From positions 1 to 51,790 of IMG/VR virus record IMGVR_UViG_3300025525_000038: a stretch of DNA of 51,790 bases. One strand, 5' to 3'. Position 1 is the first letter of the stretch. Every line of letters starts with the position of its first letter. Made by a program: the position numbers and the translations under genes. The notes below the pieces were generated by a model that was not told the DNA's origin, ran no database searches, and saw only the letters and a list, made by a program, of their open reading frames with translations. This stretch comes from a virus. Positions 1 through 51,790 of the stretch are shown one piece after another.

Positions 1-1077
1 GAATACGACGGCGAATCGAGTTGCTTTGCGATGGGAATGCGAATGTATTCGGCAGAAATCGGGCGTTTCCTGAGTGTTGACCCACTATTCGAGGCTATGC
101 CACGACATACCCCCTATCATTATTCCTTTAATTCCCCACTCGTTTGGAAAGACCCTTCGGGGCTGGCACCGGAGAAAGAGAAAGACCAAGACAGGTTGAT
201 GGCGTTATATACTTATGATGTAGAAAGGGCGGAAGCGGCATATCAGGGGGCATTGGTTGAAAGTAACTATAGGTTTATGGAAGCTTGGGCGAATGCGGTG
301 GATAGCTTCTTTGATTTAATGGTCGATTGGAAAAATTCTCCAGAGGCACGTGGTGGCGGTGGCGGCGGTGGAAGGACCGGAGAAGATGGAAGTGGGGAGA
401 ATGGTAGTGGGAATAATGGAAATGAAAGTAACACCACGAATGGTAGCGATGGTAATAAAGCTAACAGCAATGGGGTATCTAAGGAGCCTACACCGTGGGA
501 ACATAAAGGTATTTACTATGAGACAGCAGAAGATTTAGTAGCAGCGACTCAGGGACCCCATCATTATTTCATCCCACCTGATGGATTAGCACATTACGAT
601 AAGCCTGGAATTGTATGTGAAGCCGATTCTTATGGAACATCAAGTTATAATCTATTAGCAAAAATGTATTTCCATTATCAATTTGGTGGCAGAAGTGATT
701 TTATTGTGAATGCCTTCATGCTAAATTTTTCCCACACTAACCAAGGTCAGTTAGGTTTATCTGGCATGTCATTAGGAGAAAGTAGAAACATCAATCTATT
801 TAATGGGGGTAAGTTATCAAAAATCGCATTAGCTTTTGGGAAAGTAGAAATGATGAAAGTAAGTGAAAGTGCATTTGTGATATCTTCTAATCCTTTTGAT
901 ATGAATTTTGAACAAAATGGTAGTTTAAGTAGAAATCTTGGCACTTTTGGGGCAGGTGTAGTTTTTGGTCAATTCTTCAATACACCTATAATGCCTTGGG
1001 CAATTATCAGAAATACTTTTGAAATCGGTGGCAAATTTGATGTCATATTCAATGGAAAAGTATATATAAAGGAGTAA
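1..1077 (+). CDS. RHS-repeat protein, C-terminal part with variable toxin-like tail (5' end outside window)
   Basis: The reading frame is open from base 1, so the start lies upstream. The first 55 residues hold the RHS-associated core (GMRMYSAEIGRFLSVDPL, then YHYSFNSPLVWKDPSGL), which in the family marks the point after which a variable effector follows. A Gly-rich and Asn/Ser-rich low-complexity linker follows at about residues 115-160. The last 190 residues form a separate beta-rich domain that I do not recognise. In known RHS systems the core forms a shell and the tail is a toxin released into a neighbour; toxin activity here is inferred only. The next gene starts 2 nt later behind an AAGGAG site, as expected for an immunity partner. 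Confidence 0.85.
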   Translation, partial: EYDGESSCFAMGMRMYSAEIGRFLSVDPLFEAMPRHTPYHYSFNSPLVWKDPSGLAPEKEKDQDRLMALYTYDVERAEAAYQGALVESNYRFMEAWANAVDSFFDLMVDWKNSPEARGGGGGGGRTGEDGSGENGSGNNGNESNTTNGSDGNKANSNGVSKEPTPWEHKGIYYETAEDLVAATQGPHHYFIPPDGLAHYDKPGIVCEADSYGTSSYNLLAKMYFHYQFGGRSDFIVNAFMLNFSHTNQGQLGLSGMSLGESRNINLFNGGKLSKIALAFGKVEMMKVSESAFVISSNPFDMNFEQNGSLSRNLGTFGAGVVFGQFFNTPIMPWAIIRNTFEIGGKFDVIFNGKVYIKE

Positions 1078-1079
1078 TT

Positions 1080-1511
1080 ATGTATTTTAAAATCATTCTT
1101 TTGGCATTGTTTACTGTAATGATTTTTTCATGCAGTAGCGAGCCATTTGCTAAATTTGCTAATGGTTATGAGATTAATTATGATGCTGGTAGTTATTTTG
1201 CGTTGATGGATACTAATAGCACTATTCATATAAGTAGAGATATAGTAAAATATGGAAGCAACTCGGATTTTATAGTAGCTATTCAAAAACCTGTTTATGA
1301 AATTCAAGATAAACTACGTGAAGAATATCGACCTCTAAAATTTGATGTAAAAAAAACTTTAGTACGACAAAGTAAATTGTACTATTACTGGATAGTGGAA
1401 ATACATACTGATAAAGTACATGGACCAATGAGCCTTGAAGAATTTGCAATAAAATGCAAGGAATTAGGTGTCCCAAGAGATATTAAATTGATAAAATTAA
1501 GTGATAATTGA
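1080..1511 (+). CDS. Small lipoprotein, candidate immunity protein (DUF3997-like)
   Basis: 143 residues. The N-terminus is a lipoprotein signal (hydrophobic stretch, then FSCSS with the lipobox Cys near residue 18). The middle, with YFALMDTNSTIHISRDIV and a later DFIVAIQ, resembles the small DUF3997 lipoproteins from memory. A good AAGGAG site precedes the ATG, and the gene follows the RHS tail by 2 nt, so the two are probably co-transcribed. By position and export signal it could protect the envelope or periplasm from the RHS tail. That role is inferred; an unrelated surface lipoprotein is the alternative. Confidence 0.6.
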   Translation: MYFKIILLALFTVMIFSCSSEPFAKFANGYEINYDAGSYFALMDTNSTIHISRDIVKYGSNSDFIVAIQKPVYEIQDKLREEYRPLKFDVKKTLVRQSKLYYYWIVEIHTDKVHGPMSLEEFAIKCKELGVPRDIKLIKLSDN

Positions 1512-1579
1512 TAATGAATTTATCAACAATTTTGCTTATGCTAATAAGATAAGTCTTCAAAGTAAACACACAATATCGC

Positions 1580-1628
1580 CCCCACGTCAGCCCCGCCACG
1601 AGAGCGGGGTTGTGGGGTATTTTTTATT
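1580..1628 (+). terminator. Strong Rho-independent terminator
   Basis: A two-part GC-rich stem (CCCCAC with GTGGGG, and inside it CCCCGC with GCGGGG) is followed by TATTTTTTATTT on the plus strand. It ends the RHS/lipoprotein unit and also insulates it from the leftward early operon that ends at 1682. Confidence 0.85.
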
Positions 1629-1681
1629 TCTCAAGGAGGGGGTGGGATGAGGTTGAAAGCATGTTAATTTAGATTAGCCTC

Positions 1682-2047
1682 TCATTCGTGAAACATCTTA
1701 TCTTGATTCACAGGTTGATGTCGGCTTAGCACCGGTAATGGATTTTTATTCAGTAGCTTTGCACTAAGCAACTCATCAATCATTTTGCGTAATGTAGATT
1801 CTGCAAGTCGAGTTTCCATCACCAATTTTTGCAGTAAATGCGTGGTATCAACGCATTCATTGATGCGCTTGATGACATAAGGGCGTACCAACTTTGGATT
1901 ATCCAAGCGTGGCACGTAAACAGTTAGTCCCGGTATGCCTATAATTAGTTGTTTGACGGCTTGAAGTCCTGCATTATCGGCAACAAATTTCAGGTTGTCC
2001 GGAAGGTCTTCGTATGTTATTAATGCGACAATATCTTCTTCTTTCAT
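1682..2047 (-). CDS. Mor-like transcription activator
   Basis: 121 residues. The N-terminal half (DLPDNLKFVADNAGLQAVKQ, then GLTVYVPRLDN) matches the pattern of the Mor/C family of Mu-like phages: an LP-x-L start, an alpha/beta dimerisation part and a short Tyr-x-Pro strand. The C-terminal half (about 65-105) has two helices typical of an HTH, with RLAESTLRKMID as recognition helix. In Mu, Mor activates the middle promoter that leads to late transcription. Here it is the last gene of the leftward early operon, a sensible place for a middle/late switch. Similarity is judged by eye; a generic winged-helix regulator is the alternative. Confidence 0.5.
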   Translation of the reverse strand: MKEEDIVALITYEDLPDNLKFVADNAGLQAVKQLIIGIPGLTVYVPRLDNPKLVRPYVIKRINECVDTTHLLQKLVMETRLAESTLRKMIDELLSAKLLNKNPLPVLSRHQPVNQDKMFHE

Positions 2048-2094
2048 GCTGAAAATCTTTGTTGTGGTTGTGCAAATATAGTAAAAAAAGTTTA

Positions 2095-3525
2095 TTAACC
2101 AATTTTCTGTTTATATTCTCTAACTAAATGCGGAACTGATGAAGGTTTCCATTCTACATTTTCGGCAAATACCGTAGCAATAGTTGTAATTTTTTCATCA
2201 GTTTTCGGTTTGTACTTATCCATCAAACGCCAAAAGACCCACTTGGGCTTAAAACCACGCTGAGTAGCTGTAAAATGCAACTTCTTGAATTCACCAACAA
2301 TATTGTTATACTCATTAGCTTTATGAATTTGAGCATCATCAACTTCAATCAATTCAAGCCACTCAGGTGGAATATCCATCGGTAAACGTTCTAAGGAATA
2401 CACTTTGCCTGTCAGCTTATCAAGTGCTTTTACTGTTTTCTTATACTTACCGCTCAATCCCCCCAAAGTCCAATCACGGTCAAATTCTAATTTGCCATGT
2501 GTCATTACTGCATTCGCCCAATCTGAAATGATTGCTTGTTCTTTTCCCTCAGCTGGACGTAACGCTCTACCCCCCATTTGCATAAACAAAGATAGTGATT
2601 CAGTTGGTCGAGCAAGTTGAATAACTTCAATTCCCGGGCAGTCAAAACCTTCTGTTAATATTCCAAAGTTTGAAATCACAGTTATACGCTTATCGGCAAA
2701 GTCCCGGAGAATTGATTTGCGTATTTCATCTGGAGTGTCACCATCAATATGAGCCGCTTTTATCCCTTTACGATTATAACTCTCTACGATATCCTTGCTA
2801 TGTTCGATGTTAATTGCAAAAACAACAGTTTGTTTGCCCTGAAAATACTTCAGGTGGTCTTCAATTAATAGCTCACATGGCATTTTTGCTCGGTAACTTT
2901 CGGCTAATTGTTTCAAATTGTAGTCACCACCTGTTTTCTTTACACCACCCAAATCAACAGGAGCATGAATAAGATATTTCGGTGGTACAAGATTTCCAAG
3001 TTCTATAAGTTCCTTGACCGTGGCGCCGATTACCATATCATCATAAACATCTTTAAATCCCGAACCATTTAACCTTATTGGAGTAGCCGTAACACCCAAC
3101 ACACGCAAAGTAGGCGAATACTTTTTGATTTTATCCCTTATCTTGCCGTATGTGTTGTTTTTTTGGTCATGGTGAGCTTCATCTACAATCATCAATTTAA
3201 ATGGAATATTCAAATCTCTACGGATTAAAGTTTGCACACTTGCCACTTGTACCGGAGCAGAGAGGTTGGGCGTATATCCTGATTTGATAACTCCAACCTC
3301 TAAATTATACCCGTTTTTCAACTTAGCGTATGCCTGACCAATCAATTCTTCACGATGAGCTAATATTAGCACTTTGTGACCTTTGGCAATACAGTCAGAC
3401 ACGATTGAAGAAAAACAATGAGTTTTGCCTGCGCCAGTGGGTAGCACTCCCATGACATTTATATTCGTGCGAAAACTATTATATATTGCTGATTTAAATC
3501 TTGCTTGATAAGGTCTTAACGTCAT
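2095..3525 (-). CDS. SF2 DEAH-box DNA helicase, phage replication
   Basis: 476 residues with a full set of superfamily 2 motifs: Walker A LPTGAGKT (about 28-35), DEAH at 115-118, GVTATP at about 144-149, the strand-separation motif EGFDCPG, and motif VI QMGGRALRP near 315. The length fits compact phage ResIII/SSL2-type helicases without nuclease domains. It probably unwinds DNA during phage replication or recombination. Its start overlaps the stop of the DUF1937-DnaA fusion by 4 nt (ATGA), which suggests coupled translation and perhaps a joint job. Whether it is the replicative helicase or a branch-migration enzyme cannot be told from sequence alone. Confidence 0.9.
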   Translation of the reverse strand: MTLRPYQARFKSAIYNSFRTNINVMGVLPTGAGKTHCFSSIVSDCIAKGHKVLILAHREELIGQAYAKLKNGYNLEVGVIKSGYTPNLSAPVQVASVQTLIRRDLNIPFKLMIVDEAHHDQKNNTYGKIRDKIKKYSPTLRVLGVTATPIRLNGSGFKDVYDDMVIGATVKELIELGNLVPPKYLIHAPVDLGGVKKTGGDYNLKQLAESYRAKMPCELLIEDHLKYFQGKQTVVFAINIEHSKDIVESYNRKGIKAAHIDGDTPDEIRKSILRDFADKRITVISNFGILTEGFDCPGIEVIQLARPTESLSLFMQMGGRALRPAEGKEQAIISDWANAVMTHGKLEFDRDWTLGGLSGKYKKTVKALDKLTGKVYSLERLPMDIPPEWLELIEVDDAQIHKANEYNNIVGEFKKLHFTATQRGFKPKWVFWRLMDKYKPKTDEKITTIATVFAENVEWKPSSVPHLVREYKQKIG

Positions 3526-4199
3526 AATTCTTTTTGTTCTGATAATATTTTTAATGCGTTTTCTTTTACTGCTATGAACTTTTTGTCTTTAGCAACCGAA
3601 TTCAATCTATCGTCGCAAAAAGTCAATGAATGGCAAATTGTGGAATGGTCAGTTCCCATTAAGCGACCAGCTTCGGGATAAGTGATGTGGCTATTCATAA
3701 TCATGAAAATGTATCTTGCTAAGTGTCGTGCATCGGCAATTCTACGAGTTTGTTTTTTGGATAATGTATTTTCTTTTTCGATGCCAACAGCTTTTGAAAC
3801 AACATCAACTATATCTTGGTACGATACTACGATTGAACTTCTGAAACGGTTTTTCTCAGCTTTATATTTCGCTTCCGGTTCATAGAATATGATTTCCTTG
3901 CCGGCTGTTTGGAAATCAGCCAACTCATCAACGACACCCTCGCTTAACTCCCATTGTGGAATACTTGGTATAATAATACCGCCACAAACTTCAATCATAG
4001 CATTGTTCTGTACCTCCCAAAACGATGCTTCGGGAGGTAGATTAAACAATTGAGTTTGAACGTGCCAATGAATTATAGGGCTATAAACAACATATCCTTT
4101 CTTTCGTAGCTCCTCAGATACAATAAGGGCGAAAACATAGCGATGACGCATTTTTGATAGCTTATCGCCTGAATATGGAGTTGCAAGATAGTAAATCAT
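3522..4199 (-). CDS. DUF1937 domain fused to DnaA domain IV
   Basis: 225 residues, two domains. Residues 1-105 (YYLATPYSGD start, SPIIHWH, FWEVQNNAMIEVC, ELSEGVVDEL) match DUF1937, a small Rossmann-like fold related to nucleoside deoxyribosyltransferases. Residues about 125-205 match the DNA-binding domain IV of the bacterial initiator DnaA over its whole length: LSKKQTRRIADARHLARYI, then GRLMGTDHSTICHS against the signature GRDHTTVLHA. Asp, His and the second Thr of the signature are kept, while the Arg of GRDH is Thr. No AAA+ domain is present. Coupled to the helicase gene by a 4-nt overlap, it may be an origin-binding factor. DnaA-like binding is inference from the motif. Confidence 0.85.
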   Translation of the reverse strand: MIYYLATPYSGDKLSKMRHRYVFALIVSEELRKKGYVVYSPIIHWHVQTQLFNLPPEASFWEVQNNAMIEVCGGIIIPSIPQWELSEGVVDELADFQTAGKEIIFYEPEAKYKAEKNRFRSSIVVSYQDIVDVVSKAVGIEKENTLSKKQTRRIADARHLARYIFMIMNSHITYPEAGRLMGTDHSTICHSLTFCDDRLNSVAKDKKFIAVKENALKILSEQKEL

Positions 4200-4200
4200 A

Positions 4201-4719
4201 TTAGTTCAATTTAAATGGTGATACAATAATTGCAGGTTCGACATAAACAGGGCGTGGCTGTTTAGTGCTTGGGTCAATCATAATTAGCCATGTGGCAGAA
4301 AGTCCTTCAGGCTTAAAAAGTCCGTTCGGCTCGGGTTGTGGCATACCGAAGCCGTATCCGCCACCGTTTGCCCATCTATCTCGTTCCAATCTCTCAGGGT
4401 TAGAAAATTGCGTACTGTAAGGAATGCCGTAGCCGATGCACTCCCCAAGATATTGACCAACTTCGCCTGTCATTTCGTTCATCAGATAAGCATGGCAAAT
4501 CAGATTTTCTTGGTCGCAAAGTTCGTAAATCCATTTCAGATTCTTTTTTTCTTGATAATTTACGATTGCAGGAAAGCCCACCTGACGGTTTGCCTCTTGC
4601 ATAATTTGTTCGGTTTGTGCTTGCGATTCTATGTCAGCACTCATTTCAACTTTATTTTCATCGCAGCCCATAAAACTAATGGCAATTAAGCTAATGAATA
4701 AAAACAACACTTTTTTCAT
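4201..4719 (-). CDS. Lipoprotein of unknown function
   Basis: 172 residues. The signal peptide ends in a lipobox (ISFMGC, Cys near residue 19), followed by an acidic stretch and a domain with several Cys residues (ELCDQENLICHAYLMN, LGECIGYG) and a GGGYGFGMPQPEP segment. An AAGGAG site precedes the ATG. It sits 1 nt after the DUF1937-DnaA gene within the early operon, so it is phage-encoded and exported. Phage lipoproteins in early operons can alter the infected cell's envelope, for example superinfection exclusion; nothing in the sequence proves that here. I do not recognise the family. Confidence 0.7.
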   Translation of the reverse strand: MKKVLFLFISLIAISFMGCDENKVEMSADIESQAQTEQIMQEANRQVGFPAIVNYQEKKNLKWIYELCDQENLICHAYLMNEMTGEVGQYLGECIGYGIPYSTQFSNPERLERDRWANGGGYGFGMPQPEPNGLFKPEGLSATWLIMIDPSTKQPRPVYVEPAIIVSPFKLN

Positions 4720-4736
4720 AAAATTCTCCTTAATTA

Positions 4737-5078
4737 TTAATTTGATTTGTATTTACATTCGCGGATGAAATCACGCAAAAAGCCTGATAAGTATTTATCC
4801 TCGTCAAAATTCGCAAAGTCCTGAGAAACGATATTTTTTAAAGCTTGTTTTCCGCTTTCGTCGGCATTTTGATATTCTTTGTAATATTTAAGAGCGGATT
4901 GGCGTTTGCCTTCAACATAGCTTTGCGTTTGCTCAAATACTTTACGTTTGGCATCTTGTTTGGCAGCGTAAATCGTCTCGGTTTGGTGAACTCCTATCCA
5001 GCCAAAAGCGTAGCTTAGTCCAATTATCCCCCCGATAATCAGAACGATAGCAAGTATTGTTATAATTGTACTTTTCAT
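4737..5078 (-). CDS. Small single-span membrane protein with helical tail
   Basis: 113 residues. One N-terminal membrane segment (about 4-26, very Ile/Leu/Gly rich) is followed by a charged, probably helical cytoplasmic or periplasmic part rich in Lys, Gln and Glu. Its layout (anchor plus amphipathic helix) resembles several phage LemA- or Rz-like proteins, but no family motif is seen. It lies 17 nt before the lipoprotein gene, and the two could act together at the membrane. Function unknown. Confidence 0.65.
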   Translation of the reverse strand: MKSTIITILAIVLIIGGIIGLSYAFGWIGVHQTETIYAAKQDAKRKVFEQTQSYVEGKRQSALKYYKEYQNADESGKQALKNIVSQDFANFDEDKYLSGFLRDFIRECKYKSN

Positions 5079-5079
5079 C

Positions 5080-5718
5080 TTAGTTCTCTACTTCTTCAAG
5101 TTCTTCGACTTCTTCAGGTTCTGTTGTTTCAAACGGATTGTCATTATCTTCGACTTCATCATTTTGTTCTTCGGGTTGAACTTCAATTGATACTGACTTA
5201 TCGAACAAACCACCGTCAACTACAGGTTCGGTATGTACTAACTTTCCTGAAGGAATGCCATAGTATTCAATCACTCCATCTTCGTAATTTTCAACTCGGC
5301 GAACTGACAAGGTTTGAACTTCTTTACCTACACGATATTTCCGAGATAAGGCACGGCGTTCATTGTCTTGCTCTTCGATTTCCTTTTTCAACCGTGTTGC
5401 AGAACGTTTGTAGCCATCCATTTCAGATTCTAATTTGTCAATGGAGCTATCCATAGCGGTGATTTGTTCTGCCAAAGTTGTTAGTTCTTCTTCTGAGAAT
5501 TCAACTTCAATATCAATAGTTGTAGCTTTACCGCGATTTTCATCAATGGCTTCTTCAGGTGGTGTGTCGGGGTCGGATTCTACTTTTGATTCGGATTCAT
5601 TACCTTCCCCAAATTCATCTGAGAATTCGTCAATTGTTTCCGGGTCATTAGGTTCTGAATATGATTTCATATTACCGTTTACAACGGCATTATCAATTAT
5701 TTTTGCTTCGATAGGCAT
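5080..5718 (-). CDS. Highly acidic coiled-coil protein
   Basis: 212 residues, extremely acidic at both ends (N-terminal ESESKVESDPDTPPEE; the C-terminus ends in EPEEVEELEEVEN). The middle (about 70-120) is a heptad-rich coiled coil with Leu, Ile and Met at spaced positions, ending in a basic stretch. The ATG follows a clear AAGGAG. The mix of acidic tails and a coiled coil is seen in phage single-strand-binding or scaffold-like early proteins and in DNA mimics, but no family is recognised. The gene ends 1 nt from the membrane protein gene. Confidence 0.65.
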   Translation of the reverse strand: MPIEAKIIDNAVVNGNMKSYSEPNDPETIDEFSDEFGEGNESESKVESDPDTPPEEAIDENRGKATTIDIEVEFSEEELTTLAEQITAMDSSIDKLESEMDGYKRSATRLKKEIEEQDNERRALSRKYRVGKEVQTLSVRRVENYEDGVIEYYGIPSGKLVHTEPVVDGGLFDKSVSIEVQPEEQNDEVEDNDNPFETTEPEEVEELEEVEN

Positions 5719-5809
5719 AAAAATCTCCTTATTATTATTATTAGATTTCGCATTTTGCGATGTGCAAAAAGCGGTATATGATTAGTTAATTGTTTGAACA
5801 TGATTTTTA

Positions 5810-6160
5810 TTAATAATTAATTGCATCTATAATCTCATTTATGAATAGTGGTTCTGTGATTATTTCGTAGCCGTAGCCATTAATTTCTGCATTGGTTAAT
5901 AATCTATCAGAATATTCACTGTCGTAAGGTCTATACTCAGGCTTAAACCAAACTTTCATCCGCTTACGAAGATTAGCACGTTTTGACAGGCTTGGCATAC
6001 CGTAAGTGGCATATCTGCAACGTATTTCGTATTCCTCTTGAAAGAATTTGTAAATCATATGGGGGCTAATGGACCCGTCTCGGGGACTGAAACATACCTG
6101 ATGCGGTCTGTTGTGACCGTTATACTGAACGAAAACGATATTATCTTTGGTGATTTTCAT
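5810..6160 (-). CDS. Hypothetical protein
   Basis: 116 residues, soluble, with aromatic-rich segments (YKFFQEEYEIRCRYATYG) and a basic patch (KRANLRKRMKVWFKPEYRP). The patch could contact nucleic acid. The start codon overlaps the stop of the metallopeptidase-like gene by 4 nt, so the two are translationally coupled. The 91 nt after it contain a weak TTTTGC/GCAAAA hairpin before the next gene. No family recognised. Confidence 0.6.
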   Translation of the reverse strand: MKITKDNIVFVQYNGHNRPHQVCFSPRDGSISPHMIYKFFQEEYEIRCRYATYGMPSLSKRANLRKRMKVWFKPEYRPYDSEYSDRLLTNAEINGYGYEIITEPLFINEIIDAINY

Positions 6161-6447
6161 TGCTTTGCGTCACCTCCAATAATGTCAGGAATACCACCCC
6201 AATTGTCTTGAATAGCTGTAAACAGACCGACTGACAATCTATGCACTTGGTCTTCAGTTAATCCTAATTTTAATTGATAATCTACGACATGAATAGTTTC
6301 ATGCAAAAGTGTTTCTTTTTGCTCGTCGGTACTAAGACCACCGTTGATGTAAATTTTACAAGCCTTATTGTCGATTTCGCCAATATTAGACATCATTGGC
6401 GAATCGTTTAATATCAATACTTCGTAATTCTTTCCTAAGATTTTCAT
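6157..6447 (-). CDS. Small zinc-metallopeptidase-like protein (HExxH)
   Basis: 96 residues. The only clear motif is HETIHVVD at residues 49-56, the HExxH zinc site of gluzincin-type peptidases, preceded by a beta strand (KIYINGG) and followed by a helix that often carries the third ligand. This compact layout is that of the DUF955/ImmA-IrrE or SprT-like minimal peptidases found in phages, where they cut repressors or other regulators. A role in cleaving a regulator is inference. It is coupled to the following gene by ATGA overlap. An inactive remnant cannot be excluded. Confidence 0.6.
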   Translation of the reverse strand: MKILGKNYEVLILNDSPMMSNIGEIDNKACKIYINGGLSTDEQKETLLHETIHVVDYQLKLGLTEDQVHRLSVGLFTAIQDNWGGIPDIIGGDAKQ

Positions 6448-6482
6448 ATTTTCCTTTAAAATTTAATTGGCATTAACTTGAC

Positions 6483-6899
6483 TCATTGTTTTTGCTCCGG
6501 TATTTCAATTGGAGTAAAATTCTTTCTATTTTCCCACGCAAGACCGCGATATATTGATATTGGATTTACTCCCCAAGTGCCGTTCACGTCGGGAGTATAA
6601 GGTGCAGATTCTCGAATTGTCACTATTGAAAATTCGCTATTAATTGTTTTTCCCTCGATAATAAATTTGACTTTAATATGCACATAAACCAAATTTACAG
6701 CACTTCGGCTACTGCGTATTTGGAGTTGCTTCAAATCCATTTGCGAGAAAGCATCAATAAGCCATTGTTGGGCGTTATCAGTGGTTTGTACCCAAGTGAT
6801 TTGACAAAGTTTTAGCATAGTTTCATAATCTTTACGTCGCCATGCTGATAAGAAATCGAACGCTGTACGCTCGGGAGTGTTAATTGCAGGTAATTTCAT
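6483..6899 (-). CDS. Hypothetical protein, possibly NTF2/SnoaL-like
   Basis: 138 residues. The start (TAFDFLSAWRRKDYETMLKLC) and the following beta strands fit the cone-shaped NTF2-like fold, in which an N-terminal helix pair precedes a curved sheet: a FLxAWxxxDYxxM pattern is common there. No catalytic residues stand out. It lies 17 nt after the HNH gene in the operon. The fold assignment is weak and function is unknown. Confidence 0.5.
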   Translation of the reverse strand: MKLPAINTPERTAFDFLSAWRRKDYETMLKLCQITWVQTTDNAQQWLIDAFSQMDLKQLQIRSSRSAVNLVYVHIKVKFIIEGKTINSEFSIVTIRESAPYTPDVNGTWGVNPISIYRGLAWENRKNFTPIEIPEQKQ

Positions 6900-6916
6900 T
6901 ATGTTCCTTTTTTTGT

Positions 6917-7213
6917 TTAATTAATTAGTGATAATTGATTTTTATTATTTCCATAAATACGCTTGTGTATATGATGCTTTCGGTCATGATTCAGATGACA
7001 CCGTTGGCATAAAGCAGCAAGATTTGAAAATCGGTTATTGCTTTTGCGTTGGTCAATATGAGCAACCGTTAAAATCACTTTCGAGCCCGTGACCGGATGA
7101 GGTTCGTAATTAACTGCTCCGCACCATTCGCAACGGTTATCCGCACGTTTGAAGCGAATCAAACGGCTGATGAGTTTCCACTTCGGGTGATATTCTTTAT
7201 AATCAATTGGCAT
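6917..7213 (-). CDS. HNH endonuclease
   Basis: 98 residues. Two zinc knuckles (CEWC at 28-31 and CQRC at 69-72) bracket the HNH core: AHIDQRKSNNRFSNLAALCQ with the metal-binding His at 52, the Asn of the loop, and the final His in RCHLNHD. This is a standard small phage HNH nuclease; in many phages such proteins assist DNA packaging with the terminase or act as free-standing homing nucleases. Here it sits among replication and recombination genes. An intercistronic hairpin (7244-7293) precedes it. Start codon chosen as the first ATG; no strong Shine-Dalgarno sequence. Confidence 0.9.
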   Translation of the reverse strand: MPIDYKEYHPKWKLISRLIRFKRADNRCEWCGAVNYEPHPVTGSKVILTVAHIDQRKSNNRFSNLAALCQRCHLNHDRKHHIHKRIYGNNKNQLSLIN

Positions 7214-7243
7214 ATTGCTCTATCTTTGTTTTAAAAACCTCTC

Positions 7244-7293
7244 CCCGACGTGGTGTTAATATTGTGGATATTTTTAAGGATGCCCACGCCGGG
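7244..7293. repeat. Intercistronic hairpin element, copy 1
   Basis: Ten-base arms CCCGACGTGG (7244-7253) and CCACGCCGGG (7284-7293) pair perfectly as RNA on the minus strand with one G-U, around a 30-nt loop. It lies between the stop of the 7311-7652 gene and the start of the HNH gene. Copy 2 at 7676-7733 has the same stem with two exchanged base pairs. Confidence 0.7.
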
Positions 7294-7310
7294 AAGTGGT
7301 GTTAGTTAAT

Positions 7311-7652
7311 TCAAAATAAATTCATTTGCATATTGCAGATTAAATCAATTTCTGCTCTAATTGTTTTATCATGTTCAAAGGCTTTAACTAATCTGTGAAA
7401 TTTTATGCTTTTACGTTTCACTCTTTTGATGGTGTCTTTTATACCGTCCATCAAAAAGTCGAAGCTTTCACCATTTTTAGAGCATGGACTCATAGACCCT
7501 GAATCGTTAACCTGAACGTTGTAACCAACATAGTATTTACCGTCTATTACAGCGTAGTTTAGTTCAAAAGATTCCCTCTTTCGTGGTCGAAAATACAAAG
7601 TCGAATAGTTGGTACATACACCATGTTCGTTCCAATTGTATTCTGTTGTCAT
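7311..7652 (-). CDS. Hypothetical protein flanked by twin hairpins
   Basis: 113 residues starting at MTTEYNWNEHGV. The ATG at 7652 is preferred over the upstream in-frame ATG because TAAGGA sits about 9 nt ahead of it, and the longer version would translate the hairpin. The protein is mixed alpha/beta with aromatic and basic residues (YFRPRKRESFELNYAVIDGK) and a basic helix IKRVKRKSIKFHRL that could bind nucleic acid. The gene is bracketed by two matching hairpin elements, so it may be an exchangeable cassette. Family not recognised. Confidence 0.65.
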   Translation of the reverse strand: MTTEYNWNEHGVCTNYSTLYFRPRKRESFELNYAVIDGKYYVGYNVQVNDSGSMSPCSKNGESFDFLMDGIKDTIKRVKRKSIKFHRLVKAFEHDKTIRAEIDLICNMQMNLF

Positions 7653-7675
7653 TTTAATTTTCCTTATAAATAACA

Positions 7676-7733
7676 CCCGACACGGTGCCGCAATCGAGGA
7701 AGTTGGGAGTTCTTTTATGATTTCCGTGCCGGG
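7676..7733. repeat. Intercistronic hairpin element, copy 2
   Basis: Arms CCCGACACGG (7676-7685) and CCGTGCCGGG (7724-7733) with a 38-nt loop. Compared with copy 1, the two central pairs are swapped (GT/AC becomes AC/GT) with pairing kept, and the G-U is at the same place. It begins 8 nt after the RusA stop on the minus strand and ends 24 nt before the next start. Confidence 0.7.
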
Positions 7734-7741
7734 CATTGTGG

Positions 7742-8179
7742 TTAAATTTTATTAATTAATAATTCAGTTACTTCAGTTACTCTTATTCGTACTTGGGGCG
7801 TATTGCCGTAGTATTTCAGTTTGCGTACCTTGCAGACTTGCGAATCATTTAGAAAAACAATTCCCTCTAAAGCATCATTGATAGCTTTTTCCAAGTTGTC
7901 AAGGTCCGGTTTGGTTGATTTAATTATATATCCACCATTATCAATATGCTGTTTCATCTTTTTATTGAAACTTTTCAATGGCGGAAAAATAAATATAGCA
8001 TCAACAACAACCGGATTAGCAATTATTTTAAATGATTCCGGCAATTGTGATATTACCTGACTTTTGATATTTTCGGCATTTTGAGTAACTTGTTTGGGTT
8101 GGTATCTAACACCACCTTTGGTAAATTTCATGCTTTGTTTGGCGAGTGGAGTGCCTAATATTTCAAATGTTAATTCCAC
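7742..8179 (-). CDS. rusA: RusA-family Holliday junction resolvase
   Basis: 145 residues, the usual length of phage RusA (120-150). The catalytic core KPDLDNLEKAINDALEGIVF with a following LNDSQV gives Asp92, Asp94 and Asp112, which match the spacing of the three catalytic aspartates of E. coli RusA. The protein is a homodimer in the family and resolves four-way junctions formed in phage recombination or replication. It overlaps the next small gene by 10 nt and follows the replication initiator pair in the operon, which supports a recombination-linked replication role. Confidence 0.9.
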   Translation of the reverse strand: MELTFEILGTPLAKQSMKFTKGGVRYQPKQVTQNAENIKSQVISQLPESFKIIANPVVVDAIFIFPPLKSFNKKMKQHIDNGGYIIKSTKPDLDNLEKAINDALEGIVFLNDSQVCKVRKLKYYGNTPQVRIRVTEVTELLINKI

Positions 8180-8382
8180 ATGAAACTCCTACCATATCTG
8201 TAACCATGCACGGCGGCTATACCTTGTTTGGTTAGTACAACGCAGCGATATTTTTCTTTTTTACCGTGATTTGTCGGTATCGACATTACTTTTATTATGT
8301 AGTGTTCGCCTCTTTTCAGAAGCTGACCACGTAGAAGGCAAAATTCTTGGACTGAGATGTCCGATTGACTAAGGTTCGTCAT
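8170..8382 (-). CDS. Small hypothetical protein
   Basis: 70 residues. The predicted helix DISVQEFCLLRGQLLKRGEHYI is followed by a Lys/Arg-rich strand pair (HGKKEKYRCVVLTKQGIAAVHG). The pattern resembles small phage DNA-binding or antirepressor-like fragments in which a short helix precedes a winged strand, but no family is certain. It overlaps rusA by 10 nt, so translation is likely coupled. Confidence 0.55.
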   Translation of the reverse strand: MTNLSQSDISVQEFCLLRGQLLKRGEHYIIKVMSIPTNHGKKEKYRCVVLTKQGIAAVHGYRYGRSFMWN

Positions 8383-8422
8383 ATAGTTACCTTTTTTAAA
8401 TTAGTGATTAAAGCGAATTGTT

Positions 8423-9064
8423 TTAAATGCTACCTTTTTTGATTCTTGATTCTAATTCTTTGTATTTCTCTTGCAATGCCTCATATTTAACTTTCAATTC
8501 AAGATACTGACCCATGATATTCCATTCTTCCGAACGTTCAAAAGTTGTTACCGTTGAAGCCGGCAATGCTCTATTGATTGATTCATATTCCGGCAATTGG
8601 AAATTATGCCTAATTTCGCCATAAAGAATAACACCATTGACTTCGTATCGCTTGATTTTATCCCAAATTTTCGGGTCTTTATTGCGATGAATTTCCATAA
8701 CGTCCGAATGAGTGAGTAACATCGGTCTGTCGTAGTTAAGGAAATCGGCACGAGTGAAAGTATCCCATTTGCAAGTATCAAGGAATGATTCAACTCGATT
8801 ACGAAATTCTTCGCTTGACCAATTCAACTCATTGCATCGTTCAAATATCATTTGGCATTTCAAACGTGAACTACTTTTGTCTGCATAGAAATCAAGTGAA
8901 TAATTTACGCTGAATTTGGCAAGCATGTAATCGAGGTCGAGCTTAGTCATACGACTGCCATAAACAGAACCATATGGTATTGACTGCAATCTATTATACC
9001 TTTCATCTTCTTGAGATGGCATCATAGCAAGATTTTCATCAATTTTTGTCAGCATTGTTCCCAT
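8423..9064 (-). CDS. Probable phage replication accessory protein
   Basis: 213 residues, starting inside the end of the initiator gene (26-nt overlap) behind AGGAAC. The body is helical, with a patterned central part (DYMLAKFSVNYSLDFYADKS, then CNELNWSSEEFRNRVESFLD) and a C-terminal coiled coil (YLELKVKYEALQEKYKELES). In many phages the gene after a DnaD-like initiator encodes a helicase loader or primosome partner. No Walker motif is present, so it is not a DnaC-type ATPase. The assignment rests on position only. Confidence 0.55.
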   Translation of the reverse strand: MGTMLTKIDENLAMMPSQEDERYNRLQSIPYGSVYGSRMTKLDLDYMLAKFSVNYSLDFYADKSSSRLKCQMIFERCNELNWSSEEFRNRVESFLDTCKWDTFTRADFLNYDRPMLLTHSDVMEIHRNKDPKIWDKIKRYEVNGVILYGEIRHNFQLPEYESINRALPASTVTTFERSEEWNIMGQYLELKVKYEALQEKYKELESRIKKGSI

Positions 9065-9908
9065 TTTTAGTTCCTGTAATTTCTTCTAATTTTGCAAATT
9101 CGTTGTTTCTATATAAATCAAAGTCATTGTTTGGATGTGGGTCGTATTTCATAATTACGTCTTCACCAAATCCGGCTTTTCTTCTTGATTCCGCAAGTGC
9201 ATCCATGTCAATACCGTTTTGTTTACTTTGCTTAGGCGACGTTTTCGCTTTTTCAACTACTATTTCATCATTCCAGCTTCGATTTCGCAAATATGTTTCA
9301 GGGTTCTTGCGGTACTGTTTGTCCGGAGTGCTTAAAACATATTTCGGAACATGGTCAATGATTTTTACGTATTCCTTTTCAGGAATTTTCGAGAATAAAG
9401 AATAGCATTTTTCTTTCCCAAGTTTTTTATCGTACAAAAGCCAAAATTGCTCAAAAAGGTTTTTTACAAGAACTTTATCGCCTGTGTTAGTTTCTTCTTT
9501 CTTTCTTATATTCTTATATTCTTTAGTTGTTGTCCTTTGTTTGTCTTCTGTTTGCTCTTTGTTTGTCTTTTGTTTGTCTTTTTCAGTTATTTCAACTTGG
9601 TAAGTGTCGTAATTAGAAACACTTATAACCGTATATTTGTTTGTTGTTTTTACCGAAATTTCACCTGTTTTTGACAAACAATTTAAAGCCCTTCGTACCT
9701 GCATTACTGACAGTTTAATTTCATCAGACAGCTTTAGCAAAGAGGTAACAAAACTGCCTCTTTTGATAGTAGCATCTAACCATTCCTTATCAGTAAAATT
9801 GGCTTTAAATATACAATGCGCAAACACCCTAAATACAACTGTGTCCTGATACCATTGCCAATCTAAAATCCTTCTGTGAATCTTTACCCAACCACTCATT
9901 TCGTGCAT
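9039..9908 (-). CDS. Replication initiator (DnaD/replisome-organiser type)
   Basis: 289 residues. Residues 1-105 (GWVKIHRRILDWQWYQDTVV, later KRGSFVTSLLKLSDEIKLSV and VRRALNCLSKTGEISVK) are the typical winged-helix N-terminus of phage replisome organisers. A Lys/Gln/Thr linker follows (about 110-140), then a C-terminal helical domain with FWLLYDKKLGKEK and TYLRNRSWNDE, which in this family contacts the helicase loader. The linker DNA carries five 11-bp repeats (9525-9578), the pattern expected if the origin lies inside the initiator gene, as in lambda O. Start may be ATG 9908 or ATG 9899; no clear Shine-Dalgarno. Confidence 0.8.
   Translation of the reverse strand: MHEMSGWVKIHRRILDWQWYQDTVVFRVFAHCIFKANFTDKEWLDATIKRGSFVTSLLKLSDEIKLSVMQVRRALNCLSKTGEISVKTTNKYTVISVSNYDTYQVEITEKDKQKTNKEQTEDKQRTTTKEYKNIRKKEETNTGDKVLVKNLFEQFWLLYDKKLGKEKCYSLFSKIPEKEYVKIIDHVPKYVLSTPDKQYRKNPETYLRNRSWNDEIVVEKAKTSPKQSKQNGIDMDALAESRRKAGFGEDVIMKYDPHPNNDFDLYRNNEFAKLEEITGTKNGNNADKN
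9525..9578. repeat. Five 11-bp phased repeats inside the initiator gene
   Basis: On the plus strand the decamer TTTGTTTGTC is exact at 9536, 9558 and 9569. The copy at 9547 (TCTGTTTGCT) and the copy at 9525 (AGTTGTTGTC) are degenerate. All five begin exactly 11 bp apart. As 11 is not a multiple of 3, the spacing is not explained by a peptide repeat. A related 11-bp array lies at 20248-20302. Confidence 0.75.
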
Positions 9909-9981
9909 ATAATTTCATTGTTGTTGCGAGTTTAACAATATCGTTCCGAAAGTTCAAAAAAAAACAAAGTCAATACAATCC

Positions 9982-10284
9982 CTAATCGTTGATGTCTGAT
10001 TCCAATTCCGGCTTTTCATCAATAGCATCATTCGCCCAGAAACAGATGCCGTCTGATGAAAACAATTCCAATTCAATACAGCTTTTGATCACTTTCGATA
10101 CTAAGACTTTGTCAAAATGATGACTATTAGCATAGGTCTCGTACAAGTCATGCTGTAAGCGACCATCTTTAACTACTTTCATTTCGGCAATTAATGCCGT
10201 ATATACGGCAGAGCCTCTTTCGTGTTTATCATTTAACAAATCCAACTTGGATTTGCCACTTTGGGGATTCATTTCTTCACTCAT
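9982..10284 (-). CDS. Hypothetical early protein
   Basis: 100 residues from MSEEMNPQSGKS. ATG 10284 is preferred because AAGGAG lies 7 nt upstream; the longer frame would start within the preceding gene. The protein is helical and mildly acidic, ending in a polar tail (DEKPELESDIND). It lies between the RDF-like gene and the initiator, with 73 nt to the latter. Function unknown; a small replication accessory is possible by position. Confidence 0.55.
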   Translation of the reverse strand: MSEEMNPQSGKSKLDLLNDKHERGSAVYTALIAEMKVVKDGRLQHDLYETYANSHHFDKVLVSKVIKSCIELELFSSDGICFWANDAIDEKPELESDIND

Positions 10285-10285
10285 T

Positions 10286-11590
10286 TCATTCTCCTTTTGC
10301 GTTAATAATTTGTTCAAATTGTGTCGTAATCGTCATGTCACTCGGTATTAATATACCGTCCACATTTTCCGTTTTTAGCCACTTTAGAAGTGTACTGCAT
10401 TCGCCATAAGTCAATAATTCTAAGCTCTGTTTGCCGAATAAGAAAAGCAGTACTTTGATTCTATCTTCCATATTGTTTTTTGAATAGAGATTCAAAGCAG
10501 TTGCTACATTAACAAGCATTTCCTGAGTTGGAGTTTTTTCAACGTACAAGGCAGAATCTTTTACAGCCCACTCTTTGAAACTCTCAGGTGTGAATGGCTT
10601 TTTCTTCTTTGTATCAGCTTTTGCAGTTTTTTCAGGGATTACTTCTTCAACAACTTCTGCTACTTCTACTACTTCTACTACTTCAACACTTTCAAAATCA
10701 TCATCATCATCATCAATTTGTTCAATGTTTGCTTCAGCAAGTTGCAGATGTTTTGATGCTTCTGGAGGGTTTCCTGAGGATAATTGAAATATTGCTTTGT
10801 CATCTAACAACAAATTATATTCAGAAGCTTGTTGGCTGTACTGCTTAAGCAACAATGAAGATTCGTAGCTTATGTTAGGTGTCATTTGCAATACAGGGTA
10901 TTTGGATTGCGTACCGGGTTTGTTTGAAGAAGCAAATTTTACATTTAATTCGCAAACTACTTTGTTGATGTTTTGACCAACTGACTTCACTAAATCATCA
11001 TAATTTTGAATGATGTTAGGAATTCCTGTTTCGGTCCCACTTGTGGATAGTTCCCAAACTCCAAGTATCCCGGGGAGCTTTAGAACAAAGAATCGAATAG
11101 TTAGCCGTTCTTTCCAATTATCAATCTTGACGATTTCGATTTTTTCATTTGCCCCGAATCCGGACTTAACCTTAATGCCGTTTTGTTTTGCTTTCTCAAA
11201 CTCTTGTTGACTGCATAACAGATACTTTTGCGTTTCGGTATCATAGACAAAATACTCCGCTCCATTAAAGACAGCACAGAGATTCCCTTTGGAATCCCTG
11301 CCCTCTATGCGTTGAAAACACACCTGTCTATGGTCTGCACTCGGAAACACTATTTCAAGAATATTAGGTTTGTCACCTAATTTCTGATGAAATACTTCCG
11401 AATATGCGCCGGTAGCTCGGAAATAATCAATACTTCGCGGTAATTCTTTGCCGTTTTTACTGATGTACTTCTCTCCGATTTTGATTTTACCTATTATGCT
11501 GTAGCCCAAATTGTTGCTTAGTGATTGTTGTTTTTCGGGATTTTTGACAAGGCGTCCCGGTATATTACTTTGTGTTAAATTCATGCTCAT
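10286..11590 (-). CDS. Recombination-associated protein resembling RDF-like (Gp3-like) family
   Basis: 434 residues. The first 250 follow the layout of proteins annotated as recombination directionality factor-like: IIGKIKIGEK start, RSIDYFRATG, EIVFPSADH, a Cys-containing middle (GNLCAVFNG, YLLCSQQEF), then LTIRFFVLKLPGILGVWEL and STSGTETGI. An acidic low-complexity linker (six Asp, then VEVVEVVEV) leads to a basic KKKKPFTPES stretch and a small helical C-terminal domain. Next to a nuclease and an SMC-like ATPase it may instead act as a single-strand-binding or annealing protein. No integrase gene is visible for it to direct. Coupled to the nuclease gene by 4 nt. Confidence 0.55.
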   Translation of the reverse strand: MSMNLTQSNIPGRLVKNPEKQQSLSNNLGYSIIGKIKIGEKYISKNGKELPRSIDYFRATGAYSEVFHQKLGDKPNILEIVFPSADHRQVCFQRIEGRDSKGNLCAVFNGAEYFVYDTETQKYLLCSQQEFEKAKQNGIKVKSGFGANEKIEIVKIDNWKERLTIRFFVLKLPGILGVWELSTSGTETGIPNIIQNYDDLVKSVGQNINKVVCELNVKFASSNKPGTQSKYPVLQMTPNISYESSLLLKQYSQQASEYNLLLDDKAIFQLSSGNPPEASKHLQLAEANIEQIDDDDDDFESVEVVEVVEVAEVVEEVIPEKTAKADTKKKKPFTPESFKEWAVKDSALYVEKTPTQEMLVNVATALNLYSKNNMEDRIKVLLFLFGKQSLELLTYGECSTLLKWLKTENVDGILIPSDMTITTQFEQIINAKGE

Positions 11591-12663
11591 TGGTCTCTCC
11601 TGTGTTTTTCGATTACTAAGTTATATGGATTGAGTGAAATGTGTTGAACGGTTTCAGATGCGGGGGCATCTAACGAAACTGAACCTTTGAAAATGTTGAT
11701 ATGTCTAGGATTGTTGAAGTTTGGATTACGCATTTTGAAGATTTCCCAATACAAATCGAAATAGGTAATTGGAGCATCATTAACCAAAGCCGTATGTGTC
11801 ACTTTATCGGTTTGGTCTTTCATTTCACATTTCAAATCGGTAATCCCTTTAGGACTAACATTGAACATTTTGGTAACTTTCAATTCAGGCAGATTTTCAT
11901 TAACTACTCTGCGCACAGCTTCCATTTGCATTTCATGAGTTTCGTAGAATCCGTCACCTGTCTTGAAGTCAATAGCGGCTCGAACTGTTTGCATTGTACC
12001 ATTTTTGATGTCAGTCTTTAAGACTTTACAGTTTTGCCCTGAACCCAATGTCATTTCACATATTAAGTCAACAGCCGTTGCGTAACCGTCTTTTCCGGGT
12101 AACACCAATTCGGTAGCTAAAGGTTTGACTTCGTAGTCGTCCATCCAATTTTTAACAGCAATCAAATCCTTGATTGCTCTATCAGCCCAATGTCTATTGC
12201 TGTAATCCAAATCATAATGAGCTTTATAGAGAGCAACTAAGTCATCCATATCAGCAAATTCTAATGTCCGAAGTTTTATAAAGCGTGAAATCAGGACATG
12301 AATAAAAGAACCGTAATCGGCTTTACGTTGCATATCTTGTTTAGCGGCTTCCATGGATGAGAATTTGTTATAATAGAAATATAAACCTTCCGAACTTGGG
12401 AGCAAATCAAGACTTGCAATTGATGAAGTGACACCGCAATAAAACATCGGAACGGTATTCATGCTGTCTAAGAATTCATAGTACCAACGTTTACCGTCTG
12501 TATCAAAGCGGTATAATTTGCGTGGAGCTACTTTTAAGGCATCACGGTCGAATATAACAAGTTCGGGTTCAACGATGGCATAGCCGTTGTTTTTGACAGA
12601 TTCATTACGTTCGTAATCTTTTCCGAACACCGCTTCAAAGGCTGTTATTGATTCAGTTTTCAC
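11587..12663 (-). CDS. PD-(D/E)XK nuclease, RecB/Cas4-like exonuclease
   Basis: 358 residues. The nuclease motifs are in order: GSFIH (Gly118-His122), ATELVL with Glu185, GYATAVDLI with Asp199, IDFKTG (Asp232-x-Lys234), and the downstream helix ETHEMQMEAV with Gln246. This is the RecB-family catalytic set used by phage 5'-3' exonucleases and Cas4-like proteins. With the adjacent SMC-like ATPase it likely makes single-stranded ends for recombination. Overlaps both neighbours by 4 nt, so the three-gene block is translationally coupled. The Cys residues do not form the four-Cys Fe-S cluster of true Cas4. Confidence 0.8.
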   Translation of the reverse strand: MKTESITAFEAVFGKDYERNESVKNNGYAIVEPELVIFDRDALKVAPRKLYRFDTDGKRWYYEFLDSMNTVPMFYCGVTSSIASLDLLPSSEGLYFYYNKFSSMEAAKQDMQRKADYGSFIHVLISRFIKLRTLEFADMDDLVALYKAHYDLDYSNRHWADRAIKDLIAVKNWMDDYEVKPLATELVLPGKDGYATAVDLICEMTLGSGQNCKVLKTDIKNGTMQTVRAAIDFKTGDGFYETHEMQMEAVRRVVNENLPELKVTKMFNVSPKGITDLKCEMKDQTDKVTHTALVNDAPITYFDLYWEIFKMRNPNFNNPRHINIFKGSVSLDAPASETVQHISLNPYNLVIEKHRRDQ

Positions 12664-13955
12664 GCTGTCACCTCTAACAATTCTGCACTACCATCTTCAA
12701 TATAGAAACAAGCAGATTTCGCTAATTCCGATGGTGCTTTGCCGTTGGCAATCTGAGCGATTTCAAGTATAACCTGATAACCGTTTTGTTCGGCGATTTC
12801 AAGAACCTTAGCACGGTTGTCTTGGTCATATTGGCTAACATCCATGCACAAGATTTGCGTATAAGGTTTGCCCTCAGTTGGCTTAATTCTCATGCCTATT
12901 TTCATTGCAAAATCAAGCTTCTGAAACGTGCTCAGTTTATCGAAATGTACCTTATTGATATAAATCTCATCATCTATCAATTCAAAGCCGTCAGGAAGTC
13001 CCGCTTCGCTAACTTTATAGCTTAAACCGTCTTTCATGCCGTTCAATTCGTCAGTTTTTCTGTCATATTCAAAATCATACTTCTCATATTCTGCCTTAGT
13101 TTTGTCATACTGTGCTTTTGCTCTAACTTCTGCATTGATTTTCTCAATGTTGGTCAGCTTTTGATTAACTGATTCGATGTTATAGTCATAGTTCGGATGT
13201 TCATTCAAAGCAACAATCAACTTTTCGATTTTGTCTTTTTGAATACCACGTTTTGCAGTAAGCTCCTGCAATCTTGTTTGAAGTTGAGCTATTTCATTAT
13301 CAATATCGGAAACCATGCGTTGAGCACTTTGCAAATCAATATCAATACTGTTTCTTTCACGAGCTTTGTCTTTGTAGCCTTCGAGTTCGGCGAGTAGGGT
13401 AGAAATGCTGAGTTCTTTTTCCGGGCAATCAATTGACGGTCTTTTCAAACTGTCAAGAATGCCTTCGGTTTTTTTGCGGTCACGTCCAATATCAGTACGT
13501 TGATTGTAAATTTCTTGAAATCGTCTGTTATGTTCATCTAAATCATAGCCAACTGCCTTAGCTAAAACCGCCAGACGTTCTTTTGCTTTACGATTGATGA
13601 AATCATCGGGACGATAGCTAATTGTGTCTATAAAGCCGTCAAGCAGTTCTTTTGGCGGAAGTTCTTTCGAGCCATTTTTGCCTTCAACTTTCCAAGAATT
13701 CATTTTGCCGTTTTTCCATTCTTTCGAAATGATGTAATCATCAAATTCAGCAATTACGCTTCCTTTACGTTCACCATTTGTAGTTGGATTACCGTCCTTA
13801 ATTTGCCCAAGTGCTATACCGAGAGCGTTAATTATTGATGTTTTACCGGCTTCATTTTTGCCGATAAGTGATACTGATTTTCCGTTGATAGGCAGAGCCA
13901 CAGCCTTAACTCCGAGAACATGCTCGATTTCGAGTTTTACTAATGTTTGTTTCAT
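12660..13955 (-). CDS. SMC/SbcC-like AAA ATPase of phage recombination
   Basis: 431 residues from MKQTLVKLEIEHVLGV. The start at 13955 is chosen because AAGGA lies upstream and the longer frame adds only basic non-conserved residues. Walker A GKNEAGKTS lies at 32-40 after a short LEIEHV strand, as in the AAA_23/RecF-SbcC group. A long coiled-coil region (about 150-330) is interrupted near 260, and the C-terminal part carries ILCMDVSQYD as a probable Walker B-like strand. With the nuclease downstream it resembles an SbcCD- or Gp46/47-like end-processing pair. Confidence 0.8.
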   Translation of the reverse strand: MKQTLVKLEIEHVLGVKAVALPINGKSVSLIGKNEAGKTSIINALGIALGQIKDGNPTTNGERKGSVIAEFDDYIISKEWKNGKMNSWKVEGKNGSKELPPKELLDGFIDTISYRPDDFINRKAKERLAVLAKAVGYDLDEHNRRFQEIYNQRTDIGRDRKKTEGILDSLKRPSIDCPEKELSISTLLAELEGYKDKARERNSIDIDLQSAQRMVSDIDNEIAQLQTRLQELTAKRGIQKDKIEKLIVALNEHPNYDYNIESVNQKLTNIEKINAEVRAKAQYDKTKAEYEKYDFEYDRKTDELNGMKDGLSYKVSEAGLPDGFELIDDEIYINKVHFDKLSTFQKLDFAMKIGMRIKPTEGKPYTQILCMDVSQYDQDNRAKVLEIAEQNGYQVILEIAQIANGKAPSELAKSACFYIEDGSAELLEVTA

Positions 13956-14028
13956 ATTATATAATTCCTTATTTTTGTAATACCTTTTTTTGTAATGCCT
14001 CATGAGAGGTTGAATTTAGTGATTGAGC

Positions 14029-14053
14029 AAGAGAGCTCCCCTGCCAGGGAGCT
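14029..14053. terminator. Hairpin after the small membrane-protein gene
   Basis: AGCTCCC (from 14034) pairs with GGGAGCT (14047-14053) around a short loop, 3 nt after the stop at 14057 on the minus strand. The downstream minus-strand sequence is CT-rich but not a clean T run, so it may be a partial attenuator in the early operon. On the plus strand it is followed by TTCTTATTTT. Confidence 0.5.
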
Positions 14054-14056
14054 TTC

Positions 14057-14314
14057 TTATTTTCCGCTCCGACGTAAAATTTTAAATACTTTCCAAAAGC
14101 TATAAACTGTATATCCTGCACCTATGACCATTCCGAGAATTGCAATTGTCATAAAGAATGGGAATATGTCAATAAGCGGATTTACGTTTGTAGCGAGATT
14201 GTAACCGCAGAGCATCCCAAAGAATGATGCTATGCCAAATACAAGATACATCGCTACTCTATTTAAATCGTGGTGTATGAAGTACCAAAAGTTGAATCTT
14301 CTACGTGCTTTCAT
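14057..14314 (-). CDS. Two-span membrane protein
   Basis: 85 residues with two hydrophobic segments (about 19-40 and 50-72) separated by a short polar loop. The N-terminus is very basic (MKARRRFNFW) and the C-terminus ends in KILRRSGK, so both ends are predicted cytoplasmic. The layout is holin-like, but the early-operon position suggests an accessory role such as superinfection immunity; not established. It starts within the 4-nt overlap with the upstream gene. Confidence 0.6.
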   Translation of the reverse strand: MKARRRFNFWYFIHHDLNRVAMYLVFGIASFFGMLCGYNLATNVNPLIDIFPFFMTIAILGMVIGAGYTVYSFWKVFKILRRSGK

Positions 14315-14664
14315 TGTACCACCTTCTTGCTGAATTTCTTAAAATCTTTGCCAACATCGTCGATTAATTGTAATGCATTTGAAAACTCATCTGCACCCGA
14401 TGCCATAAGTTCTATTATTCGCCGGGAGAGATTCCAACCAATTGAATATTGGCTATCGTCCGGTGTTTTAAACTGAATAGCGAACTCACCGTTGAATTGG
14501 TTATCTTCGTTCAGCTGAAATACGAAGTAAATTCCAAAGCCCTGCTTATCGTTTAGTGCTTCGTCAGTCCATATTTCAACATCTCCAACAACTTCACGAT
14601 TAAATTCAAAATCTGCGAGATTCTCTGTGATTAAATCCTTAAATGCTACACCTAAGTTAATCAT
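14311..14664 (-). CDS. Hypothetical protein
   Basis: 117 residues, alternating strands and acidic loops in the first two thirds (DVEIWTDEALNDKQGFGIYF, LNEDNQFNGEFAIQFKTPDD), followed by helices. Soluble and acidic. It is part of a chain of genes joined by 4-nt ATGA overlaps from 15397 to 14057, so these products are probably made in similar amounts. No family recognised. Confidence 0.6.
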   Translation of the reverse strand: MINLGVAFKDLITENLADFEFNREVVGDVEIWTDEALNDKQGFGIYFVFQLNEDNQFNGEFAIQFKTPDDSQYSIGWNLSRRIIELMASGADEFSNALQLIDDVGKDFKKFSKKVVQ

Positions 14665-15038
14665 CTTGTTGCTCCATAATAACTGTGTAAATGTTTTTGT
14701 TCATTGTTGTAGTCTATGCTTTCAAGTATACACTTGTCGCAATCTTCTGTATGTTCTATGTGGTTGTCATGAGGGGCTTCATCAATGTGAACTGTGCTTA
14801 TTTTTTCACAAAGTACTTTGATGTTGTTTGCATATCCGGCGGCGAACTCAGCGTAATCATTAAGGCTTGACATGCTGTTTGCGAACACTTGGAAATCATC
14901 AATATAATTGCTTCTGAATTCATTGAATATTTCAACAAGTACAGGTGATTGATAAGTGTTGTTTAGTTCTTCAAAAGCTTCTTCATAAGTAATTCCGGAC
15001 ATCAGCATAGATTGAACTTCGATAGCTAATTTTGTCAT
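14661..15038 (-). CDS. Hypothetical protein
   Basis: 125 residues, mostly helical and acidic (AIEVQSMLMSGITYEEAFEE; FNEFRSNYIDDFQVF), with a C-terminal polar tail containing two Cys (HTEDCDKCIL). The CDKC pair with nearby His could bind a metal, but a full site is not visible. Coupled by 4-nt overlaps on both sides. Function unknown. Confidence 0.6.
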   Translation of the reverse strand: MTKLAIEVQSMLMSGITYEEAFEELNNTYQSPVLVEIFNEFRSNYIDDFQVFANSMSSLNDYAEFAAGYANNIKVLCEKISTVHIDEAPHDNHIEHTEDCDKCILESIDYNNEQKHLHSYYGATR

Positions 15039-15397
15039 ACTGATGCTCCTACTTCAAGTGTAATGCCTTTGGATGCCAACCAAGTTTTGATGATTTCTTG
15101 GCGAATAATTCCGCCTGTGATAGGCATTTTAGCCAAGAATATCCATTTGAAAGTTTGGTGATGTTGAAATGCTATTTCTCCACCGACATAAAGCGATAAA
15201 ATGTTTAAAGCTAAGTCTGAGGGTCCACTTCCGCCATATCCCCATTCAAAACCGTCCGGGCTATGGTGAATTATTCGACGAGGCACATTGGTAACAGGAT
15301 TACCTTTGAGGTCACGGTCAAGAACAATATCTGAATTCCAATCTGCCATTGGTTCAATTGTTCTGAAGCTGTAGTCGTTGATGGTTTTTAACGACAT
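15035..15397 (-). CDS. DUF6166 family protein
   Basis: 120 residues. The segment HHSPDGFEWGYGGSGPSDLA, followed by LNIL, is the hallmark of DUF6166, a small family found in phages and plasmids; it continues into a helix with QHHQTFKWIFLAKM. The function of the family is not known. The first 44 nt overlap the preceding HTH gene in another frame. Confidence 0.8.
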   Translation of the reverse strand: MSLKTINDYSFRTIEPMADWNSDIVLDRDLKGNPVTNVPRRIIHHSPDGFEWGYGGSGPSDLALNILSLYVGGEIAFQHHQTFKWIFLAKMPITGGIIRQEIIKTWLASKGITLEVGASV

Positions 15398-15638
15398 CTA
15401 AAACACTCCTTTTTTGTAATGATTTATGATTTGTTGCAGGTCTGCCGTTCTGCACTACACTGCAACTTTGATTGTCTGCTTGGTATTGCCATTCTTTGAC
15501 CCAAGTTTCTGTAGTCTTGCGATGACTGCCGAAATATTTACATTTCAGCCTTCCGTTATCCATTTCTTCCCTAACTTTCGAAGAATGGATATGCAGTAAT
15601 TTGGCTACTTGGTTAGGTGTTAAGAATCTTTCAATCAT
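15354..15638 (-). CDS. Excisionase/MerR-like HTH protein
   Basis: 94 residues. The first 50 (FLTPNQVAKLLHIHSSKVRE, EEMDNGRLKCKYFGSHRKTT) form a winged HTH_17-type domain as in excisionases: the LTxxQVAxLL helix, a turn, a recognition helix, then the strand-turn-strand wing. The remaining 40 residues are polar and poorly ordered. It could be a DNA-bending Xis-like factor or an early regulator. It shares 44 nt with the DUF6166 gene and 8 nt with the upstream gene. Confidence 0.75.
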   Translation of the reverse strand: MIERFLTPNQVAKLLHIHSSKVREEMDNGRLKCKYFGSHRKTTETWVKEWQYQADNQSCSVVQNGRPATNHKSLQKRSVLDVVKNHQRLQLQNN

Positions 15639-15966
15639 TGCTGTTGCCTTCTAATAAACTTTTTTCTAATAGGCGATTGACTATTGCAGAAGCTGTTAAA
15701 CGGCTTGTTACGCTTTGCTTAATAGCGATTTGCTCTATTTTGCTTCTGAATTTACGTGTGAACGTAAGGTTTTTAGTCACTTTAGCAATATCATCGAACT
15801 CATTATCGCTTATTTTCTCGATTTGCTTCGATGCAAGATGTTCAACTAAAACTGTAAAGCTAAGGCTTGGATATTCTTTTATAAGAAGTTGTTCGACTGC
15901 ATCAACTACTTTTTTTGATAAATTGTATGATGTACTGATTTTAGAATATTTTACAGGTTTTTCCAT
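15631..15966 (-). CDS. Putative ribbon-helix-helix-like regulator, two similar halves
   Basis: 111 residues. Each half begins with a short strand followed by two helices (ISTSYNLSKKVVDAVEQLLI and LTFTRKFRSKIEQIAIKQSV), the pattern of MetJ/Arc ribbon-helix-helix proteins. Having two such units in one chain suggests a pseudo-dimer. It would be a DNA-binding regulator of the early operon or of host genes. No cognate site is identified; assignment by pattern only. Confidence 0.5.
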   Translation of the reverse strand: MEKPVKYSKISTSYNLSKKVVDAVEQLLIKEYPSLSFTVLVEHLASKQIEKISDNEFDDIAKVTKNLTFTRKFRSKIEQIAIKQSVTSRLTASAIVNRLLEKSLLEGNSND

Positions 15967-16025
15967 GGCTCTTTTCGCTTTTTATATAAATTTTATTAGA
16001 TTCTATGTATGTATAGTAAATAAGT

Positions 16026-16295
16026 CTATCTCATCGTTACGCTGTATCGTCCAATCCTTATCAAACGTCTCATTTTCTTAGCATATTTCGCAACAACTTC
16101 AACAAAGAAAAAGAGTGATACCGGTGCGCCTGCTGCTTCATCTGATTTGCTTGCAATCTCATCACCGATTGCTTCAAGGCACTCATCACGGTTTGAAAAG
16201 GGTTCACGTTTTACGATAAGGGCTGTAAGTTGCTTTGCTAATGCTTTGCAGTCGTTATCGGTGAACGCTTCTTCGATTGTCGCAAATCTTGTCAT
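16026..16295 (-). CDS. Hypothetical early protein
   Basis: 89 residues, helical, with an acidic first half and a strongly basic C-terminus (KYAKKMRRLIRIGRYSVTMR). A hydrophobic stretch APVSLFFFVEVVA is too short and charged at its edges to be a sure membrane span. Overlaps the preceding gene by 4 nt. Family not recognised. Confidence 0.55.
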   Translation of the reverse strand: MTRFATIEEAFTDNDCKALAKQLTALIVKREPFSNRDECLEAIGDEIASKSDEAAGAPVSLFFFVEVVAKYAKKMRRLIRIGRYSVTMR

Positions 16296-16492
16296 GACAC
16301 ATCTCCTTTAATTAATTTGTAATGTGCGTCAATCATCTGTCTGATGTAATCAACATCATACTTGATGTTCTCAGCTTTTTTTATGCAATCCAATTTTCTT
16401 CTGTAATCACTATCAACACGGACAATAATAGCAACCTTTGATTTGCCTGAAATCTCTCTGTTATCAAGTATTTTGCGGATTTTCTTATTCAT
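16292..16492 (-). CDS. Small basic RHH-like regulator
   Basis: 66 residues, pI clearly basic. A central strand (SKVAIIVRVDSDYRRKL) leads into two helices, an arrangement like CopG/Arc repressors. It is the second gene after the leftward early promoter. A TTTGACAGTTGT site lies about 60 bp upstream of the start (16551-16562), so this gene may be under separate control. Confidence 0.55.
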   Translation of the reverse strand: MNKKIRKILDNREISGKSKVAIIVRVDSDYRRKLDCIKKAENIKYDVDYIRQMIDAHYKLIKGDVS

Positions 16493-16550
16493 TGTTTTGC
16501 TATACGATTTTGCTATATTATAAAAATTTGTTTATGTTTGTATCAGTTTG

Positions 16551-16562
16551 TTTGACAGTTGT
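16551..16562. promoter_or_regulatory. TTTGACAGTTGT operator-like site
   Basis: One of five related sites in the window (others at 19798, 19845, 30363 and 30386). The core TGACA-GT-TGT is half of the palindrome TTGACA-NN-TGTCAA seen complete at 19846-19859. It lies upstream of the 16292-16492 gene. Confidence 0.55.
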
Positions 16563-16582
16563 AAGTAAAATGTTATGAAGAG

Positions 16583-16789
16583 CTACATTGCTACAAGTTT
16601 TTTGAATCTTTCGGGGTCTGTTTTGAATATTTCAAGACCGACTTTGACACAATGGGAGGCAGCGTGAACATCACGGGTAAGCAAGAAGAAGTCTTTTACT
16701 TCTTGCAATCTGGAACGCAAAGCACCGGAGATATAAACCGGAAAAGCGTTTTGCCTGGGCGTTGCAGTTTTCTTTTGTACTTTAGACAT
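16583..16789 (-). CDS. First leftward early gene, small RHH-like protein
   Basis: 68 residues. A basic N-terminus (MSKVQKKTATPRQ) precedes a strand AFPVYISGALRSRLQEVKDF and two helices (HAASHCVKVGLEIFKT), again like a ribbon-helix-helix dimer. It is the first gene after the consensus minus-strand promoter at 16896-16927, with a leader of about 100 nt, the position of Cro-like or early control proteins in many phages. Its target is unknown. Confidence 0.6.
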   Translation of the reverse strand: MSKVQKKTATPRQNAFPVYISGALRSRLQEVKDFFLLTRDVHAASHCVKVGLEIFKTDPERFKKLVAM

Positions 16790-16895
16790 TTTAGAATCCT
16801 TTATAAAATTGATAAAAAACAGTTAAAATTCAGTTTCAAAATAGTTAAGCGTATGTTTCAAATAAGTTTTTTCAATGTGTAAATTAATTACAGTT

Positions 16896-16927
16896 CAAAT
16901 ATATGCAATAATGGAATACAATGCAAA
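16896..16927 (-). promoter_or_regulatory. Leftward early promoter, Bacteroidota consensus
   Basis: Minus strand TTTG (16924-16927), exactly 20 nt, then TATATTTG (16896-16903): a full match to the Bacteroidota -33/-7 consensus. A CAATGCAAAT box (16919-16928) overlaps the -33 element and is a likely repressor site. It should drive the whole 16789-1682 operon. Confidence 0.8.
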
Positions 16928-17321
16928 TAAAAAATTCGATTTTGGAATATTTTTTTTTTTAATTGGGGTAAAAATTATTAAAAATGTCGTTTCTAACGAG
17001 AACCAATCTGGCGTTGACGGGTTGCGAGAAAGATTGGTAAATTTGCGAATGAAGTTGAACCTTAGCCAAAAACAGTTTGGCGAACGGCTCGGTTTGCAGC
17101 AAAGCTACGTGTCAAGACTCGAGAAAGGCGATATTGACATTGCTGTTGAAATACTGATTTCGCTATACAAGAACTTCAATATTGATTTACATGAGTTATT
17201 AACCGGACAGACTTATGCGAATATCGCATATGACGATTCGCAAATAAGCAATCTAAATGCTCAAATTGATATTCTGCAAAAAACAATCGTGATGTTGCAA
17301 GCAAAAAATGTATCTGATTAG
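16911..17321 (+). CDS. XRE-family HTH regulator
   Basis: The HTH core is LRERLVNLRMKLNLSQKQFG, then QSYVSRLEKGDIDIA and an ILISLYKNFNIDLHELL tail: a classic Cro/CI-type domain of about 60 residues, followed by a short coiled coil. The start is uncertain. ATG 16911 gives 136 residues, but the region before about 16985 aligns with the non-coding leader of the other repressor gene at 18.5 kb, and a run of 11 T lies at 16950-16960, so a downstream non-ATG start such as TTG 17021 is possible. It is divergent from the early promoter. Confidence 0.8.
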   Translation: MEYNANKKFDFGIFFFLIGVKIIKNVVSNENQSGVDGLRERLVNLRMKLNLSQKQFGERLGLQQSYVSRLEKGDIDIAVEILISLYKNFNIDLHELLTGQTYANIAYDDSQISNLNAQIDILQKTIVMLQAKNVSD

Positions 17322-17350
17322 AAAAAATTTAATAGATTATAGAGGCTATA

Positions 17351-18136
17351 ATGAGTAATTGTATTATGTGTTCGATAGCACTAACTGCTAACAATAAACG
17401 CACTTTCGGTGCAGGGAAAATAAGAGGTGGTGAAGAAGTATGCCTCAATTGTTTTAAAAAAATAAATGATGCTAATCCAACTATCGCCAAAAGTCTTAAA
17501 CGTTACACTCTCGCTGAAATTCTGGAAAGCTTTACTGAGCGAGAAAAAGAAAACGCCGAGATTTTAGAACGGAAAGCATTATTAGATACCGAGAAAGATA
17601 AACAGAGCTTGCGTTTAGTAGAAATCAGAACCCAAATTCAAAGCCTTGGGCTTGATAATTCTTCTGCCTTTTGGGGGAGAAAAGAAATTAACGAACTCCC
17701 AGAAATCCTGAACATAGATGAAAGTATTGACAATATCATTCAAGGGACCTACAATAACGGTCAAGGGATTCTTGTATCAACAAACAGAAGGCTCGTTTTT
17801 GTTGACAAAGGACTTCTCTACGGTTTAAAAGTAGAAGACTTCCCCTTAGATAAAATCACCTCAATACAGTATGAAACAGGCATGGTATTTGGCAAAGTAA
17901 AAATCCATACTTCCGGGAACACTGCAAATATTGAAAATGTAGATAAAAATTCTGCCCGAAAGTTCGCAGAATTCATTAGGAATAAACTATCAGAACCAAA
18001 GCCGACGGTGATAACAAGCAAACCCGAGCCGGACGTACTTGAGCAACTCGCTAAGCTTGGCAAACTTCATGAAAGTGGGATACTATCGGAGCAAGAATTT
18101 AGTGAGCAAAAGAAGAAGTTGCTTGATAAATTATGA
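17351..18136 (+). CDS. Zinc-ribbon / bacterial PH-like / SHOCT protein
   Basis: 261 residues in three parts. (1) A zinc ribbon with Cys4, Cys7, Cys31 and Cys34. (2) After a charged helical stretch, a PH-like domain at about 125-215 (GILVSTNRRLVFVDKGLL, DFPLDKITSIQYE, FAEFIRNKL). (3) A C-terminal SHOCT motif (LEQLAKLGKLHESGILSEQE), a short oligomerisation or membrane-recruiting motif common in accessory proteins. It lies between two repressor genes inside a duplicated control region. Such proteins occur in phage and defence loci but their function is unknown. Confidence 0.8.
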   Translation: MSNCIMCSIALTANNKRTFGAGKIRGGEEVCLNCFKKINDANPTIAKSLKRYTLAEILESFTEREKENAEILERKALLDTEKDKQSLRLVEIRTQIQSLGLDNSSAFWGRKEINELPEILNIDESIDNIIQGTYNNGQGILVSTNRRLVFVDKGLLYGLKVEDFPLDKITSIQYETGMVFGKVKIHTSGNTANIENVDKNSARKFAEFIRNKLSEPKPTVITSKPEPDVLEQLAKLGKLHESGILSEQEFSEQKKKLLDKL

Positions 18137-18200
18137 TTCCTATAGGCGTAATTTCAGACTTATAGTCACCCTTAAACCGTCTTATAAAGGAGCAGACACA

Positions 18201-18443
18201 ATGCAATTAGTAGTTTTTAAATATCAAAATGATGAAGAGAATATGTTGAATGAAATCAAAACAGTCGAAATAAACAACGATATTTGGTTTGTTGCTTCAG
18301 ATGTATGCAAAGCATTAGGATACAAAAATTCTTCCGATGCAATAAGCCGGCACTGTAAAGAGGGGGGTGTTGTGTTTCACGACATCCCCATAAACAGAGG
18401 CTTTCAAAGCATGAAATTGATGAAAAAATTAAAATACGCTTAA
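18201..18443 (+). CDS. Truncated Bro-N domain antirepressor
   Basis: 80 residues after an AAGGAG site. The sequence (VVFKYQNDEENMLNEIKTVE, DIWFVASDVCKALGYKNSSD, AISRHCKEGG) is a Bro-N domain of phage antirepressors. Full domains continue with a strand and FI.E.NLYRL helix of about 30 more residues, whereas here the chain stops after MKLMKKLKYA. It is therefore a shortened form, either a remnant or a minimal antirepressor. No continuation is obvious in the other frames up to 18540. Confidence 0.75.
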   Translation: MQLVVFKYQNDEENMLNEIKTVEINNDIWFVASDVCKALGYKNSSDAISRHCKEGGVVFHDIPINRGFQSMKLMKKLKYA

Positions 18444-18464
18444 CCGATTTTCAAAGAACAATTA

Positions 18465-18530
18465 TTTCAATGCAAATTTATTGCAGTTCAAATATAGAAC
18501 AAAATTTTCTACAATGCAAATATTATTTTT
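18465..18530. repeat. Second copy of the repressor/early-promoter control region
   Basis: This stretch aligns with 16870-16950: TTTCAATG, AAATT, CAGTTCAAATATA, ACAATGCAAATA and an AATATTTTTT tail occur in the same order. CAATGCAAAT occurs at 18468-18477 and 18512-18521. The two copies enclose 1.6 kb with the XRE, PH-SHOCT and Bro-N genes. Confidence 0.75.
18489..18520 (-). promoter_or_regulatory. Orphan leftward promoter upstream of the LexA-like repressor
   Basis: Minus strand TTTG (18517-18520), 20 nt, TATATTTG (18489-18496), a full consensus match. It points into the 3' end of the Bro-N gene, where no leftward gene follows, so it is a relic or makes antisense RNA. CAATGCAAAT overlaps its -33 box. 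Confidence 0.75.
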
Positions 18531-18554
18531 AATTATATCAATATTTTTTCTATT

Positions 18555-19220
18555 ATGAAAACTTTCCACGAAAGATTGAGTTATATCATTGACAAAGATT
18601 TCTTTGGAAAGCCTGCAAATCTCGCTAAGACAGCCGATTTACAAAACAGCCTGCTTTCGAGATGGTTAAATGGAGTAAGCACTCCTACATTAGAAAAACT
18701 TGCATCGTTAGAAAAGTTAGGGTATAATATCAAATGGTTGTTGTACGGGGAAGGTGATATGCAATTACAGCCCGAACTAAAGCAATCAACTCAAGAACCG
18801 TCGAATGTAGTAAGCGAACCGCAAGTAGTATATCCGAAACGAACAAACATTGAATTACTTCCTGTGCCGGCGAATGCCGGAAAAGGATATGATTTTGAAC
18901 CGTCAGCTTTTACCTATGAAGTGCCGTCTGCTTTTTCGCTCGAAAGGTATAAAGCAATTAGAATAAGCGGCGATTCGATGCACCCCACAATACCAAATGA
19001 ATCTATTGTTATATTTGATACACACCTCACTGAACCAACTCATAACAGAATCGTTATTGCTATTGTTGATGGTGTGCTGTACTGCAAAAGAGTCCATATT
19101 GATGCAGATAATGCAAGGCACTTAGTATCGGACAATAAGGATTATGAAACAATCAAAGTGAACGGATTCCATAACACTAAGATATTGGGTACTGCTATTG
19201 AGGTGAAGTATTATTTGTAA
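18555..19220 (+). CDS. LexA/CI-type self-cleaving repressor (HTH plus S24 peptidase)
   Basis: 221 residues. The N-terminal HTH (about 1-65) contains LSRWLNGVSTPTLEKLASLE. The C-terminal S24 domain holds the nucleophile Ser141 in SGDSMHPTIP and the general-base Lys178 in LYCKRV, with an Ala108-Gly109 bond in PANAGKG as the expected self-cleavage site. This is the full machinery for RecA-stimulated induction, as in lambda CI and LexA. It is transcribed away from the orphan promoter at 18489-18520 and is the best candidate for the repressor that holds the lytic operons off; CAATGCAAAT boxes are its likely operators (inferred). Confidence 0.9.
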   Translation: MKTFHERLSYIIDKDFFGKPANLAKTADLQNSLLSRWLNGVSTPTLEKLASLEKLGYNIKWLLYGEGDMQLQPELKQSTQEPSNVVSEPQVVYPKRTNIELLPVPANAGKGYDFEPSAFTYEVPSAFSLERYKAIRISGDSMHPTIPNESIVIFDTHLTEPTHNRIVIAIVDGVLYCKRVHIDADNARHLVSDNKDYETIKVNGFHNTKILGTAIEVKYYL

Positions 19221-19268
19221 GATGAAAATTGTTATTTTTGTCTATGTTAAATTTTTATGGAGTTTGAA

Positions 19269-19715
19269 ATGAAGTATTTGTTCGCTATTTTCGTTATCTT
19301 TTCCGTGATTTTGAGTTCTTGCACTCCGGTTGTATATCGTAATCTTGCTGAGTGCAACAAGAATGATGTTGAAATCTTCAAGGATATAACAACTATCCTT
19401 ATGCAAAACAACTTCGTTATTAAGAATGCTAATGAGAATATTGGTTACTTGAATGCAGAGATTGATTCACCGCCGTTAGTTGCTGGGACTTTTGGAGCTA
19501 AAATGATTTGGGACTTTAATATTCGTGACGGCAAAATTACTGCTACTTACAAATCACTAATGTATGAAACGAATAGGTTAGGTAATGTCGTAAGCACCAC
19601 AGACCCCAGATATGGCTCCGATGAATACAATAAAGGTGATAAGTCTTATTGGAATGTCAGAAACTCAATTGAAAAGGTTTGCAACTCTCGAATCGTAGTA
19701 GTTAAGGAAGGATAG
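19269..19715 (+). CDS. Small lipoprotein
   Basis: 148 residues. ATG 19269 (MKYLFAIFVIFS) is preferred to ATG 19257 because GGAG lies 7-10 nt ahead of it, matching neighbouring genes. A signal peptide ends in LSSC at about Cys17. The mature part (ILMQNNFVIKNANENIGYLN, then MIWDFNIRDGKITATYKS) looks like a beta-rich domain as in small outer-membrane lipoproteins. It follows the repressor, so it may be expressed in the lysogen, where it could serve as a conversion or exclusion factor (inference). It ends before a terminator. Confidence 0.7.
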   Translation: MKYLFAIFVIFSVILSSCTPVVYRNLAECNKNDVEIFKDITTILMQNNFVIKNANENIGYLNAEIDSPPLVAGTFGAKMIWDFNIRDGKITATYKSLMYETNRLGNVVSTTDPRYGSDEYNKGDKSYWNVRNSIEKVCNSRIVVVKEG

Positions 19716-19749
19716 CGGCGGTTAATCTATAAAACACTATTCACTTTGC

Positions 19750-19788
19750 AACGCGCGCTCCATACTTGATAGTTTGGGGCGTTTTTTA
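19750..19788 (+). terminator. Rho-independent terminator
   Basis: CGCTCC pairs with GGGGCG around a loop of about 14 nt, followed by GTTTTTTAT. It ends the repressor/lipoprotein unit. Confidence 0.7.
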
Positions 19789-19797
19789 TACTCTTTA

Positions 19798-19859
19798 TTT
19801 GACATCTGTAAACCATTAATAATTAACAAGTGTAAAGCAGTTCATTTGACATCTGTCAA
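19798..19859. promoter_or_regulatory. Two TTTGACATCTGT operator-like sites
   Basis: Sites at 19798-19809 (TTTGACATCTGTAAA) and 19845-19859 (TTTGACATCTGTCAA), 47 bp apart. The second is a near-perfect palindrome, TTGACA-TC-TGTCAA. No consensus -7 element follows at the right distance, so these look like protein-binding sites and not promoters. Confidence 0.6.
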
Positions 19860-20247
19860 GCAGTAAGCTATATCATTTTCTCCATTTGGGGAATATGATA
19901 CTACTTTTGTACTACATATTCCTTGTAACTCCCTATTCATCTACTATCTCTGCTATATGTTAAATTATTAGGCAAGACTAAGAAATTTGACAGATTAAAC
20001 AGATACATAGCACACCCCAAGAGGCAGTCCTATACAGCATCCTAAAAATCTGCAACAAACAAAAGGCAAACAAAATATGCTTATACAATCAGTATTCATC
20101 GGTAATATCTGCTATTATCAATCACGAAAAGATAAACAAATAACAAACAATAACACACAGATTTTAAGAAATATCGAAAAAACAACAAACAAAATACCTT
20201 TGATGTAGCGTGTATTCATCGGCGTTTCAAGAGAGCAAAATTTCAAT

Positions 20248-20302
20248 AACAACAAACAAACAACAAACAAACAACAAACAAACAACAAACAAACAACAAA
20301 CA
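20248..20302. repeat. Five perfect 11-bp tandem repeats
   Basis: AACAACAAACA is repeated five times without mismatch at 20248, 20259, 20270, 20281 and 20292. Single copies of AACAACAAAC (or GACAACAAAC) recur at about 20181, 20359, 20372, 20435 and 20513. The period and CAAACAA-type sequence match the array inside the initiator gene at 9525-9578. Confidence 0.85.
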
Positions 20303-20310
20303 AAATGTAA

Positions 20311-20586
20311 CTGAAATAGGGCTATTAGTATGCGTTTTCAGGTTTGCACTTTTCAAAAACAACAAACAAAACAACAAACAAACTGCATTTTCGATGTAAA
20401 TTCGATGCAAATTCGATGTGATTTTCATCACCCAAACAACAAACAAAATATTACTGAAAACACTGTATTGGTCTATGTCAACGGATTGTAATTTTCATTA
20501 CGCAACAAACGGACAACAAACAAAAAAAGGCTGAGATGTCGCTATTAGCAAGCGTATTCAGGTTTGCACTTTTCAAAAACAACAAC
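20311..20586. repeat. Imperfect direct repeat, 56 bp, 220 bp apart
   Basis: 20311-20366 and 20531-20586 align without gaps; 29 bases in a row are identical (20337-20365 and 20557-20585). Each ends in an AACAAC element. A weaker relative with GTATTCATCGG occurs at about 20092 and 20212. Confidence 0.8.
20390..20422. repeat. Three 11-bp TTCGATG repeats
   Basis: TTCGATGTAAA, TTCGATGCAAA and TTCGATGTGAT lie head to tail at 20390, 20401 and 20412. This is the second repeat family with an 11-bp period in this region. It runs into a GTGAT-tttc-ATCAC hairpin. Confidence 0.75.
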
Positions 20587-20714
20587 AACTTAAGAATATA
20601 ATACAAAGACAAAGAAATAAAGAAAAGAAGAAATAAAGAAATATAAAAGAAAAAATCCGAATTTCGCATTCGCAAAATTCTTGAGTATGATTTTCAACTC
20701 CGGTTTAAAAATTT

Positions 20715-20745
20715 TTTGTTGTTTAAAACGAAAATGCTATATTTG
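20715..20745 (+). promoter_or_regulatory. Consensus Bacteroidota promoter
   Basis: TTTG (20715-20718), 19 nt, TATATTTG (20738-20745). It drives the lipoprotein gene at 20771, giving a leader of about 20 nt. Confidence 0.8.
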
Positions 20746-20770
20746 CTTATTCAAAAATTTGGAGTGCAAA

Positions 20771-21238
20771 ATGAAGTATTTGAAAAGTTTGTTTTTAGCA
20801 TTGTTTGCTATGATGCTTTTGGCGTCCTGCGGGAAGTCTGAAGAAGAAACCGTTTACGACATAGCTTGTGAAGCTGTTAGGGAATCACTTGTTTCGCCAA
20901 GTAGCGGAAAGTTTGAGCCGTATGATGACAACTCCGGAACAGAAGTTGTGATTTTAGATTCCAACGGCTTCGGCAATCCAATGATGACAGATAAAGACTG
21001 GTTAGCGAACCCTGACACTACAACCGAACTCGGCAAATCACAAGCGGAATTATTAGAAGCTAAGGCAAAATACAACGGCACCCCCTATTCAGTAGCAAGA
21101 GCCACAGTCACCTATGACGCATCAAATCGGCTCGGCGTAATGATTCAAGGGAGAGCCGAAGTGTGGTTAAAAAAGTGGCTTTACAAGGACGATTCTGAAA
21201 GCACTTGGAAAGTAGAGGATATTGAAAAAGCAAGTTAA
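20771..21238 (+). CDS. Small lipoprotein, separate transcription unit
   Basis: 155 residues from MKYLKSLFLALFAMM. This ATG is chosen because a GGAG lies 7 nt upstream and the longer frame would run through the promoter. The lipobox is LASC (Cys19). The mature part (ETVYDIACEAVRESLVSPSS, then ARATVTYDASNRLGVMIQGR) resembles small secreted domains of the type that follow a DIACEAV helix. It has its own consensus promoter, so it may be made in the lysogen, a typical moron arrangement. Function unknown. Confidence 0.75.
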   Translation: MKYLKSLFLALFAMMLLASCGKSEEETVYDIACEAVRESLVSPSSGKFEPYDDNSGTEVVILDSNGFGNPMMTDKDWLANPDTTTELGKSQAELLEAKAKYNGTPYSVARATVTYDASNRLGVMIQGRAEVWLKKWLYKDDSESTWKVEDIEKAS

Positions 21239-21397
21239 AGCTACATTGAAAAGCAAACTAAAATATCAAAATTTCTAACGCATATAGGGGTAGATTTAAT
21301 TTTTATACGAAAAACGTATCAAACTATCCTTTGAAAAAATAAATCAAAATTAGGGGCATTTATGACGGTTTTTTAAAACTAAAATAAACATACAAAA

Positions 21398-21607
21398 TCA
21401 CTCAGATTTTTCGTATTTATTCCCGAATTGTACTGCATTCATTGGGAATATTTTTTCATTTTGGTAAACGACATAGTACCCTAAGAACAGCTGGTATTTG
21501 CCGTCTAAAATACCTCTTTCTGTTATCTTTCCAATAGCCCATTCCGGCACTTCTTCGATGCCATATCTGAATGCTTCAACTTCTTTTGATTTTGTGCGGT
21601 ATTTCAA
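21398..21607 (-). CDS. Small phage protein of the MKYRKKPVxIEA type
   Basis: 69 residues if it starts at TTG 21607, which follows AGGAAAGAG; the sequence then begins L/M-KYRTKSKEVEAFRYG, matching a common small phage family with a KYRKK-x-x-x-EAF start, and ends with YVVYQNEKIFPMNAVQFGNKY, the usual second half (a GYY-V...NE..P....F...Y pattern). The longer frame to 21700 overlaps a terminator and is unlikely. Function of the family is unknown. Confidence 0.65.
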   Translation of the reverse strand: MKYRTKSKEVEAFRYGIEEVPEWAIGKITERGILDGKYQLFLGYYVVYQNEKIFPMNAVQFGNKYEKSE

Positions 21608-21690
21608 TACTCTTTCCTGAAAATTACTGCAATAAGCAATAAACGTGCCAATACCCTGAATACCTTGCCAATACAGTCTCTGCACAAAAT

Positions 21691-21729
21691 AAAAAAACAC
21701 TCGGAAAATTGAGGTGAACCGAGTGTTTT
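21691..21729 (-). terminator. Rho-independent terminator of the methyltransferase gene
   Basis: An 11-bp perfect stem (AAAACACTCGG at 21694-21704 with CCGAGTGTTTT at 21719-21729) and 14-nt loop are followed on the minus strand by a T run. It also gives a shorter terminator on the plus strand. Confidence 0.85.
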
Positions 21730-21808
21730 GATACAGATAAATAACATATATTTATCTTTCAGTGTATCGAGAAATCAAAAATACGAAAATTGATGAGCTG
21801 ATGCAAAT

Positions 21809-23488
21809 TTAATCATACAATTCATCCATGTTCAAATCTTCGTTTACAACCTGCGTTCTTTTGGTTGCTTTTTTAAATGTTTGAGTTGGCAATCCGGTAA
21901 TAGGAAATACAAATGAATTCCCGCCCATAATCGCCTCTACAGTTAATATTTGAACTCTATCAATCTGAGTTGATTGAATCACTCCGTTGATTTCTATTTT
22001 ATATTTCCCTGCTTCTTTTGCTAAATGCAACATCCCTTTAGTGACGTGACTTTCAAAGCATACGAAAACACCTATATCGGGTTTTTGCCTTTCAACAACA
22101 TTCATAAATGCTCTTAAATCAGCTATTCCGATTCCACCGGATTTTACTTCAACGAGAGCAACCCCCTTTCTTCCATCTAATCGCGTAAAAGTAACATATC
22201 CATCTTTTCCGCCGTCACCTGACTTTTTAGGATTACTAACACCACCTAATTTAAACTCGATTATCCAATCTTGGAAAAAACTTCTATGTTTATCCGTGCC
22301 TGTTGCTAATTCACGCGCTGATGCAATATCTCTTGGGAATCCGTCAATTTGAATCTCGGCTAATATTTTTGAAGCCATTTCTCCATGTGGTTTTGCAATC
22401 CTTTCAAGCACAAGTTTGATTGCTAAATGTGAAATATCCGCACCTATCCATTGCCGATTTAGTCGGTTTGCAACGGCTACAGTTGTTCCGCATCCACAAA
22501 AGAAATCAGCTACAATGTCTCCCTCGTTCGAACTCGCATTGATTATTCGTTCAAGCAAGGCTTCAGGTTTTTGTGTAGGGTAGCCGAGAGATTCGTCGGC
22601 ATTCGATTGAATGCGGAATATATCGTCCCACAAATTCCCAACGGGTCTACCTCTATCTTCATCAACACGATATTTGCGATAAGGCATACCGTTTTTTCGC
22701 CAGGCTAAATCACCTCTTTCGTCAATAGCAATTAATTTCTCTTTTCTAACTACCCAACCCCATTTATCTGGAGTGAAGCCTTTGTATTCGTAAACCAAGT
22801 TCGGTCTTTCACCCTTTGAAGCTGATCGCAATATTGGATATTCTAAATACCTGCCTCTTTCATCTTCTTTAGGATACTTGGTTAACAATTCATCCATATC
22901 CAATGAAGAACGAACGCTATCAAGCTCAAAATAATAATCCTTTGATTTAGTATAGTACAAAAGAGTATCTGTATAAACACCATACTTTTTGTCTTTAAAT
23001 TGAGAACCTTTAGGGTTGTTAGTCCGCTTCCATATTATTTCATTTCTGTAATTTCCGGCACCAAATATCAAATCACAAACTAACTTCAAGTAATGACTCA
23101 TCGTAGAATCACAATGCAGATAAAAACTGCCGGTATCTTTCAAGACTTTGTGTATGTAGTAAATTCGAATCGTCATAGTGGTTAAATAGGAAATAGCACT
23201 TTTCGATAACCTTATGCTATCCAAAGCATTCAAAAACACATACAAATCATCATCCAAGCCCCTGATTTCGTCCATTGTGTCCATATAAGAAACATTGCTC
23301 CAAGTATCTGCAAATGCTTCTTTCTGCGCCTTGGTATCCTTCAGGTCAATATCTTCAAACAAAACATTGTAGTTCCGCTTTGAATTGAACGGCGGGTCTA
23401 TGTAAACCAAATCTATGAATCCTTTCGGATATTCGGCATTTAGCCGTTTCAACACATCTAAACAATCACCAAAGTAGATTTTTTTCAT
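21809..23488 (-). CDS. DNA adenine/cytosine-N4 methyltransferase fused to Mrr-like nuclease
   Basis: 559 residues. Motif IV (VYIDPPFNSKRNY, about 28-40) precedes motif I (DFFCGCGTTVAVANRLNRQW, about 320), the beta-class order of N6-adenine or N4-cytosine enzymes. The C-terminal 150 residues (GGKDGYVTFTRLDGRKGVAL, then VEVKSGG) carry the Asp...Glu-x-Lys set of Mrr-type restriction nucleases, followed by a QILTVEAIM segment typical of such tails. Methylation and cutting in one chain suggests a self-contained modification-restriction enzyme, or a methylase with a regulatory nuclease domain. It stands alone with its own terminator. Target sequence unknown. Confidence 0.85.
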   Translation of the reverse strand: MKKIYFGDCLDVLKRLNAEYPKGFIDLVYIDPPFNSKRNYNVLFEDIDLKDTKAQKEAFADTWSNVSYMDTMDEIRGLDDDLYVFLNALDSIRLSKSAISYLTTMTIRIYYIHKVLKDTGSFYLHCDSTMSHYLKLVCDLIFGAGNYRNEIIWKRTNNPKGSQFKDKKYGVYTDTLLYYTKSKDYYFELDSVRSSLDMDELLTKYPKEDERGRYLEYPILRSASKGERPNLVYEYKGFTPDKWGWVVRKEKLIAIDERGDLAWRKNGMPYRKYRVDEDRGRPVGNLWDDIFRIQSNADESLGYPTQKPEALLERIINASSNEGDIVADFFCGCGTTVAVANRLNRQWIGADISHLAIKLVLERIAKPHGEMASKILAEIQIDGFPRDIASARELATGTDKHRSFFQDWIIEFKLGGVSNPKKSGDGGKDGYVTFTRLDGRKGVALVEVKSGGIGIADLRAFMNVVERQKPDIGVFVCFESHVTKGMLHLAKEAGKYKIEINGVIQSTQIDRVQILTVEAIMGGNSFVFPITGLPTQTFKKATKRTQVVNEDLNMDELYD

Positions 23489-23633
23489 TTACTATACCAA
23501 AATAATAATCTACGAATATAGCAATATTTACTCAATCATGAAAATTTGCTACTTTGGAATTATTAACTCAAAATGAAAAATAAATTAATTCTTTACAAAA
23601 TGTATAAAAATATTACAAAATGCAAAGAAAATA

Positions 23634-23666
23634 TTTGCATATGTAAATTTTATGTATTATTTTTAC
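23634..23666 (+). promoter_or_regulatory. Candidate promoter for the 23714 operon
   Basis: TTTG, about 20 nt, then TATTTTTA (one mismatch to TAnnTTTG), upstream of the first of four rightward genes. A near-palindrome ATGCAAA...TTTGCAT overlaps the -33 side, similar to the CAATGCAAAT boxes at the repressor locus. Confidence 0.4.
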
Positions 23667-23713
23667 ATCAAGATGATTTGCAACTATTAAAAAACAATTG
23701 AGGAGATTTTGAA

Positions 23714-24283
23714 ATGGAAACGAATTTTGCAAAAATGACAAAAGCTGAGTTAAAAAGTTGGATGAAGACTGCCTCTAAGTCTGAAATTAAATCACTTCTT
23801 GTATGGGAAAATGAGCAATCTGCGATTCAACAAGATGCCATGAAAGCAAAAAAAGCAAGCAAAGTTGCAAAGATGTCGTTCGAGGAAAGAATAGCAGCAG
23901 CCGTAGCTGCAAAAGAATCGAAAAGACAAAGCAAAGCTAACGAGCGTAATGCTTTTGAAGCAAAGCGAGCGAATATGATTGACAACCCATCATCAATAGA
24001 AGCGATTCAAGATTTGCTTTTTTACCTGACAGTCGAATTCCCAGCAAATGCACAAGCTAGAGATGATAAGCAAGCCGCATACACAATGTTGGATGAATTT
24101 TGCAAATTGAATTTATTTGACGATTTTGCAAAAGCGGTCGCAAACACCATTTTGAAAATGCAGCGTTGTTCATCGAAGCAATTGTATTGTTTAGCAAAAA
24201 GTTTACAAGGCAAAGTCGCAAAGACTGATTACACAATAGCCGATGAAACTTCAAAAGAAATGTACACTATATTATCAAATTAA
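23714..24283 (+). CDS. Lys/Ala-rich helical protein
   Basis: 189 residues. The first half is very rich in Lys, Ala and Glu (KMTKAELKSWMKTASKSEIK, then FEERIAAAVAAKESKRQSKA) and should be a long charged helix. The C-terminal half (from about 95) is a compact helical domain. The ATG follows AGGAGATTTTGAA, the same leader as the next gene. No family is recognised; a nucleic-acid-binding N-terminus is possible from its charge. Confidence 0.65.
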   Translation: METNFAKMTKAELKSWMKTASKSEIKSLLVWENEQSAIQQDAMKAKKASKVAKMSFEERIAAAVAAKESKRQSKANERNAFEAKRANMIDNPSSIEAIQDLLFYLTVEFPANAQARDDKQAAYTMLDEFCKLNLFDDFAKAVANTILKMQRCSSKQLYCLAKSLQGKVAKTDYTIADETSKEMYTILSN

Positions 24284-24299
24284 TTTAGGAGATTTTGAA

Positions 24300-24602
24300 A
24301 TGGAAAACGAATTAAACAATTACGTTGAATACCGTAACGGTATTAAAATTTCGGAGTATCAAATGACCGTTGGAGAACTTTGGAAGGCGGTTAAAGAGCA
24401 CTTCATGAATGATAGTAGCGACATTGTCTATTTGAACGATGAAGCGTTTACCCAACTTTGCGAGCAACGTGAAGTGACGCCCGAATCACAAGACTGGTAC
24501 GACGGCGAAGGTCTCTATGATTCAAGCAAAGATTATGAACTTCTATTTTCGCCCGGTGACGAAGAATTTCGTCACGATTCTTTAACGATTATAAAAATTT
24601 AA
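24300..24602 (+). CDS. Small acidic protein, possible DNA mimic
   Basis: 100 residues from MENELNNYVEYRNG. The ATG follows AGGAGATTTTGAA. Acidic residues outnumber basic ones by about 23 to 8 (for example DWYDGEGLYDSSKDYELLF). Such acidity in a small phage protein located next to a restriction-type gene fits an anti-restriction DNA mimic, but it also fits many ordinary small proteins. No family motif was recognised. Confidence 0.55.
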   Translation: MENELNNYVEYRNGIKISEYQMTVGELWKAVKEHFMNDSSDIVYLNDEAFTQLCEQREVTPESQDWYDGEGLYDSSKDYELLFSPGDEEFRHDSLTIIKI

Positions 24603-24620
24603 AACGATATGGAGAAGAGA

Positions 24621-25076
24621 ATGGCTGAAAATAACAACAAAAGGAATGTGATACACTATATTCCAACTGATGAAGAATGGAATGAATTGACTGAAAGAGT
24701 GGACGTAGGTAACGATTCGTCGCACAAAGTCGCTCGACGTGATTTAAAGAGATACTACAACTTACTTAAATATGCACTTCGTGAAGCAAATTTTACAGAA
24801 GATGAAGCAATGCTAATTTGCGATGCGTGTAATGGCGTTTTATTCGATGATTTCACAATAAGATTGATGCACGCTTCAGTTGCTGATGCTATCGTATATG
24901 AGGGCTTGGATAAGAAGTGGGGAGTAGACGGTGGTGAAGTTGTTGCTAAGCTCATAAATCTAAGCATTGGAGCTTTATACGCCGTTGCAGATGCCGTTGA
25001 ACGTTGGTGGTTAATTAATCATACTGATAACACAAATAACACCGAGAAGCTCAAAAGTGTTGGGTTGATTAGGTAA
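24621..25076 (+). CDS. Conserved hypothetical phage/mobile-element protein
   Basis: 151 residues. The start MAENNNKRN (24621) is preferred over 24609 because GGAGAAGAG precedes it. The central part (EDEAMLICDACNGVLFDDFT, then ASVADAIVYEGLDKKWGVDG) looks like a recurrent family of unknown function in phages and integrated elements, in which an L.CDA.NG.L helix pair precedes a W.VDG segment and the helix AVADAVERWW. The C-terminal tail is polar. Family recognition is from memory of the pattern and should be treated as tentative. Confidence 0.6.
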   Translation: MAENNNKRNVIHYIPTDEEWNELTERVDVGNDSSHKVARRDLKRYYNLLKYALREANFTEDEAMLICDACNGVLFDDFTIRLMHASVADAIVYEGLDKKWGVDGGEVVAKLINLSIGALYAVADAVERWWLINHTDNTNNTEKLKSVGLIR

Positions 25077-25087
25077 AGGGCAACAAC

Positions 25088-25489
25088 ATGGAAAAAATAA
25101 TCACATTTTTCGGACAAAAAGTAAAAGTTGCTTGTGATGAAAAATGCAATAAGGCATGGGGCAATAGTCAGAGACCAAGACTATACCCGGAGATAAGCGA
25201 AACGAGAATCTTTGGCTTAAATGGTGAAAGTGTTTATCCTGATGGTAATGACCCTTTGGATGAGCAAGAAATTGATTTTGACAATTTTATATTCTGTTCT
25301 GATGATGAATTAGGCGATGCACCGATTGACCCACAAACTTATGAAGGCGACCAAGCAAAACCGACTAATGAAAGCGATTATGGCAACAAGTGGTGTGTAA
25401 GGGAATGCGAAAGATGCGAAATGAGCGAACCGGGTAAACTCAATGAACCGATAGAGTTGATAGATTTTAGTAAGAGAGTAGTTTATTAA
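25088..25489 (+). CDS. Cys-rich phage protein with putative metal site
   Basis: 133 residues, acidic. Conserved-looking parts are ACDEKCNKAWG (Cys16, Cys20), DDELGDAPIDPQTYEGDQAK and NKWCVRECERCEMSEPG (Cys103, Cys107, Cys110). The two Cys clusters could bind zinc. This pattern (C..KC.KAWG, then DDELG.AP..P.TYEG, then NKWC.RECER) recurs in unnamed phage proteins as I recall; no function is known. It ends at a bidirectional terminator. Confidence 0.65.
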   Translation: MEKIITFFGQKVKVACDEKCNKAWGNSQRPRLYPEISETRIFGLNGESVYPDGNDPLDEQEIDFDNFIFCSDDELGDAPIDPQTYEGDQAKPTNESDYGNKWCVRECERCEMSEPGKLNEPIELIDFSKRVVY

Positions 25490-25496
25490 TAATCCA

Positions 25497-25530
25497 AAGG
25501 CTACTTATCACTTAGGTAGCCTTCTTTTTA
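25497..25530. terminator. Bidirectional terminator
   Basis: AAGGCTAC (25497-25504) pairs with GTAGCCTT (25516-25523) and is followed by CTTTTTATT. It separates the rightward accessory genes from the converging leftward head genes. Confidence 0.8.
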
Positions 25531-26133
25531 TTACTTTTTAGCCACACCATCAACAACTGCTCTTTGAACTACATCAAGAACTAACAGCATTTCTTCTTCA
25601 CCAATTACCAAATAAGGTCGTGCCGGGATATGTATTTTGTGTGGTCCGGTTTTGCCAAGAACTTTATAGCCACGCCCCTTTTTCAAGAATTGTATTTTGT
25701 GGGTTTTCATGTCCTTTTTGAACTTGTAACCGTATTCAGTTCCCCCGGGATGGTCTATTGTTCCACCCCATTGATGAATTGCACCATAAGGCGATTTGAC
25801 AGAAATAAACACTTTGCCACTCCGCCCGAATACATCAATTGCAGACCTTAGATTCTTGTTTCGATTCAATGTAGCTTCCTGAGAATAGCCCAAAGTCTTA
25901 TATCGTGCTTTAGTATTATCAGCAAGTGGCGCCCATTTCTGAGTGCCTCCAGAGAATAAACCAATATCACTCTTATTGCCGTCCCAACGTCCACCCATAT
26001 CAAAGTTTTTAGCTATTGATATTTCTATGATATCGGCAACGTCAGTCAATATCTCTTTGTCAATAGGTGGTTTTAACCGTCCTAAGCGTTGATTTATAGC
26101 TTTTAGAATATCTTTGAATGACTTGTTGCTCAT
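25531..26133 (-). CDS. Virion morphogenesis protein (Mu gpG-like tail completion)
   Basis: 200 residues. The stretch from ADNTKARYKTLGYSQEATLN onward, with LRSAIDVFGRSGKVFISVKS and YGAIHQWGGTIDHPG, is the conserved region of the phage virion morphogenesis family. In Mu the product is part of head-tail joining. It is last in the leftward head operon and overlaps the gpF-like gene by 4 nt, the same F-G order as in Mu. Confidence 0.85.
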   Translation of the reverse strand: MSNKSFKDILKAINQRLGRLKPPIDKEILTDVADIIEISIAKNFDMGGRWDGNKSDIGLFSGGTQKWAPLADNTKARYKTLGYSQEATLNRNKNLRSAIDVFGRSGKVFISVKSPYGAIHQWGGTIDHPGGTEYGYKFKKDMKTHKIQFLKKGRGYKVLGKTGPHKIHIPARPYLVIGEEEMLLVLDVVQRAVVDGVAKK

Positions 26134-26858
26134 GCTTTCACTCCCTTTTTCTTGTTAATAACAGCTTTTACAACTTCTTTCCTTAGTTCAGGGCTATACT
26201 TTGCCATATCAGGTTTATAAACCTTTCCCGGCTCGAAGTCAAATGCTTCACGTTCAGCTTTGAGAGTTTCTAATTTCGGATCACTTAATATTTTGTCAGA
26301 TGTTGATAGTTCGTAACCACCTTGTTGAAACTCAGCTTCTGTCATCGGAATAGCACTACAATCACAGCCATGACCAACAGGCGGAAACAGTTTTGCATCT
26401 TCAACCTTAAACACTTTACCGTCCAATTCTGCATGTTCATGCCGTTTAGTGTTTCGTTGTATTTGACGCCAAATCCAATACGGATGCGTGTCCTTTCGAC
26501 GATTTAAAGTTTCGTAAAACCCCTGTGAATGGGCTACTTTCATATTTGTGTCAAGAGTAACCTTAAAGCGATTACCGGACCCTGTCCAACCTCTTTTTTG
26601 TAGCTTTTCAACTAACAAGGCATTCGCTTGAGCAAGCGGAATGCCCTGCTCTTTCATTTCAACAACTGCATTGAAAATATCTTGCAGAAAATCCGCCCTT
26701 ACAATCCCTGCCACAGTAAAAGCCGTATCATGGGATTTATCTTTTAATGCCTGCCATTCGTCGGCAGTTATCAGATTACGCCCTCTAAGCAACAAATACT
26801 TTAATGCTTTTTCAGGTTTGCTTTTCAGCAGTTGAAACAATAGCTTTTTATTTAACAT
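26130..26858 (-). CDS. Minor head protein (Mu gpF / SPP1 gp7-like)
   Basis: 242 residues from MLNKKLLFQLLKSKPEK. ATG 26858 is chosen because GGAGG lies 4 nt before it; the longer frame reaches into the portal gene without support. The C-terminal part (AHSQGFYETLNRRKDTHPYW, WRQIQRNTKRHEHAELDGKV, PPVGHGCDCSAIP) is the conserved domain of phage head morphogenesis proteins, with a HGCDC metal-site-like end. It lies directly after the portal gene, as in Mu-like phages. Confidence 0.85.
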   Translation of the reverse strand: MLNKKLLFQLLKSKPEKALKYLLLRGRNLITADEWQALKDKSHDTAFTVAGIVRADFLQDIFNAVVEMKEQGIPLAQANALLVEKLQKRGWTGSGNRFKVTLDTNMKVAHSQGFYETLNRRKDTHPYWIWRQIQRNTKRHEHAELDGKVFKVEDAKLFPPVGHGCDCSAIPMTEAEFQQGGYELSTSDKILSDPKLETLKAEREAFDFEPGKVYKPDMAKYSPELRKEVVKAVINKKKGVKA

Positions 26859-28365
26859 TGCCTCCACCACCTTCAACCCTACCCAAACCATTGCTGACAA
26901 ATAACAGATGTTCTAACATCTTGACTAATTTGTCATTTTCCAAATCAGGATATAATTTAAACAGCTTGCTTTCAACTTCTTCATAGCTATTTGCCCCCTC
27001 AATCGCTTCAGAAACAACTTTTAACATTTCTTCACCAATTACACCCAATTCTTGTGCTTGCTCATCATGTTCGCTAAAAGCGGGTGTTTCTTGCTTAATT
27101 TCAGGTGCTTTTGGTTCTTCGGGAATATAAAACTCATCTTCTTTCAAACCGTATTTTTTGTAATGTTCTTTGGTGAATACAATTTTACCTGTACTAAGCA
27201 ATTTCGAATCACGCTCAGCTAATGCTAAGTTTACATCATCTTCTTCATACATGCCAAAGTATGGCATACGCTCAACGTTTTCAAAGTTATAATCAATTAG
27301 CCATTGAATCAAAGTGTTGAAAGTTTGTTCAATCAAACGCATATCACTTTCAACAATTTCTTGCCTTACGTCCATATGAACTTTTCCAAGTGCAAACGTG
27401 CCTTTATCACCTTGCTCTGTACTAAGTGTTTGGGACAATATCGCTTTGGAGATTTCAGCATTCATAAAACCAACAAGGTTTTTATAAGTTTCACCCGATT
27501 GCGTACTACCTGCATTAATAGCTTCAATCTTTTCACCCTCAGCGAGATTCATACTAAATACTCCCGAACCACCACCAATCAAAGCACTTAAAGCATTCGC
27601 CAATTCTTCAGGTGTATAGCTCGGACTTGTGCTATCTAATAAGCCTATCATATACGGAGCTCCAAACTTTTCGCTGTATCTCGTCCAGAACTCCATTACT
27701 GCTTTTTTATAAGTCCATGGCCAAAAGCAATTAGCTAACACTCCCCGACCGTAAGGATTCCCGCCTGTATCGCCATGTTTAACAACAATAAACTTCCGCG
27801 AGTGTGGTACAATTCTTTGAGCGTGTTTAGAATATACGAGATTCTCGTCAGGGTCAAACTTAAACCAATGCGGCGGTTTGCCGATAATAGCACTTGGAAT
27901 AAGGAAGTTGCCCTTCCAAACTTCATTTTCTACATCCAACGTTCCGACTTCATGCCAATATACTTCCATAGGTTTGAAACCATACAAAACAGCATCAAGC
28001 ATTTCATCAATCACTTTATGCAAATTGAGTTTGGCAAATAATGCTTTGATGAACTTGCTTTCCTTAGTTGGTTCTAAACCTCTGTCAATATCCCATTCTA
28101 AGCATTGAGTTCCGGCTTTTCGAGATTGAACACAGCTCATTATATGGCTATCATATAGCAAATTGTAATAAGCATCAATGCCTAACCTTTTTTTATTCAA
28201 AACTTCATCAGGATTCTGCAATTCGCCAAATGCCATTTCGACGAAGTCAGCACTTGCAACAACACCCAACATACCATCAGTTTTCCGTGGTTCTTTCTTT
28301 GGTTCGCTATTAGCCACTTCTTTTGTTGGTAAGCTTTTCTTTCCGAAAATATCTGAAAATTTCAT
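26848..28365 (-). CDS. Portal protein (DUF935, Mu gp29-like)
   Basis: 505 residues. DUF935 features are present: SCVQSRKAGTQCLEWDIDRG, the wing region KPMEVYWHEVG, GNPYGRGVLANCFWPWTYKK, then GFMNAEISKAILSQTLSTEQ and a long helix RLIEQTFNTLIQWLIDYNF. The portal ring forms the DNA entry vertex and docks the terminase. It overlaps the terminase gene by 1 nt and the gpF-like gene by 11 nt. The C-terminal 100 residues are acidic and low-complexity. Confidence 0.9.
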   Translation of the reverse strand: MKFSDIFGKKSLPTKEVANSEPKKEPRKTDGMLGVVASADFVEMAFGELQNPDEVLNKKRLGIDAYYNLLYDSHIMSCVQSRKAGTQCLEWDIDRGLEPTKESKFIKALFAKLNLHKVIDEMLDAVLYGFKPMEVYWHEVGTLDVENEVWKGNFLIPSAIIGKPPHWFKFDPDENLVYSKHAQRIVPHSRKFIVVKHGDTGGNPYGRGVLANCFWPWTYKKAVMEFWTRYSEKFGAPYMIGLLDSTSPSYTPEELANALSALIGGGSGVFSMNLAEGEKIEAINAGSTQSGETYKNLVGFMNAEISKAILSQTLSTEQGDKGTFALGKVHMDVRQEIVESDMRLIEQTFNTLIQWLIDYNFENVERMPYFGMYEEDDVNLALAERDSKLLSTGKIVFTKEHYKKYGLKEDEFYIPEEPKAPEIKQETPAFSEHDEQAQELGVIGEEMLKVVSEAIEGANSYEEVESKLFKLYPDLENDKLVKMLEHLLFVSNGLGRVEGGGGNVK

Positions 28366-29852
28366 TATAATTGCCCTTGATAAATTGATTCTTCTTGTCT
28401 ATAATTTGTTAATTGTCTATTGGAAACCTTATTAGTATTCGCCTGTAAAGCTCTGAAATGAGGTTCAAGCCTTTGTAGTGAAATTGTTAGCGTATCAACT
28501 TGGTCTTTAAACTTGCTACCCGGAAACTCTGAATGTTCTGAAATAAAATCATCTAACCAATCAGCACCTTCAGGTAAAAATACTAATCCTCGCTCCACTT
28601 TAGGCGATTGTTGATGTGCCCGAACTACTTTATCCATAGTTGCAACTTCTTTTATTGGGAGCTTTGTTTCACGCTTCAAACTTTGTATTAAACTCCGCCC
28701 ACTCGCCGCTTTTTCAATGGCGATATAATCAGGGTCATACGTTACATACTGCACTTTTGCCTCTTTCAACAAATCAGGATATAACAGCCGTTTTTTGAAC
28801 CGATTCAAAATGAAATATCCTTTGTTATTCACTCCGACTGTCAAGCACACCGAATAAGCATTATTTTCGCCTTCTTCGTATGCAGTATCCCAAACTTGGA
28901 TTACTAAGTCAAGCGGTGGAGCCACTTTGTAATATTGCCACCATGCAGGATTGAATATCATGCTTTCCGGGTCAACAGGATTTTGCCTTATTTGTGCCGA
29001 ATATCCGTAGCTTCCCATTTCATCCCTAATATCACTCAGCGCACTTCGATTCATTCTTACAGGGTCAAACAGACCGTCAACATAATGGCTTCTCAATTCA
29101 GCAGGTTTTACATCTTCGGTTAGCTCTCCGGGCAAGCATATATGTTTAACATTTGACTTCTTAAGCATTTGAGCAGTTGGGTCATCGGCATGTAAGCGTT
29201 GCATTACAAGGATTGTCAAGGTGATGTTATTATCTCGTTTACGCCTTGATAGAGTATTAGTTAAAACTCGATTAGCTTTATTACGCTTAGCAGTTGAATG
29301 AACTTCCTCAGCACTAATTATATCATCTGCTATGATAATATCAGCGTGTTTACCTGTGATTGTGCCAAATATACCTGTCGCCGTCCGAACTCCACGAAGT
29401 GTGTTTTCATATTCGCTTTTAGTGTCTCTGTCCGCTCGTAATACTATACTTGGAAACATCGTTTTAAATGAATCGCTACGAATAATATCGCGAGATTTTA
29501 AAGCGAATTCAGTTGCTAAATTAGCTGAATAACTTGCAGATAACACTCTCAATGATTCGCGTAATATCCATATCCATGCAGGTAAAAATATTGAGAATAT
29601 ACGGCTTTTCGTCGAACCGGGAGGCACGTTAATACACAAGTCATACAACTTAGGTTTGCCCTCAGCAACTCGCTTAACAGCCGTTTGAACTTCATCACAA
29701 AGGTATTTGATATGCCAATTGTCAACAAGCGGGGCATCTTCGATTGAATCCCAATAATAACGCAAAAAGCTGTAAAAGTCATCTTTGAACATTTCAGCTA
29801 ACAGCTTGATTGAAAAATCAGATATTTGCATTATTTTATCAAGATGCAACAT
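28365..29852 (-). CDS. Terminase large subunit
   Basis: 495 residues. The ATPase part has Walker A NVPPGSTKS (about 75-83), Walker B DIIIADD (171-177) and the coupling region near 205. The nuclease part has Asp in VWDTAYEEG, Glu in AIEKAASGRS and a final Asp in FKDQVDTLTIS, the RNase H-like triad. The PPGSTKS form is of the Mu gp28/psiM2-type packaging enzymes. It packages DNA into the prohead; overlap of 14 nt with the small-subunit gene. The start at 29852 or the internal Met8 are both possible. Confidence 0.9.
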   Translation of the reverse strand: MLHLDKIMQISDFSIKLLAEMFKDDFYSFLRYYWDSIEDAPLVDNWHIKYLCDEVQTAVKRVAEGKPKLYDLCINVPPGSTKSRIFSIFLPAWIWILRESLRVLSASYSANLATEFALKSRDIIRSDSFKTMFPSIVLRADRDTKSEYENTLRGVRTATGIFGTITGKHADIIIADDIISAEEVHSTAKRNKANRVLTNTLSRRKRDNNITLTILVMQRLHADDPTAQMLKKSNVKHICLPGELTEDVKPAELRSHYVDGLFDPVRMNRSALSDIRDEMGSYGYSAQIRQNPVDPESMIFNPAWWQYYKVAPPLDLVIQVWDTAYEEGENNAYSVCLTVGVNNKGYFILNRFKKRLLYPDLLKEAKVQYVTYDPDYIAIEKAASGRSLIQSLKRETKLPIKEVATMDKVVRAHQQSPKVERGLVFLPEGADWLDDFISEHSEFPGSKFKDQVDTLTISLQRLEPHFRALQANTNKVSNRQLTNYRQEESIYQGQL

Positions 29853-30336
29853 TCACACGCTCCGTTAGCTTAGCCAATATCATCAACTCGTTGATATTTA
29901 ACTTCATCAATCTTTGCATTTCTTCTTCCGTCAGCTGTACTTTATTGCCTTCATCAATAATTGCTCCACCATAACCCCTATCTTTCGCCTTAGCCCTTAG
30001 AAACTCCATTAAAGCTCTAAGGTCAGGTTTATGTTCAATCTCTGTTACTTCTAATAGCTTTACTTTCTTTCCTTGTGGTGTTATTACTTCTCTGGTCTTA
30101 GTTTGTGTTGTCTTGATACCTGTAAACAGCTTAATCAGAGTACTTTCACCTAAATCTATCAAACTTTCCTTTATTTCTTCAATCTTTTCGGCAAACTCTT
30201 TGTCATCTTTCATCCAAATGTAGTAAATGGTTCTGCTGATGCCTGCCTTTCGGCATGTAACAGCGACATTTAACGCATTCTTAGGAAATAGTTCGAGAAA
30301 TATTTGCTTTAGCTTATCAGTTGACATATTTAACAC
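29839..30336 (-). CDS. Terminase small subunit (phBC6A51-type HTH)
   Basis: 165 residues. The N-terminal HTH (NALNVAVTCRKAGISRTIYY, then WMKDDKEFAEKI) is the phBC6A51-type used by many small terminases to recognise packaging sites. A helical oligomerisation part follows with LRALMEFLRAKAKDRGYG, the usual motif of this family. It is the first gene of the leftward head operon, about 25 nt after the divergent operator sites at 30363-30397. Confidence 0.8.
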   Translation of the reverse strand: MLNMSTDKLKQIFLELFPKNALNVAVTCRKAGISRTIYYIWMKDDKEFAEKIEEIKESLIDLGESTLIKLFTGIKTTQTKTREVITPQGKKVKLLEVTEIEHKPDLRALMEFLRAKAKDRGYGGAIIDEGNKVQLTEEEMQRLMKLNINELMILAKLTERVNVAS

Positions 30337-30362
30337 TTACGGCATTTTATTAATAAATTATG

Positions 30363-30397
30363 TTTGACAGTTGTCATATTATCCGTTTGACAGTTGT
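30363..30397. promoter_or_regulatory. Pair of TTTGACAGTTGT operator-like sites
   Basis: TTTGACAGTTGTCA (30363-30376) and TTTGACAGTTGT (30386-30397), 23 bp apart, in the divergent region between the two virion operons. The second overlaps the -33 element of the plus promoter, so the bound protein could repress or compete with RNA polymerase; the first is placed to act on the leftward genes. Confidence 0.65.
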
Positions 30398-30417
30398 AAA
30401 AAAGAATCGTATATTTG
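30386..30417 (+). promoter_or_regulatory. Rightward late promoter, Bacteroidota consensus
   Basis: TTTG (30386-30389), 20 nt, TATATTTG (30410-30417). It is upstream of the small 30445 gene; the convergent ParB remnant makes its reach into the capsid genes uncertain. Confidence 0.75.
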
Positions 30418-30444
30418 TAACAAGTAAATCACTAAGGCAAAAAA

Positions 30445-30660
30445 ATGATATTCAAAGCAAAAAGCACTATAACACATGAGTACTTTCAAGGTACAATCAG
30501 TAAAGTTTACAAGTACTTAACTAATCATCACAACAAAGAACATTTCGAGGTCACGCTACCGGATGAAACTGTGGTTGATGCTATCAAATTCATCGAAAAT
30601 TATGATGAAATTAGGTTAAAATATCCCCCAAAACCAAAAATTCAAGCAGAAAATGAGTAA
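30445..30660 (+). CDS. Small hypothetical protein
   Basis: 71 residues, beta-rich in the first 50 (FKAKSTITHEYFQGTISKVY; FEVTLPDETVVDAIKFI), then a basic tail with KYPPKPKIQ. It directly follows the rightward promoter. No family recognised; it could be a small regulatory or structural protein. Confidence 0.55.
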   Translation: MIFKAKSTITHEYFQGTISKVYKYLTNHHNKEHFEVTLPDETVVDAIKFIENYDEIRLKYPPKPKIQAENE

Positions 30661-30725
30661 AATGATTGATTAAATCAGTTAAAACAGTTAATTTCGTATT
30701 TAAACAAAGAACACGAATACGGATT

Positions 30726-30959
30726 ATGTACACACAAAGTCAAATTAGGAAAGAATTGGAGTCGAGGAATGTTTTCATAACTCGACAAGCACTTCACGCC
30801 TACAAAAAGAAGTATCTTAATCCCAACAATTCAGCTTTCAACTTCTCCATATCCCAATCAGATTCGCCTGCTTTGTTATCTGCTATTCGAGCCGCTCTTT
30901 TCTGTTCTTCAGTTAAATCATCTCTAACAATGACAGGTATTAAAGGCTTCTCTAAGTAG
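30726..30959 (+). pseudogene. Broken HTH gene, 3' part replaced
   Basis: The first 31 residues (YTQSQIRKELESRNVFITRQ, then ALHAYKKKYL) look like a true HTH start. From about 30820 the frame is the antisense of the ParB-like gene and has no protein-like character. The 3' end of this gene is thus missing, and its end abuts the truncated end of the converging ParB gene. Confidence 0.5.
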
Positions 30960-31147
30960 ATTGAAGCAAGCTTACGCTTATGCCCTTTTATTAAAATTTT
31001 ATTTTCATCAACCACCACCGGTACATGAAATCCAAATTCTTTGATTATATTTGCTAAGGTGATTATTTCTTCATCAGTATGAATTTTTGCGTTATTCTCG
31101 TAATCAATCAGTTCATGCGGGTCTAAGTATATAAGTTGTAATCCCAT
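30800..31147 (-). CDS. ParB-like nuclease domain protein, truncated
   Basis: 115 residues. ParB/Sulfiredoxin-fold features: LIDYENNAKIHTDEEIITLA, a PVVVDENKILIKGHKRKLAS strand-helix with the GHKR (GHRR) motif, and DDLTEEQKRAARIADNKAGE. In phages this module is normally followed by a C-terminal DNA methyltransferase, or by at least 40 more residues after the IADNK helix; here the chain ends at LLGLRYFFL, its last codons running antisense into the HTH gene. It has GGAG ahead of ATG 31147, and TAATGCAAAT lies at 31181-31190. Confidence 0.75.
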   Translation of the reverse strand: MGLQLIYLDPHELIDYENNAKIHTDEEIITLANIIKEFGFHVPVVVDENKILIKGHKRKLASIYLEKPLIPVIVRDDLTEEQKRAARIADNKAGESDWDMEKLKAELLGLRYFFL

Positions 31148-31252
31148 TCCTACTCTCCAATAGTTGTAAATACTGAAAAGTAATGCAAATTAAACTCACA
31201 ATTAAATGCGTGGATTTCTGCGTAAAACACTAATCACAACTTAGTTTCACGC

Positions 31253-31285
31253 TTTGAATATTGCCGTTTGCATCCCCTACATTCG
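31253..31285 (+). promoter_or_regulatory. Candidate promoter for the capsid operon
   Basis: TTTG (31253-31256), 21 nt, TACATTCG (31278-31285), one mismatch to TAnnTTTG. The protease gene starts at 31318. Confidence 0.5.
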
Positions 31286-31317
31286 TAGTGAATGTAAATT
31301 ATAATTTGGACAATATT

Positions 31318-32409
31318 ATGAGTTGGATACCAATTTTCAAACCCGGTACTCATACCGACGCCGCAGGCAATACTCGGACTTGGTCTGATGACGATGTGCG
31401 TAATATGGTGAAGATGTACAACGAACAACCCCCAGCCGAAAAACATGATGCTCCTGCCGTCAAAGGACATCCCAAAAATGATGACCCTGCACTCGGTTGG
31501 GTGGATTCGCTTAAATACGAAGGTGGTCAACTTTGGGCTAAACTTCGTGATATGCAAAAATCATTTGTAGATGAAGTAAAAAGCGGAGCTTATAAGAAAG
31601 TTTCTGTTAGGCTTTATCCAAATAATTTGCTCCGTCATGTAGGGTTCTTGGGAGCCGTACCGCCTGCTATCAAAGGTTTGGGTAGTGTTGAATTGGCAGA
31701 ATACGAAGGCATTTTCTTTAATGAAGAAGATGTTGAGCTAAGTGATATTGCTTTTTTAATTGTTGAACCAGAGCCAGAACATGAACCCAAAACGGTTGTG
31801 GTTACTCCGAATGAGAATCAACCACCTGCACCTGCACCTGCACCAACAAAACAAGAAAATAACTTTAATCAACATGGAGATTATGAAATGGATTTTAATG
31901 AATTGAAAGATTCGTATTTCGCAAAGCTGAAAGGTCAAGTCTCAGATGATACATACGCTAAGGCATTCGCAACTTTCTCAGAAGTGTTTGGCGCATTTAA
32001 GCCAAAAACAACTGAAAAACCTAAAGAATCTGCCTTTGCTCAATCTGATGAATACAAAGGAATGCTAAGGCGACAAACTGAACTCGAATTGAAAAACCGC
32101 TCTCATGAAATCGCTGATTTCATTGCGAATGAAACACCACTTGCAGGTATTGCCAAAACTAAGGCTTTCCCTGTGCTTGAAATGGCTTATAGAATTGACA
32201 ATCCGGGCGACTATCAAGACTTCCCACTTGACTTAAATTTTAGTGAAGAAGACAAAAAGAAACCTGCAAACGAATTGGTCAAGGACTTTATGAGAAACCT
32301 ACCTAAGATTGTTGAATTCAATGAATTTGGCAATAGTGGTACTGACAATACAGGTAATCACAACGATGAAATTGAAAATGCAGTAGCAACAGCTCAAGGA
32401 GTGAAATAA
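31318..32409 (+). CDS. Prohead protease/scaffold (Mu gpI-like)
   Basis: 363 residues from MSWIPIFKPGTHTDA. The longer frame from 31261 runs through the promoter. The N-terminal part (WIPIFKPGTHTDAAGNTRTW, SDDDVRNMVKMYNEQP, VKGHPKNDDPALGWVDSLKY) is the hallmark of the Mu I protease, with His-, Ser- and Asp/Glu-containing segments in order, and a KKVSVRLYPN strand. A Pro/Ala-rich hinge near 175 precedes a charged helical C-terminus, typical of a fused scaffold, which starts at an internal MDFNELKD (31889) that could also be made separately, as in Mu I/Z. Confidence 0.85.
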   Translation: MSWIPIFKPGTHTDAAGNTRTWSDDDVRNMVKMYNEQPPAEKHDAPAVKGHPKNDDPALGWVDSLKYEGGQLWAKLRDMQKSFVDEVKSGAYKKVSVRLYPNNLLRHVGFLGAVPPAIKGLGSVELAEYEGIFFNEEDVELSDIAFLIVEPEPEHEPKTVVVTPNENQPPAPAPAPTKQENNFNQHGDYEMDFNELKDSYFAKLKGQVSDDTYAKAFATFSEVFGAFKPKTTEKPKESAFAQSDEYKGMLRRQTELELKNRSHEIADFIANETPLAGIAKTKAFPVLEMAYRIDNPGDYQDFPLDLNFSEEDKKKPANELVKDFMRNLPKIVEFNEFGNSGTDNTGNHNDEIENAVATAQGVK

Positions 32410-32410
32410 G

Positions 32411-33082
32411 ATGGCTTTAGATTTAGGAATAAATACTTTAGGGACTCAAACTCACAAAAAAGATATTTTTGCGGGCATCAATCCAACTAAAGAAATTGGC
32501 GATATTATAATCGCATCAGGTCAAAACCTTGCACGTGGCGCCATGCTCGGTAAACAAACAATCGGCGCATTCGACGAAGTAACCGCTGAAGCAGGTGCAG
32601 GTAATACCGGCAATGGTGTTCTTACACTCGCTGACCCTGCTCATGCAGTAGGTGTAAAAGCCGGAGTTTACAAAGTATTGTTTGTCGAAACCGCAACTAA
32701 CTTAGGCTCATTTGTTGTTGAAGACCCTGACGGTATTGTCATAGGTTCGGGTGTTGTGGGAACTGCTTTTGATGGTGTTGTGAAGTTCACAATTGCTGAT
32801 GGAGCAACTGACTTCGTTGCAGGCGACAGTTTCAACATCACCGTTGCTTATTTAGCAGGTAATAACAAATATTACCTCTGGAATCCTGCAGCAACTAATG
32901 GTGTTCAAAACCTTGTTGGTATTCTTGGCTGTGCCGTAGACGCAACCGATGGTGACGAGGGTGGTTTCTGTTACGTTGACGGCGAATATAACTTATCTAC
33001 ACTCACCGCAGCCGCTGGAGTTACCATTACGGCAGGTGTTTATAATAACGGTTCTATTGTAATAAAAAAGGAGACTGATTAA
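32411..33082 (+). CDS. Capsid decoration protein (lambda gpD-like)
   Basis: 223 residues. It begins MALDLGINTLGTQTHKKDIF, then GDIIIASGQNLARGAMLGK, the typical head-decoration motif (IASGQNLARGtVLGkit). A Gly/Ala/Val-rich insertion of about 80 residues (GNGVLTLADPAHAVGVKAGV and following strands) looks like a small beta sandwich, as often found in these proteins, before the C-terminal EGGFCYVDGEYNLS. It binds the outside of the capsid. Only 1 nt from the protease gene. Confidence 0.8.
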   Translation: MALDLGINTLGTQTHKKDIFAGINPTKEIGDIIIASGQNLARGAMLGKQTIGAFDEVTAEAGAGNTGNGVLTLADPAHAVGVKAGVYKVLFVETATNLGSFVVEDPDGIVIGSGVVGTAFDGVVKFTIADGATDFVAGDSFNITVAYLAGNNKYYLWNPAATNGVQNLVGILGCAVDATDGDEGGFCYVDGEYNLSTLTAAAGVTITAGVYNNGSIVIKKETD

Positions 33083-33084
33083 TT

Positions 33085-34134
33085 ATGTCTATTATGCTTG
33101 ATATGTTTGACTCGCGTTCAATGACCGCAGCAGTCAATAAAACTAAAGTATTTGACCCGTTTGTCTTGGATATGCTTTTCAGTAAACCTGAGGGACATGC
33201 GGCTGATAAAATTGACCTTGAAGTAATTTCACATAGTGATAAATTAGCAAAGTTCGTGAACCAACATGAGGGTCCGAGATTGCTACAAAAAGACAATCGT
33301 GTGTATCAAACAGTTTCACTTCCACGAACCTATGAAGAATACATCTTCACGGCTCAAGAACTTGCAGATTACAACGCTTTTGGTCAGATATATGACCAAA
33401 ATCCGGGACGTAAAGCTGAGGAAGCTAATAAGTTTGTTGTAAGGCATTTAGAATATCTCAAATCAAGGGCGATGCTTAGACGCGAATGGATGGCTTGTAA
33501 AGCTATTTCAACAGGTGAAGTTGCGGTAGCACAAACCAACATCTCGTTCAACATTGATTACTTGTTTGAAAATAATGTTCATTTGACTGATTTGGGTGCT
33601 GGTAACTATTGGGATGATGAAACAGGTGATATTTTGACTAACATCCGTGCATGGAAACGTGACATATTACGCCGTTGTGGTCAATCCCCTGACATTGTAA
33701 TTTTAGGTACTGATGCTTCTGATGCGTTTGTGTCAAATGAGGTCGTTAAAAAAGCACTCGATACAAACAACTATAAAATCGGTACTTTGGATTTAAACGC
33801 AACTCAATCTGGAGCGGCTAATTATCTTGGTAAAATCATGGGTATTGACTTCTACGAATACAACCAACAATTCAAAGACGACAATGACACATCAACTGAG
33901 TTAATCCCTGTGGATAGAGCTATTGTTACTTTCCGTAAGAATAGCAACAATCGTGTGCATTATGGTCCGGTGTATAATCTTGTTAATAAGAAACTTCAAA
34001 CTATCATTTCCGAGTTTCACTTGGATGTTGAAGAAAAGAACAAAAAAGCTATGTCGTGGACTTTGGAACAAAAGTCATTACCTGCAATTCATGATGCCGA
34101 TTCCTTTATCTCCTGTAAAGTTGTTGGTGATTAG
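33085..34134 (+). CDS. Major capsid protein (lambda gpE family)
   Basis: 349 residues. Features are of the phage capsid E family: MLDMFDSRSMTAAVNKTKVF, FSKPEGHAADKIDLEV, YEEYIFTAQELADYNAF and RREWMACKAISTG, with the C-terminal AIVTFRKNSNNRVHYGPVYN and VEEKNKKAMSWTLEQKSLPA. It assembles into the icosahedral shell with the HK97 fold. It lies in the expected place after the protease and decoration genes; a hairpin follows it. Confidence 0.9.
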   Translation: MSIMLDMFDSRSMTAAVNKTKVFDPFVLDMLFSKPEGHAADKIDLEVISHSDKLAKFVNQHEGPRLLQKDNRVYQTVSLPRTYEEYIFTAQELADYNAFGQIYDQNPGRKAEEANKFVVRHLEYLKSRAMLRREWMACKAISTGEVAVAQTNISFNIDYLFENNVHLTDLGAGNYWDDETGDILTNIRAWKRDILRRCGQSPDIVILGTDASDAFVSNEVVKKALDTNNYKIGTLDLNATQSGAANYLGKIMGIDFYEYNQQFKDDNDTSTELIPVDRAIVTFRKNSNNRVHYGPVYNLVNKKLQTIISEFHLDVEEKNKKAMSWTLEQKSLPAIHDADSFISCKVVGD

Positions 34135-34143
34135 TATTTGGTT

Positions 34144-34191
34144 ATGGGTGTATTTGTGTATTAAGAAGCTACTCGTACCCTATGCACCCAT
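34144..34191 (+). terminator. Hairpin after the major capsid gene
   Basis: ATGGGTG (34144-34150) pairs with CACCCAT (34185-34191) around a 34-nt loop, followed by CAAGTTTTATTTTT. It is in the 102-nt gap before the next gene and may lower transcription beyond the capsid gene, a common attenuation point in phage operons. Confidence 0.4.
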
Positions 34192-34236
34192 GCCAAGTTT
34201 TATTTTTAACCTAAAAATTGAGCGAAAAAAACGAAT

Positions 34237-34668
34237 ATGAGTTATTGCGATGTTGCCGATATAGTAGAAAATCTGTCAGAAACTAAGACAAAAATGCTAT
34301 CAAATGATGCCGATGCTTCAAGAGTTGATGAAGCTGTTGTTTTGAAGTGTATTGAAAAATCTGCATCACTCATTGACGGCTATTTGAGAGGTCGCTACGA
34401 AGTGCCGGTTGAAGAACATCCCGATGAACGCATATTGAAAGACCTAAACATCGAACTTGCTGTTATTGATTTATATGAAAGACGTGGTAAATCAGCTCCT
34501 GAATTGATTAAAGAGCGAAAAACAAAAGCTCTGGAAAGATTGCACTTGATTCAAAGAGGCGTAATATTAATTTCAGTAGTTGAAAAACCTGTCAATCATA
34601 GAGTATCAATGGCAGTTTCCGTGCCTAAACAAAAGTTTACAAGTGACTTTTATAGTGAGATGCCGTAA
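34237..34668 (+). CDS. Head-tail connector (DUF1320, Mu gp36-like)
   Basis: 143 residues. The pattern of DUF1320 is clear: a start YCDVADIVENLSE, VLKCIEKSASLIDGYLRGRY with VPVEEHPDERILKDLNIELA, then VIDLYERRGKSAPELIKERK. In Mu gp36 acts in connecting head and tail. It overlaps the gp37-like gene by 1 nt, keeping the Mu order. Confidence 0.85.
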   Translation: MSYCDVADIVENLSETKTKMLSNDADASRVDEAVVLKCIEKSASLIDGYLRGRYEVPVEEHPDERILKDLNIELAVIDLYERRGKSAPELIKERKTKALERLHLIQRGVILISVVEKPVNHRVSMAVSVPKQKFTSDFYSEMP

Positions 34669-35105
34669 TGGAATTGGAAATTGTAGATGCAGTTGTTGAA
34701 TATCTCAAGACTAAGATTAGTCCTGATGATGCATGTGTTCAAGAAATGCCGGAAATGTATAATGAAAACGAATCGGAAGAGAATTATTTAACACATCCCC
34801 ATGCTGACATATTCATTTATGACAACGGCAGTCGTGGCGGACGTAAAGATATCAATTCACATAGCAACACAATTGCAATTGGATTCACTATATACAGTAT
34901 ATCGGAAAGACATCCTCGATATGGTGCAAAGGTTTTAGCTCAAAAAATCAGAAAAGAATTAACTGTCTTTTATCCGGAATTAGAATCAGGGATTATTGAA
35001 TCTATTGAATGGGCATCAACTGACCCGCTCCCATCGGTTAAGGATGGAACAGTCCTTATGGGGATGATAATTAATTACAATGGAATATATTTCGACGGAC
35101 ACTAA
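34668..35105 (+). CDS. Head-tail connector (Gp37-like)
   Basis: 145 residues. VDAVVEYLKTKISPDDACVQ, later ADIFIYDNGSRGGRK and IAIGFTIYSISERHPRYGAK, fit the Mu gp37-type/DUF1834 proteins which have an N-terminal helix pair and a beta sheet and help tail completion. It follows the gp36-like gene with a 1-nt overlap and lies before the small membrane genes. Confidence 0.7.
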   Translation: MELEIVDAVVEYLKTKISPDDACVQEMPEMYNENESEENYLTHPHADIFIYDNGSRGGRKDINSHSNTIAIGFTIYSISERHPRYGAKVLAQKIRKELTVFYPELESGIIESIEWASTDPLPSVKDGTVLMGMIINYNGIYFDGH

Positions 35106-35106
35106 C

Positions 35107-35409
35107 ATGGACAATTGGCTGATACTTGGAATAATACTCGAATTTATTTTAGCGGTTTTCCTTCTGCTTTTCGGCTTTATTTTAAAGTCAGCAGCGAATG
35201 CAGTTAAAGAGCTTAAAATCATTGTTCAAAGCCTTGTTTCTTTTATGGACAAACAAAGCGAAAAGAATGACAATTGGACAAAGCAATTCGAGTTACTGTG
35301 GAATAAATATAATGACCACTCAAAAGAAATTAACGATTCAAAAGATAGAATTAAATCAATAGAGTATAGGGCGAAATATGGCAGAGAATATAGAAAAGAA
35401 AACGGATAA
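35107..35409 (+). CDS. Membrane-anchored coiled-coil protein
   Basis: 100 residues from MDNWLILGIILEFILAVF; the longer frame overlaps the preceding gene. One membrane helix (about 4-24) is followed by a helical polar part (ELKIIVQSLVSFMDKQSEKN, then KQFELLWNKYNDHSKEINDS). This anchor-plus-coil design is like small phage hemolysin/holin-associated or Rz-like proteins. It is the first of a run of small membrane genes between the head and tail genes. Confidence 0.6.
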   Translation: MDNWLILGIILEFILAVFLLLFGFILKSAANAVKELKIIVQSLVSFMDKQSEKNDNWTKQFELLWNKYNDHSKEINDSKDRIKSIEYRAKYGREYRKENG

Positions 35410-35626
35410 CATAGGCAAGTTGCTAACAAAAATCAATTCCTTGTTATCATATGCTGATTTGCAAGAACTTGAGGTTGCCGGCAAAGTTGACCTGTTGGTA
35501 TTAAGCAAAGAAATACGCTTGTTGACCATAGCGGCTAAAGAAGAAGCTAAAAACATCACAGATGACCAAGCTGATGAACTTAGTTTGCGGTTTGGCGATG
35601 CGTTCTTTAAAATACTGAGAGGCTAA
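35378..35626 (+). CDS. Small helical protein
   Basis: 82 residues, almost wholly helical (KLLTKINSLLSYADLQELEV, LLVLSKEIRLLTIAAKEEAK). It overlaps the preceding gene by 32 nt in another frame and lies 1 nt before the next, so it belongs to the same translationally coupled cluster. Function unknown. Confidence 0.55.
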   Translation: MAENIEKKTDNIGKLLTKINSLLSYADLQELEVAGKVDLLVLSKEIRLLTIAAKEEAKNITDDQADELSLRFGDAFFKILRG

Positions 35627-35627
35627 C

Positions 35628-36248
35628 ATGACTACGATTGATGAAAGACTAACAGGTCTTGAAGAAAATATTGCCGAAATCTTAGAGCATATTAGACCCA
35701 AAGAAGTTAAAACCGAAGCAGACCCAAACCAAATACTTATGGATGAAATAGTTGCTATTTCAAACGAGATGGATTTGTTAATTGACGAAGTTAAATCGGT
35801 TCGTAAAGATGTTCAAATTGCAATCGAACAACCGTTTGAGGCATCAGAAGAACTAAGCGAAGCTGATAAAAAGTTCAACACACGAAGAAACATCTTTGTT
35901 ATAGGTGGATTAGCCGTAACAGGAGCATTATCTTTAACGTTTTGGCTCTACTTTCTGCCACTATTCGCGGTCGCAATTGGAGTGTTCTTCTCATTTGGGA
36001 TGTTGGCTCTGGTTTTAGCTTACGATGAATTTGTATTACCCGGAAACACAATTAAAAGGATAGCACAAAATGCGATTGCTTCCGCTATATTTATTCTTGC
36101 TCTTGTTGTCATTATTAGCACTGGCATTCAGGTCGGAAATTCCCTTATCTCTGACAGAAGTCAGAGCGAAGAGTATCGCCAACCAACTGCTACTGAAAGA
36201 CAAGCAGAAACAAGAACAGAACCAAGCATCGGAGAATCTGAGGAGTGA
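35628..36248 (+). CDS. Membrane protein with coiled-coil head
   Basis: 206 residues. A coiled-coil N-terminus (ERLTGLEENIAEILEHIRPK) is followed by hydrophobic segments at about 90-107, 108-130 and 150-170, then a polar tail rich in Gln, Glu and Arg. The N-terminal coil with membrane hairpin resembles phage holins of the XhlA or Mu-like type, but it is long for a holin. Its last 179 nt also encode, in another frame, the start of the endolysin gene, with membrane-like segments in both frames. Confidence 0.6.
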   Translation: MTTIDERLTGLEENIAEILEHIRPKEVKTEADPNQILMDEIVAISNEMDLLIDEVKSVRKDVQIAIEQPFEASEELSEADKKFNTRRNIFVIGGLAVTGALSLTFWLYFLPLFAVAIGVFFSFGMLALVLAYDEFVLPGNTIKRIAQNAIASAIFILALVVIISTGIQVGNSLISDRSQSEEYRQPTATERQAETRTEPSIGESEE

Positions 36249-37026
36249 AATACCACTTCATGTTCATCTCATGCTTGAATGCCTTCATGTTGTTGAACAA
36301 CCGAAAGGCTCAAATCGTGGCGACAGTATTGACATTTGGCGTAAGTATTTTGGCTTCTTATATCCTGTGCCATGGTGTGGAATTTTTGGGGGGATAAAAT
36401 CAAAAGAGGGCAAAGCATATCCAATCATTATGTCCGCACGTGCAAGAGATTATGCAGTAATTGGGCGTACTTATGCTTTAAGCGACGTAATTTATGGCAA
36501 TTATATCCCTAAGCCCGGAGATTGGAGAGTAAAGCGAAGACCGGGCGGAGCACATGTTGACACGTTTGTTTCATGGGACACTTTAGCACAAGAAGGCATT
36601 ATTATCGGGGGGAACGTGAATGATGCAGTAAAAATGAGGGAAATTACGCTTAGAGGCATGATTGCCGATGGCACAACGCATATAACTGATGTTGCAAGTT
36701 ATTATGAATTTATAGAAGCGGAGACTAAAGATGAGATTCTTGAAACTATGGAAGGCATTGCGACCTATTATTCCGATTATTTTGACGGTCGCCGGACAGC
36801 TAATGGAGAAATATATAGACCGGAAGCTTTCACAGCAGCCCACAAAGAACTCGAATTTGGAACAAGAGTTAGAGTCACAAACATCAGAAATGGAAAGTCA
36901 GTCGAAGTCAGAATCAACGACCGTGGACCGTTCAAAAACAATGCAATAATTGACTTGAGTCGTGCAGCAGCAGATTCAATTAATATACGAAAAGGAAAAG
37001 TACTCATTGAAGTACTTAATTATTAA
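36070..37026 (+). CDS. Two-domain endolysin: cysteine hydrolase-like plus RlpA-like transglycosylase
   Basis: 318 residues. ATG 36070 has AAGGAT 7 nt ahead. Residues 3-20 are a Leu-rich signal or anchor. Residues about 70-200 look like a CHAP/NlpC-type amidase or peptidase: PWCGIFGG with Cys103 and GGAHVDTFVSW with His162. Residues 228-318 are an RlpA-like double-psi barrel (GIATYYSDYFDGRRTANGEI, AAHKELEFGT, INDRGPF, IIDLSRAAAD) keeping the His (258) and Asp (284) used by lytic transglycosylases. The protein could thus cut both peptide and glycan bonds. The N-terminal 60 residues overlap the upstream membrane-protein gene. Confidence 0.75.
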   Translation: MRLLPLYLFLLLLSLLALAFRSEIPLSLTEVRAKSIANQLLLKDKQKQEQNQASENLRSEIPLHVHLMLECLHVVEQPKGSNRGDSIDIWRKYFGFLYPVPWCGIFGGIKSKEGKAYPIIMSARARDYAVIGRTYALSDVIYGNYIPKPGDWRVKRRPGGAHVDTFVSWDTLAQEGIIIGGNVNDAVKMREITLRGMIADGTTHITDVASYYEFIEAETKDEILETMEGIATYYSDYFDGRRTANGEIYRPEAFTAAHKELEFGTRVRVTNIRNGKSVEVRINDRGPFKNNAIIDLSRAAADSINIRKGKVLIEVLNY

Positions 37027-37044
37027 AAATATATGGAGTTTATC

Positions 37045-37389
37045 ATGGAATTTTTAATTGAAGTATTTAATAATAATACCGTATTGTTTGGGTTGGTTGG
37101 ATTGCTTGTTGTATGCTTTATAGGAATAATGTTATTGCAATGGATTGCAGATAAGACAGGCGTAAACACGGACAAACTTCAAGAGGAGCTAAAAAAGACT
37201 GCCGAAGATGCTCAAGTTGAAACTGCTAAGGAATTGAAAAAGACAGTTGAGAAAATTACTGATGGTGGTCAAGTTGAATCCGCTCCCAAAAACAAATACG
37301 CCCTTCGCGATGAAACAGGAAAGTTTGTCAAAGCGGATGAAGCTACTGAAAAGCGTAAAGTTGGACGTCCGAGAAAGGTGCAAAAATGA
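37045..37389 (+). CDS. Membrane protein with AT-hook-like tail
   Basis: 114 residues from MEFLIEVFNNNTVLFG; ATG 37045 follows a GGAG, unlike ATG 37033. One membrane helix (about 13-33) is followed by a Lys/Glu-rich helix and a tail with KRKVGRPRKVQK. GRPRK is the AT-hook core that binds the minor groove of AT-rich DNA. A membrane anchor with a DNA-binding tail is unusual for a lysis-region protein. It overlaps the next gene by 4 nt. Confidence 0.6.
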   Translation: MEFLIEVFNNNTVLFGLVGLLVVCFIGIMLLQWIADKTGVNTDKLQEELKKTAEDAQVETAKELKKTVEKITDGGQVESAPKNKYALRDETGKFVKADEATEKRKVGRPRKVQK

Positions 37390-37646
37390 GCGAAATAAAC
37401 GAGAAACGTATCTACTTATTTGGTGGATTGACTGGGGTACTCATTTTAACCATTGCAATCTATCTACTCGCCGCATTTATAAACGTTGAATGGAATCCAT
37501 TGGAGTGGAATATTGTTGTAAAAGCTGTATCTGCCATAGGATGGATGTATGGAAGTTCATATATCATGAAAGATTATATCAATGTTTTAAAAGCCACTAA
37601 TAAAAAACAGATATGTGAAGTAAAAACACCAAAGGTGAAGCAATGA
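37386..37646 (+). CDS. Two-span membrane protein, candidate holin
   Basis: 86 residues, two hydrophobic segments (about 8-30 and 40-62) with short loops and a Lys-rich end (KKQICEVKTPKVKQ). Size and topology fit class II holins, and it is near the endolysin gene. It overlaps its neighbours by 4 nt on each side. Confidence 0.55.
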   Translation: MSEINEKRIYLFGGLTGVLILTIAIYLLAAFINVEWNPLEWNIVVKAVSAIGWMYGSSYIMKDYINVLKATNKKQICEVKTPKVKQ

Positions 37647-37834
37647 GAAACCGCGAACCTGTGACTATTAACATTAGCGACGAAGCACGGCGAAAAGCTG
37701 ACAAAGCGGCTAAAGAAATTAAATGTAGCCGTAATGACATAATAGAATCACTACTCTTGTTTTTCAATGTAGAAATGTACGAACGATGTTTTAGATACCA
37801 ACAAATCCAAGATGCTTTAAAAGGGAAGTCATGA
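37643..37834 (+). CDS. Ribbon-helix-helix (CopG/MetJ-like) protein
   Basis: 63 residues. The start EPVTINISDEARRKADKAAK is a beta strand and helix, followed by EIKCSRNDIIESLLLFFNVE, the two-helix pattern of CopG-type repressors. It sits, unexpectedly, between a membrane protein gene and a lipoprotein gene in the lysis cluster, coupled to both by 4-nt overlaps. It may regulate late genes. Confidence 0.65.
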   Translation: MRNREPVTINISDEARRKADKAAKEIKCSRNDIIESLLLFFNVEMYERCFRYQQIQDALKGKS

Positions 37835-38157
37835 ATAAATTAATCAAATCAATATTGTTATTCTCAGTAATACTACTTAGTTTGTCAAGTTGCGATACTG
37901 CTAAATACATATACGAGAATGTTTCAATCACTTGGAAGCCATTAGAAGCCCAAAGAAACACCGCTCCGATAGATTCCATTGTTGTGAGATATGAGCCGGT
38001 ATATTGGACAGAACCGCCATGTATGGACGGCTCTACCAATGAAGTTGAATACGAAATACTTAAAGATGGTCATATTATTTGGGCTCTCGACAATCCGTAT
38101 GCAAGACGTAGAGAAGTTTTGATTAAAGATACAGTAATTTATATTTATAGGAAGTAA
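37831..38157 (+). CDS. Lipoprotein in the lysis region, possible spanin partner
   Basis: 108 residues. The signal peptide ends in LSLSSC (Cys at about residue 21). The mature part is beta-rich (ITWKPLEAQR, IDSIVVRYEPVYWTEPPC, VEYEILKDGHIIWALD). Outer-membrane spanins (Rz1) are small lipoproteins near the endolysin genes, but Rz1 is usually Pro-rich and shorter, so this is only a possibility. It is the last of the coupled cluster. Confidence 0.6.
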   Translation: MNKLIKSILLFSVILLSLSSCDTAKYIYENVSITWKPLEAQRNTAPIDSIVVRYEPVYWTEPPCMDGSTNEVEYEILKDGHIIWALDNPYARRREVLIKDTVIYIYRK

Positions 38158-38161
38158 CGTT

Positions 38162-38500
38162 GTGAAAATGCCAAGCGAATTCATACAAGGTGCAGATTAT
38201 GACCTACGATTTCAATATAAATTGAATGGTATTCCTTACGATTTGACAGATTGTACTGTTCATCATACATGGAAAAAATCTAAGACCGACACCGTACCAG
38301 CTTTGCATATTTCAAAAACCGAACATGAAAGTCTGTACGAAACGGTGCTAAAGATTACACCGGAGCTAACAAACAGTCTTGCTTTAGGCACATACTATCA
38401 TGATTTCGTAATTGTGACTGCTGAGGGTCGAGTAGTGACAGACCCAAAGATGCAAGGTCACCATATATTAAGAGAAATGCTAACACCATTAGGAGTATGA
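38162..38500 (+). CDS. Hypothetical tail-region protein
   Basis: 112 residues, GTG start at 38162 with AGGAAG 7 nt ahead (an ATG two codons later is the alternative). The sequence is beta-rich (GADYDLRFQYKLNGIPYDLT, DCTVHHTWKK), then an LGTYYHDFVIVTAEGRVVTD strand pair. Similar small beta proteins precede tail fibre genes in many phages and may be part of a fibre or baseplate tip. Confidence 0.55.
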   Translation: MKMPSEFIQGADYDLRFQYKLNGIPYDLTDCTVHHTWKKSKTDTVPALHISKTEHESLYETVLKITPELTNSLALGTYYHDFVIVTAEGRVVTDPKMQGHHILREMLTPLGV

Positions 38501-38504
38501 GGCA

Positions 38505-38711
38505 ATGGAAGTTAGCGTAGTATTCGACATTCAGACCGATGAAAATGAAACTATTATCGAAAGCAGCACTTTTGTTGTTAATGAGATTAATCATCCAATC
38601 GGCGATACAGGTCACAATCACGACGAACGCTACTATACTAAAGCTGTTATTGATGAGAAGTTAGATTTAAAATTAGATAAAAACACATATATTTTTGGAG
38701 GGACATTTTAA
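38505..38711 (+). CDS. Short tail-fibre-like protein
   Basis: 68 residues. It contains GHNHDERYYTKAVIDEKLDL, the classic repeat of phage tail fibres (GHNHDERYYTKAEVD), followed by another KLDK helix and the end YIFGGTF. This is a whole gene with one fibre unit, much shorter than normal. It is directly joined to the next gene, which begins at the following base. Confidence 0.65.
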   Translation: MEVSVVFDIQTDENETIIESSTFVVNEINHPIGDTGHNHDERYYTKAVIDEKLDLKLDKNTYIFGGTF

Positions 38712-39170
38712 ATGAGTATTCAACGGATTCAACTAAAAGCAGGTGTCAAAGCTAATTTGCCAAACTCCGGGATGTTAGCAGGCGAAGCACACGTTACTAC
38801 TGATAGAGGTACACTGCACGTCGCAGTTGACCCAACTACAAAGATAGTAATTGTTCCCGCTATCGAGGACTTGGTCACACTTGCATCATTAAATTTAGAT
38901 ACCGACTTTGTGATAATCCATGATGCTGACGGTACTGGGCAAAAAGAAAAAAAGATGACCTTGTCGGCTCTTAAAGCAGCTTTTAATATTCCCGAAGAAT
39001 CGGCGGATGAAAAAGTAGCTGTTGTATCGGGCGGAACAGCAGGGTACCTCTATGGAACTGACGGCTCGGACGGCGTTGTTCGCATGGGGAGTAGTTTGAA
39101 ATGGACAAAAGATGCAGGAAATGGATTCGTAACGATTGAGGCAGATGTAATAAACGGCGGGACATTCTAA
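38712..39170 (+). CDS. Tail fibre component
   Basis: 152 residues. The start SIQRIQLKAGVKANLP, then LAGEAHVTTDRGTLHVAVDP, matches the N-terminal attachment part of many phage fibres and receptor-binding proteins (a short strand, then GE.....D.g.l.v). A KMTLSALKAAFN segment and GYLYGTDGSDGVVRM follow. It ends in INGGTF, the same end as the previous gene. Probably the trimeric stalk base. Confidence 0.7.
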   Translation: MSIQRIQLKAGVKANLPNSGMLAGEAHVTTDRGTLHVAVDPTTKIVIVPAIEDLVTLASLNLDTDFVIIHDADGTGQKEKKMTLSALKAAFNIPEESADEKVAVVSGGTAGYLYGTDGSDGVVRMGSSLKWTKDAGNGFVTIEADVINGGTF

Positions 39171-39173
39171 ATT

Positions 39174-40178
39174 ATGGCGAGAGAGCAAACTATACGTTTC
39201 TTGCGAACTACACTTGCGAATTTAAACACTCAGGCATCTGCCAACAATTTAAAAATTGGTGAGCCTTATTTTGTTACTGATATTGAAAAAATTGCAGTTG
39301 GCAAAACTGTAAGCTCTTATGTCTTGTATGCTATATCTGACCACAATCATAGCGGCGTTTACGAACCCGCAGACGCAACGATATTAAAAGACGCCGACAT
39401 CGGTGTTAGCGTAGCGGCTCAAAGTCATAACCACGCTGCGAGTGAAATAACGTCGGGCACGCTCGACATTGCACGCGTGCCAACAATTACGGTTGCAAAA
39501 GGCGGTACAAATCAAACATCGTACACAAAAGGCGACATATTAGCCGCAAGTTCATCTTCAGTTCTTACCAAATTAGGTGTAGGTGCAAATGATACCGTTT
39601 TGATGGCTGACTCGGCACAGAGCACGGGTATGAAGTGGGGAACTCCCGCAGGTGGCGCGGGTATTACTGTTTATTCTGTCACGACGGCTGACGCTGAGAA
39701 TACAGCGAGCGAAATTGATGTTATTTCTTTCACCGTGCCCGCGAATACGTGGAAAAATGGGGAGACGATAACAATAAATTTCAATACAAGGACAAAGCAA
39801 TTCGCTGGTGCTACAAGGACACTCAATTCAAAGGCTTATGTCCAAGGCAATTTGGTGATACACGATTTCGGCGGCGTAAATAGCACGTCCGGGGAGGGCA
39901 ATACCACCCGCGAAATAAAATTTACAAGAGCAGGAACTGTTATGGTGGCGCAAGGTAATTACGCAACTCCGGGGATAGTCGGGGCTGTAGCGTTTTCTTA
40001 CGACCGAATTAATTCAGATTATCAAACAACCGATACTAACTCACGTAATAGCAGCCGTTTTACAACGATAGATTTTACGGCAAGCATAATTATAAAATTG
40101 GCAATTCAATGGTCGGCAGCTCACGCAAACACTTATTATCGTATTCTTGATGCAATTGCTTACAAACTAAACTCATAA
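39174..40178 (+). CDS. Tail fibre protein
   Basis: 334 residues. It contains the SDHNHSGVYEPADATI and QSHNHAASEITSGTLDIARV segments, then VAKGGTNQTSYTKGDILAAS, all standard fibre repeats in which the His residues bind metal in the trimer. The C-terminal 170 residues (TVYSVTTADAENTASEIDVI onward) form a beta-rich receptor-binding domain of unknown specificity. This gene looks richer in G+C than its neighbours, a hint of separate origin. Confidence 0.85.
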   Translation: MAREQTIRFLRTTLANLNTQASANNLKIGEPYFVTDIEKIAVGKTVSSYVLYAISDHNHSGVYEPADATILKDADIGVSVAAQSHNHAASEITSGTLDIARVPTITVAKGGTNQTSYTKGDILAASSSSVLTKLGVGANDTVLMADSAQSTGMKWGTPAGGAGITVYSVTTADAENTASEIDVISFTVPANTWKNGETITINFNTRTKQFAGATRTLNSKAYVQGNLVIHDFGGVNSTSGEGNTTREIKFTRAGTVMVAQGNYATPGIVGAVAFSYDRINSDYQTTDTNSRNSSRFTTIDFTASIIIKLAIQWSAAHANTYYRILDAIAYKLNS

Positions 40179-40183
40179 AGAAA

Positions 40184-40621
40184 ATGAACTTAAATCAAGT
40201 AATAGTAGAATGGTCAAAACGCACAGGGAAAGCAATTCCTGAGGGCGTACGCTTTCGTAATTATGCAACCATGGAAGAGACCGCTAATGAAGTCGGTTGG
40301 GTGGGTTATCCATCTTTTGAAGAGTGCAACTCGCTATGGAATGAAATGTCAGATGTTTGGAACTTAGAGCAATACAAAGAAACGTGCATTGCCAAAGTTT
40401 CAGAAATGAGTTTTGAGCTAAGGCAGAGGATTTATCCTGATTATAAATTGATGAATGCTTCGATTGGGCTTTACTTTGCTGAGGAAACCTACAACATCAC
40501 TCGTGTATGCAATGAGTTCAGAGAAGAATTCTACAGATTGAAAGAAGCAATTTCATCAGCCAAAACAATTGAAGAAGTAAATGAGATTGTAGCGACTAAT
40601 AAATATTCGGAAATCAATTAA
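40184..40621 (+). CDS. Paralogous pair member A, fibre-region protein
   Basis: 145 residues, helical. It shares PSFEECNSLWNEMSD with B, and similar starts (NLNQVIVEWSKRTGKAIPEG), an MSFELR segment, and the ends YRLKEAIS and TIEEVNEI. The two genes are clearly a tandem duplication. Position after the fibre gene suggests chaperones or tail fibre assembly factors. No known family recognised. Confidence 0.65.
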   Translation: MNLNQVIVEWSKRTGKAIPEGVRFRNYATMEETANEVGWVGYPSFEECNSLWNEMSDVWNLEQYKETCIAKVSEMSFELRQRIYPDYKLMNASIGLYFAEETYNITRVCNEFREEFYRLKEAISSAKTIEEVNEIVATNKYSEIN

Positions 40622-40623
40622 TC

Positions 40624-41055
40624 ATGAACTTAAAACTTGTAATAGAACAATGGAAAATAGATAATCCGGAGAGCGAATTGCCTTCGGATATTCCAACTTT
40701 AAATTATGCAGATTTTGAAGAAGTGTGTCAGGACTTAGGTATTAAGCATTACCCAACCTTTGAAGAGTGCAACTCTTTATGGAATGAAATGTCAGACAAC
40801 TTAAAGATTTCGGACAAACGGAAATTTGCAATAAACAGAGCCTCGCAAATGAGTTTTGAACTGTGCAAGATTCCAATACATCAACAAATCAATGCGGCTC
40901 TTGGACTTTACACTCCCGAACGTTGCTTGTATATTACTAAGCGAATTGACAGGTATAGACAGGAATTCCACCGTTTGAAAACATTGATTGAAAAAGCTAA
41001 CACTATACAAGAAATTGATAACGTTTTGTTAAATCATCATTACGATAGAATATGA
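40624..41055 (+). CDS. Paralogous pair member B, fibre-region protein
   Basis: 143 residues, homologous to A along the whole length (PTFEECNSLWNEMSD, QMSFELCK, LGLYTPERCLYITKRIDRY, FHRLKTLIEKANTIQEI). Divergence is large (about 35-40% identity by eye), so the duplication is old or both were acquired. Separated from A by 2 nt and overlapping the next gene by 4 nt. Confidence 0.65.
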   Translation: MNLKLVIEQWKIDNPESELPSDIPTLNYADFEEVCQDLGIKHYPTFEECNSLWNEMSDNLKISDKRKFAINRASQMSFELCKIPIHQQINAALGLYTPERCLYITKRIDRYRQEFHRLKTLIEKANTIQEIDNVLLNHHYDRI

Positions 41056-42059
41056 GTGTACTAAAAATACAAGCTGTTGACCCGGAAACAGGCGAACCGT
41101 TGTTCCTTGACCCTGAAACAGGCACACCATCAGGAACGAACGGGCAAACATTGCGGTACAATTCAGGTAATGAATTAGAGGCAACAAGCGCTATTACGGT
41201 AACAATAGCTGAGACATACAAAGAAACAAATATTGCTACTGATATGGATGACACAGGTAAGCACTTAAATGCTACTGTGCAACTTAACACCCAACTTGAC
41301 GAGAATTTAGAAACAAGTTTAAGCCAAGTAAGCATTCGTGCAGATGCACAACGCCCGGCGGAAGGTATTGAAAGTTGTGGTATAGAATTGAAAAGCAGAA
41401 ATCTTGCTGAACCACAATCCGAAAGTGAGATACTGTTTAGTGGCGACAAGTTCAATGTAAACAATATGCAACTTCATAACGCACTTTTGGAAGCTGTTGA
41501 AACATTGCCGACAGGCTTAACAATGGCTGATGCAGGTCGAATTGTTAGGCTCGGGAGTGGTTTTTACTTTTGGCAGGGTTGGCGTTGGGTTGGCTTATCG
41601 GATAACAAGTATCATTTTAAGCCGAATGACCAAATAGTCCCGAACGACGGCATATGGCATGACGACAATAATATAGTGTTTGATGTTGGGGCATTGGAGC
41701 TATACAGTTTTGAGTTTTATATGTTCCCTGAAGCGGGTCCTTTAGCGAATGGAATGGAATATACATTCAAGTTCACGCCAAGCGAAGCAATTACTGAGAT
41801 GTATGGGACAAACACTCGGAATTTCTACATGCCATACAACGGCTCTGAAAACAAGCTCAAATACAATGTGAATTTACTTAATGAAGTTGTATTTGCGGGT
41901 TTAGATGACGAAGACCCTCCAATACCAAAAATATATTTTGGCATTCTATACGGCGGTTCAGTTACAAGCACAATTAAATTACAGCACAAAGTGACTTCCC
42001 TTGTGGGGAACGCAGAAGTAAAGGCAACAACTCGCATCATTTTAAAGCGAATATATTAA
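41052..42059 (+). CDS. Tail fibre or baseplate-associated protein
   Basis: 335 residues. The first 60 hold a Pro/Glu/Thr repeat (VDPETGEPLFLDPETGTPSG), a hinge seen in fibre proteins. Beta-rich domains follow (IETITVTI-like stretches, SFEFYMFPEAGPLANGMEYT). A central GLTMADAGRIVRLGSGFYFW is typical of surface-binding domains. It is probably another adhesin or receptor-binding component. Coupled to the paralogue B gene by 4 nt. Confidence 0.6.
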   Translation: MSVLKIQAVDPETGEPLFLDPETGTPSGTNGQTLRYNSGNELEATSAITVTIAETYKETNIATDMDDTGKHLNATVQLNTQLDENLETSLSQVSIRADAQRPAEGIESCGIELKSRNLAEPQSESEILFSGDKFNVNNMQLHNALLEAVETLPTGLTMADAGRIVRLGSGFYFWQGWRWVGLSDNKYHFKPNDQIVPNDGIWHDDNNIVFDVGALELYSFEFYMFPEAGPLANGMEYTFKFTPSEAITEMYGTNTRNFYMPYNGSENKLKYNVNLLNEVVFAGLDDEDPPIPKIYFGILYGGSVTSTIKLQHKVTSLVGNAEVKATTRIILKRIY

Positions 42060-42116
42060 AGCATTTCAATATAAATAAGGCATTTATTATTAATTATTTC
42101 TAAGGAGAATTTCAAC

Positions 42117-42839
42117 ATGACAACAACGGATAAGAGAATTATCATAAGTGGCGCACCATTCTGCTACATTCACAAACTTACAGAAGGTGTACCGTCTTTG
42201 TTATGGACTTTTGACAACTTGCAAAACGTTCAAATAGTAATGCCAAAAGCAGATGCGGCGGCACAATCATCAAACAATCTGGACATTCAAAGAGGTGACG
42301 GAGCATTATTCAGATTTAAAGCCGAAAGTCTCGTTTTATCGGGCGAGGATGAAACCGATATTACGCCTGCCGAAGAATCAAGTGATGCAACCGGCAAAGG
42401 TAAAATCGTATTTACCAACAATGAAGCACCATTACCAACTTCAATTAACAGCTTTACAGCATGGCTAAAGAATGCGAAAGACAATATGGAATCATTGCTT
42501 TTAATCTCTATTGCCACAGGCTTCACCCATCATGGCAAATCAACAGGAACACCGAAGGTTGACGGTTGGGCGAGGATGTTATGCAAGCTAAACTCCGATA
42601 TTGACTTTACATCAGGAGCGAATGCTTCATCAATTCAACTCGAATTTGTGTCTTATAAAAACCCTGTTGGCGCTGATGCAATTGCAGCAGGAGCTTTAGA
42701 AGCAATCACATTTGCAAACATAGCATGGAAAGGCAAAGCAACAAATATCGCATCTCCTGTAATAACTGCACCGGAAGAAGCATTGTTGTTAGCAGGCGAT
42801 ATTGTACTATCTCCAGACTTAACTTATTCCTACGCTTAA
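42117..42839 (+). CDS. Probable tail tube protein
   Basis: 240 residues after an AAGGAG site and a 57-nt gap, suggesting a separate, well-translated gene. The sequence is all-beta (KRIIISGAPFCYIHKLTEGV; VKSYL-free frame with LFRFKAESLVLSGEDETDI), with a helix in the middle (TAWLKNAKDNMESLLLISI). Tail tube proteins of long-tailed phages have this size and a similar location before the assembly chaperone and tape measure. The identification is by position and predicted fold only. Confidence 0.55.
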   Translation: MTTTDKRIIISGAPFCYIHKLTEGVPSLLWTFDNLQNVQIVMPKADAAAQSSNNLDIQRGDGALFRFKAESLVLSGEDETDITPAEESSDATGKGKIVFTNNEAPLPTSINSFTAWLKNAKDNMESLLLISIATGFTHHGKSTGTPKVDGWARMLCKLNSDIDFTSGANASSIQLEFVSYKNPVGADAIAAGALEAITFANIAWKGKATNIASPVITAPEEALLLAGDIVLSPDLTYSYA

Positions 42840-45310
42840 TGCTAATAATTCAAGAATATAGCGTTAATGAACATAACTTCGGACGGCAAGCAATACGTTT
42901 TGCCGTCTCGAATGTTTATAGCGAATTGTTCTTAACAAATGAATTAGCACCGATTGGTACTATCTATACTGATATTTATGACTTTGAAAAGCATAAGCAA
43001 GATTTGGAGCTTGAAGATGGGAAATTCGGCATTGATGAACTAACATTCGAAATCAATTCGCTTAGTTGCAAATCGGAAACAGATAAAAAAGCAATGTATT
43101 TCTGTTTAGATGCTACAAATGTTAATTCGGTAAGGTATTGTGCTTTATTCTTTGGCGAAGAACCGATTGCTGAAAATATGCTATTCGTGGGTAAGTTGAA
43201 CACCAAAATTTCAGGTGAAGATATTGCTTGGCGTGGAGCAAATTTTAGCCCTAATATAAGACCGGAACGAAGCTATAAATTATCAGCATTGTCATTCGAC
43301 GTTTCGATGCTTGATGAAAGCAAAATCAATGATGATGTGTATGATTTGGAGAGCGTGAGAATAAGCAATCTTAGGGAAAGAATGTTTGAAGCAACTCATT
43401 TTGATACGTGGTTCAAATCCGTAGCCTTGCACCGTGTGGCATACGTGGAATGGGGAGCAAGTCAGCGTTACATACATTACACCCCTCTGCTCAACCTCAA
43501 GACATACCTCGACAAGATGCTGGCATTAAGCAGTACTTTATTACAAGAAAAATATGGAATATCAATATCTTTTGCTCTTGCCGAAAGTGATTTAGGGATT
43601 GACGTTTTGCCGAGTTATGTATCTGAGTTTGAAACAGCGAAGGAATATGACCATATAGGGATGTTCCGCTCGGATAAATGGCTACCATACCCACGCAGAA
43701 TTCGATTAAAATTGTCAGACGCAAAAACAAACACAACAAGCCCTTTGTTTGTTAGTCAAACGATGATAGACAGCCGATTGATAAACGACAAATACGTTGT
43801 TGGCGAAGACGGCATAGTGGATTTATTGCAATACAATATTGACACAATGGACATGGCGTTCATGACAAAACTCAAAACAATGTCCGAATTGTTATTTACT
43901 TTAGCTCGTGATTTAGGGTGCTTTTTAGTACTTGGATATAGTGCGTTTGATGAAATATCAATAGAGTTCATTCCCAGAGAGAGCATAGTAAATAGCGGTT
44001 ACACTTATTTAGTTGATGTTGATGAAAGCAGTTTTGATAGCAGTAGCAATCGAGATGCTGATGGTGGTACAAACTTTTATGCCTTAGCATCAAATGAATT
44101 AGATGAGGGCGCTGATATAAAACGGATGGGTGGATTAAGTTCATATTACGTATCTAAATATCAAAAGAAAATTAACCTACTCGAGGAACTTAAAGAGCAA
44201 AAGAATATCGATAGTAAAAAACTTATGTTATCAATATCGCCAACGTTACAGGAGCTAATGCGGTTATCCGGGCGAACTGACGAAGTATCAATACACTCAG
44301 TCCCTATCAATGTAGTGGCTAACCCCACAGGTGCGATGCACGCGTGGGAGTATGAGGGAAATTTTGAGGGTATTTACGCAAACGGAACATCTCCCGGCTC
44401 CGTGCAACTGCATACAGGGATATACGTGCAAACAACACGAATCGAGGAAACAATTCCTGAGCAGTACGAACATATTACAAGAACAGCTCATGCAATCATA
44501 GCAACTATAAACGGCGAGGATAAGGTTTTTTATAAACTTGCTGATTATATTAATGAGATATATAAAACGGGACAGCAGTATTATGAAACAGCCCTAAATA
44601 TCAAAGTTCCATATTGGAACGGGTTCAATGATGTTGAAGGTGCGGCGGGAGCAAGTTGGAAAAAACTAACATTGGGGAGCGTATTCAAGTTTTCCGAAAT
44701 AGTCAAAAGATTTGCGGACGACGTTTTTACAGATTTAGATATTGATAGAGATTACGTAGTAGTTGGTATTGAACGAGATTTGAGCAAACCTGAAACTACT
44801 ATTAAGCTGGTTGATAAAAGTGCTTACGCTTTTGGCTATCCTGAAACAATACCTGACCTTATTCCAATTCCTTTGCCGGAAGTGGTGAACGGCAATGAAA
44901 GCGTTACTAATACCGATACAGGAAAAGGTGGTTACGTTATTGTTAATACTACGCCACCATCAGAAATTGCAATTGGTGAAGCCGTGATGATACTTAGTGA
45001 TAACACAATTGCCAAAGCAGAGGCAAACTCATCATATCCCGGAGCGGATTTAGGTATTGCATTAGCAAGTGGTATAAGTGGCGACACTATCATGGTGCAA
45101 ACAGGAGGGCGTGTTAATATGCCGGGAGTTTATGACTTCACAGGTCACGTTTCTGAAAATCTATTCTTGAGAACAAATGCCGTTGGGTCGAACCTTTCAC
45201 ACTCCCCCCTATTAGCCGCTTCGGGGAGTGAAGATGTTTACTGCATATTAGGGCGGATTGACAGCTTAACAAGTTTTGTTTTACGACCAAAGAAGTGGAA
45301 ATTTGTATGA
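42839..45310 (+). CDS. Large tail/baseplate protein with decoration-like C-terminus
   Basis: 823 residues; the ATG overlaps the preceding stop by 1 nt (TAATG). The N-terminal 450 residues are mixed (IIQEYSVNEHNFGRQAIRFA, DLESVRISNLRERMFEATHF, SKLMLS-type helices). A central part from about 500 has VSIHSVPINVVANPTGAMHA. The last 125 residues (GGYVIVNTTPPSEIAIGEAV, then GADLGIALASGISGDTIMVQ) resemble capsid-decorating DUF2190-like beta domains. Size and position suggest a baseplate hub or tail tip. The assignment is tentative. Confidence 0.55.
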   Translation: MLIIQEYSVNEHNFGRQAIRFAVSNVYSELFLTNELAPIGTIYTDIYDFEKHKQDLELEDGKFGIDELTFEINSLSCKSETDKKAMYFCLDATNVNSVRYCALFFGEEPIAENMLFVGKLNTKISGEDIAWRGANFSPNIRPERSYKLSALSFDVSMLDESKINDDVYDLESVRISNLRERMFEATHFDTWFKSVALHRVAYVEWGASQRYIHYTPLLNLKTYLDKMLALSSTLLQEKYGISISFALAESDLGIDVLPSYVSEFETAKEYDHIGMFRSDKWLPYPRRIRLKLSDAKTNTTSPLFVSQTMIDSRLINDKYVVGEDGIVDLLQYNIDTMDMAFMTKLKTMSELLFTLARDLGCFLVLGYSAFDEISIEFIPRESIVNSGYTYLVDVDESSFDSSSNRDADGGTNFYALASNELDEGADIKRMGGLSSYYVSKYQKKINLLEELKEQKNIDSKKLMLSISPTLQELMRLSGRTDEVSIHSVPINVVANPTGAMHAWEYEGNFEGIYANGTSPGSVQLHTGIYVQTTRIEETIPEQYEHITRTAHAIIATINGEDKVFYKLADYINEIYKTGQQYYETALNIKVPYWNGFNDVEGAAGASWKKLTLGSVFKFSEIVKRFADDVFTDLDIDRDYVVVGIERDLSKPETTIKLVDKSAYAFGYPETIPDLIPIPLPEVVNGNESVTNTDTGKGGYVIVNTTPPSEIAIGEAVMILSDNTIAKAEANSSYPGADLGIALASGISGDTIMVQTGGRVNMPGVYDFTGHVSENLFLRTNAVGSNLSHSPLLAASGSEDVYCILGRIDSLTSFVLRPKKWKFV

Positions 45311-45747
45311 TAATAATCTTAGCATATTGCAACGCTCCATTGCCAGACGATACAGCTTATAACGCTGATTTTGCAACTGTCATGCCTGAGGGGGCAGTTG
45401 GTGCTCAAATGCAATTCAATACACTTAAGTTTATACCGAGCATTGAAACCGAAACAGTCTCAGGTAAAACTAAGCGTGGGCGTAATTTCGAGCATGTAAT
45501 TTCAAGTGATGAAATATATGATATTGTGATTACAGCTGACGAGTTGATGACATTAGCAAAACGTGCATTCGTAACCAACTTCTGGAAGTCAAGCCACAAA
45601 TATTTAGTGACAGATACTACCACAGGAGATTATATCAATGTAGTTTCAGGTGGTGGAGTTTTGCCTATGGATTACATTAACGAATCGAAATATTTACCTG
45701 AATTAAAATTAAACTTGAAGGTAGCAAATGGCGACGGTATTAGTTAA
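45307..45747 (+). CDS. Tail protein, hypothetical
   Basis: 146 residues from MIIILAYCNAPLPDDTA; ATG 45307 overlaps the upstream stop (ATGA). The rest is strand-rich with a helical middle (ADELMTLAKRAFVTNFWKSS). Next to tail genes and followed by a 20-nt overlap with the next one, it is most likely a tail completion or tube-associated protein. No family recognised. Confidence 0.55.
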   Translation: MIIILAYCNAPLPDDTAYNADFATVMPEGAVGAQMQFNTLKFIPSIETETVSGKTKRGRNFEHVISSDEIYDIVITADELMTLAKRAFVTNFWKSSHKYLVTDTTTGDYINVVSGGGVLPMDYINESKYLPELKLNLKVANGDGIS

Positions 45748-46288
45748 GAATATTGCTGAAAGTATATTACAATTACCTATTCGAGCATTAACGTTGCATG
45801 ACGGCACGAATACCGTTACCCTCATGCAATTGGAAGCCGAAAGTGATTTCTTGTTTGAGCCTATCATTCGCACTGATGATGAAGGACTTCCAAGAACCAT
45901 TGCTTATACGGTAAAAGCTCAAATATTTGTTCCGCATAACAAAATGGAAGTTCCATGGATTAGCTATGTAAACGCAATGATGAACAAAACAGTAAGTGCG
46001 GTAATTTCATTAGGGGCAATAAACAATTGGCCTCTCTTACCAACACCGATAGAAAATACATTGACAACAAGAGCTATAAACAGCAGTCCTGCCGGGCAGG
46101 GTGGATATATTGATATGCGTGATAATGCGCGAATAACAATAAAAGTTGAAACACCCGAAAAACGGCAACGCTTTTTAATCACAGTACAATCAATAGTTAG
46201 AAGCATATTCGTAAACGAACCGCTTAGCGTGGATGCACCTACAGGCGGATTAGATAAAAACTTAATCAGAAGGACATTATCAGTATGA
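45728..46288 (+). CDS. Tail protein, hypothetical
   Basis: 186 residues, largely beta (LQLPIRALTLHDGTNTVTLM, IIRTDDEGLPRTIAYTVKAQ), with a helix near the middle and a GQGGYIDMRDNARITIKVET strand. It overlaps both neighbours (20 and 4 nt). Its place just before the assembly chaperone suggests a tail terminator or tube-related product. Uncertain. Confidence 0.55.
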   Translation: MATVLVKNIAESILQLPIRALTLHDGTNTVTLMQLEAESDFLFEPIIRTDDEGLPRTIAYTVKAQIFVPHNKMEVPWISYVNAMMNKTVSAVISLGAINNWPLLPTPIENTLTTRAINSSPAGQGGYIDMRDNARITIKVETPEKRQRFLITVQSIVRSIFVNEPLSVDAPTGGLDKNLIRRTLSV

Positions 46289-46728
46289 TAGAAATTGAAT
46301 TTGAAGGGAAGAAACTACAATATTCGTTTAAAAATTTATGTGTCGAACAAAGCGAACTCGCAAAAGAAATAGGGCTTTATAGAGAACTGCAATTAGAATC
46401 CGAACCACCTACCCTCGATGAATGGGTGCGTAGTGGTGGTGCTGAATGGAAAATGAAAATATGCCGGTATTTGTTCATCTTAGAAGGCAAAAAATATGAC
46501 CGTGGGTTCGCTGAAACCGAACTGTATCAAACGATAAGATATTTGAATGCAGAAGCAACTCCAAAATTAGAGGAAGCGGTAAAAGATTTTTTTATCAATT
46601 CAGGGAGCGAACAAAAGCTCTCGCAACTCTTTCGTACAGGAAGAAACAGGAACGAGATGCTGGAGTACTTAAAGCTGATGATGATGATGAACAAACAAGG
46701 ATTGCCCAACAAGAGCACCTCCGAATAA
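46285..46728 (+). CDS. Tail assembly chaperone, unshifted product (gpG-like)
   Basis: 147 residues. It is the gene immediately before the tape measure, as in lambda and most long-tailed phages, where the product binds the tape measure during tail assembly. The sequence is helical (LQYSFKNLCVEQSELAKEIG; TRGFAE-like segments; ETELYQTIRYLNAEATP). A slippery heptamer T TTT TTT at codons 102-103 lets a fraction of ribosomes shift to -1. The last 44 residues are replaced in the shifted product. Confidence 0.65.
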   Translation: MIEIEFEGKKLQYSFKNLCVEQSELAKEIGLYRELQLESEPPTLDEWVRSGGAEWKMKICRYLFILEGKKYDRGFAETELYQTIRYLNAEATPKLEEAVKDFFINSGSEQKLSQLFRTGRNRNEMLEYLKLMMMMNKQGLPNKSTSE

Positions 46729-46907
46729 TTGAATTAAAACAAAACATATTCAATCCGGGCAAACTCGATGAAATGATTGAAAATGTTGAAATATGGTATC
46801 TGGATTTATTAGCCTTTGGCGATGTAACAAAGTATGACCAAATCAGGCATTGCAAATTATGCGATGCTTTTAGTGCATTAGAATACCTCATTAATACGAG
46901 AATGTAA
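46285..46907 (+). CDS. Tail assembly chaperone, -1 frameshift product (gpG-T-like)
   Basis: Predicted 207 residues: 103 from the first frame, then 104 from the -1 frame that runs from 46593 to the TAA at 46905-46907, overlapping the tape measure ATG (TAATG). The -1 frame is open from about 46515 and clearly coding (EQTRIAQQEHLRIIELKQNI, then KLDEMIENVEIWYLDLLAFG, KLCDAFSALEYLI), yet has no good start of its own. This is the lambda G/GT arrangement. Inference from open frames and the heptamer; a separate start in the -1 frame is the alternative. Confidence 0.65.
46587..46593 (+). promoter_or_regulatory. Slippery heptamer T TTT TTT
   Basis: Seven T in the order X XXY YYZ relative to the upstream frame (GAT TTT TTT ATC), so both tRNAs can re-pair after a -1 slip. 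The GC-containing region after it was not tested for a stimulatory structure. Confidence 0.6.
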
Positions 46908-49900
46908 TGGCAGCAAGTAAGAAATTTGAAATGATATTAGACCTCGTGGTCAACTTTGGTGCTGATGAAAAGAAGTTAGCTGAGTTGGCAATTATGACTC
47001 AAAAAGTTTTAGAAAAATCCGCTCCGGAAATTAAATTTGATGCAGATAATTTCAAGAATGAAATTAAAGGCATCGGCACTCTACTTCAATCATTAGAAGC
47101 CGACGGCAAAGCTATTGAAGATGCCTTGTCAGGAATTGAGATTGACATAGATACAAAAAAAGCCGAACAGGAATTTGCCATGTTATTGGAGAGTTTGAAA
47201 GATATTGATAATATTGATTTAGCGAAGCTCGAGCAAAGCATGGAAGGATTGAGTGGTGAACATCTTGCCAAATTAACTGAGGAATTGCAAAAAGCTTTTG
47301 ATAATATTGACACCGACAAATTTGAGAAAGAAATCAAAGGCATGGCAAAAGAATACGAAGAATCGGTTGCCAAAGTAACATCAGGATTAAACACTCAAAA
47401 GTCTGCACTTAAACAAATGGAAGCCACAGGGCAAAAAGGGAGCGAAGCATATAAAAAGCTACAAGAAGAAATCAAAAAATCTGAAAAAGAACTTCACAGA
47501 CTTGGTGTAACGCTTGAAAAACCAGTCACCTTCTTTGATAAAATGGCGAAATTCGGATTAGTGGCGAATGGGATTCAGCAAGTCACTCAGGCATTCGACC
47601 AATTTGTTACGCCATACAAAGAGTTCGACCAACAATTACGTAATGTTGGTACTCTTGGAGTTGAAAACTTTGAGGAGTTTCGAGATGCAGCGATTCAATT
47701 ATCTACCGAAGTCCCTGAAACTGTCGTTGGAGCAACAAAAGCGGTCTATACGGCAATTTCGGCAGGTGCAATCCCTGTCGTAAATGGTATGGCAGATGTT
47801 GCAGGTGGTATGGAGTTTATCAAACAAGCGTCCAAACTTGCCGTTGCAGGTTTGACAGATACCAACTCCGCTGTGTCATCTTTAGCATCTGTAACAAATG
47901 CTTATGGAACTGATATTTTATCAGCAGCTGATGCGGCTGATATATTGTTTGGTGCTGTAAAAAATGGCGTTACGACTGTTCCCGAAATGAACGCTTCATT
48001 AAGCCAAGTTGTACCTATTGCAGCAGCCGCAGGTGTTGGATTTAATCAAGTAGCGGGAGCGATTGTCACCCTAACCAAACAAGGCGTACCTACAGCTCAA
48101 GCAACTACTCAAATCCGTCAAGCCATTGTCGAATTAATGAAACCCGGAGCAAACCTTAAAAAAGTTATGGAAGAAGCCGGAGTTAGCATTGAATCATTAC
48201 AAAAAGACGGTTTGCAAGAATCAATGCGCAAGATTGGTGTTTCAATGAACAATATGGGTCTTGATGCGGCGAACACTTTCTCATCTGTAGAAGCTATTCA
48301 ATTTGCACTTTCTCAAACAGGCGAAAATGCCAAAAAAGCAGCTTCGGATTTCTTGCTTATCGAAGCATCCGCAGGAAGTGTTGAGAGTGCTTTTGCAACG
48401 GCTAATGAAGGTATTGGAGTACAAGTTCAAGGTATAATGAACAAAGTACAAGCAATGGCATTTGAAGTTTTTGGAGTATTAGGTGACCAAGCGGTCGTAT
48501 TGTTGGATTCTGCCAACAGTTTAGCTCCTATGATAACATCTTTCGCCGGGATTGGTGCAATGATACCTGAGGGGGCAATTGAACGTGTTGGTGACTTCGC
48601 AAAGTCATTAAAAACGAAATTAATCCCTGCCACAGTAGCCGCCGACGGAGCACAAAAAGCATTCAATCTGACAATGTTAGCGAATCCATATGTAATAGCA
48701 GCAGCTGCAATAGCGGGTCTTGTTGTTGGTGTTAAGTTATTATCTGATGCAATGCACGAATCAGCAGTTGAAAGGAAAGAAGCATTGGAAGCGGAAGCAA
48801 GTTTACTTGATACTCAAATTCAAATTGCTGAGAAACAAACTTCAATGTTGGAATCGAGCAATAAACTTGTTAAGGCATTTGAGGTAGAGGGCGAAGCGGC
48901 TATGACGAATAGAGATTTGATGTTGTCATTAGCAAAAGCATATCCGGGCGTCATTGATTCGAGCAAAAGTTATGCTGAGAATTTGACTGCTCTGCAGAAA
49001 GCGAGTAGCGAAAGTGCTGAAACTCTTGGCGAATTGCAAACCAAAATCGGTGATTTGCAAAATCAGAAATTTGACTTGGAAAGTAAAAAACTAACTATTG
49101 AAGTAGAAGTACAGAAAGAAGAGTTGGAAAACTTCGCAACTGACTTTTTGAATGATATTACTTTTGGTGACTACTTAGATGCGACAGCGTCAGGCATTGC
49201 TTTCCCTATTAAGGCAATAGTTGATTTTGCAAGTACAGGCGAAGTTGATTTTAGTTCATTAGAGAAAATCGGCTCTATTGCGACCGAATTCCTATTTGGT
49301 ACAAGCACAATTCGTAAACGTGTTGAAGCCCAAATAAAGACTTATACCGATGAAATCTCAAAAGCATCATCATCGGACGAAATCGCTCAAGCCGGTATCA
49401 AAATGCAAATGGCAATTTTAGAAGGCGAAGGTGAATTTAAGGATTTAAGTAACGAGCAAAAGCAAGCATTAATCGAGCAGGCACAGGCTGTGACTGACGC
49501 CAGATTGAAAGAGTTCGAGCGACAACAAAATGCAGCTGCCGAATATTATGATTTCCTAACTAAGAACGGTCAAAGCGAAGAAAAGACTATTGAATTGATT
49601 GCCACTAAGTTTGGAATCAGCAAGGATAAAGCAAAAGAAGTTGTTGCCGAGCAAAAAAAGCAAGTGGAAACAGCCAAAGAAACAGCCAAAGAAGTGGACA
49701 AAATCGCTAAGTCTTTTGATGCTGTAAAGACGGCAGCATCAACTTCATTTAACGAAGGATTGGCAAAAGAACTCGACTTGCAACTACAACTCCGAGATGC
49801 GAAAAGCAAAGGTGACAAAGAAGCAATTTCATCAATAAACCAACAATTGAAGGCACAACGTCAAGAAAACAGTCTTAGCAATGCCCAGCTGAAGAATCTT

Positions 49901-51790
49901 ACAAAATTAGAAGAACAAACCCTAAAACGGTACAATCCTGAGCCGGGAGAAAGATGGTTGGACGTGGTAAACAGAGTTTATGCTAATGAGAAATTGCAAT
50001 TGGATAATGCCTCACGATTGTATGAGTTAGATGTTCGCCGTGATGCAATTAGTCAAAATCGTGAAGCGAGTGCCTACGATGAATATAAAATAGCTCTGAA
50101 CACTCTCGAAGTTGCTAAACAACAAGAAGCAGAGTATAAAAAGGCATTAGCACTCAAACGGGAATTTACGGAAAATGCTGATGGCACAATTGAATTTAAA
50201 GCACGTATTAGCCAAGCTGAGCAAGATGAAATTAACCAAGCATTGGCAGATTTCAAATTTGATATTCAAGAGAAGGGACTGAATGTCATTGAAATCAATA
50301 TGAGTATTGACAAAGAGGCGATGGATATTGCCAAACAATTAGAAGATTTACAGCTTGAATCACTAAAAGCAGAAATTGAAATTGGCGTCAAAGGTGGTGA
50401 CAATTACGATGAAGTTCTTGGTTTACTTCGCCGACGTCATGAAGAGTATAAACGTGAATTAGAATCACATAAAGACACTGTGGTGAGCTTAGAAGAATCC
50501 ATGCAGGGCGAATTATCATTCTTGGGTGAAAATGCTACTGAGGAGCAAATAGCATCGGTAAAAGCTAAATATGGCACTTTGATTAATGAAGCAAAACTAA
50601 AGCAAATCGAAGCAATCAAAAATGAGCGTTCCGCGAATGACACAATATCCGGAATTGTAGATGATATGTATGCAAAGCGTTTGAGCCTCGTAGATGAATT
50701 CTATACAAAAGAGCGTAAGTATGTAGAAGGCAATTTCGATGCAATGAATTCCCGTCTTGCTGAGTACAACAAACGTTATTCAGACTTTGCTAATGAACGT
50801 TTAGATGCCGACCAACAATCAGGCTTATCTGCTCTTGACAAAGAAAAAGACGAAAAATTAAAACTTCTTGAAGATTACGGTAGGCTCGAATTACAAAGTA
50901 CCGCGAGTTTAGAAGAACGCAAATTAGCTATTGAAGAAGAATACAGAAAGAAACGTGCCGATGCTGAGGAAGATTTTGCTAAAGCTCGTAGCATTGCATT
51001 GAATTTTATGTCGGGCAAGGAGTTAGAATTAACTCGTGTTAAGGAACTAAAATTAGCAGAGTTGGAAAGCGATGGAATCAAAGAACGAATCGCCATCCTT
51101 GAAAGCAAAAGAAACGAGGGACCACTTTCGCTTGTTGATGAAAAAGCACTTGAAGGCTACAATGAGCAGTTAGCACAGATAAACGAAGTAATCAGTAATA
51201 ATGCTGATATATGGTCTGTTTCAATGTTTGAGGCAGGTGATGCTTTAAGCAGTATGACAACGGCATTAATAGCTGGTAACGCAGATGCGGCTGTTGAAAG
51301 TCTAAGGGATTATTTCAGCAAGGTATTTGGTATGGCGGCACAAGCGTTAAGCACCAAAATCAGCGAAACCGTTTTGAGCTTAGTATTGGATTGGTTAAAA
51401 TTAGCTCCAGGCGACCCCCTAACAAAAATGCTATTCTCCCCTGCCATCTATGCAGGTGTGAATGCAGGCGTCAACAAAATAGCTCAGCCGATTTTGAAAG
51501 GTTTGTTAAGTTTTTCGACAGGTGGTAGAGTTGACAGCCCGACAACATTCGTAGCAGGAGATGCGTCAAAACTTGGTGGACGTAATCGTGAATGGATAAC
51601 CACAGACCCGCAGTTGATTAGCATCATGCAATCGGCTATACGTGGGAGTAATCAACTACTCGAGCAACGTTTACGCTCAATCGAAAACTTGTTAGCAAGT
51701 CAGCAGTTAACAGCGACTTTGGCAGGACCCGATTTGAAATTAAGTTTGAAACGGACAGATGCAAAACAAGCAAGCAGAGCGAGACCATAA
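46907..51790 (+). CDS. Tail tape measure protein (complete, ends at window edge)
   Basis: 1627 residues, ATG overlapping the shifted chaperone stop. Coiled coils at about 1-220, then the tape-measure family core (about 235-480: FDQQLRNVGTLGVENFEEFR, AVYTAISAGAIPVVNGMADV, VVPIAAAAGVGFNQVAGAIV). A hydrophobic span near 590-615 (NPYVIAAAAIAGLVVGVKLL) is typical of the membrane-passing part. Long coiled coils fill 640-1420, followed by a Gly-rich end (LLSFSTGGRVDSPTTFVAGD). Length sets the tail length; by the usual ratio of about 0.15 nm per residue this predicts a tail of some 240 nm. Confidence 0.9.
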   Translation: MAASKKFEMILDLVVNFGADEKKLAELAIMTQKVLEKSAPEIKFDADNFKNEIKGIGTLLQSLEADGKAIEDALSGIEIDIDTKKAEQEFAMLLESLKDIDNIDLAKLEQSMEGLSGEHLAKLTEELQKAFDNIDTDKFEKEIKGMAKEYEESVAKVTSGLNTQKSALKQMEATGQKGSEAYKKLQEEIKKSEKELHRLGVTLEKPVTFFDKMAKFGLVANGIQQVTQAFDQFVTPYKEFDQQLRNVGTLGVENFEEFRDAAIQLSTEVPETVVGATKAVYTAISAGAIPVVNGMADVAGGMEFIKQASKLAVAGLTDTNSAVSSLASVTNAYGTDILSAADAADILFGAVKNGVTTVPEMNASLSQVVPIAAAAGVGFNQVAGAIVTLTKQGVPTAQATTQIRQAIVELMKPGANLKKVMEEAGVSIESLQKDGLQESMRKIGVSMNNMGLDAANTFSSVEAIQFALSQTGENAKKAASDFLLIEASAGSVESAFATANEGIGVQVQGIMNKVQAMAFEVFGVLGDQAVVLLDSANSLAPMITSFAGIGAMIPEGAIERVGDFAKSLKTKLIPATVAADGAQKAFNLTMLANPYVIAAAAIAGLVVGVKLLSDAMHESAVERKEALEAEASLLDTQIQIAEKQTSMLESSNKLVKAFEVEGEAAMTNRDLMLSLAKAYPGVIDSSKSYAENLTALQKASSESAETLGELQTKIGDLQNQKFDLESKKLTIEVEVQKEELENFATDFLNDITFGDYLDATASGIAFPIKAIVDFASTGEVDFSSLEKIGSIATEFLFGTSTIRKRVEAQIKTYTDEISKASSSDEIAQAGIKMQMAILEGEGEFKDLSNEQKQALIEQAQAVTDARLKEFERQQNAAAEYYDFLTKNGQSEEKTIELIATKFGISKDKAKEVVAEQKKQVETAKETAKEVDKIAKSFDAVKTAASTSFNEGLAKELDLQLQLRDAKSKGDKEAISSINQQLKAQRQENSLSNAQLKNLTKLEEQTLKRYNPEPGERWLDVVNRVYANEKLQLDNASRLYELDVRRDAISQNREASAYDEYKIALNTLEVAKQQEAEYKKALALKREFTENADGTIEFKARISQAEQDEINQALADFKFDIQEKGLNVIEINMSIDKEAMDIAKQLEDLQLESLKAEIEIGVKGGDNYDEVLGLLRRRHEEYKRELESHKDTVVSLEESMQGELSFLGENATEEQIASVKAKYGTLINEAKLKQIEAIKNERSANDTISGIVDDMYAKRLSLVDEFYTKERKYVEGNFDAMNSRLAEYNKRYSDFANERLDADQQSGLSALDKEKDEKLKLLEDYGRLELQSTASLEERKLAIEEEYRKKRADAEEDFAKARSIALNFMSGKELELTRVKELKLAELESDGIKERIAILESKRNEGPLSLVDEKALEGYNEQLAQINEVISNNADIWSVSMFEAGDALSSMTTALIAGNADAAVESLRDYFSKVFGMAAQALSTKISETVLSLVLDWLKLAPGDPLTKMLFSPAIYAGVNAGVNKIAQPILKGLLSFSTGGRVDSPTTFVAGDASKLGGRNREWITTDPQLISIMQSAIRGSNQLLEQRLRSIENLLASQQLTATLAGPDLKLSLKRTDAKQASRARP

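Follow-up and report, generated by a model that had tools for sequence, protein, structure and literature searches.

A DUF1937 domain fused to a lone DnaA domain IV in the early replication operon of a temperate phage

Genes and domains at the locus

The window (the whole stretch of DNA analysed, 51,790 nucleotides) contains a gene in which a DUF1937 domain is fused to DnaA domain IV. The carrier of the fusion is a temperate tailed phage, present as a prophage. The gene lies in an early operon on the minus strand together with genes for an exonuclease, an SbcC-like ATPase, RusA and a DnaD-like initiator (Table 1). The ATG of the following helicase gene overlaps the stop codon of the fusion gene (ATGA). 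A reading made from the sequence only had placed the fusion in a phage replication operon and coupled it to a helicase, and both points were confirmed. Host dnaA is a separate gene on a different contig.

Two Pfam domains were identified in the fusion protein. DUF1937 (PF09152) matched residues 3-107 with 46.5 bits (cut-off 23, E 6.7e-12) and Bac_DnaA_C (PF08299) matched residues 128-192 with 48.8 bits (cut-off 31.5, E 7e-13). The profile search therefore agreed with the proposal that DUF1937 is joined to a DnaA DNA-binding domain. The AAA+ part had been described as missing, and this was also the case. Residues 1-127 matched only DUF1937 and the related family DUF4406 in Pfam, the latter below its cut-off, and neither AAA+ domain III nor domain I was found. 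The protein is thus not a DnaA. In PHROG the N-terminal part resembled a relative of nucleoside 2-deoxyribosyltransferase. PADLOC gave no match to the fusion and a defence-system reading was dropped.

Proteins from the window, the loci and viral contigs were aligned as input for an AlphaFold2 model. The model had a mean pLDDT of 88.6, with two confident domains separated by a low-confidence linker. The best Foldseek match of the first domain in the PDB was 1T1J, a solved DUF1937 protein which the DUF1937 profile also matched in sequence (E 8e-21). For the second domain the matches were 3pvp and 1j1v, both solved DNA-binding domains of DnaA, with probability 1.00 and a TM of 0.74-0.75 by target.

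Two other genes of the window were of interest in their own right. The gene at 21809-23488 on the minus strand encodes an N6/N4 DNA methyltransferase with a C-terminal stretch resembling NA-iREase1 and Mrr restriction domains. The gene at 17351-18136 on the plus strand encodes a 261 amino acid protein which, on reading the sequence by eye, ends in a short SHOCT-like helical motif.

Table 1. Features of the window discussed in the text.
Feature	Position	Strand	Evidence
Last gene of operon, 121 aa, weakly similar to late transcriptional activator family	1682..2047	minus	PHROG 836, E 0.0023
Superfamily 2 helicase (ResIII/Helicase_C, PHROG 16)	2095..3525	minus	Pfam, PHROG
Fusion gene, DUF1937 + linker + DnaA domain IV, 225 aa	3522..4199	minus	ORF, Pfam, AlphaFold2, Foldseek
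DnaA domain IV, aa 128-192; recognition motif TDHST aa 183-187	3624..3818	minus	Pfam, Foldseek (1j1v, 3pvp)
Disordered linker, aa 115-121	3837..3857	minus	pLDDT<50
DUF1937 domain, aa 3-107, nucleoside deoxyribosyltransferase / nucleotide N-glycosidase fold	3879..4193	minus	Pfam, PHROG, profile alignment
Phage's own DnaD-like replication initiator / helicase loader	9039..9908	minus	PHROG 2514 and 270
Iteron-like ACAAACAAA repeats inside initiator gene, probable phage origin	9530..9647	minus	
Second, intergenic array with this repeat core (AACAACAAACAAA), not present in sister phages	20053..20590	plus	

Sister copies, conserved residues and distribution

A search for the same architecture found two further copies, both in one genome of the same genus (G001), on contigs C3 (locus L004) and C20 (locus L016). 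Both contigs also carry phage genes. The C3 copy is 65-66% identical to the window fusion and is followed by the same helicase. The C20 copy is 35-37% identical; its DUF1937 domain is retained while the DnaA part has drifted, and the gene directly downstream encodes a D5-type primase-helicase.

Window and C3 copies were compared by segment. Residues 1-112 are 74% identical (dN 0.20, dS about 1.7) and residues 123-225 are 60% identical (dN 0.29, dS about 1.5), giving dN/dS ratios of about 0.12 and 0.19, respectively, which are rough as dS is near saturation. The linker residues 113-122 are only 10% identical. Purifying selection acts on both halves but conservation does not extend to the linker, so that the two domains were kept and the spacer was not.

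In an alignment of DUF1937 proteins Tyr4, Ser86, Gly88 and Glu92 of the fusion were invariant or nearly so. In a profile alignment to nucleoside deoxyribosyltransferases of the PDB, Glu92 aligned with their conserved Glu and Asn65 with an Asp/Asn position. The general-acid Asp is replaced by N65 in the fusion, and Asn is also usual across DUF1937. The catalytic residues of DNPH1 are Y24, D80 and E104, and its phosphate serine is S98 (PMC10603095). The spacing of S86 and E92 in the fusion equals that of S98 and E104 in DNPH1, although the mapping of residues onto DNPH1 is inferred and not read from a direct alignment. A nucleotide enzyme activity of this half is possible, not assured.

Contacts of E. 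coli DnaA with the DnaA box are made by R399, P423, D433, H434, T435 and H439 (PMC7561715). The window fusion retains P423, D433, H434 and H439, and Ser replaces T435 as it does in host DnaA (DHST). The R399 position is Gln in the window copy and Arg in the C3 copy, and the R432 position is Thr in both. The signature reads GTDHST in the window fusion and DTDHST in the C3 copy, compared to GNRDHST in host DnaA, which bears out the Thr for Arg exchange read from the window. The equivalent of K415 is seemingly lost, and one residue is deleted ahead of the recognition helix. With R399 and R432 altered and K415 apparently lost, the DNA specificity of the fusion may have changed. Judging by these residues, the fusion could plausibly bind a related box, perhaps with lower affinity or a shift in preference.

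The C3 copy scored 40.6 bits against Bac_DnaA_C, above the cut-off of 31.5, while the C20 copy had no Bac_DnaA_C match in Pfam. In the C20 copy HPTT replaces DHST and the DHS/T contacts are lost, so DnaA-box binding is not needed in every phage with this architecture. Its DnaA part was modelled with low confidence (about 57-79 by block), still as a DnaA-IV-like run of helices.

The fusion was rare in all collections searched. No further full-length match was found among 123 genomes of the order or among 391 genomes of the class. When 395 genomes of the phylum were searched for DUF1937, the only match was in the genome of the window itself; this sample was even and the G001 copies were unreported in it, so that it gauges how rare DUF1937 is in hosts and does not bear on the sister copies. 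No other fusion of DUF1937 to DnaA domain IV was found in the phage records, plasmids and IMG/VR contigs searched. A scan of viral contigs with the fusion as a single protein gave no match, though the viral-contig scans rely on peptide patterns and distant fusions could escape them. The literature searched for DUF1937 gave no mention of it. As far as these literature and sequence searches reached, the pairing is new, in line with the earlier remark that no such system had been described, and so far it is confined to phages of one bacterial genus.

The single domains were far more common. DUF1937 alone is present in many viral contigs. Lone DnaA domain IV is an already known, common and annotated kind of phage protein, frequent in replication modules, with hundreds of examples in IMG/VR. 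Relatives were encoded by at least 406 of the 600 pattern matches examined, and a second scan added 59. A DnaA ATPase domain was also present in 15 of 111 DnaA domain IV proteins from viral contigs, and DUF1937 was not among the 25 families listed for these 111. The two domains were found as separate neighbouring genes in one viral contig (L050), 4.5 kb apart and with the DnaA match below the Pfam cut-off, which is too little to use. A tree of the 70-residue domains did not resolve host dnaA from phage lone domains as the source of the DnaA part.

Neighbours of the lone DnaA domain IV genes in viral contigs included replication initiation proteins, primosomal proteins, RusA, Sak and helicase. 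GapR and GcrA, cell-cycle DNA-binding proteins of alphaproteobacteria, were also among the neighbours in viral contigs L090-L169. A lone DnaA domain IV-like protein was encoded in MT839073.1 (L079) and in other human faecal phage contigs of 4-7 kb, the records of which are unverified and unannotated.

Probable phage origin, DnaA boxes and proposed role

Two iteron-like arrays had been noted in the window and both were confirmed, with the ACAAACAAA core common to them. They had also been suggested for testing as binding sites of the fusion. This target was rejected, as neither of the two sister phages, both of which retain the fusion, has the array motif, and as the core lies within the gene of the DnaD-like initiator. 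The arrays travel with the initiator, since the motif is lacking in the C3 phage, whose initiator has a different N-terminus, and in the C20 phage. The initiator genes at 9039-9908 of the window and at 4351-5277 of locus L082 occupy the same place in sister phages and are alike in the C-terminal part only, the N-terminal part having been swapped together with the iterons. In a separate case, the gene block at 35080-38157 is about 97% identical to a block of a different prophage in another genome (L085 2535-5585, G001:C20), whereas the otherwise closest phage, on G001:C3, is only about 50-76% identical there. This difference points to recent module exchange.

Perfect DnaA boxes (TTATNCACA) were absent from the window compared to 3.2 expected, a deficit which is not significant alone. 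One was found in the C3 phage region (2.7 expected) and five in the C20 contig (2.2 expected). The host genome of 3.53 Mb contains 174. The absence of boxes from the phage and their number in the host make phage DNA less likely as the target of the fusion, and binding to phage DnaA boxes, as had been proposed, is unlikely.

The reading favoured here, and held tentatively, is that the fusion is an early accessory replication protein which occupies DnaA-box-type DNA, likeliest on the host, and in which the nucleotide domain would be a modulator or local enzyme. It is favoured on account of both domain matches, the predicted folds, the kept contacts, purifying selection, the operon position, the neighbours of lone DnaA domain IV genes in G012 and in viral contigs, the phage's own initiator and the box counts. 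The altered R399 and R432, the apparent loss of K415, the drifted DnaA part of the C20 copy and a helicase operon in G020 that has no fusion gene speak against it. DnaA domain IV would bind TTATCCACA-type DNA and carry the DUF1937 domain on a flexible linker. Replication of the phage probably starts at the iterons, bound by the DnaD-like initiator. With an initiator and iterons of the phage's own, the fusion would not be the main recogniser of the origin, and lacking domains I-III it cannot melt DNA or load helicase in the manner of DnaA. It would instead occupy DnaA boxes mainly on the host chromosome, at oriC and at DnaA-controlled promoters. Initiation in the host would be held back or redirected while the same operon yields the helicase and initiator of the phage. 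The role of the DUF1937 part would be to bind or cleave a nucleotide or deoxynucleotide and in this way to tune DNA binding or change the local nucleotide pool. A bolder form of this proposal, considered improbable, is that the fusion brings a nucleotide-cleaving or -sensing domain to host DnaA boxes as a DNA-targeted enzyme which stops or re-times initiation at oriC to the benefit of the phage.

A possible but doubtful alternative is a positive phage replication factor, the DnaA domain IV part sitting on phage DNA and helping to recruit or couple the adjacent helicase. The ATGA overlap fits this role, as does the helicase lying immediately downstream in all three fusion loci. Lone DnaA domain IV genes also recur in replication modules and lie near helicases in G012 and MW202496. 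The order in the related phage of G012 is a homologous ResIII helicase, a 107-aa gene, a separate 89-aa DnaA-IV-like gene and a 301-aa gene, which from its N-terminal sequence looks like a phage initiator. However, the window has no perfect DnaA box and the sister phage region has one, and it is the DnaD-like initiator, not the fusion, that the iterons go with. In G020 the homologues of 5080-5718 and 2095-3525 belong to a related helicase operon with no fusion gene between them, showing that the fusion is dispensable to that helicase. The link between fusion and helicase is repeated, not obligatory.

Transcriptional regulation is a serious alternative, if an unlikely one. Here DnaA domain IV would bind phage promoters in the way of GafA and GafY and DUF1937 would sense a nucleotide. 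GafA and GafY are the best-studied DnaA-IV-like proteins of phage origin and activate phage-like gene clusters, and the fusion gene is close to the end of the early operon. Four DnaA boxes with one mismatch each lie within 81 bases at 33909-33989 on the minus strand, where the gene of the major head protein ends, a density reached in none of 40 simulations. This cluster was not seen in the sister phage, however, and no DnaA-box cluster was conserved between the phages. The operon already ends in a gene for a candidate late activator, weakly supported, and no RNA polymerase-contact domain was recognised in the fusion.

Loss of DnaA-box binding, by which the DnaA-like part would be no more than the tail of a nucleotide enzyme and serve folding, dimerisation or non-specific binding to DNA, is rather improbable: R399Q, R432T, the deletion before the recognition helix and the full loss of the DH motif in the C20 copy point that way, but the D-H-S-T-(x3)-H motif is retained in both close copies under purifying selection.

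Hundreds of phages encode a stand-alone DnaA DNA-binding domain, and no functional experiment on one in a lytic or temperate phage was found in the papers searched. The nearest cases tested by experiment are activators of gene transfer agents. If the two halves of the fusion cooperate, lone domains may serve host takeover or nucleotide-linked control of replication and not simply recognition of the phage origin. As a phage with the fusion has a separate initiator, it is unsafe to label such genes 'DnaA' or 'replication initiator'.

Comparison with known systems

The lone DnaA domain IV proteins of phages are like the fusion in having Bac_DnaA_C without AAA+ and in being encoded in early or replication modules. 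Examples are gp22 of Pelagibacter phage HTVC203P, EVB88_078 of Rhizobium phage RHph_N28_2 and those of Microcystis phage Mae-JY35 and phage C72C1. The family PHROG 27829, 'DnaA-like replication initiation protein', is a further example. They differ from the fusion in that an extra recognised domain, if any, is mostly an AAA+ ATPase, DUF1937 not being among the families listed for the 111 viral-contig members.

Stand-alone DUF1937 (1T1J) and the fold of DNPH1, MilB and nucleoside deoxyribosyltransferase share the domain and the Y...S-x-G-V-x-x-E residues with the fusion. Unlike the fusion, the viral relatives of stand-alone DUF1937 are nearly all single-domain proteins. Active N-glycosidase and deoxyribosyltransferase enzymes have an acid Asp where the fusion has Asn.

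GafA and GafY of alphaproteobacterial gene transfer agents are also DnaA-IV-like without AAA+ and derived from phage (PMC9638019, PMC9632790). Both bind promoters through this domain and contact RNA polymerase (PMC9638019, PMC11150451, PMC9632790). GafY was named HdaB when first reported to affect replication. Unlike the fusion, GafA has a sigma-factor-like second DNA-binding region, acts on transcription and has no DUF1937 domain.

YfdR of the E. coli cryptic prophage CPS-53 binds Phe46 in domain I of DnaA, and its gene cluster inhibits initiation (PMC4776307). The resemblance to the fusion is that YfdR, a member of a nucleotide-hydrolase family, is encoded in a prophage and linked to DnaA. 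It differs in having an HD domain and no DnaA domain IV, and in targeting the DnaA protein itself.
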